Shown here: in pieces, positions 1 to 27,225 of the stretch
How the letters are laid out: every line of letters starts with the position of its first letter
Numbering within the stretch: the stretch's first letter is position 1
Origin: a virus
Direction: 5' to 3' (one strand)
IMG/VR virus record: IMGVR_UViG_3300027770_000212
Location: 1 to 27,225 of that record
DNA length: 27,225 bases
The notes under the pieces: model-generated
Told to the model about the DNA's origin: nothing
Seen by the model: the letters and a program-made list of their open reading frames with translations, nothing else
Databases searched by the model: none
Program-made: the position numbers and the translations under genes

Positions 1-1102
1 CTAGGATAGTAGCGTAGTAGACCTTTTCCTTAAGAGTTTCCATCGTGTCTGTATCGCGGATAACAACTTCTGTTAGATTACAGAACTCCTTATCGCGTAG
101 GATAATCTCGGAGCAAGGATTTGTGCCGAAGTCATAGTTAGGATCACGACGACCATGCTTGATAACTGTAGCCTTCGCGCTCGCACGATTGAAGATGCCG
201 CGCTCACCAGACTTAGACTCGTATAGTGACTTCCACTCTTCCATGAACAAACCGATATCTGGCTTTTCCTTATAGATAGCGGAGTTGTTAGCTAGTGCTC
301 GCTGGGACTGGTCCATCCACCACTGACCAGACTTTGCCACGCGCATACGATCGTCAGACAGGTCAGAGAGACTAATAAGAGCGGAGCGACGAACACCGCC
401 GACAACAACGATGTCAGCAATTTTACAAACGATATCATGGGACTCCAATGTGTTTAGACGACGACCAGCAGCTTTCTTGAAGATATCAACGCAGAACTTG
501 AACAATGCGTCTAGCGGTTCAGGACCAGAAGCACGACCACCAAACGTCTTAAGCGGAGTTCCAGCAGGACGAATCTTAGTCAAATCCCAACGTGGAATTT
601 GGCCAACATAAAGCATTCCAATTAATTCCTTGAGAGCCTTAGCCCAACCAAGTTTGGAATCGGCAACCATGATAGTAGTGTCTGATAGATGAAAATCTTC
701 AGAAACCATAGGAAGCTGCTCAACGTCCTTTGACTCGACAGAGAATCCTACGCCTGTTCCGTTCATGAGGATATATAGAATCTCATCGAATGAACGTGGG
801 CTATTAATAGCAACATACGAACAGTTATATGCTGCGATGTTTTCGCGCTTGAGCGCTTCACCAGCAGTCATAACGCAACGCATCGAAGGCATCACCTTCT
901 GTGATAGAACTGCGTCTTCAAGTTCAGCACGCAACGCAGTAATATCATAGCTATGGTTTTCTTTAAGATGACCCTCGAAGAAATCAAAGAAACGACTAAT
1001 AGTTTCTTGCCAACTTTCTCTACGACCCTCGCTCCATAAAAATCTTGAATATCTTGATAAGTGAATAAATTCTTGGTAAAGGGTTGGTAGGGAATTCGAC
1101 AT
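1..1102 (-). CDS. nrdJ: Adenosylcobalamin-dependent (class II) ribonucleotide reductase, N-terminal part
   Basis: Reduces ribonucleotides to deoxyribonucleotides using a B12-derived radical, supplying precursors for phage DNA synthesis. The gene runs off the left edge; 367 codons are present. The translation carries NCSYVAI (first redox cysteine, like Cys119 of the Lactobacillus leichmannii enzyme), GTGVGFSVE, FGGRASGPEPL, VGGVRRSALISL and NPCSEIIL, which matches the radical cysteine and glutamate of the family (Cys408/Glu410), followed by FCNLTEV. These point to the monomeric triphosphate reductase type, not NrdA/NrdB of T4. The start at 1102 is chosen because GGAG lies 6 nt upstream; an in-frame ATG at 1150 would add 16 residues but has no ribosome site. 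It follows primase after 59 nt, probably in the same early transcript. Confidence 0.9.
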   Translation of the reverse strand, partial: MSNSLPTLYQEFIHLSRYSRFLWSEGRRESWQETISRFFDFFEGHLKENHSYDITALRAELEDAVLSQKVMPSMRCVMTAGEALKRENIAAYNCSYVAINSPRSFDEILYILMNGTGVGFSVESKDVEQLPMVSEDFHLSDTTIMVADSKLGWAKALKELIGMLYVGQIPRWDLTKIRPAGTPLKTFGGRASGPEPLDALFKFCVDIFKKAAGRRLNTLESHDIVCKIADIVVVGGVRRSALISLSDLSDDRMRVAKSGQWWMDQSQRALANNSAIYKEKPDIGLFMEEWKSLYESKSGERGIFNRASAKATVIKHGRRDPNYDFGTNPCSEIILRDKEFCNLTEVVIRDTDTMETLKEKVYYATIL

Positions 1103-1161
1103 AGGTACTCCGTTTCTTTTCTTTAGATGTTCTTTATCGTTCGCAGACATTGCGTCTTGCG

Positions 1162-2166
1162 TTAACACTTTTTCCAATCTCGGATTGCAAGCCTAAGAGC
1201 TAAGCCCTTAAACGTGGATTTATTTAGCAGATACTCAACTTGCGAACTGTTGAGTCCTGACATAATAGCATCATTAATATCTTTATATGTCCACGACGAA
1301 TTCCAAATAACCATACTATGTCCACGAGGCACAAAAGATTCTACACGTTTTACGACTTGCTTATTTCTTGGTTGATTATCAAATATCAGTACGACTTCCT
1401 CACCAGAAACATTATATAGGGCTCGCGCGAAGTCTGTTCCCCCAGCCGCAATGGCATTATCAAGGAACATACTGTCGATGGGTCCTTCTACAACGTATAT
1501 AGTTTTCCCGCGAGACACGCGATCGAGACCATAGATTAAAGGATCGTCTGTGATACGAATGGTTACATATCGCAATGATGAGTTACCCATGGCGCGACCA
1601 CTGACGCCAGTAAGCAATCCATCTTCACGACGAAATGGTATCACAAGACGCTCGTCTGAAACGATACGTCCTTCATATGCAGGATTAAGTTTTTCTAGCA
1701 CCTTCATGTCGCGTGCGTAATAAAGGTCGTTCCAGCGTTCCTTAGGAATCTTACGACCTTTGGCGTATTCGACAGCACGATGCGTCGCCGGAAGCTCGTC
1801 GAGCCTAGGCAACATTTCATCTAGAATGATCTTAGGGCGCGGAGTTTCCGTCTTTGGGATAATGAAGTCGTCTGTCTTACCAGCTTCGACTTTATCTTTG
1901 TATGATTCTAGTCTGTACGCTTTGGCAAGACTAGGATCAACGAGCTCAATAAGTTTATAAAGATTAGTACCGACATCACAATTATGACACTTATAAATTA
2001 GTCCGCCCGATTTCTCGAACAGATAGCCACGGGTTTTCAATTTGTTCTTTTGCGAATCGCCACAGAACGGGCAGCGGAAGTTATAGACCCTCTCAGACTT
2101 CCGCTTGAACAGCAGAAGCTTGTGAGAAATCATGTTCGCATATTTATGATCAGTGATAGTAGACAT
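1162..2166 (-). CDS. 61: DNA primase, T4 gp61-like
   Basis: Makes RNA primers for lagging-strand synthesis together with the DnaB-type helicase encoded at 17667. The 334 residues match the usual gp61 length of about 340. An N-terminal zinc-binding domain has CPFC at residues 32-35 and CHNC at 60-63. A Toprim domain follows, with VVEGPIDSMF near residue 227 (catalytic Glu) and IFDNQP (Asp pair region), then a WKDIND-type segment (YKDINDAI) as in T4. The ATG at 2166 has no ribosome-binding site. A consensus promoter ends 6 nt before it, so the mRNA probably starts at the ATG. The reading frame before the zinc finger has about the same length as in T4, supporting this start. Likely an early gene, co-transcribed with the ribonucleotide reductase. 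Confidence 0.93.
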   Translation of the reverse strand: MSTITDHKYANMISHKLLLFKRKSERVYNFRCPFCGDSQKNKLKTRGYLFEKSGGLIYKCHNCDVGTNLYKLIELVDPSLAKAYRLESYKDKVEAGKTDDFIIPKTETPRPKIILDEMLPRLDELPATHRAVEYAKGRKIPKERWNDLYYARDMKVLEKLNPAYEGRIVSDERLVIPFRREDGLLTGVSGRAMGNSSLRYVTIRITDDPLIYGLDRVSRGKTIYVVEGPIDSMFLDNAIAAGGTDFARALYNVSGEEVVLIFDNQPRNKQVVKRVESFVPRGHSMVIWNSSWTYKDINDAIMSGLNSSQVEYLLNKSTFKGLALRLAIRDWKKC

Positions 2167-2172
2167 AGGTTC

Positions 2173-2201
2173 ATTATAATAAGTCCTAGGAAGGATGTCA
2201 A
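2173..2201 (-). promoter_or_regulatory. Early promoter for primase and ribonucleotide reductase
   Basis: On the minus strand TTGACA (2196-2201), a 17-nt spacer and TATAAT (2173-2178) form a perfect sigma-70 type promoter in the gap between the o-spanin stop and the primase ATG. The -35 box is extended as CTCTTGACA. Transcription would start about 7 nt downstream of the -10, at the primase ATG. Confidence 0.82.
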
Positions 2202-2204
2202 GAG

Positions 2205-2546
2205 TTATTTCGCTTTCTTTTTATAATATTCTTTGTAGGCTGCTATGACTGCGTTCTGGTTCTGTATGTACTTACGCAGCTCAGCGATATTCATGCTAAG
2301 ATTCTGATAGCCTTGGGCTGTTAAGGCGTAATAGACCACGTCTTGTTTGCCTTCGAGCTCTTTAATCTTTTGCAGGAAATTCTCTGGCGTAATGATGGTC
2401 CATGTCATTTCTGCTTGGACTACTGGCGGGGTGGTTGGGAGGACAAGTTCGGCTTTATCAATAAGCACAGGTTTGTCTAATACCTTAACTGTTTGATTGC
2501 ATCCTGCTAAGAAAAGACTACAGAGTGCAACTAGAGCTATTCTCAT
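2205..2546 (-). CDS. Outer-membrane lipoprotein, probable o-spanin (Rz1-like)
   Basis: A 113-residue lipoprotein. The N-terminus is a signal peptide ending in the lipobox LFLAGC (lipidated Cys16), which would place the mature protein in the outer membrane facing the periplasm. It starts inside the end of the preceding gene (ATGA overlap), whose product has the topology of an inner-membrane spanin. Together they would bridge the envelope and fuse the membranes in the last step of lysis. The mature part has some prolines near its start (VLPTTPPVVQ) and a C-terminal helical, lysine-rich tail. The assignment rests on topology and gene pairing; sequence similarity between spanins is poor, so another lipoprotein role is possible. 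Confidence 0.68.
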   Translation of the reverse strand: MRIALVALCSLFLAGCNQTVKVLDKPVLIDKAELVLPTTPPVVQAEMTWTIITPENFLQKIKELEGKQDVVYYALTAQGYQNLSMNIAELRKYIQNQNAVIAAYKEYYKKKAK

Positions 2547-3004
2547 TTCGCTGCCTCCTTCTTAGGAGCCTTAGTCTTTATGAGTTCAGGACAAATGTTA
2601 TTCTGTATCTTACCACTGATTTCGTCCGCTGTCAAGCGCGAACCTGTTACGATTTCATTGCAGCGCAGCGCATCTTTCGTTCCACGATTGACTCTCATTT
2701 CTGCTTCGCCTGGATTATTCTTTACAAGACCATTGAGGCGACTGAACTTATTGCGCAACGCATTAGCTTCTATCTGTGCATCTTCTGCAACTTTGGCTAC
2801 ACCACTGTTGAGTTCTTGCATCTTCTCAATATCTTTTTGATTCTGCTCGAGAACCATTTTCTGTTGTTCAATCACGCCTTCCATGCGTTGCTGAACTTCG
2901 GCGGCTGCTTCTAGTTTCCCTTCTAGTGCTTGGATATAGAAATATCCTCCAGACACTATTGAGAATAGGATTGCAGCAATCGCAATCTTAATTCCTATAC
3001 CCAT
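2543..3004 (-). CDS. Inner-membrane coiled-coil protein, probable i-spanin (Rz-like)
   Basis: A 153-residue protein with one N-terminal membrane anchor (residues about 5-24) followed by a long charged, heptad-like helical region (about 28-90) and a short globular end containing DALRCNEIVTGSRLT, a segment I remember from phage Rz-like proteins. This is the type II topology of an i-spanin: anchored in the cytoplasmic membrane with a periplasmic coiled coil. The lipoprotein gene starts within its last codons, as in many Rz/Rz1 pairs. It has GGGAG before the ATG, and its start overlaps the previous stop (TAATG). The holin and endolysin lie over 20 kb away. Confidence 0.7.
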   Translation of the reverse strand: MGIGIKIAIAAILFSIVSGGYFYIQALEGKLEAAAEVQQRMEGVIEQQKMVLEQNQKDIEKMQELNSGVAKVAEDAQIEANALRNKFSRLNGLVKNNPGEAEMRVNRGTKDALRCNEIVTGSRLTADEISGKIQNNICPELIKTKAPKKEAAK

Positions 3005-3408
3005 TACTCACTCCCGTCCGAACCGTCGCCCATTGCGCTTGTACGACTTACTGCCTTAACACGCTTCTTGATTGCTTTGTAATAGACTGTTGCTTCATTC
3101 GTATCCTTACGGCGCACCATAGCTTTGAATATCATAGGTTGACCGTATTTCTTAATCTTACCAGACATTCCTACTTTAGGTTGTTTCTTGCTCCAGTGAA
3201 CGTCAGAAGTGCTAGTGGCGGGACCAGCATGATTAGCAGGACCACCTTCACCCTCTTCTTTGACAGTTCCGACTTTAGTTTTAAGCCAAGCCTTACGAAC
3301 AGCAATTGAACGAGTCTTATCGGCTGCAGGAGATTTGCTCGGCTTACCGCCAGTCACTCGTGCTTTGTTTACCTTACCAACTAGTTCTGGTGAGATTTCA
3401 TTGAGCAT
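3004..3408 (-). CDS. Conserved basic phage protein of unknown function
   Basis: 134 residues, basic and low in hydrophobic residues. The N-terminal stretch LNEISPELVGKVNKAR, followed by a Lys-rich turn and AVRKAWLKTKVG, resembles short modules I remember from other large marine-type T4-like phage proteins; I cannot name a family. The middle is rich in Gly, Ala and Pro and probably flexible; the C-terminal part (FKAMVRRKDTNEATVYYKAIKKR) could form a small beta-rich unit. Stop/start overlaps of one base (TAATG) link it to the genes on both sides, so it is translated with the conserved small genes and the spanins in the late region. Function unknown. Confidence 0.72.
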   Translation of the reverse strand: MLNEISPELVGKVNKARVTGGKPSKSPAADKTRSIAVRKAWLKTKVGTVKEEGEGGPANHAGPATSTSDVHWSKKQPKVGMSGKIKKYGQPMIFKAMVRRKDTNEATVYYKAIKKRVKAVSRTSAMGDGSDGSE

Positions 3409-3797
3409 TAGATTTTCCTTAGAACATCAACGACTCGCATATCCATAACAACATCGCTTGATAAGATTGTTATATTTTCTGCTCCGATACTTTCAACTCT
3501 TTCAGGCCAATAATTCATTAACATAAGAAATGGCTTAAGAATATGCAACTGATCATATAGTTTCAATACGAGCATACGCGTGAGAGCCCTATGCTCGAAC
3601 ACATTATACAGCACCATCAAATGATTCAGTATGAGTCTTTCTTTCAACTCACCATGCTTTTCATAACGCCCAAACAATCTACGAAGATTCTTAATCCTAG
3701 TGAGATCTTCAGCGAATTCTAATTCATCTACACATGGATTTAGATAATGATGCGCAGCATAAAGAAAAAAGTTATTATCGTTCAAGTTACCTTTCAT
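3408..3797 (-). CDS. Conserved phage protein, DUF7207-like
   Basis: 129 residues, mostly helical and without membrane segments. The pattern LYAAHHY..NPC..ELEFAEDLTRIKNLRRLFGRY, then GELKERLILNHLMVLYNVFEH, then LKPFLMLMNYWPE and a C-terminal MDMRVVDVLRKI is the pattern I remember for a widely conserved protein of T4-like cyanophages and relatives (I believe DUF7207). The function is not known. The high conservation of ILNH...NVF suggests a structural or assembly role. It belongs to the translationally coupled string 5018 to 2205. Confidence 0.8.
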   Translation of the reverse strand: MKGNLNDNNFFLYAAHHYLNPCVDELEFAEDLTRIKNLRRLFGRYEKHGELKERLILNHLMVLYNVFEHRALTRMLVLKLYDQLHILKPFLMLMNYWPERVESIGAENITILSSDVVMDMRVVDVLRKI

Positions 3798-3811
3798 ATC
3801 CCATTCACAGT

Positions 3812-4195
3812 TTAGTGCCCGAGTACCTTAAAGAATGAGGTTATGAACGAGAATCCATAACCGAGTACAGTGCCACCCCCAACGGCCATCCATATGTATT
3901 TTTGGATGACGTTTATCTTTTCGTTTAAACACGCATAGTGTTTGTTCTGCTCTTCGCGAACAGCTTTTATTTCGTCTAGAATTGCTTTGTCTTGAGTACG
4001 TATCGTATCATAAACATCTTTCAACTTTTGATCCAATTCCTCACGACGCTTTTCTAACTTGGTTTCAATAACCTCAGCTTGTTTTTCATGCTGAGATAAG
4101 CGATTCTCTTGTACCGCAATCATAGCCTTCAAATCACCGGAAATTTCGGTAAGCCTTTCAATAGCTGATTCTATTCTATCTAGTGTATCAACCAT
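3812..4195 (-). CDS. Conserved coiled-coil protein with C-terminal membrane segment, DUF7201-like
   Basis: 127 residues. Residues about 5-100 form an almost unbroken amphipathic helix with the signature LTEISGDLKAMIAVQENRL and EKRREELD; residues about 100-120 (WMAVGGGTVLGYGFSFITSFF) form one membrane segment. This arrangement of cytoplasmic coiled coil plus C-terminal anchor resembles hemolysin XhlA-type phage proteins. The LTEIS signature matches a conserved cyanophage/T4-like family that I believe is DUF7201. A part in lysis or membrane association is possible because holin-like accessory proteins look similar, but this is not shown by the sequence. Its start overlaps the preceding stop by one base. 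Confidence 0.77.
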   Translation of the reverse strand: MVDTLDRIESAIERLTEISGDLKAMIAVQENRLSQHEKQAEVIETKLEKRREELDQKLKDVYDTIRTQDKAILDEIKAVREEQNKHYACLNEKINVIQKYIWMAVGGGTVLGYGFSFITSFFKVLGH

Positions 4196-4638
4196 TAATA
4201 GACCTTTAAATAATCGTTAACACTCTTGTGAATTTTATAAGGCAATGATATAGCAAGAGCAGCAGCTAGATTATGAGGTTCTACTTTCTGTTCTATAAGA
4301 TTCGCGCACTCAATAGCAACTAGATCTATTTCATTATTCATTATAAACGAAGCGAAGCGCGGATGGTTTCTGTTACCGAATTCCCATGCCAACGCTTCTG
4401 CTCGTTCACCTATCAATGATCTTACTTCATCACGCTTACTATGATCTACAGTGACAGTATGATAAGAATCTGTGCCGTATATAGAATGGCATAATCCTGC
4501 GAGCACAACATCATTAGAGCATTCCCAGTCCATAAGTAAACTTGCTGTGCCTGTCAGATGCTCTAATAGACTATGTCCACTATGATCGTTATCATCTACA
4601 CCATTATCTAAAAGAAACTCAATCACATTATGTATCAT
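4195..4638 (-). CDS. HD-like metal-dependent hydrolase, DUF6817-like
   Basis: 147 residues. The N-terminal half has HSGHSLLEHLTGTASLL...WECSNDVVLAGLCHSIYGT, with a spaced series of His residues and the LAGLCHSIYGT block typical of the HD-like family I know as DUF6817. Histidines at about 19, 22 and 27 and the one in CHSIYG are candidates for metal ligands. HD-domain proteins hydrolyse phosphate esters such as nucleotides or signalling nucleotides; the substrate here is unknown. It lies between structural genes and the coiled-coil membrane protein, translationally coupled to both, so expression is expected late. Confidence 0.72.
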   Translation of the reverse strand: MIHNVIEFLLDNGVDDNDHSGHSLLEHLTGTASLLMDWECSNDVVLAGLCHSIYGTDSYHTVTVDHSKRDEVRSLIGERAEALAWEFGNRNHPRFASFIMNNEIDLVAIECANLIEQKVEPHNLAAALAISLPYKIHKSVNDYLKVY

Positions 4639-5018
4639 TAAAATGTACTCAGCGCCACTCGTTTGATTGTTGTTGCATTAACTGCAATATAAAGATAAGT
4701 GTTAGTGAATCTCATTTGACCAACACTCATTCCAACAGTAGTAGCATTGTTTGATGCAGGAGTAGTACCAAACGTGATGTTGAATGTGTTGACAGTCGTA
4801 GATTTTGTAACCACGACATTAGAAGCAAACAATGCTCTGTTACCAGTAACAGTCGTATTCGCTTTGAATACTGTGTTAGAGTTAACTGTACCGAATAGCG
4901 CCTTTGTCGTGATTTTCTTTGATGTAGGAGTTCCGTTAGGATCCGTAACGATCATCAGCAGATCTGGAGCCGCAGCCGTAGTCGCTGATGGTAGTTGTGA
5001 TACTTTCTTGTCAGCCAT
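4638..5018 (-). CDS. Probable virion structural (fibre-like) protein
   Basis: 126 residues, rich in Thr, Asn, Val and Ala, with no cysteine. The N-terminal block ADKKVSQLPSATTAAAPDLLMIVTD followed by KKITTKALFG is the type of start seen in many phage fibre and head-decoration proteins, where it forms an attachment unit. The rest is repetitive beta-strand sequence ending in a typical fibre-like strand (RFTNTYLYIAVNATTIKRVAL). The next gene upstream encodes another beta-rich protein, and the two probably work together on the virion surface. GGAG precedes the ATG. No catalytic signature is visible. Confidence 0.68.
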   Translation of the reverse strand: MADKKVSQLPSATTAAAPDLLMIVTDPNGTPTSKKITTKALFGTVNSNTVFKANTTVTGNRALFASNVVVTKSTTVNTFNITFGTTPASNNATTVGMSVGQMRFTNTYLYIAVNATTIKRVALSTF

Positions 5019-5038
5019 TTACTGCGACTCCAATTCTA

Positions 5039-5788
5039 TTAAACGCCCTTAGGTGAAACCTGGAAGTTTGTGATACGAATACCATTGAAACGAGATAGAT
5101 TGTTAGCAACAGCACCAGTAATAACAAGGTTCGCAGCAGCAGTAATACCAATTTCAGGATTGTAAAGTGGATTACCACCACCTGTTACCGAGATAGACTG
5201 AGCATTGATATGATATGTAGCTTTTGCTGAACCAGATCCACCCTGCAACTTAGGCATTGTGAATACCATTACGTTATTAGCAACGTTCGCGCGAGCGGCA
5301 GTCGCAACTGCAATACGAGCAACGCCGTTGTTTCCACCTACAGTGTTAGCAATGCTGATAGACATAAGATTGCCCGAAGGACGCTTATGAACTGGTGAAT
5401 TGAACACAACATATAGATTACTGCTTACGTTTGCAGAGATAACTCCGTTAGCATTTAGCTTAACGAAAACTTCTACGATATCCGCATTACCTAGATATGT
5501 GTTTGATGTGTAGTAAAAACCGTACCCAGGAGCAGCAGCAACTAGAACTTCGTCGAACTGACGATTTACTGTTGGTGTTTCTGAATTCGTACGATTGGAG
5601 CGACGAACCCAACCCTTAGTGGTTGCAATTACGTTGCGCTTATTAGCCTGTCCTCCTCCAGCATCGTCAAATGAGTGAGCAACACCAGATGATTGTGGAA
5701 GTGGACGATATCCTTTTAGAATACCTGCTACTGTGTTTGCACCAGATGCTACTTGTGTGCTTTCTCTACTGAATCCCCAAAGTGCCAT
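5039..5788 (-). CDS. Probable virion structural protein, beta-rich
   Basis: 249 residues from MALWGFSRESTQ. This start is preferred because AGGA lies about 9 nt upstream; an in-frame ATG at 5833 would add 15 very basic residues but has no ribosome site. The protein is rich in Ala, Asn, Gly, Val and Thr with alternating beta-strand patterns, no membrane segment and no cysteine. The C-terminal segment (LSRFNGIRITNFQVSPKGV) is typical of surface jelly-roll or fibre subunits. It follows a late-type promoter (5847-5854) and precedes the fibre-like gene by 20 nt. A head or tail decoration protein is the best guess; I recognise no specific family. Confidence 0.65.
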   Translation of the reverse strand: MALWGFSRESTQVASGANTVAGILKGYRPLPQSSGVAHSFDDAGGGQANKRNVIATTKGWVRRSNRTNSETPTVNRQFDEVLVAAAPGYGFYYTSNTYLGNADIVEVFVKLNANGVISANVSSNLYVVFNSPVHKRPSGNLMSISIANTVGGNNGVARIAVATAARANVANNVMVFTMPKLQGGSGSAKATYHINAQSISVTGGGNPLYNPEIGITAAANLVITGAVANNLSRFNGIRITNFQVSPKGV

Positions 5789-5846
5789 TTGTCTTTTCCT
5801 TTCCGCTTTTCGTTGAATACGACTACTCGGCATAATATAAGTCTAT

Positions 5847-5854
5847 TATTTAGT
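5847..5854 (-). promoter_or_regulatory. Late promoter variant ACTAAATA
   Basis: The minus-strand octamer ACTAAATA differs at two positions from the T4 late consensus TATAAATA and keeps the core TAAATA. It lies just after the stop of the 565-residue protein gene and 58 nt before the start of the beta-rich structural gene. The same octamer occurs before the RlpA-like gene at 16721-16728. Confidence 0.5.
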
Positions 5855-5856
5855 TA

Positions 5857-7554
5857 TTAGTCTTCTTTGTTTTTATCGCGATCAGTGCGATAAGCATTCA
5901 TTTTCGCAGATTTCTTGGCTTGTGCCATTCCTACTGCGTATGGATTATCTACTCCAGCGCGATGCTTGATTAGAGACTTAGCAATTTCATGCCCCTTAGT
6001 AATCACTTTCTTAGGAAGTTCGGCTGCTTCGCGCATAGGTGGGTTCATAGTAATTGGTTCATTACCACCCTTCATAGCTTTATCTTTTTCACCATGCATC
6101 TCACAAGTCATGCTTTTGCCTTTGCCTTCCTGACAAGTGCACTTATCGTTGCTCGCATGAATATTAGACAAACGCTTATTAGCCTTAGCTTGCATTACAT
6201 TCATTTGCTTAGAAGCAATTTTCTGTTGGAGCTGAGTTTTGAACGCATCTTTCTTAGCTGCGATTTGATTAGACACTGCATCATTAGCTTCGTGCTGGAT
6301 GGCAGTAGTTGCTCTAACTTTCTTGTATTTGATACTGCCGTCAGGCATACGAACCTTGATCATATGCACATCGGCGCGGCGCTGAACTTCGGTTACAAAT
6401 CCTGGATCAGTTTCTTCTTTCATAGCTTTTTCTTTCTTTTCCTGTGACATACCCTTATCACGGAACTTATTAGCCATTCCAGCATACTTCTTGAAGATAG
6501 GACCAGAACGACCCTGAACATCACCCATAGCTCTCTTAGCAGCTTTCTTAGCTGCGCTATGATATGTGTCAGTTGAAAGTTCGTCTACCTGCTCAACGTC
6601 TTCACTCACTTTTTTTCTTGTTATCTTATTCATAAGACGCTTTGCACCAATGGTTCTGTTAGCAATATCATTAGCCTGCTTGACATCATTAGGATCAGAG
6701 TTCTTGATAGATTTCTTAGCCTTCATAAGATACGCAAACTTCTTGATGTTTGTATCAAGAACCTCGTCTACCTGCTCAACATCTTCACCAACTGTTTTCT
6801 TATAAGCAGCGTCTTTAGCATTTGCGTCAGTAGTGCCTACTTTTGCTTTTAGACGTTTATGTTCTGGATTAGTTTTATCAAGAGCAAGCTTTTGTCCTGC
6901 GCTTCTTTTCATAAAGGTGTCATGACCAGCTGAACCTTTTGCTGCGGCAGTATCCATTGACTTGAGCGCACCCTTAGCATAATTCACTGCTAGTTTTGTA
7001 GAGATTTCGTCAATCTGTTCTGCTTCTTCTTTTAAACCTTTGGCACGTCTATTGACATAATGATCATGTCCTGGTGTACCTGGTTTACCATGACCATGAC
7101 GCCAAGCCATTGATCTTAGATCTGCATCAGAGTGATTTTTATGCGAATCAGCAAATTGTTTATCAGTCATATTAGCACGGTTCTGCTTGCTTTTAATAAC
7201 AGATGCAGGCATACCGGCTTCGTCTACCTGAACTTCTTCGAACTGCTGACGATCGTTACCAGACATCTTTTCGCGTCCGCGAATCTTATCAGCAACCGAT
7301 GGATTAATTCTGGTTAGATACTGAGAATCTTTGTTCTTAGCACCAACAGCAGCAACAGCAGCGTTTTTCTTTTCCTTATTCATAGGATTGCCTTCAGCAA
7401 CTGTTTCTTCCTTACGAAACATCTTGAAGTCTTGACCATCAATCTTGCCGTTGTGATTCTTGTCGAGCTTGACCTGACCACCTTTGAGTGCTTCGTTTAC
7501 CGCATTGATTAGCGAATCGCTAATACCAAATGCCTTTTTATCAATAGATGACAT
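5857..7554 (-). CDS. Large basic modular protein with four V/I-D-E repeats and an EF-hand; possible prohead polyprotein
   Basis: 565 residues, very rich in Lys and Ala. Residues 31-42 (DKNHNGKIDGQD) form a good EF-hand calcium loop. Four short acidic motifs recur: EEVQVDE (106-112), EEAEQIDE (176-183) and EDVEQVDE (257-264 and 318-325), spaced 61-81 residues apart and separated by basic, helical segments. Each ends in V/I-D-E, similar to the I/L-x-E sites cut by the T4 prohead protease gp21. A Cys/His group (C472, C474, C484, H487) near the C-terminus could bind zinc. It lies among late virion genes. I infer that it is incorporated in the prohead and may be cut into DNA-binding internal peptides; this is not established. 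Confidence 0.75.
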   Translation of the reverse strand: MSSIDKKAFGISDSLINAVNEALKGGQVKLDKNHNGKIDGQDFKMFRKEETVAEGNPMNKEKKNAAVAAVGAKNKDSQYLTRINPSVADKIRGREKMSGNDRQQFEEVQVDEAGMPASVIKSKQNRANMTDKQFADSHKNHSDADLRSMAWRHGHGKPGTPGHDHYVNRRAKGLKEEAEQIDEISTKLAVNYAKGALKSMDTAAAKGSAGHDTFMKRSAGQKLALDKTNPEHKRLKAKVGTTDANAKDAAYKKTVGEDVEQVDEVLDTNIKKFAYLMKAKKSIKNSDPNDVKQANDIANRTIGAKRLMNKITRKKVSEDVEQVDELSTDTYHSAAKKAAKRAMGDVQGRSGPIFKKYAGMANKFRDKGMSQEKKEKAMKEETDPGFVTEVQRRADVHMIKVRMPDGSIKYKKVRATTAIQHEANDAVSNQIAAKKDAFKTQLQQKIASKQMNVMQAKANKRLSNIHASNDKCTCQEGKGKSMTCEMHGEKDKAMKGGNEPITMNPPMREAAELPKKVITKGHEIAKSLIKHRAGVDNPYAVGMAQAKKSAKMNAYRTDRDKNKED

Positions 7555-7555
7555 T

Positions 7556-7798
7556 TTAGTTACCCTTTCTTGTGGTCATGTAGTCGTGGACTGTTGTTAC
7601 ATAATCTTCTGCCATTGTAATCTTGCTCTGTACCCAAGCTTCTAGCTGTGTATCATCATTCATCATTTCAGCAAGAGCAGCGGCGCGCTTTGTAATCATC
7701 TGTAGCTGCGCTCGAGCCATCTGACCTTCGTAGTCCTTTTCTTTTTCTTCAGATACTGTTCCGAAACGAATTGTGTTTTCTAAACTACGATAAGTCAT
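7556..7798 (-). CDS. Small conserved helical phage protein
   Basis: 80 residues. The pattern DYEGQMARAQLQMITKRAAALAEMM.DDTQLEAWVQSKITMAEDYVTTVHDYM is one I remember as a free-standing protein and as a module inside larger proteins of T4-like phages. It would fold as a short helical bundle. The function is unknown; the conserved WVQSK and DY residues suggest a binding interface. AAGGAA precedes the ATG. It sits between the Dps-like gene and the modular polyprotein gene, with only a few bases on either side, so all three are probably made together. Confidence 0.78.
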   Translation of the reverse strand: MTYRSLENTIRFGTVSEEKEKDYEGQMARAQLQMITKRAAALAEMMNDDTQLEAWVQSKITMAEDYVTTVHDYMTTRKGN

Positions 7799-7800
7799 TG

Positions 7801-8241
7801 TTATTCCTTAGTGAATGAACGGAGCATCCATCCGTGCTTTTCGTGGGCGGTGATACGATCTTGTATAGCATTAGAAATACCAAACTTACTCTGAGCTTCT
7901 GCAATACGATATGCTTCGTTGAGTACAATAAGAAGACGCTGATTATCACCATTGAGTCTAGCTATCATAACTAAAGCCTTAGGAACAGATAGCTCGTCTT
8001 CGATAGTTGATAGCTCTTTGAATCGTGTCAGTGATCCAGGAGCATATGCTTGAAGAGTACGAATCAGTTCTGCTATAGTATCTACGGCAATAAAAACTTC
8101 GTTGTAGAGATTACTCAAAAAATCATGATACTGCGCGAAGTCTGGTCCTTCTACGTTCCAGTGAAAATTGTGCGCCTTTAGATAAAACGCAAAACTAGTC
8201 GCTTGAGCTTTCTTGAGTGCTTCTACGAGCTCTTCGTTCAT
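7801..8241 (-). CDS. Dps/ferritin-like protein
   Basis: 146 residues of a four-helix ferritin-like fold. KAHNFHWNVEGPDFAQYHDFLSNLYNEVF..VDTIAELI matches Dps proteins, which form hollow 12-mers, bind DNA and oxidise iron. Placed against E. coli Dps without gaps, ferroxidase ligands are kept at His27, His39, Asp54 and Glu58, but the position of Asp67 is Ser43. Iron oxidation may therefore be weakened or altered. The start overlaps the previous stop (ATGA). It lies in the late cassette with probable internal-head proteins, so it could bind DNA in the virion or protect DNA from oxidative damage in the infected cell; the sequence does not decide this. Confidence 0.85.
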   Translation of the reverse strand: MNEELVEALKKAQATSFAFYLKAHNFHWNVEGPDFAQYHDFLSNLYNEVFIAVDTIAELIRTLQAYAPGSLTRFKELSTIEDELSVPKALVMIARLNGDNQRLLIVLNEAYRIAEAQSKFGISNAIQDRITAHEKHGWMLRSFTKE

Positions 8242-8660
8242 TTCTTCGTTACTTTCTTAGCTGGAACTTTCGACTTAGGTGCGGCAGCAGGAATGAAAGT
8301 CTTTTCTTTCTTAGCAGCTGGTTTCTTTGCCTTTGGAGCTTCAATCTTAACTGGTTCAACAGTAGCCACTACTTCTTTAATCGCTTCTGTAATAGGAGTA
8401 TTGGTTTTAGCAGCTTCTTCCATCACCTTAACAAAAATTTCTTCTGTTTTAGCATCGATATTAGTTTTGACTTCTTCTTGCGCCTTATCAACAACTGGTT
8501 CTAGTGATGCAACTGGAGCTGGCTTAATTTCAGCAACAGGAGCTGGTTCCGGAACAGGATCTAGCTTTGGTTCTTCTATTTTTTGCTTAGGCCAAAAATA
8601 CCATCCAATACCAAAAACAACAACAACAAAAGCAATAATAGTAATCAGTTCATCATTCAT
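8238..8660 (-). CDS. Membrane-anchored Pro/Ala/Lys-rich protein
   Basis: 140 residues with one N-terminal membrane segment (about residues 6-23, ITIIAFVVVVFGIGWYFW). It continues with a Pro/Glu/Ala/Val-rich stretch (PVPEPAPVAEIKPAPV) and ends in a histone H1-like tail rich in Ala, Lys and Pro (KAKKPAAKKEK and PAKKVTKK). The layout resembles TonB or other envelope-spanning proteins, or a membrane-tethered DNA-binding tail; neither is proven. AGGAG precedes the ATG, and the stop overlaps the Dps-like start (ATGA). It is conserved in position only as far as I can tell. Function unknown. Confidence 0.68.
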   Translation of the reverse strand: MNDELITIIAFVVVVFGIGWYFWPKQKIEEPKLDPVPEPAPVAEIKPAPVASLEPVVDKAQEEVKTNIDAKTEEIFVKVMEEAAKTNTPITEAIKEVVATVEPVKIEAPKAKKPAAKKEKTFIPAAAPKSKVPAKKVTKK

Positions 8661-8673
8661 TACTCAGTTCTCC

Positions 8674-11600
8674 TTAACAATCCCACGCTTTGCGTGACCA
8701 ATAGTTTGCGCTCGACTTATTGCTTAAATTGCCTTGACCGCTAGAGCGAGCACAATATGATCTCTTACGAGCAGGCTGATCTTTCTTTATACTTAATATC
8801 TTATCACCGAAGTTGACTTTTTTCGCTTTGCCATCACCATCAGGATCAACGTAAACCTTTGACTTCTTTACGTCACCCGCCATAGGCTTATTCAAAGAAA
8901 CTGTCTTACCTTTATATGTAGCTTCTTTAACGATCTTACCCTGACCTGGCGTAGCATCAGCATAGTTCTGTACTATAGCGTCGGTTCCTACAAAACGATT
9001 CTTAGGATCATTCTTATCCTTTGAGGCTGGTTCAGAACCAGTGTATGATTCATCAGCTTTCACAATCGACTTATTCTTTTTGTAATAGTCAGCGAGTTTC
9101 TTCAGACCATTAGTTCCCTTAGCGCCTTCTGTTCCTTCTTTAACAGTTGACTTTTTCTTAGAAGCTAATGCTGGATGATTAAGCCAAGCACCACCACGAT
9201 GACCCCACTTATCAATCATCTTATTAATGAATTTTGGATCTTTAGAAGCTTTTACAGCAGCGCTATCTTTTATCCAATCTGCGTTTGATGTTCCTTCGTA
9301 TTGAGTTTCTTCCTTAGGAACGCAGTTAGGAACCTTACGACCATTCTTCATCTTCATACCTACAGCTGTGTAACCAGACCAGCAAGCACTTTTAAGTCCG
9401 CCTGTTGGTTCTTTTACCTCTTTCATAGACTTAACGTGTTTTCTGACTTGCTTATTGATTTGAATAGGATGCTGTCCAGTTTTCTTTGATAGCATATTCA
9501 CATGTGACTTATAACGACTAGCAGTCTGTGGAGTACCTCCACCAGTCACAAAATCCTTATAACGCTTTGCTAGGTCAGCCACATCTTCAATCAAATCGCC
9601 GTCTATCTCGGCAGCTTTGCCACCAGCAATGAATGAGTTCACGCGATTGAACGCTTCGTTGACATTATTGTTCACTTCTAATCCGCGAGTGAACACTTCG
9701 TAGATGATTTCTACAGGAACACCAGAATCTGTTGCTTTACGGAGAAGTGCATTAGCTTCTTTATTGACTACATTGTAGCGCACGCGCGAGTACGTCGCAG
9801 GATCCTTAGTTGTCAAGTCGATAAGCTTATCAAGAAGATTAGCTAGAGCTTCGCGCATCTGTGGGCTTTGTAGCGCATGTTTCTTACTTGAACGCAAAGC
9901 ACGACGATACTTCTGTAGTTCTTCTTCGTCAGACAAACCCAAACGCAATAGCAAATCTAGTTTCTGACTTAGCGGGCGCGACTTATTAGGATCAGTTGGA
10001 CGATCTTCATCCTTAGCAACTTCACCTACGTTACGAACGCCAGGAGGCTCATCCTTATCATATGGAGACACTGTACGAGTACGACCAACGCCTAGATAAA
10101 ACTCGTTGAACTGCTTCCCACCAAGACTAATCTTTGGCTTATCCTTAGGAATACCATGAGCCATCACATCACGAAATGACTGTAAGCTTTTGCCAGCAGC
10201 AATAGTAAACTTATGCTTATCAACTGGCATACGCAAAGCTTCGAACTTAGCAAGCAGTTTCTTAGCATCACTTACTGAGATATGTGCTTTATGCTTATCA
10301 GCGAAAACAGTTTCGTGTTCGCCGCGAGAGTTGATAGTCTTGCGCATCTGATAGATAATGTTCGTATCACCAGCATCACGAGCGTCCTTATCTATAGCAG
10401 ACTTACGTCCTTCATCAACAGAACGCGCATAATGCATCAGTTTCCTATTTTGATGTAGATGACCTGTTGTTGGGTTGGGAGCAGAGCGATCGTTTCCTTG
10501 AGGATCAATCTTAAGATTATCCAGCTTCGTGGGATCAATATTCAGCGGAGAATCGTGCGCCGTATCAGCCTTTGACTTTTCCCAGTCTGAAACTGAAATG
10601 CCACGTTTCTTAGCTTGCTTGATATCGGTTTTTACGTCAGAAGCAGTTCCTTCTTTACTTTTCTTATCTTCGTAAATAAACGCAACGAAGTTTTCGTTCG
10701 TATCACGGGCTTTTGCTACGTTAGCTTGTGCTTTCTTACGGATCATGGGCATGATTCTCTTTGATAGTTTGTCTACAGCAGAATTGAGTGACTTACCGAA
10801 ACGATTAACAAGCGCGTTATCAACTGCAATTCTCTGTGACTTTGAAAGTGAACTGTATTGTAAATCTTTCTTACCTGTTGCGCGCTTACGCAGCATCATG
10901 ATAGCCGCCTTACGAGCGCGCATACGTAGACGCTGTTGAGCAGGCATAGTCTTAGCTTTGATTTGACGAAGACGAGCAAGACGCTTAGACATTCCCTTCA
11001 TGCGCTGCGCTAGTTTCTGACGAGTCTGTATAGAAAGCACTTTAGCTTCTGCTACAGATTCTTTTTCAACATCCTGACCTACGATAACATCTAACATAAG
11101 AACGTCAGAGTCATCTAGGTCTAATTCGTCGTCAGACATAGCATCAATTTGCTTAATCATTTCGGCATCAGAAGGCATCGTAATAGTTTGCTGATCGTCA
11201 GACTCGGTGATGTAATACGAAAACACTTCGTCGAGTGTTGATTCTTTGAGAGCTCCTAAACGTGACTGTATCAAGTGCATTATCTCCCTTACATCAGCGT
11301 CTGATAAGTGTTTCGACATAGAAGCACGAACCTTATCGAAATCTCCTGCTCTTGCCCAATTACGAATATCAGAAGCATGAACGCCATCTGCATCACCCGT
11401 ACGAGTGTCTGTGATAGAATGACGCGAATGAACTTCTATCTTATCGAACGTAAAATCTTTTCCGTTATACTTATCTACGACCGTCTTAATGCCTGCTGAT
11501 TCGGCTGCACCTAGAACGATATGGACTGTGTCGTACTTGCCTGTTAATGCAGATAATGCGCCAATGATGGTTGGATTATTAGCAGGAGGTTCTTGAAACA

Positions 11601-11814
11601 GACCTCTATGTCCAGGAAACATCTTGTTCAGATACTTAATCTTTTCGAAAGCAGTCAGTGGATTCTTTTTCTTATCGACTGTGCGTGAAACGAATATCTT
11701 AGCGTCACTATGTGTTTGCTTAGCCAGTTTCAGAACAGCATCAACTAGATTCTTATGCTCTTCGTGTGGAGGATTAAATCTACCAAGCGGAACGATAACA
11801 ACAGACTTATTCAT
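8674..11814 (-). CDS. Giant mosaic protein with N-terminal HIGH-type nucleotidyltransferase domain
   Basis: 1046 residues from MNKSVVIVPLGRF. This start has AGGAG 6 nt upstream, whereas the longer frame opens at 11862 without one. Residues 1-180 form a cytidylyltransferase/NadM-like domain: GRFNPPHEEH (residues 11-20, the H-x-G-H site with Glu for Gly), SRTVDKKKNPL, and ASDIR (147-151) in the place of the ISSTxxR motif. Such enzymes transfer a nucleotide to a phosphate, for example NMN to NAD. The remainder is a chain of short basic modules: an Arg/Lys-rich helical region (260-370), VGMKMKNGRKVPNCVPKEE (818-836), a DPDGDG calcium-like loop (990-995) and a Cys-flanked end (CARSSGQG...YWSRKAWDC). 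I remember similar modules from other T4-like phage proteins. Probably a virion or injected protein. Confidence 0.8.
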   Translation of the reverse strand: MNKSVVIVPLGRFNPPHEEHKNLVDAVLKLAKQTHSDAKIFVSRTVDKKKNPLTAFEKIKYLNKMFPGHRGLFQEPPANNPTIIGALSALTGKYDTVHIVLGAAESAGIKTVVDKYNGKDFTFDKIEVHSRHSITDTRTGDADGVHASDIRNWARAGDFDKVRASMSKHLSDADVREIMHLIQSRLGALKESTLDEVFSYYITESDDQQTITMPSDAEMIKQIDAMSDDELDLDDSDVLMLDVIVGQDVEKESVAEAKVLSIQTRQKLAQRMKGMSKRLARLRQIKAKTMPAQQRLRMRARKAAIMMLRKRATGKKDLQYSSLSKSQRIAVDNALVNRFGKSLNSAVDKLSKRIMPMIRKKAQANVAKARDTNENFVAFIYEDKKSKEGTASDVKTDIKQAKKRGISVSDWEKSKADTAHDSPLNIDPTKLDNLKIDPQGNDRSAPNPTTGHLHQNRKLMHYARSVDEGRKSAIDKDARDAGDTNIIYQMRKTINSRGEHETVFADKHKAHISVSDAKKLLAKFEALRMPVDKHKFTIAAGKSLQSFRDVMAHGIPKDKPKISLGGKQFNEFYLGVGRTRTVSPYDKDEPPGVRNVGEVAKDEDRPTDPNKSRPLSQKLDLLLRLGLSDEEELQKYRRALRSSKKHALQSPQMREALANLLDKLIDLTTKDPATYSRVRYNVVNKEANALLRKATDSGVPVEIIYEVFTRGLEVNNNVNEAFNRVNSFIAGGKAAEIDGDLIEDVADLAKRYKDFVTGGGTPQTASRYKSHVNMLSKKTGQHPIQINKQVRKHVKSMKEVKEPTGGLKSACWSGYTAVGMKMKNGRKVPNCVPKEETQYEGTSNADWIKDSAAVKASKDPKFINKMIDKWGHRGGAWLNHPALASKKKSTVKEGTEGAKGTNGLKKLADYYKKNKSIVKADESYTGSEPASKDKNDPKNRFVGTDAIVQNYADATPGQGKIVKEATYKGKTVSLNKPMAGDVKKSKVYVDPDGDGKAKKVNFGDKILSIKKDQPARKRSYCARSSGQGNLSNKSSANYWSRKAWDC

Positions 11815-12988
11815 CTTTCGCTCCTGCTTTTCTGTATGCACCAGCAGCAAAGTTTTGTGCACTGAACACGCGACGCTTGACTAATTTAGCTGTACCGTGT
11901 TTTCCAAGTAACACATACCCCTCAGGATTCGTTCTTACTAGACCACCGAACTCATTTTCGAAATATCTACGAATAGGCTGATACTTATCCAGCTCGTCGA
12001 TGATCTTATCTTTCATATCAGCGATTTCTGTATGAACTTCGAGTATAGCAGCAATTCCGCTGGCGTTCTGCTTGATGCTAGCAATCGTGTCATCGAGCGT
12101 CTGTTGCTTAGCAGCTTTAGCCTTATCGCTCTTGACTTTATCTACTTCTTTCTGCAACTTATCATTCATAAACTTGACGAATCCGTTGTACGTCTGATTA
12201 GTATTGTTACGAATGACGTCATTAGCATACTGTAGGAACCATTTGCTCATTTCTGGTGAAGAAACATACGCAAGTCCATCTTTAGGAAGTGATGAAAGCA
12301 TAGTTGAGATTTCGTCGATATATCCCTGGATATGACCTACTCCACTTAGCATAGGAGCGTCGATAGGCATAATGAATACATGAGCGTTCTTCTTGATATC
12401 GCGAGCCTGTATGGTCACTCGACTGCCCGCTGCATTGTACTTGGTGTGAGGCGCGAAACCAACAGTAGCACGACCGATAAGCTTACCCAAGTCCGAATCG
12501 ACTGCAACAGCATTTGTTACTGTGTTAGGCTTAAACAACCAGTGCAACACACTGTCAATCTTAACCTTACGCAAATCCGACTTAGCGAACATCATATCGC
12601 CCTGTAAGATTTCGTTACGATTGTTAGTGATTAGTGGGAGAAATTCCAGAGCGAGCTTTAGTTTAGCTACGAGCCCAGGCGCATGACCGTGATTACGGTC
12701 GATATCGTCGACCGAGTAGTTAATCTTAGGGTCTTTGTTGAAGATAGACTTAGTGGCTACGAAAAACTTACCATCGTTGTAGCCGTAGAATACGCTAGGA
12801 GCACCGTCAATCTTAGTCTGATTTACAGTTTCAGGAATGCCTTTGATAAGGTCATGGAAAAAACCATTGATCTTAGCGAAAGAACCTGCGCCCGAAACGT
12901 ACAGCTCATCTTCGATATGCGTGTAGTGAGATTTGTCTTCTTCCGCAGAAAACGCAGTTTCCACTACGAAACTCTTAAAGCTTTTCAT
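11807..12988 (-). CDS. Ligase-like nucleotidyltransferase with capsid-targeting N-terminus
   Basis: 393 residues from MKSFKSFVVE, with AGGAG 4 nt before this ATG; the longer frame to 13024 has no ribosome site. Motifs of the DNA/RNA ligase and capping superfamily appear in order: KIDG (59-62, lysine for covalent nucleotide), GKFFVATKSIF (73-83), EILQGDMMF (126-134), PEGYVL (355-360, motif IV) and AKLVKR (367-372, motif V). A Lys-rich helical insertion (about 275-340) widens the distance between the early motifs and motif IV. I believe related phage proteins are catalogued as DUF6267. The first ten residues resemble the capsid-targeting peptide of T4 internal proteins, with a prohead-protease-like end (FVVE). 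The substrate is unknown. It overlaps the next gene by 8 nt and follows a late promoter. Confidence 0.78.
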   Translation of the reverse strand: MKSFKSFVVETAFSAEEDKSHYTHIEDELYVSGAGSFAKINGFFHDLIKGIPETVNQTKIDGAPSVFYGYNDGKFFVATKSIFNKDPKINYSVDDIDRNHGHAPGLVAKLKLALEFLPLITNNRNEILQGDMMFAKSDLRKVKIDSVLHWLFKPNTVTNAVAVDSDLGKLIGRATVGFAPHTKYNAAGSRVTIQARDIKKNAHVFIMPIDAPMLSGVGHIQGYIDEISTMLSSLPKDGLAYVSSPEMSKWFLQYANDVIRNNTNQTYNGFVKFMNDKLQKEVDKVKSDKAKAAKQQTLDDTIASIKQNASGIAAILEVHTEIADMKDKIIDELDKYQPIRRYFENEFGGLVRTNPEGYVLLGKHGTAKLVKRRVFSAQNFAAGAYRKAGAKDE

Positions 12989-13064
12989 CACACTCCTAGC
13001 GGGACTGGCGTACCCTAACCGCAAATGATTTGAGAGCAGGATTGCCTTAGCTTTCTGCTCCCTT

Positions 13065-13072
13065 TATTTATA
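13065..13072 (-). promoter_or_regulatory. Late promoter TATAAATA for the ligase-like gene
   Basis: A perfect T4 late octamer on the minus strand, 76 nt before the ligase-like start. It should drive the long late transcript through the large virion-protein cassette. It sits next to the opposing early-type promoter at 13081-13109. Confidence 0.72.
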
Positions 13073-13080
13073 AAAACGTC

Positions 13081-13109
13081 TTGACAACACAAAGGTAACA
13101 TGATATAAT
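13081..13109 (+). promoter_or_regulatory. Plus-strand consensus sigma-70 promoter
   Basis: TTGACA (13081-13086), a 17-nt spacer and TATAAT (13104-13109) make a perfect promoter pointing right, against all genes in the window. Transcription would begin near 13116 and run antisense to the two genes at 13137-15006. The preceding 14 bases AAAAACGTCTTGAC also occur at the minus-strand uvsX promoter (20737-20750). No convincing plus-strand gene follows, so the product would be an antisense RNA. Confidence 0.62.
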
Positions 13110-13131
13110 ATGAGTGTTACGAAAGGGTCAA
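13102..13131 (-). promoter_or_regulatory. Weak opposing promoter
   Basis: TTGACC (13126-13131), an 18-nt spacer and TATATC (13102-13107) on the minus strand overlap the -10 region of the plus-strand promoter. An alternative -10, TATTAT (13105-13110), would give a 15-nt spacer. If used, it would exclude the plus-strand polymerase. The match is moderate and the call is tentative. Confidence 0.33.
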
Positions 13132-13136
13132 CTAGG

Positions 13137-13511
13137 TTATAGAGTTGTTACCGTACCATTCTCATCTGTTAATGTTACCGTCAATTGGAATGGTGCAACA
13201 AGACCCTGACTTACCTTTTCAGCACGAAGAGCCTTAACCGCCTGAGTTGCAGCACTATTAGCAGTATTACGTTTCGTATAGTAATCCATTGCGACTGCCG
13301 TATTAGCAAACGAAAGCTGCACGGTTCTGTGTACTGAATTCGCATATATGTTCTGACCGTAATATAAAGAAGATAGTGGTTCTAACACTTCTTTTCTAAA
13401 AGCAGAATACACGACAGCATCGTTTCCAGTCCAATCTGTTCCATCTGAAAATGGCAGATTAGAACTAGGTTCTAGTGAACTGATTTCATACTTTAGATAT
13501 ACTTTTGACAT
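13137..13511 (-). CDS. Small phage protein of unknown function
   Basis: 124 residues, soluble, without cysteine or membrane segment. It starts with a strand-like segment (VYLKYEISSLEPSS), has a central helix-rich part (AVAMDYYTKRNTANSAATQAVKALRAEKVSQG) and ends in strands (FQLTVTLTDENGTVTTL). I recognise no family. AAGGAA lies upstream of the ATG. It follows the nuclease-like gene after 13 nt and is the last gene before the promoter cluster at 13065-13131, whose plus-strand promoter would produce RNA antisense to it. A virion accessory role is possible from context only. Confidence 0.65.
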   Translation of the reverse strand: MSKVYLKYEISSLEPSSNLPFSDGTDWTGNDAVVYSAFRKEVLEPLSSLYYGQNIYANSVHRTVQLSFANTAVAMDYYTKRNTANSAATQAVKALRAEKVSQGLVAPFQLTVTLTDENGTVTTL

Positions 13512-13524
13512 ATCGGTTTCCTTA

Positions 13525-15006
13525 TTAATCCGGTCTTGACATCCACTTTCTAAGCACTATCCCAGATTCTATATAGTTTCTGAAGTTAGCCTGAATTCGT
13601 CTAGAAGAAAGGCTAGTTAATAACTCCCCTTTAAAATATATCTTTATTCCATGATTTTTACCAGTACCCAGATCTGTAGTTATTGCGCCTTTTTTTGAAA
13701 GATAAGGCACCAATTTAGCAACATCATATATGTTTGCTCCTTCACCTATATCTACTATACTTAGTCCGGGTCTAGATGGTAATTTATTTTTAGAACTAAC
13801 TTCGCTTATAGCTGGTAATCTACCCTGTTCTTCTTTGCTTGCAATACCATCCATGATACCAGATAATACTTTTCTTAGATTATTACCCTCAACTTCATCC
13901 TTTATTTTTTTGTACATTATAGTCATAACTTTATCCCATACACCCATTTCTTCAATTTTCACTGCGGTAACAGGTTTTTTTTTCAGTAAAAATTTTTCGG
14001 TCTTACCAGAACCATCGATGGTTAATCCGTTAGCAGCGAATATAGTTTCTATCTTGTTTTTGGTTTCAGAATCTAATTTAACGCCAACATATGACATAAA
14101 TTTAGCAATAGAAGTAAGATGAATATTACTAGCTTGACCGAATTGTTTCGTCCCTTTAATTTTCACTGATAACTCTAAATCAAATTTTGTTGGTTTACCA
14201 GAACCAGGAGTTCCCGTATAACCTTCTCTGTATCTTGTTACGATATCAGCTTTTCTACCTTCTGCTTGTCCGCTAATAGAAGTAGATTCGATTTCAATGA
14301 GGTCAACTTTACCATTATTATAAAAATACCAAGCATGAGCTTTTGGTTCTGCTTTGTTTACATAACTCGTAGAGTCTTTAAAGAAAGGACCTATGAGTGC
14401 GTCTCGAGAAAGATTGCCTTTTTTGTAAGCTTTTTCTAAATAAGCATAAGCACCTGTGTTCAGTGAAAGATATCCCACGACTTTATCTTTAAACGATTCT
14501 CCGTAATTGTCTGCGTCGAATCGCACAATTTTATTTATTTGTTTACTTTTTTTACTAGAATTCCATTTTTCTGTAGAATCAATATAAGCCCCCACATACT
14601 CTTCGACGTCTTTTACTGTTATATCGCTATTATTTTTTTTTCTCATCACAAATCGTGCAATAATAGCAGCCTGAAGTATCGTTTCTGCGATATAACCTAA
14701 CGGGATCTTTTCGCCTGGTTTTACAAGATATGCTACCGAATAGGTGTCGTTTCTAGCTTTAAATTTTATTAGGTTTAATTGTTCTTTAACAGTTTTAGCA
14801 TTTTCAAAAACAAGATCTTCTAATTTTTCTATTAGAGTATTTTTTTCTTTTTGTTCTATATCAAATGGATCAATGTAAGTTATGTCACCTGTAGTGCGAT
14901 TACTAACATAAGGAAATGGTTCGGTTTCGCGAAACAATGTTATGGCCATCGCCACATATTTTTGCAGCGATACTAAACTATCAGTTCTTATTATAGGTGT
15001 GGCCAT
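13525..15006 (-). CDS. Possible PD-(D/E)XK-type nuclease-like protein
   Basis: 493 residues. I see a pattern resembling the PD-(D/E)XK nuclease fold: a helix with Glu107 (GYIAETILQAAIIARF), then GRKADIV (Asp254), then FDLELSVKIKGTKQFGQ (275-291) with Glu278, Lys282/Lys284 and a Gln-rich end. Nucleases of this fold cut DNA using the Asp, Glu and Lys with a metal ion. The motif match is imperfect (ELSVK instead of ExK), so this is a hypothesis. The gene is visibly richer in A/T runs than its neighbours, suggesting an accessory gene gained from elsewhere. It lies 4 nt after the His-rich capsid-targeted protein gene. No strong ribosome site is seen. Confidence 0.7.
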   Translation of the reverse strand: MATPIIRTDSLVSLQKYVAMAITLFRETEPFPYVSNRTTGDITYIDPFDIEQKEKNTLIEKLEDLVFENAKTVKEQLNLIKFKARNDTYSVAYLVKPGEKIPLGYIAETILQAAIIARFVMRKKNNSDITVKDVEEYVGAYIDSTEKWNSSKKSKQINKIVRFDADNYGESFKDKVVGYLSLNTGAYAYLEKAYKKGNLSRDALIGPFFKDSTSYVNKAEPKAHAWYFYNNGKVDLIEIESTSISGQAEGRKADIVTRYREGYTGTPGSGKPTKFDLELSVKIKGTKQFGQASNIHLTSIAKFMSYVGVKLDSETKNKIETIFAANGLTIDGSGKTEKFLLKKKPVTAVKIEEMGVWDKVMTIMYKKIKDEVEGNNLRKVLSGIMDGIASKEEQGRLPAISEVSSKNKLPSRPGLSIVDIGEGANIYDVAKLVPYLSKKGAITTDLGTGKNHGIKIYFKGELLTSLSSRRIQANFRNYIESGIVLRKWMSRPD

Positions 15007-15010
15007 ATTA

Positions 15011-16186
15011 TCACTTCACAAAATGAGGTTGTTGGTTTTTTTCGCCTGCTACTTTTTTCTTTGTTGTCAACTTACCCGATTGATGCAAATCGTGAAATTC
15101 GGGATGGCTTTTCTGAACAAAATCCATAACCTTTTTCTTATGTTCTGGCGTAGAATTCGAAGTCTTATCGTTATGATAATCTACAATGTCTTTATGGTGC
15201 TGAGGTACGTTATGATATCTGTCTTTGATATAGGAATCGTAATCGTTACCATAATGTTTTATCGCGCCTTTTGTACCTGTGGGTGCGCTTATGCCTCCAG
15301 GAGGAATTTTACGGATTTCACCCGCGCGAATGAACCAACGATTGTGTTCTGGGCCAGCTGAGTGTTTAGTTTCAGAATCGTTGTTCACGACTACATGACT
15401 ATCTCTTTCGTGCTGTTTACCTATTTCTTTTTTATCTTTAGTGTATATCTTAGTAGATACTCCTGACGGATTTTGTTTTTCGCTAGGAAGATGTTTCTGT
15501 GAACTCCACAAAGCAACAAACTTGCCCATTGTTCCCACTTTAGACTTAGGGTCAACTTTTCTATTAATAGAACCATCATGATGAGGAACTTCATGAGTAG
15601 GATCTGGAGGTAAACCCTTAACTTCTCTTTGTTTTCTTTTGAATCCACTCTTAAACGCCTGGTCTTTTGGACTCATCACAAGAGGATGAGTTGGCGTATG
15701 CATATAGTATCCGTTCTTATGTAAATGCTTATGGAACTCTTTAGCTATCGTATGATGATCCCACGAAGATGGATGAAACTGTGATAACATCTTATGTGAA
15801 TCACCACCGAGCGTGTCTTGAGGTTCGTTCGGATTGTAAGGCTTACCTTCTACGATTATTTCTTTTTGTTCTCTGAGCTTAGGATTTATTTCGATAGGTT
15901 CTTTCCTCAAACCAATCTTAGGTTCAGCATTATTTGGATCCTGTTCGCTATCAGGTCCTGAATCATCTGGAGGTGTAGAATCATCTGTAGGTTTTTCGGG
16001 GCTATCTTTATCTTCTGTAGGATGATAGCTCTGCTCGTAATCGTCTGGTCGTTCAGATGAATCTGATTTCATAACGCGAATAACTCTATGCCCCTGTGGA
16101 GACATATACATTTCAACGTGATGACGAGTAGGGTCAGGATCCTCGCTCGTTTGTTGTTCGATTATGAATCTTTTGAAAGAAATCAT
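15011..16186 (-). CDS. His-rich protein with capsid-targeting N-terminus
   Basis: 391 residues. The start MISFKRFIIE resembles the capsid-targeting peptide of T4 internal head proteins and the start of the ligase-like protein at 12988; FIIE ends in the I-x-E pattern of gp21 sites, and IVE at 111-113 could be a second site. Residues about 45-90 are acidic and Pro/Asp-rich (a spacer or propeptide). The rest is basic and strikingly His-rich (for example nine His between 131 and 167). No known catalytic domain is recognised. First gene after a perfect late promoter (16220-16227), so it should be made late and possibly packaged with the DNA. AGG lies before the ATG. Confidence 0.72.
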   Translation of the reverse strand: MISFKRFIIEQQTSEDPDPTRHHVEMYMSPQGHRVIRVMKSDSSERPDDYEQSYHPTEDKDSPEKPTDDSTPPDDSGPDSEQDPNNAEPKIGLRKEPIEINPKLREQKEIIVEGKPYNPNEPQDTLGGDSHKMLSQFHPSSWDHHTIAKEFHKHLHKNGYYMHTPTHPLVMSPKDQAFKSGFKRKQREVKGLPPDPTHEVPHHDGSINRKVDPKSKVGTMGKFVALWSSQKHLPSEKQNPSGVSTKIYTKDKKEIGKQHERDSHVVVNNDSETKHSAGPEHNRWFIRAGEIRKIPPGGISAPTGTKGAIKHYGNDYDSYIKDRYHNVPQHHKDIVDYHNDKTSNSTPEHKKKVMDFVQKSHPEFHDLHQSGKLTTKKKVAGEKNQQPHFVK

Positions 16187-16219
16187 TATTTACCTAATGG
16201 CTTGTGAAACGACTTATCC

Positions 16220-16227
16220 TATTTATA
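16220..16227 (-). promoter_or_regulatory. Late promoter TATAAATA for the His-rich protein gene
   Basis: A perfect T4-like late octamer on the minus strand, 33 nt before the ATG at 16186. It directly abuts the T-run of the terminator at 16227-16256, so one transcript ends where the next begins. Confidence 0.78.
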
Positions 16228-16256
16228 AAAAAGGGGGGAGCGTTATTGCTCCCCCC
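16227..16256 (-). terminator. Rho-independent terminator after the RlpA-like gene
   Basis: On the minus strand a 9-bp GC-rich stem (GGGGGGAGC / GCTCCCCCC) with a 6-nt loop (AATAAC) is followed by six T residues. This is the strongest terminator in the window. It closes the transcript carrying the tRNA and RlpA-like lipoprotein and isolates the late cassette starting at 16186. Confidence 0.9.
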
Positions 16257-16281
16257 TGACTCAGGACAAAAAAGCACCTCC

Positions 16282-16716
16282 TTAGTCGTGAGCCCGATTC
16301 TGTAGCAGAGCGGTCTGTATCCAAGGCTTATCTGGAGTAGTCATAGCATATATGACATAGTCCTTATTCAAAATGATTTCTACTTTAAGATCGGTTACAC
16401 CTTTGCTGATAAATCCTAATTCTCTAGCAGTTCCGCGTGAAGCGTCCAGTTCACGTCCATGTGCGAATGGTCCTCGATCATTCACTCGCGCGATAACGGT
16501 TTTGTTATTTTCGGGATTTGTTAGTTTTAGGAGAGTACCGAATGGGTACGATTTATGGGCAACTGTCAATCCATCTGGGTTATAGCGTTCTCCTGACGCA
16601 GTTCTTGTACCCATTTGATACCAGCTTGTTTTCGCAAGCTTTGGTTGTTCGACAGTTTGTGAAGCACAGCCTACAGTAAGCAGACAAATGCCGATTAATG
16701 CTAAAATTTTGTGCAT
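16282..16716 (-). CDS. RlpA-like double-psi beta-barrel lipoprotein
   Basis: 144 residues. A signal peptide ends in the lipobox LLTVGC (lipidated Cys17). The domain has the RlpA signature: TSWYQMGTRTASGERYNPDG, TVAHKSYPFGTLLKLTN, ARVNDRGPFAHGRELDASRGTARELGF. In bacteria RlpA is an outer-membrane lipoprotein that binds or cuts peptidoglycan lacking stem peptides; the Asp in NDRGPF is the usual catalytic position and is present. It could aid lysis or remodel the host wall. The ATG has no ribosome site and lies 4 nt after the late octamer ACTAAATA, so its mRNA may be leaderless. The SPOR domain found in many RlpA proteins is absent. Confidence 0.87.
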   Translation of the reverse strand: MHKILALIGICLLTVGCASQTVEQPKLAKTSWYQMGTRTASGERYNPDGLTVAHKSYPFGTLLKLTNPENNKTVIARVNDRGPFAHGRELDASRGTARELGFISKGVTDLKVEIILNKDYVIYAMTTPDKPWIQTALLQNRAHD

Positions 16717-16720
16717 TTTT

Positions 16721-16728
16721 TATTTAGT
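16721..16728 (-). promoter_or_regulatory. Late promoter variant ACTAAATA before the RlpA-like gene
   Basis: The minus-strand octamer ACTAAATA lies between the tRNA 3' end and the RlpA-like ATG, with only 4 nt to the ATG. With T4 late spacing, transcription would start within or next to the start codon. The same octamer stands at 5847-5854. Confidence 0.45.
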
Positions 16729-16734
16729 TAATAG

Positions 16735-16809
16735 TGGTGCGCGTGGTAGGACTCGAACCCACACTCAGGCCGTTATGAGCGACCGGCTTCACCTTTAAGC
16801 TACACGCGC
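16735..16809 (-). tRNA. tRNA with CAU anticodon (Met, or Ile2 if modified)
   Basis: A complete 75-nt cloverleaf. The acceptor stem is GCGCGTG/CACGCGC. The D stem is GCTT/AAGC with a 7-nt loop. The anticodon stem is GGTCG/CGGCC with loop CTCATAA (anticodon CAT). The T stem is GTGGG/CCTAC with loop TTCGAGT. The 3' end ACCA is encoded. The G1-C72 pair argues against an initiator tRNA. A CAU elongator could read Met, or AUA (Ile) after lysidine modification; the sequence alone does not settle this. It lies between the glutaredoxin and RlpA-like genes. Confidence 0.93.
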
Positions 16810-16815
16810 AAACTA

Positions 16816-17067
16816 TTAAAACTTCGAAGCCGCTCTACGGACAGGATGAGTTATGTATTCCTCAAGTGATTCGTATGAAGGTAGCACCAAACTTCCAATG
16901 ATAGTATATGGGACAGTCTTAACTTCAGGGAACGACTGGGTAAATTCCTCACGAGTAATGTCCCAACCTATAACGATTTCGTTATAATCTTCACCATATT
17001 CGGTCATCAAAGCCTTAGCTTTATCGCACCAAGGGCAATCGTCCTTACTATAGATTGTTGCCGTCAT
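16816..17067 (-). CDS. Glutaredoxin
   Basis: 83 residues, the length of small phage glutaredoxins such as T4 NrdC. It has the dithiol active site CPWC (residues 11-14), the cis-proline loop TVPY (residues 51-54) and a C-terminal helix with SLEEYI. It would reduce disulfides in ribonucleotide reductase or other proteins using glutathione in the cytoplasm. Its start lies 20 nt inside the preceding metalloprotease gene, with AGGAG about 9 nt upstream. The phage's own class II ribonucleotide reductase (1-1102) needs such a dithiol donor, so the two may act together, although they are far apart here. Confidence 0.9.
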   Translation of the reverse strand: MTATIYSKDDCPWCDKAKALMTEYGEDYNEIVIGWDITREEFTQSFPEVKTVPYTIIGSLVLPSYESLEEYITHPVRRAASKF

Positions 17068-17590
17068 TATATAGTTCTCCTGTTTTCTGTCTGAATTTAT
17101 GACCGTAAGTTCGTTTCCAGTCGCCTAGAATGATACCTTGTTGCTGACGAGCTTCAATTTCCCAAGGTAAATCAAAATACGAACCACTTCCCCGACCTTC
17201 TGACTGAATCATAGTGTTTTTCCACTTACAGTAGTTAGCATGGGTAGCTAAGTCTTTTAGATCACCAGTAGCATATTGTCTAATATGAACGATCTCATGA
17301 GCGAGTATTCTATATAATATGCTATCTTTTAGATAATTACATAGTTCCATATCGTACTCGCGCGGGCGATGATTATCGTCATCCCATATCACAGAACCAT
17401 ATACATTAGAGTCTTTTAGTTTTTCTGTGATATTAATCTTGAGTTTTATATTATTAGCCAAACGATTACCTAAAGTATAGCCTAGCATCCATCGTGCAGC
17501 ATTTTTTAGCAGTTTTCGTTTATATTTATCACCGCCCGTAATCTTAATTTTGGCTTTATTATTCGCGTACTCCAAAGCTCCTGGGACCAT
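17048..17590 (-). CDS. Zinc metalloprotease-like protein (HExxH)
   Basis: 180 residues from MVPGALEY. GGGAG 5 nt before this ATG fixes the start; the open frame extends to 17788 through the helicase gene, but that part is not supported. LAHEIVH (residues 97-103) gives the zinc ligands His98 and His102 and catalytic Glu99. LPWEIEARQQ (141-150) probably provides the third ligand (Glu144 or Glu146), as in gluzincin or SprT-like proteins. The N-terminal third is basic. I remember similar proteins from T4-like phages, where the substrate is not known. It has both an early-type and a late-type promoter upstream and overlaps the glutaredoxin start. Confidence 0.78.
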   Translation of the reverse strand: MVPGALEYANNKAKIKITGGDKYKRKLLKNAARWMLGYTLGNRLANNIKLKINITEKLKDSNVYGSVIWDDDNHRPREYDMELCNYLKDSILYRILAHEIVHIRQYATGDLKDLATHANYCKWKNTMIQSEGRGSGSYFDLPWEIEARQQQGIILGDWKRTYGHKFRQKTGELYNDGNNL

Positions 17591-17617
17591 TGCGTCTCCC
17601 TTCTTGCTTATAGGACT

Positions 17618-17646
17618 ATAATACTCCATTGGGTCATATTCGTCAA
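17618..17646 (-). promoter_or_regulatory. Early-type promoter for the metalloprotease-like gene
   Basis: TTGACG (17641-17646), a 17-nt spacer and TATTAT (17618-17623) on the minus strand. The -35 box is extended as GTCTTGACG, like the other early promoters here. Transcription would start about 20 nt before the ATG at 17590, leaving room for its ribosome site. Confidence 0.55.
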
Positions 17647-17655
17647 GACCAAACT

Positions 17656-17663
17656 TATTTAGC
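17656..17663 (-). promoter_or_regulatory. Late promoter variant GCTAAATA
   Basis: The minus-strand octamer GCTAAATA lies in the short gap after the helicase stop, 65 nt before the metalloprotease-like ATG. It could give late expression of the metalloprotease, glutaredoxin and tRNA in addition to the early-type promoter that follows. Confidence 0.42.
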
Positions 17664-17666
17664 CGG

Positions 17667-19088
17667 TTAGAACTTGAAGTTTCCGAACTTAGCTTTAGGC
17701 TTACTGCGTTCACGATCTTCCATTCCGAATTTACTATTATCCATAACTGAGTCAGAGCGTTTCGTTTTACCACCACGACTATCATCAATCAAATCATCCT
17801 GAGCAGACGCTTCAGTATCGAATAGGCGCATTCTAGTTCTGTCGATGCCTAGTACGAATTTCTTATTGATGGCAGGATCCGCATAACGATTCTTAAGCTG
17901 CTTGACCATAACCTGACCAGCTTCATCGAGTTCGTCAGTACGCACCAACGCAATCATGAAGTCAGCCGTAGCAGGCAGACCAAACGACTCAGAAGTATCT
18001 TCGAGCCCAGGATCGCTTGATGAATAGCCAGTTCTAGTTGTCTGAGTAGCAGACATGATAGGAACGTTCTTTTCAACTGCAAGCCCACGCAGTTCTTCTG
18101 CAATAGCCTTCACATAGGTATAGCTGTTGACATTTGAGCCTGTTTTGATTCGAGATGAACAACAGATATTGAGATAGTCGATGTAAATAATGTCAGGTAC
18201 AAAGCTTCGCTTTAGATTAAGCTCATTCAGCAGGTGACGAAAGTGACCTACGTGCGCGGACGCAGTTGGATACTCCTTGATGATAAGTTTGCCTTCGGTC
18301 TTAGACTTAACACGAGCAATCTTACTATCATACATATCCTTAGGAAGATGACCAAGATCTTCAAGAGGCACGTTCAACAGATTAGAATCGATACGTTCTG
18401 CGATCTTTTCTTCAGCCATTTCCATAGTGATATACAGAACTTTTTTACCGAGTGTCAGATTAGCCGCAGCAAGATGACACATCATCAGAGTCTTACCAGC
18501 ACCAGTGCCAGCAAGGATAATGTTGAGCGACTTACGCGACAATCCACCACGAGTGATAGTATTCATCAACTCAAGGTCGAACGGAATCTTTTCTTCCTTA
18601 CGATGATAAAAATCATATCGCTCAGCGAAATCCTCAATGAAATCGTGACCGACATGACTATCGAACGATACGCCCAACGCCTCAGCAAGAATCTCTGGGA
18701 GTGAGTTCTTAGTTCTGTTCTTATCTTTACCATCAAGAATAGCGATACTATCCATGATAGCGTTATAGACTGCGCGCTCTTGACAAAATCCCTCGGTTGT
18801 TTCTAGCAACCAAGTCATATCAGAAGGTTCTGGTTCGACAAGCTCGCGAACCAGTTCCATTGAGCGCTTATGCTCTTCTTCGCTTAGATTAGTGCTAGAC
18901 TCGAGATCAATCCCAATCGCTTCACGAGTGGGGCGATTATTGTACTTGAGCATAAACTCATTGATACGCTTGAACACCTGACGCTCAGACGAGTCACCGA
19001 AATACTCTTCTTTCAGAAACGGTAATGTCTTACGCGCAAAATCTTCATTATGTACCAGATTTTTTAGAATCGTCAACTCTATTTTCAT
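17667..19088 (-). CDS. 41: Replicative DnaB-type helicase, T4 gp41-like
   Basis: 473 residues, the length of T4 gp41 (475). It unwinds DNA ahead of the replication fork as a hexamer and works with primase. The N-terminal domain (1-150) is helical; the RecA-like ATPase domain has Walker A GTGAGKT (194-200), a Walker B-like strand IIYIDYLN, MSATQTTRTG (sensor region), and ends with the tail KFGNFKF. The order uvsX - small genes - 41 is the same as in T4. The start at 19088 overlaps the end of the preceding gene by 41 nt. AGGA lies about 11 nt upstream of the ATG and GG lies closer. Confidence 0.94.
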   Translation of the reverse strand: MKIELTILKNLVHNEDFARKTLPFLKEEYFGDSSERQVFKRINEFMLKYNNRPTREAIGIDLESSTNLSEEEHKRSMELVRELVEPEPSDMTWLLETTEGFCQERAVYNAIMDSIAILDGKDKNRTKNSLPEILAEALGVSFDSHVGHDFIEDFAERYDFYHRKEEKIPFDLELMNTITRGGLSRKSLNIILAGTGAGKTLMMCHLAAANLTLGKKVLYITMEMAEEKIAERIDSNLLNVPLEDLGHLPKDMYDSKIARVKSKTEGKLIIKEYPTASAHVGHFRHLLNELNLKRSFVPDIIYIDYLNICCSSRIKTGSNVNSYTYVKAIAEELRGLAVEKNVPIMSATQTTRTGYSSSDPGLEDTSESFGLPATADFMIALVRTDELDEAGQVMVKQLKNRYADPAINKKFVLGIDRTRMRLFDTEASAQDDLIDDSRGGKTKRSDSVMDNSKFGMEDRERSKPKAKFGNFKF

Positions 19089-19392
19089 TACCTATAGTTC
19101 CTACTTGCTTGATTAAAATATCTTGAAGAATACATGCTACCGTGTCATCGAAACTATCCTTGAGCTTACCTTCAAACATTCCGTCAGCCCAAAAAGATTC
19201 GATGACATGATAATTGAATTTAAGCCAAGGTTCGTCGCTATCTTCAACTTCACTGGAAATCTTTAGATTTTCATAGTGAAATACTACGCCTTCGAACTCG
19301 CCGTCTTCGATACGAAAGCAAATGAAGTTAGGTACATCTAACCTCTCAACAGTAGTATAACGCGGAGCAACTGGGTTGTCAATGACTTTCAT
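19048..19392 (-). CDS. Conserved small protein in the position of T4 gene 40
   Basis: 114 residues from MKVIDNPVAP; an upstream frame would add 11 residues without support. It is acidic and probably mixed alpha/beta, with ERLDVPNFICFRIEDGEFEGVVFHYENLKIS as its most strand-like region. It lies between the uvsX/small gene pair and the helicase, where T4 has gene 40, a head-vertex assembly chaperone of about the same length. That position and length are the main reasons to suggest equivalence; I cannot confirm sequence similarity. It overlaps genes on both sides (14 nt and 41 nt), showing tight translational linkage with helicase. Confidence 0.65.
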   Translation of the reverse strand: MKVIDNPVAPRYTTVERLDVPNFICFRIEDGEFEGVVFHYENLKISSEVEDSDEPWLKFNYHVIESFWADGMFEGKLKDSFDDTVACILQDILIKQVGTIGNENRVDDSKKSGT

Positions 19393-19609
19393 GATCAGGT
19401 GCCTTAATAATAACTCTAGAGTCAAATCTTAGGATACCGAGCGTGAAATTCTCAGCAGCATCTTCTGCGTATCGCAACGACTTATTAGGAAACGTACGAT
19501 ACTCGATGAGTTCATTGTCCTCATAGAACTCTACGCCATATGTGCCATTATCCAATATGATAGTGGCAGTCTTACTCTTGTCGTCACTCCAAAACTCACT
19601 CAGCGTCAT
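19379..19609 (-). CDS. Small conserved protein downstream of uvsX
   Basis: 76 residues from MTLSEFWSDD, with AGGAA 6 nt upstream; an ATG directly before it is also possible. The pattern TATIILDNGTYGVEFYEDNELIEYRTFPNKSLRYAEDAAENFTLGIL resembles a small protein I remember next to uvsX in T4-like cyanophages. Its position next to the recombinase suggests a role in replication or recombination, but nothing in the sequence defines it. It overlaps the uvsX stop by 14 nt and the following gene by 14 nt. Confidence 0.72.
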   Translation of the reverse strand: MTLSEFWSDDKSKTATIILDNGTYGVEFYEDNELIEYRTFPNKSLRYAEDAAENFTLGILRFDSRVIIKAPDHESH

Positions 19610-20651
19610 CATTGTTTCCTGTTTCATCGAGAATTGCTCCATGTGCCATAGAATACTTATCTTTGATATATTTACCGAAGTCTGTTTCTTTGAACATCTT
19701 CAGCCAGAACTCTTTATTATCTACAATATCACCCGCACGCATACTAGGTTGTCTCACTTCTCCTGTTTCCTTATCAACTGTTGCATACCAACCATTCTTT
19801 GGTTTTACAATATAACCACCATCAACAGCAACATCAAGCAAACCACTCCAGCGGTTAATACCGCCCTCGAATGATACGGTGATTGGAATCTTTGACTTTT
19901 CTCTGACATATCTTGATTTCTCCACGTTAATTACAAAGTGATAACCTTGTATACCGTCAGCATCCTTATCTTGCTGACGACCAAGGATCCAAATAGCGTC
20001 TGATGAGTAATAGGAACCAGTTCCGCCTCCAACAATATCCTTTGGATACAGACCAATTTCTTTATATGTATGATTGACAACGACCATAGGAATATCACGC
20101 ATCGTGAGATACGGAGTTACCATACGGAACAAAGACTTGAGCTGCTTTGCGCGAGACATATCCGCTACAGACTTTTCGTTGAGAGCATCTTCAACTTCTT
20201 TCTTAGAAGCAAGATTACCAATCGAGTCGATGATGATCATAACGCGATCGGTGCGCTCGATATTGGTTAATTGCTTCATGATATCGAACTTGAGTTCTTC
20301 GACGTCCATGATAGGCGTATGAACTACTCGGTCGAATGCAATACCAAATGTGTTGAAATACGATTGAGGCGTACCGAACTCTGAATCGTAGAACAGGATA
20401 ACGCCGTCATCATACTTCTTAAGAAACGCTGCCGCAAGGAGCAATGCGAAACCAGTTTTGAAATGCTTTGATGGACCAGCAAGCATAGTAAGCCCAGGAG
20501 TGATACCACCGTCCACAGAACCTGATAGTGCCACGTTAATCATAGGCACAGTAGTTGGGATCATATCCTTCTTAGTGAAGATCTTACTGTTTTCTAACGT
20601 AGCCGTAAACTCAATCGTACTATTCTTAATCAACTTATCTTTTAGCGACAT
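19596..20651 (-). CDS. uvsX: UvsX RecA-like recombinase
   Basis: 351 residues from MSLKDKLIKNST. Coats single-stranded DNA and promotes strand exchange, driving recombination-dependent replication. Walker A is GPSKHFKT (59-66), Walker B MIIIDSIGNLASKKE; KSLFRMVTPYLT, GGGTGSYYSSDAIWI and NVEKSRYVREKSK match T4 UvsX closely. The chosen start has AGAGGA 6 nt upstream and matches the T4 N-terminus. An in-frame ATG at 20705, placed 6 nt after the early promoter, would add 18 residues on a leaderless message; both starts may be used. Confidence 0.95.
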   Translation of the reverse strand: MSLKDKLIKNSTIEFTATLENSKIFTKKDMIPTTVPMINVALSGSVDGGITPGLTMLAGPSKHFKTGFALLLAAAFLKKYDDGVILFYDSEFGTPQSYFNTFGIAFDRVVHTPIMDVEELKFDIMKQLTNIERTDRVMIIIDSIGNLASKKEVEDALNEKSVADMSRAKQLKSLFRMVTPYLTMRDIPMVVVNHTYKEIGLYPKDIVGGGTGSYYSSDAIWILGRQQDKDADGIQGYHFVINVEKSRYVREKSKIPITVSFEGGINRWSGLLDVAVDGGYIVKPKNGWYATVDKETGEVRQPSMRAGDIVDNKEFWLKMFKETDFGKYIKDKYSMAHGAILDETGNNDDAE

Positions 20652-20711
20652 ATTATATCCTCTTTCCGTATGCGGATTTCTTTTCAAGAACCAATCTACT
20701 AGCATGATTAT

Positions 20712-20740
20712 AGTATACTTTAAGTATGAGTAATCGTCAA
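20712..20740 (-). promoter_or_regulatory. Early promoter for uvsX
   Basis: TTGACG (20735-20740), a 17-nt spacer and TATACT (20712-20717) on the minus strand. The 14 bases AAAAACGTCTTGAC (20737-20750) also appear at the plus-strand promoter at 13072-13085. The -35 overlaps the stop of the preceding gene. Confidence 0.72.
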
Positions 20741-21555
20741 GACGTTTTTTCTATAGTGACGGGATCCCAGAAATCACCGTTCGTCTGAACTGCATCTAGC
20801 TTATCGACTTCGAGTCGTAGATTCTTACTTGCTGCTATGATAAGCAATACGGCTAACGGATCTATGACTAGCACTAGCAGCATAATCATAATGCGAATCG
20901 CCGACTCCAAGTCCTTTTCGCTATCAGCGCCGTAGAGCATCTCAGCGACGTAACGAATAGGACCAACCTCATTCTTTAGTGTTCGCGTAGCCTTCATCAG
21001 TGGTGCTTTTTCGTCGAGCAGCTTTTCTATAGTAGCCTGAGCATCTTTCATATCAGCTGATATACTGGCTCGCTCAGGTTTCTGTTGATTACGCAATTGC
21101 AAAGCTGTCTGAGCGCGATTATTCTTATTGATAATAGAATCAATCGCAGTATCTAATTGCTTTAGTTGCTGCTCCGCTCGCGTGATGCGCGTGCGCTCGC
21201 GCGTGATGCTACTATCTATTCGTTCTATCTTAGCTGCTACATCACCACTCGGTGCGACCTGATCTAGGTGAGCTTTCGATAAGAATCCAAAGATACCCAT
21301 ACTTGTTATCAGCATAAGAACCAGAAGCGCACTAGTAAAGTATGCTTTCATTAGAAACGGAACGTATCTCCAGTTCCTGTACAGCCAAGACGCGAGTACG
21401 ATCTTACCTATTTCTAATGTTCCACCAAGGATAACAATAGCCCAAAAAGCACCAGCAAATATGGATGTTAGTCCTGTGACAGAATACCAAGCAGCTACGA
21501 CGGAGAGTGCTATCCCCGTCGTCATAATAAGTGCTCTGTCGAAACTAAATGTCAT
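20737..21555 (-). CDS. Membrane protein with central coiled coil
   Basis: 272 residues. Three or four N-terminal membrane segments (about 8-27, 30-55, 70-95) include the motif AGAFWAIVILGGTLEIGKIVLASWLYRNW and LITSMGIFGFLSKAH. A coiled coil follows at about 105-200, with a last membrane segment near 220-242 (IMIMLLVLVIDPLAVLLII). I remember this arrangement and the SMGIFGFLSKAH block as a conserved protein of T4-like marine phages; its function is unknown. It would sit in the host cytoplasmic membrane with the coiled coil on one side. It overlaps the preceding gene (ATGA) and lies between polymerase and uvsX, so it is probably early. Confidence 0.82.
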   Translation of the reverse strand: MTFSFDRALIMTTGIALSVVAAWYSVTGLTSIFAGAFWAIVILGGTLEIGKIVLASWLYRNWRYVPFLMKAYFTSALLVLMLITSMGIFGFLSKAHLDQVAPSGDVAAKIERIDSSITRERTRITRAEQQLKQLDTAIDSIINKNNRAQTALQLRNQQKPERASISADMKDAQATIEKLLDEKAPLMKATRTLKNEVGPIRYVAEMLYGADSEKDLESAIRIMIMLLVLVIDPLAVLLIIAASKNLRLEVDKLDAVQTNGDFWDPVTIEKTS

Positions 21556-21842
21556 AAACCTCTTGTGGTTCTAAGAACCTTATCTAACATCTCCTGACAT
21601 TTCTCAGTACGATTAGGCCAATAGATATATTCTTTCTCTGCTGTCTTGATTAGATTATTCAGCAGAGGTACTATAATGCTTTCAAGAACCTTGATCTTAT
21701 GAGCCAGCTCTTCTTCCTTATCGGTAAGAGCCTGACCCTTAGCGTTTAGTTCTTGTAGAACATCGTGCTTGATTTCGCTTTCATCGACTCCAGTGAAACC
21801 AAAGTCATAGTCGGCATATTCTGCGGGTACTTTAATTGCCAT
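21552..21842 (-). CDS. Small conserved phage protein
   Basis: 96 residues. The N-terminal part has DYDFGFTGVDESEI, then a helical coiled region (about 35-70), then EKEYIYWPNRTEKCQEMLDKVL. The YIYWPNRT block is one I remember from small conserved proteins of T4-like cyanophages located near the membrane/coiled-coil gene that follows here. No catalytic residues can be named. AAGGAA lies 7 nt before the ATG, and its stop overlaps the next start. Function unknown, possibly a partner of the membrane protein because the two genes are coupled. Confidence 0.78.
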   Translation of the reverse strand: MAIKVPAEYADYDFGFTGVDESEIKHDVLQELNAKGQALTDKEEELAHKIKVLESIIVPLLNNLIKTAEKEYIYWPNRTEKCQEMLDKVLRTTRGL

Positions 21843-22029
21843 TTTGTTTTTCCTTCAAGTAGTCTTCAACAGATATATGCCTAACTTCACTAGCTGCACC
21901 AAAAGTCTGCGGAGTTTTAAAACTTCTCGTATATACAGCTTCTTCTCTTAGTTGCTTACGCACACGTTCTCTTTGTTCGTAAGGCATCTTATCTAAATCA
22001 TTCCTAGTAATTTTCTTTTTCTTACTCAT
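21832..22029 (-). CDS. Small basic protein of unknown function
   Basis: 65 residues, strongly basic at the N-terminus (MSKKKKITRNDLDKMPYEQRERVRKQLREEA) and probably helical. I recognise no family. Its ATG overlaps the polymerase stop codon (ATGA), and its end overlaps the next gene by 11 nt, so it is surely translated in the same message. The charge suggests nucleic-acid or replication-protein binding, which is only an inference. Confidence 0.68.
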   Translation of the reverse strand: MSKKKKITRNDLDKMPYEQRERVRKQLREEAVYTRSFKTPQTFGAASEVRHISVEDYLKEKQNGN

Positions 22030-24542
22030 GAAAAGAAATCCTCTATTGTGCTCTGCTTTTCGGTGTGCCAGTTAATTGTATCGAGAATAGCATTTAGCGG
22101 AGACATGAATGCTTTTTCGAACTGCGTATCATAGTCGATATAGCCATCAAGCTTGAACTCAGGCGGAAGAGCAGCAAACGCAGTAATCACATTATCTTGT
22201 ATTGGATTAGGCATCTTGAGATAAGAGAATCTTACCTTTTCGCCATCCTTGATGAGCTCATATCTTTTCTGAAGCTTGAGCTGCTTGATTTTGTTATTGT
22301 ATGTCAGAGCACCACGAACATGAATAGGAACGCTCTTAGTCTCATTTTTATATTTAGCGACATCCTGAACAGAACGCGGAAAAGCAACTTCTTCGAACGA
22401 TAGCTTATAGAACTTGGTTTTGAACTCAGCGATAAACTTATGCAACTCTTCTTCAGACTGGTTCATGATGATAGTGAGAGCGTTTTTAATAGCTTCGCGA
22501 CACACAGCAGGAGTCGACGACTTGACCGCCTCGATACCCAGCATCTTTAGTTTTGGTTTCGCGTAGCGCACGCCTTCAGAGTCATGAACATTGAGGATAT
22601 AGCGTTTCTTGGCGGTCCAGATACCACGATCAGCAATAACCTCACGCTTCATGTTCATTTTTTGCTGGAAGGCGGACATACGGTCAGCAAGATCCTGATA
22701 AATCTCTGCAATGACTGGTTCGATTTTATCGCTAGCCACTTTATCCAAAAAGTTAACGATCTTTTCTTTAAGTTCCGGAGTGATTCCCTCTGCTTCAATT
22801 CTTTGTCCAAAGACCATATGAACAAGTCTGTCAAAACTAATATACAGCGAATCTGTATCCGATGCAATAACATAATCGTAATCTCCTGTTTTCAATAGCT
22901 TATTGAGATACTTATTCATCTCAGATTCAGCCCAACGAATTGATAGCTGACCACCAAGAGTAATAGCAGTTGCTTGATCAATGTCAAAGAAACGGAAATG
23001 AGGATTACCGATAGCGCCGTAAGCTGAGTTCAGCTGAATCTTTTTCGCCATTTGCATATTTTTGTATCGGGAAATATCATTATATGATTGCTTAGAGCTA
23101 GTAGCCTCGTGCTCCTTTTGAGCATCAATCATCTTATCTTTATACACTACGCGATCGTTATACATACGCTCCATGATTTCGGGAAGGAATCCTTGCCTTT
23201 CTTTTTTGAAATAGCAACCATTCGCAGCAAGCCCATATCCGTTAGGGACGGTTGGGATATCACCATCTAGTAGCTCATCAATGGTCACACTAGTCTTAAC
23301 AACACGACCACGATCATCACGATACAGAGTTTCTGGACTGATATTATACTGCATGATAAGATGCGGATACAGACTGTTCAAGTCGAAAGACATTACCCAA
23401 TCATATCCACCAGGCTTAGGTTCCTTGACGTGAGCACCAACATATGCTTCATCCTTAGCTCCACCTCCTTCAAGTGGAACTGCAATCTTTTGCTTATGTA
23501 GATGGTTGTGAATGATAACGTCCCACATACGAACTTGTGTGAAGATATCTAGCAAAGTCACCTTCGCGTCGTACGCGAGCGCGAGAGCCATATCAATGAG
23601 CTTCATCTTATCATCAAGCTTTTGAACCAGCTCAACGTCTCGAATGTTATAGTCAATGAACTTTTGGAAATCTTTGATATAGAAATCGTGTAGTGAATCG
23701 TACTCAGAATAATCTAGCTTACGCTCACCGAGCTCGACGAAACCGATATGGTCTAGACGATAGCTTTCTTGCTGACTATAAGTGAATTTCTGATACATCT
23801 CAAGATAGTCGAGAGTCGCAACACCAGCGATAGTGTATACTGTTTCTTCTTTGCCATACTTACGTTTCACTCTGCGATCAGTAAAGAAACGCCACGGACT
23901 GAACGCTTTGGTCGCTGACTCACCAAGTATTTGGTTCATGCGCCGCACGAGGTAAGGAATATCGAAGAACATGATATTCCAACCGATCACAACATCAGGA
24001 TATCCGTTACTCCACTCACTCAGGAACTTAGTCAGTAGCTCTTTCTCGTTATTGCACTGATAGTAATAGACGTCGTTGCGCGAAGGCACATAATCATAAT
24101 ATGCCCACACATAATACATTCCGTTTTTTCTGAGAGTGATCGCGGTGATTTCTTGCGCCGCTACGTCAGCGCTCGGGAAACCATTCTCCGAGCTAACCTC
24201 GATGTCGATATTCGCTACGTTGATTAGGTCGCGGTCGTATACGATTTCGTTAGGATACTCTTCGTTAAGATACGTGTATAGGAAACGAGGCATCCCATAG
24301 ATCTTGAAGTTGCTGATGTCTTGATACTGCTTAATGAAATCTTTTGCTTCACGCATCGACAAGAATTCGACAGGATCCAAATTGTTTCCACGAATATCTT
24401 TCCACTCAGCGTTCTCACGCTTAGATGGTAGATACATCGTTGGCGTATAGGGGATCTTTTCTTCGAAAGCTCGGCCGCGGTCGTAACCGCGAACGAGAAT
24501 GTTGTTTCCGTGCTCTACTGCATTTGTATAGAATTTTGACAT
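22026..24542 (-). CDS. 43: Family B DNA polymerase, T4 gp43-like
   Basis: 838 residues (T4 gp43 has 898). Replicates phage DNA with 3'-5' proofreading. Exonuclease sites: NIDIE (Asp113, Glu115), NIMFFD (189-194), YNIRD (298-302). Polymerase sites: DLNSLYP (387-393, motif A), KKIQLNSAYGAIGN (500-513, motif B) and DTD (562-564, motif C). The last residues contain QSTIEDFF, a good clamp-binding (PIP-like) motif of the form QxxIxxFF. The N-terminus MSKFYT matches the family, so the start at 24542 is firm, yet no ribosome site precedes it; an early promoter ends 5 nt upstream. The mRNA is therefore probably leaderless. Confidence 0.96.
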   Translation of the reverse strand: MSKFYTNAVEHGNNILVRGYDRGRAFEEKIPYTPTMYLPSKRENAEWKDIRGNNLDPVEFLSMREAKDFIKQYQDISNFKIYGMPRFLYTYLNEEYPNEIVYDRDLINVANIDIEVSSENGFPSADVAAQEITAITLRKNGMYYVWAYYDYVPSRNDVYYYQCNNEKELLTKFLSEWSNGYPDVVIGWNIMFFDIPYLVRRMNQILGESATKAFSPWRFFTDRRVKRKYGKEETVYTIAGVATLDYLEMYQKFTYSQQESYRLDHIGFVELGERKLDYSEYDSLHDFYIKDFQKFIDYNIRDVELVQKLDDKMKLIDMALALAYDAKVTLLDIFTQVRMWDVIIHNHLHKQKIAVPLEGGGAKDEAYVGAHVKEPKPGGYDWVMSFDLNSLYPHLIMQYNISPETLYRDDRGRVVKTSVTIDELLDGDIPTVPNGYGLAANGCYFKKERQGFLPEIMERMYNDRVVYKDKMIDAQKEHEATSSKQSYNDISRYKNMQMAKKIQLNSAYGAIGNPHFRFFDIDQATAITLGGQLSIRWAESEMNKYLNKLLKTGDYDYVIASDTDSLYISFDRLVHMVFGQRIEAEGITPELKEKIVNFLDKVASDKIEPVIAEIYQDLADRMSAFQQKMNMKREVIADRGIWTAKKRYILNVHDSEGVRYAKPKLKMLGIEAVKSSTPAVCREAIKNALTIIMNQSEEELHKFIAEFKTKFYKLSFEEVAFPRSVQDVAKYKNETKSVPIHVRGALTYNNKIKQLKLQKRYELIKDGEKVRFSYLKMPNPIQDNVITAFAALPPEFKLDGYIDYDTQFEKAFMSPLNAILDTINWHTEKQSTIEDFFS

Positions 24543-24547
24543 AGCTT

Positions 24548-24576
24548 ATAGTACCATAAAACTAAACAGCTGTCAA
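24548..24576 (-). promoter_or_regulatory. Early promoter for DNA polymerase
   Basis: TTGACA (24571-24576), a 17-nt spacer and TACTAT (24548-24553) on the minus strand, with ATCTTGACA as the extended -35. The -35 lies inside the end of the Sm-like gene. Only 5 nt separate the -10 from the polymerase ATG. Confidence 0.7.
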
Positions 24577-24903
24577 GATCCCTTTCTTAGGAAGCACAAG
24601 ACCAGAACCGAAATTCTGATTGTAGGCATTTTCGACTTGATCGTTGGGTTCATAAGTGAACATAACATTACGAGGGTCTAGGACGATTTCTTTGGTGCGA
24701 GCCATCGGGATGAAATCAAGTAGAGCCATTTGAGCTTTGCCTCCTGGGCCTGGATTAAGCATGACTGCTGCTGGTTTAATGACCTTAATCATATTACCCA
24801 TAACACCAACCTTACCTACGATTTCATCACCGTTAAGCAAACGAAGCATCATGACAGTTGTATTACGATTCTCATCATTCATATTCATAGGATTAATATT
24901 CAT
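24562..24903 (-). CDS. Small conserved protein, possibly Sm/Hfq-like fold
   Basis: 113 residues. After a Met/Asn-rich leader, the pattern VMMLRLLNGDEIVGKVGVMGNMIKVIKPAAVML suggests the strongly bent five-strand sheet of Sm-like proteins (short strand, G-D/E-x-I-x-G, then strand). Next come FIPMARTKEIVLDPRNVMFTYEPNDQVENAYNQNFGSGLVLP, and the ending YN..FGSGL is conserved in homologues I remember from T4-like cyanophages. Sm-like proteins often bind RNA, so a regulatory role is conceivable, but the fold assignment is an inference. AAGGAAG stands 4 nt before the ATG. It lies between holin and polymerase genes. Confidence 0.72.
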   Translation of the reverse strand: MNINPMNMNDENRNTTVMMLRLLNGDEIVGKVGVMGNMIKVIKPAAVMLNPGPGGKAQMALLDFIPMARTKEIVLDPRNVMFTYEPNDQVENAYNQNFGSGLVLPKKGILTAV

Positions 24904-24912
24904 TTCACTTCC

Positions 24913-25386
24913 TTACTTCGCCACGCCTTGAATCTTTTCTTGTCCTCTAGACCAAGCTGCAATACCAAGAACCGCACCCATTGCTAGATGGAATAGGCCA
25001 GCGCCTTGCAGCGTAAGTGGACTCCATTGAACAAGAGGCGTTTTTGTCATGACCTGAGCAACGCTCCAGGCAACAGGGAATATGGCCATATCAAGGCAAC
25101 AGATAACCATATAACACCAACCCATAGCAGGACGCCATTTCTTCACCATCCAGTCTTCATTCTGTTTGGAGTTTTCTGCTTCCCACTGTTTCTTTTCCAG
25201 TTCAATCTTAGCAAGCTGAGCTGCTTCAGAAAGCTGCATCGCGGGCGCGGGAGCAGCAGAACGTGGAGTATTATCAATATATGTAGTAGCAATCGAAGCA
25301 GCCGCTCCCTTAGTAGCAGCTGGAATCATATCCATCGCAGGTTTAGCTGCTACTGGTTCATCATCTGGTAAACCGAACTTAGGCAT
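24913..25386 (-). CDS. Holin (three-transmembrane GTA-like family)
   Basis: 157 residues. A long Ala/Pro-rich cytoplasmic leader (about 1-80) precedes KKWRPAMGWCYMVICCLDMAIFPVAW, the signature of holins related to gene-transfer-agent 3-TM holins, followed by a further hydrophobic segment (GAGLFHLAMGAVLGIAAW). Holins open the cytoplasmic membrane so that the endolysin reaches the wall. The endolysin gene ends 9 nt upstream, forming a normal holin/endolysin pair, but the pair is inside the replication block, not beside the spanins. AAGGAG lies close to the ATG. Confidence 0.83.
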   Translation of the reverse strand: MPKFGLPDDEPVAAKPAMDMIPAATKGAAASIATTYIDNTPRSAAPAPAMQLSEAAQLAKIELEKKQWEAENSKQNEDWMVKKWRPAMGWCYMVICCLDMAIFPVAWSVAQVMTKTPLVQWSPLTLQGAGLFHLAMGAVLGIAAWSRGQEKIQGVAK

Positions 25387-25395
25387 AATATCTCC

Positions 25396-26013
25396 TTATG
25401 AAAAGATTTCGAGTGCTGCTTCATAATGAGATTTGCGGTCTTCCAGACCTATAGTTCCACCATTGATTTTCTTAGTAACAGTAACGATATCACCCTTATC
25501 AGCCCACTGATTAAGCTCACGAGAATCCCAGAACCAACCAGCTGACCATGCGGCACCTTCTTCAGTTGCAAGCCATTCGGTTGCTTCTTCAAGTGACATG
25601 TTCATATCAGCAGCAAAGGCTTGATAGTTAGACTTACCTGTGAGCTGAACTAGTCCACGACCACAGTAGCGATAGCCATCTCCTGATGCTTCGTCACCAT
25701 TGCCCATGCGCGAAGCATAAACACGATTAGCTATCTTTTGTGGGTTCTTAGCGAACGCTGAGGTATCTACTCCACGAAAATACTTAGGGAAAATCACCTT
25801 GAGGCGGTCGGCTGAATAGTTAAGATTTTCCTTGATTGTGCGTAGACCACCAGATTCGTGACCTACCTGAGCAAGAAACATTGAGATGCGGTTCTTATTA
25901 TTGATTTCATAGAACTCCATCATTTCGTTAAGGAATTCTACATATTTTTGAATGATATCTTCGTCCGTATCTTCGAAAAATTCATTCAGTTGTTCAAATG
26001 ATATTAGCGCCAT
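25396..26013 (-). CDS. GH19 endolysin (chitinase/lysozyme-like)
   Basis: 205 residues, the length of single-domain phage GH19 lysins. It hydrolyses cell-wall peptidoglycan at lysis. GHESGG carries the catalytic acid Glu53, and KEN the second catalytic Glu62. Further family blocks are LNYSADRL..IFPKYF, NRVYASRMGNGDEASGDGYRYCGRGLVQLTGKSNY and KKINGGTIGLEDRKSHY. There is no signal peptide, so release depends on the holin gene that follows after 9 nt. AAGGAG precedes the ATG, and a late-type octamer (AATAAATA) lies 19 nt upstream. Confidence 0.94.
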   Translation of the reverse strand: MALISFEQLNEFFEDTDEDIIQKYVEFLNEMMEFYEINNKNRISMFLAQVGHESGGLRTIKENLNYSADRLKVIFPKYFRGVDTSAFAKNPQKIANRVYASRMGNGDEASGDGYRYCGRGLVQLTGKSNYQAFAADMNMSLEEATEWLATEEGAAWSAGWFWDSRELNQWADKGDIVTVTKKINGGTIGLEDRKSHYEAALEIFS

Positions 26014-26031
26014 AGGAGTCTCCTTTCGCGC

Positions 26032-26039
26032 TATTTATT
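26032..26039 (-). promoter_or_regulatory. Late promoter variant AATAAATA for endolysin and holin
   Basis: The minus-strand octamer AATAAATA, one base off the T4 late consensus, overlaps the stop codon of the DUF1127 gene and lies 18 nt before the endolysin ATG, leaving just enough room for its ribosome site. It would give late lysis genes their own promoter. Confidence 0.55.
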
Positions 26040-26187
26040 AGATCTTAGGTCTGTAGATCATTTCTGTTGCGAGATAATGAATATCTAGTCGTGTGATACC
26101 GATATCTGCGAGTTCTCTATCTGATAGTCTGCTCAATTCGTTAACAACAGTATAATATCGACGTGTTTTTTTAAACCATTCTAGCAT
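26038..26187 (-). CDS. DUF1127 small protein
   Basis: 49 residues: MLEWFKKTRRYYTVVNEL then SRLSDRELADIGITRLDIHYL. The block ELxxLSDRELADIGItRxDI is the DUF1127 (YjiS-like) signature, a family of small Arg-rich proteins found mostly in Proteobacteria and multiplied in alphaproteobacteria, where members are linked to RNA turnover and phosphate or carbon metabolism. AGGAG stands 6 nt before the ATG. It lies between hsp20 and endolysin genes, after a terminator-like hairpin, and its stop overlaps the endolysin promoter. In a phage it may tune host regulation early or during heat-shock-like conditions; this is an inference. Confidence 0.88.
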   Translation of the reverse strand: MLEWFKKTRRYYTVVNELSRLSDRELADIGITRLDIHYLATEMIYRPKI

Positions 26188-26209
26188 GTGTGTCTCCTGA
26201 AACAGATAA

Positions 26210-26233
26210 AGCGAGCCAGTTTCCCGGCTCGCT
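26210..26233 (-). terminator. Terminator-like hairpin after hsp20
   Basis: On the minus strand an 8-bp stem AGCGAGCC / GGCTCGCT with an 8-nt loop is followed by a short T-rich stretch (TTTATC). It lies between the hsp20 stop and the DUF1127 ATG. The short T-run suggests partial termination, so some message could continue into the DUF1127, endolysin and holin genes. Confidence 0.6.
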
Positions 26234-26261
26234 GCATTACGAAAATCTCAACGGGTTATAA

Positions 26262-26714
26262 TTAGTCGATGTTGATTTTCTTAGGCTTCTGGTTATCAGG
26301 AATGAAGTTTTCCAACCACACCTTGAGAATGCCGTTCATCAATTCGGCATTGTTTACCACTACAGTATCAGCAAGAGTGAATGTGCGATTGAAGGCACGC
26401 TCTGCAATTCCCTTGTAGTAGTAGAACTCGGTAGCCTTATCCATATCACTGGAGTCCTTAGTCTTACCAGCAATGGTTAGCTTACCACCATCGAGAGTCA
26501 GCTCGATATCTGTCTTCGCAAATCCTGCGACAGCCATTTCGATAACATACTTGTTATCATCGACCTTCTTGATATTGTATGGAGGATATCCAGGAAGGTT
26601 CTTACCGATACCATCCAACTGCGAAGATAGCAGCTTGAACGTCTTGTCGAAACCGACAGAGAAAGGATCAAAAGATGCGAATGGAGATGGGATTTGTGCG
26701 TAGTCTTTATTCAT
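26262..26714 (-). CDS. hsp20: Small heat-shock protein (Hsp20/IbpA-like)
   Basis: 150 residues. The alpha-crystallin domain covers about 45-140: YPPYNIKKVDDNKYVIEMAVAGFAKTDIELTLDGGKLTIAGKT, YKGIAERAFNRTFTLADTVVVNNAELMNGILKVWLE, with a C-terminal IxI motif (INI) used in oligomer assembly. Such proteins hold unfolded proteins for refolding; in T4-like phages they probably help folding of abundant virion proteins. AGGAGG stands 6 nt before the ATG and can pair with the preceding ACCTTGC (see 26721-26739). A perfect late promoter lies at 26770-26777. It separates regA from polymerase. Confidence 0.95.
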   Translation of the reverse strand: MNKDYAQIPSPFASFDPFSVGFDKTFKLLSSQLDGIGKNLPGYPPYNIKKVDDNKYVIEMAVAGFAKTDIELTLDGGKLTIAGKTKDSSDMDKATEFYYYKGIAERAFNRTFTLADTVVVNNAELMNGILKVWLENFIPDNQKPKKINID

Positions 26715-26720
26715 AGTATG

Positions 26721-26739
26721 ACCTCCTATTAGGCAAGGT
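26721..26739 (-). promoter_or_regulatory. Possible RNA thermometer hairpin masking the hsp20 ribosome site
   Basis: In the minus-strand transcript ACCUUGC (26739-26733) can pair with GGAGGU (26726-26721) across a small loop, leaving one G unpaired. This hides the Shine-Dalgarno AGGAGG. UUGC opposite GGA with a bulged G resembles the ROSE thermometers that control rhizobial small heat-shock genes. The match is short and unverified. Confidence 0.4.
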
Positions 26740-26746
26740 TAAGTAT

Positions 26747-26765
26747 GCGACCCCGAAGGCGTCGC
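26747..26765 (-). promoter_or_regulatory. UUCG-tetraloop hairpin in the hsp20 5' leader
   Basis: The minus-strand sequence GCGACGCCTTCGGGGTCGC forms seven G-C/A-U pairs around a cUUCGg tetraloop, with one bulged G. With T4 late spacing, transcription would start near 26764, so the message begins with this hairpin. It may stabilise the mRNA end or form the first element of a structured leader. Confidence 0.6.
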
Positions 26766-26769
26766 GGTT

Positions 26770-26777
26770 TATTTATA
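26770..26777 (-). promoter_or_regulatory. Late promoter TATAAATA for hsp20
   Basis: A perfect T4 late octamer on the minus strand in the 122-nt gap between regA and hsp20, 55 nt before the ATG. The rest of that gap (to 26836) contains no gene that I can see. Confidence 0.75.
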
Positions 26778-26836
26778 TGTAGCGAAGGAGATATATCCCC
26801 AACACCACACATAAATTCAGTAAGGTAGAGAAAGCG

Positions 26837-27223
26837 TCAATCAACGGTCCGCTTCTTACCGATGTTGTATTTAGCTTCGAGTTTCCACTCATTCTTTTCT
26901 TTGTGAGCTATGATTTTGATTTGGTTTAGTGGTGCGACGATATCATTCGTGCGCTCGGTATTCACGATATCAATAAGCTCCCATTCGGCGAGCAGATTGG
27001 TGATCGTGTTACGGCGTGCTTTATCTTCGTCTGAGAAATTCGTAGGCTTTCCGTCGAGGGCAAACAGTTCTTTAAAGTGAACGATATAGTATCGGCCCTG
27101 TTTGTGTAGAATATGACATGACTGGAACAATACCTTATCGCGTCGAGAAGCGACTCCGATACGAGTTAATGTTTCTCTAATTTTAAGGAAATCTTCTGCT
27201 GATCGAAGCTTAACTTCAATCAT
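26837..27223 (-). CDS. regA: RegA translational repressor
   Basis: 128 residues (T4 RegA has 122). It binds early mRNAs near their start codons and shuts off their translation. The match to T4 is strong over the whole length: EDFLKIRETLTRIGVA, DKVLFQSCHILHKQGRYYIVHFKELF, DGK, EEDKARRNTITNLLAEWELIDIV and KNEWKLEAKYNIGKK at the C-terminus. The ATG is at 27221-27223; its ribosome site lies outside the window. In T4, regA also lies just before gene 43; here six genes (hsp20, DUF1127, endolysin, holin, Sm-like) or more precisely five are inserted between them. Leaderless polymerase and primase starts raise the question of how RegA would bind them. Confidence 0.96.
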   Translation of the reverse strand: MIEVKLRSAEDFLKIRETLTRIGVASRRDKVLFQSCHILHKQGRYYIVHFKELFALDGKPTNFSDEDKARRNTITNLLAEWELIDIVNTERTNDIVAPLNQIKIIAHKEKNEWKLEAKYNIGKKRTVD

Positions 27224-27225
27224 AT

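Follow-up and report, generated by a model that had tools for sequence, protein, structure and literature searches.

Capsid-targeting peptides of the T4 type on a ligase-like protein and a His-rich protein of a T4-like phage: probable head-internal cargo

The closest described system is that of T4, in which the internal proteins IPI-IPIII and Alt begin with a ten-residue N-terminal peptide, the capsid-targeting sequence (CTS), with aromatic residues at positions 4 and 7, an aliphatic residue at position 8 and Glu at position 10. Mutagenesis has assigned positions 4 and 7 to targeting and positions 8 and 10 to cleavage (PMC9026906), and the protease of the system, gp21, is of the S77 prohead type. 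The T4 cargo consists of an ADP-ribosyltransferase or small basic inhibitors. Another related group is that of the HIGH-type nucleotidyltransferases (NTases) of cyanophage virions, namely S-SM1 T4-GC190, S-SZBM1_140, S-CREM2 gp154 and S-SCSM1 ORF91. The carriage of NTases in virions has been reported and their injection has been proposed (PMC3037559, PMC9602691).

Here, a 27,225-nucleotide stretch of DNA from an uncultured T4-like phage (the window) was analysed, in which two proteins begin with a peptide of this kind. The window shares the peptide with T4, and its relatives have the S77 protease. It differs from T4 in that its putative cargo consists of ligase-like and NTase enzymes from the interval between genes 41 and 61. 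T4 itself has a gene in the syntenic place, 61.1, which lies between genes 61 and 41 and starts with MKTFKEFIKE; its product, however, is 54 aa long and without an enzyme domain, unlike the window cargo. The cyanophage NTases belong to the same locus or family and carry the CTS at their N-terminus, whereas the window has it on the adjoining DUF6267 protein and, in its NTase, an internal CTS-like site only. Overall, the best explanation, which we hold with good confidence, is that a CTS directs the two window proteins, as internal cargo, into the head of a T4-like (Kyanoviridae-related) phage.

The N-terminal peptides and their recurrence

Both peptides are encoded on the minus strand: MKSFKSFVVE, followed by TAFSAEED, from the ATG at 12988, and MISFKRFIIE, followed by QQTSEDPD, from the ATG at 16186 (Table 1). 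An earlier note on this DNA had reported a common N-terminal pattern on two proteins and had read it as a CTS of the T4 type. Both observations hold, positions included: the downstream sequences are unrelated, and F4, F7, V8 or I8, and E10, present in both proteins, agree with the positions defined by T4 mutants (PMC9026906). The peptide also recurs on several families of one neighbourhood. The open reading frame of the 12988 gene can be extended upstream to a TTG at 13024; nevertheless, an AGGAG lies directly upstream of the ATG, which is thus the likelier start.

Of the 966 ATGs that the window contains in all frames on both strands, 2 carry the strict motif. It was absent from the 98,203 ATGs of 100 first-order Markov resamples of this sequence and from the 61,084 ATGs of all fetched loci read backwards. 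Between the window and a close homologue (L006), the CTS codons differ at four places, all of them third positions, while more distant copies differ at first and second positions too.

As the record comprises the 27-kb window only, the search for further CTS starts that the earlier note had proposed was run in relatives, with a rule built only from the four positions defined by mutagenesis in T4. In nine phage genomes, such starts were found in 22 of 2,102 genes, against 3 of 7,072 internal Met (Fisher p ~8e-12), and 16 of the 22 genes sit between genes 41 and 61, where the window cassette belongs. The search recovered ipII and ipIII of T4 as a positive control, and the reversed pattern had no match in the T4 control search. 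Other CTS families of the same neighbourhood are the NTase, a PNKP-like HAD phosphatase (with which a PDB sequence search found nothing) and basic DUF6321 proteins; the CTS is a separable appendage on several unrelated cargos. All 15 phage records examined for an S77 (gp21-type) prohead protease, each full-length or nearly so, encode one, the closest near-complete relative (G001) among them; the window ends short of that region.

Table 1. Positions of the peptides, motifs and genes discussed, with the basis of each assignment
Feature	Position	Strand	Basis
CTS of ligase-like protein, MKSFKSFVVE	12959..12988	-	sequence, upstream AGGAG, homologue conservation, AF2 N-terminus
DUF6267 / PHROG_455 ligase-like protein, 393 aa, KxDG nucleotidyltransferase	11807..12988	-	profiles, motifs, predicted fold
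Motif I KIDG, Lys59 the predicted adenylated lysine	12803..12814	-	invariant in 32/32 aligned sequences
HIGH-type nucleotidyltransferase (NMNAT/cytidylyltransferase-like), long C-terminal tail, 1046 aa	8674..11814	-	phrog_3041
Internal CTS-like site DEVFSYYITE, NTase residues 195-204	11203..11232	-	PSSM 14.9
CTS of His-rich protein, MISFKRFIIE	16157..16186	-	sequence; PSSM 16.9
His-rich putative cargo protein, 391 aa, no known family	15011..16186	-	CTS and location
Possible PD-(D/E)XK-like nuclease, 493 aa, without CTS	13525..15006	-	invariant residues
124-aa neighbour, without CTS	13137..13511	-	
Dps-like ferritin-fold protein, without CTS	7801..8241	-	PF00210 E 2.5e-18; phrog_3636

The ligase-like protein, its NTase neighbour and the His-rich protein

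The 12988 protein matches PF19782 (E 6e-70) and phrog_455 (E 6.5e-66). Its family, DUF6267, is found in about 450-470 phage records and is mentioned in none of the papers searched. Motifs I (KxDG), IV (EGxV) and V (KxVxR) are all present, and K59, D61, G62, E356, G357, V359, K368, V370 and R372 are invariant in 32 DUF6267 sequences. The AF2 model (pLDDT 86, falling below 50 at residues 1-3 and 5-19) predicts an RNA-ligase-like fold: the structures it matches best are without exception RNA ligases, at a Z of only 8.5 (rmsd 3.7 A over 186 aligned), with a best Foldseek E of only 0.07. It aligns at Z 6.9-8.5 with T4 Rnl1 and Rnl2, fungal Trl1 and Naegleria RNA ligases, with which it shares the three motifs, but differs from them in its ~10-15% identity, an extra helical region (~residues 218-335) and the lack of a sequence-profile match. 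A PDB sequence-profile search gave chance helical matches only and no ligase. The motifs and the predicted fold thus bear out the ligase-like label of the earlier note. Around 60% of unselected DUF6267 N-termini have a CTS (30 of 47 unique ones; 17 of 28 once similar ones are collapsed). Several cyanophages (Syn1, MED4-213, P-SSM2 and S-PM2) possess the protein but show no CTS at the locus; consequently, packaging would not be a fixed property of the family. In S-SZBM1, the one cyanophage that could be checked, DUF6267 lacks a CTS and is absent from the virion list.

The start of the NTase gene adjoins the stop of DUF6267. The NTase matches phrog_3041 (E 7e-41) and contains a HIGH-like motif, GRFNPPHEEH, in keeping with its earlier naming as a HIGH-type nucleotidyltransferase; against Pfam CTP_transf_like it scores 16.3 bits, below the 21-bit cut-off. 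Its residues 1-195 are 35% identical to the S-SM1 virion protein SSM1_190, with which a PDB sequence search found nothing, and segments of its tail match the virion protein S-SZBM1_139 and a C48C1 CTS protein. The proposal that it belongs to a virion-delivered set stands in part: it has no N-terminal CTS in the window, but homologous NTases that bear one occur in published virions. The internal CTS-like site, located where the NTase domain ends, scores as N-terminal CTSs do; L002 and L003 have a strong version of it, and the L007/L009 group has lost it. This site may have a functional meaning, and a polyprotein reading of the 1046-aa protein is put forward as a lead only. A good ribosome-binding site precedes the corresponding internal Met of L066 and L042, so that this Met may be an internal start and not a cleavage site.

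It could be argued that the NTase is the sole functional virion cargo, with the DUF6267 protein of the window a mere carried partner or catalytically idle, since in cyanophages it is the NTase, not DUF6267, that carries the CTS, and fusions of the two exist, with phrog_455 joining both. This is improbable, as the catalytic motifs of DUF6267 are all invariant and a split intein interrupts it exactly within the KxDG motif in L018 and L046 (intein fragments). Inteins tend to sit in active sites. Moreover, both proteins are tagged in several phages (L034, L046, L074, L075 and L080). In the reading preferred here, the 12988 product would be an RNA-ligase-type covalent nucleotidyltransferase, adenylated at Lys59, and a partner of the adjacent HIGH-type NTase, which is virion-borne under its own CTS in cultured relatives. 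Adenylyltransferase chemistry is reasonably probable; ligation of RNA or DNA has a little under an even chance.

The His-rich protein (7.9% His, 11.8% Lys) had no match in a Pfam/PHROG search, and a tblastn search of 50,697 phage records was likewise empty; IMG/VR holds two relatives. Its gene is under purifying selection: there are 46 differences from the L014 copy, of which 38 are synonymous. In L016, its slot is occupied by another CTS protein, with no Pfam family above cut-off. Its CTS and location alone suggest that it is cargo. By contrast, the nuclease-like and Dps-like genes that the earlier note had counted in the delivered set bear no CTS in the window. In the 493-aa neighbour, K252-A-D254, E261, S280 and K282 are invariant, and the best nuclease in a fold search was Dna2, with a Z of only 4.4.

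Virions of relatives and the role of the peptide

In published mass spectrometry (MS) data, the virion NTases of four cultured relatives start with a CTS: MKKFSAFLNE in S-SM1 (SSM1_190), MRFRQFIIE in S-SZBM1_140, MKNFSSFLTE in S-CREM2 gp154 and MKSFLQFLKE in S-SCSM1_91. S-CREM2 has three strict-rule genes, whose products were all detected (3/3, p 0.011). S-SZBM1_191 has a perfect CTS, yet is absent from the 30 detected proteins of that phage. Other virion proteins of the locus have no CTS (S-SCSM1_89, 90 and 92; S-SZBM1_139), and the CTS is thus not the sole route into the head; part of the S-SCSM1 signal may be co-purified protein, according to its authors. Since CTS-bearing NTases are detected in these virions, CTS-directed packaging of both window proteins is likely. 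Contrary to what the earlier note supposed, the set is not wholly undescribed, because NTase carriage, with proposed injection, was already published (PMC3037559, PMC9602691). Neither PMC3037559 nor PMC10665884 mentions the CTS, and none of the papers searched gives it as the cause of NTase carriage or describes a CTS-tagged ligase-like cargo.

In the proposed mechanism, Phe4 and Phe7 would dock both proteins in the prohead core, and a gp21-type S77 protease would then cut behind Glu10, as predicted for the ligase-like protein. Once freed, the protein would stay alongside the DNA within the head and exit with it at infection. Packaging is very likely for DUF6267 and fairly likely for the His-rich protein; cleavage is probable, and ejection with the DNA slightly less so. 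Their most likely targets, before phage gene expression, would be nucleic acid, whether the host's or incoming, or else NAD or nucleotide cofactors; they might, for instance, repair RNA or DNA that defence nucleases have cut, or restore NAD.

A role inside the head, such as condensing the packaged DNA, protecting ends or making repairs to it, would suit the charged-residue-rich His-rich and DUF6321-tailed cargo, which could bind DNA, and T4 internal proteins partly influence head assembly (PMC9026906). We nevertheless regard it as unlikely, given that T4 Alt and the internal proteins are ejected into the cell, where they exert their effects (PMC9026906, PMC9391042), and that a capsid would presumably offer scant substrate to ATP- or NAD-using enzymes. 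Slightly more doubtful still is that the peptide is an uncut docking helix for the replisome or the prohead scaffold, on proteins that act late and merely contaminate virions. The cassette is indeed placed among replication genes (polymerase, UvsX, gp41 and primase), and residues 4-12 are helical, at low confidence, in the AF2 model. However, conservation extends to positions 8 and 10, whose role in T4 is in cleavage and not in targeting; genuine T4 internal proteins bear the same peptide; and the CTS genes of S-CREM2 lie far from replication genes and encode unrelated proteins, all found in the virion. Finally, a coincidence of ordinary N-termini is scarcely credible, short as the motif is and near-orphan as one gene is, in view of its absence from the resampled ATGs, its presence on unrelated families at one locus and its association with MS detection in S-CREM2.

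Implications for aquatic T4-like phages

As the label recurs, across many aquatic phages, on enzymes of one neighbourhood and labelled NTases are in the virions of four cultured relatives, the CTS probably flags enzymes that aquatic T4-like phages carry into the host with their DNA. More speculatively, and with only a modest chance of being right, these phages might inject a pre-made kit for nucleic-acid and cofactor repair under one exchangeable ten-residue tag, neutralising host defence ahead of any phage transcription. Its members would be the RNA-ligase-like DUF6267, the NMNAT-like NTase and the PNKP-like phosphatase, sometimes with a SAM hydrolase, a kinase and Cas9, as in S-CREM2. The N-terminal four-position rule appears to predict head-carried non-structural proteins of abundant aquatic phages. 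With it, candidate injected effectors could be shortlisted from among many hypothetical genes, and the function of the widespread DUF6267 family becomes directly testable.

CTS peptides in the window and beyond chance

The 27,225-bp virus fragment carries its genes in marine T4-like order, namely Hsp20, endolysin, DNA polymerase, UvsX, gp41-type helicase, cassette and primase, and the annotations of S-SM1, Syn9, S-PM2, Syn1 and P-TIM40 show a matching polymerase-UvsX-gp41-cassette order. Translation yields MKSFKSFVVE from ATG 12988 and MISFKRFIIE from ATG 16186, as the earlier note had read them. Its core claim, a T4-type capsid-targeting sequence (CTS) on the ligase-like enzyme (DUF6267) and on the His-rich orphan, stands. 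The wider set of head-packaged enzymes that it proposed is only partly right, because the nuclease-like and Dps-like neighbours lack the tag.

Of the window's 966 ATGs, two begin the note's strict motif, M-x-[ST]-F-K-x-F-[IV]-x-E, and each of these is a gene start; among 98,203 ATGs from resampled window sequence there is no match. Its occurrence exceeds chance. According to a review on the T4 head (PMC9026906), targeting by the IPIII CTS depends on residues 4 and 7, and its processing on residues 8 and 10. When a rule built solely from these four positions is applied to nine genomes with 2,102 genes in all, 22 gene starts match, versus 3 of 7,072 internal methionines; 16 of the 22 fall between genes 41 and 61. 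In T4, ipII, ipIII and gene 61.1 are recovered; the last encodes a 54-aa protein with the CTS-like start MKTFKEFIKE and is syntenic with the window cassette.

Coordinates of the features discussed
Feature	Record	Position (strand)
DUF6267, ligase-like	window	11807-12988 (-)
His-rich orphan	window	15011-16186 (-)
HIGH-type nucleotidyltransferase (NTase)	window	8674-11814 (-)
Internal CTS-like site, NTase residues 195-204	window	11203-11232
Nuclease-like neighbour	window	13525-15006 (-)
Dps-like neighbour	window	7801-8241 (-)
Gene 61.1	T4 (L112), NC_000866	18966-19130 (-)
Virion-protein genes with CTS or CTS-like peptides	S-CREM2 (L191)	L191:338-9347 (S-CREM2 3837-12846)
Small CTS protein	DSL-LC02	155023-155358
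Split-intein DUF6267	L018	3131-5640
Split-intein DUF6267	L046	8000-11200
CTS gene cluster and DUF6267	L071	94-3881 and 4100-5296
NTase with internal ATG	L066	11223-12065
NTase with internal ATG	L042	10698-11555

Tagged proteins in relatives and in virions

Sampled from IMG/VR loci without regard to the motif, 47 unique DUF6267 N-termini include 30 that follow the rule (17 of 28 once similar ones are collapsed). Further CTS-bearing families near DUF6267 are NTases, a PNKP-like HAD phosphatase (phrog_415; its PF25109 match lies under the cut-off), DUF6321 proteins and several orphans. In a close relative (L014/L082), the cassette has a CTS on three genes, which encode DUF6267, the HAD phosphatase and the window's His-rich protein. 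At another locus (L016), a different CTS protein fills the His-rich slot, which suggests that cargo at this position is exchangeable. In the cultured cyanophages Syn9, S-SM1, DSL-LC02 and P-TIM40, the NTase bears the CTS and DUF6267 does not, and the locus yielded no CTS in Syn1, MED4-213, P-SSM2 or S-PM2.

Two side observations concern these loci. In L071, four genes of a cluster, as well as DUF6267, start with MKSFK-, MKSFV- or MKTFK-type CTSs, most of them without a known family. In L066 and L042, a further ATG lies inside the NTase ORF and in its frame; it has a good ribosome-binding site and is followed by a CTS and then a basic tail of the DUF6321 type, so that each frame possibly gives two products.

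Mass spectrometry has detected the NTase in purified virions of S-SM1 (T4-GC190; PMC3037559), S-SZBM1 (S-SZBM1_140; PMC9146016), S-CREM2 (gp154; PMC10665884) and S-SCSM1 (ORF91; PMC9602691). On translation, these proteins start with MKKFSAFLNE, MRFRQFIIE, MKNFSSFLTE and MKSFLQFLKE, respectively. The DUF6267 adjoining the S-SZBM1 NTase lacks a CTS and is missing from the virion list; S-PM2, which has no CTS at this locus, encodes T4-GC190, yet the protein was undetected in its virion (PMC3037559). Across the S-CREM2 genome, a strict rule picks three genes, those for SAM hydrolase, APH-like kinase and NTase; each product is MS-positive, whereas the 219 ORFs as a whole have 49 MS-positive products (p 0.011). 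As a counter-example, S-SZBM1_191 bears a CTS and is unreported in the S-SZBM1 virion, and several virion proteins of the locus lack one.

In S-CREM2, the virion SAM hydrolase, APH-like kinase and a small neighbour begin with CTS or CTS-like peptides, and virion Cas9 has the CTS-like LRFASFMAE close to its N-terminus. No CTS or CTS-like peptide was found in the virion-undetected neighbours examined (gp7, gp8 Dam and gp11 nuclease). Outside the cassette, S-SZBM1_191 (L211) and a similar DSL-LC02 protein are small and carry a perfect CTS (MKSFKSFLSE, MKSFNQFLSE).

The putative cargo enzymes

The 12988 protein is DUF6267 (PF19782) and belongs to PHROG_455, whose profile is DUF6267 fused to a HIGH-type NTase. 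K59-x-D-G, E356-G-x-V and K368-x-V-x-R are invariant in the alignment. The AlphaFold2 model (pLDDT 86) has a predicted fold like that of RNA ligases, its closest structural matches (Naegleria, Z 8.5; fungal Trl1, 8.0; T4 Rnl1, 7.0; T4 Rnl2, 6.9). Since the top Z is moderate and Foldseek taken alone is not significant, the protein's placement in the covalent nucleotidyltransferase (RNA/DNA ligase) superfamily draws on motifs and fold jointly. Inteins tend to occupy active sites; the DUF6267 genes of L018 and L046 are interrupted by a split intein exactly at KxDG|S(P), with a stand-alone HNH-like endonuclease ORF between the N- and C-fragments.

The window NTase has no N-terminal CTS. A strong internal CTS-like site lies at the end of its NTase domain, common to L002 and L003 and lost in L007/L009, and its tail segments resemble the virion protein S-SZBM1_139 and a C48C1 CTS protein. 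This site may take it into the head, or else DUF6267 may bring it in as its partner.

Proposed delivery and its meaning

As in T4, the CTS would dock cargo in the prohead core, and an S77 protease, found in 15 of 15 records tested, would cut it after Glu10. The cut cargo would stay in the head and be ejected together with the DNA, perhaps to repair RNA or DNA ends or restore NAD soon after infection begins. Carriage of the NTase in virions is already known. Three points are new, as far as searchable papers go: the CTS is the probable cause of this carriage, DUF6267 and further families bear it as well, and it has value for prediction.
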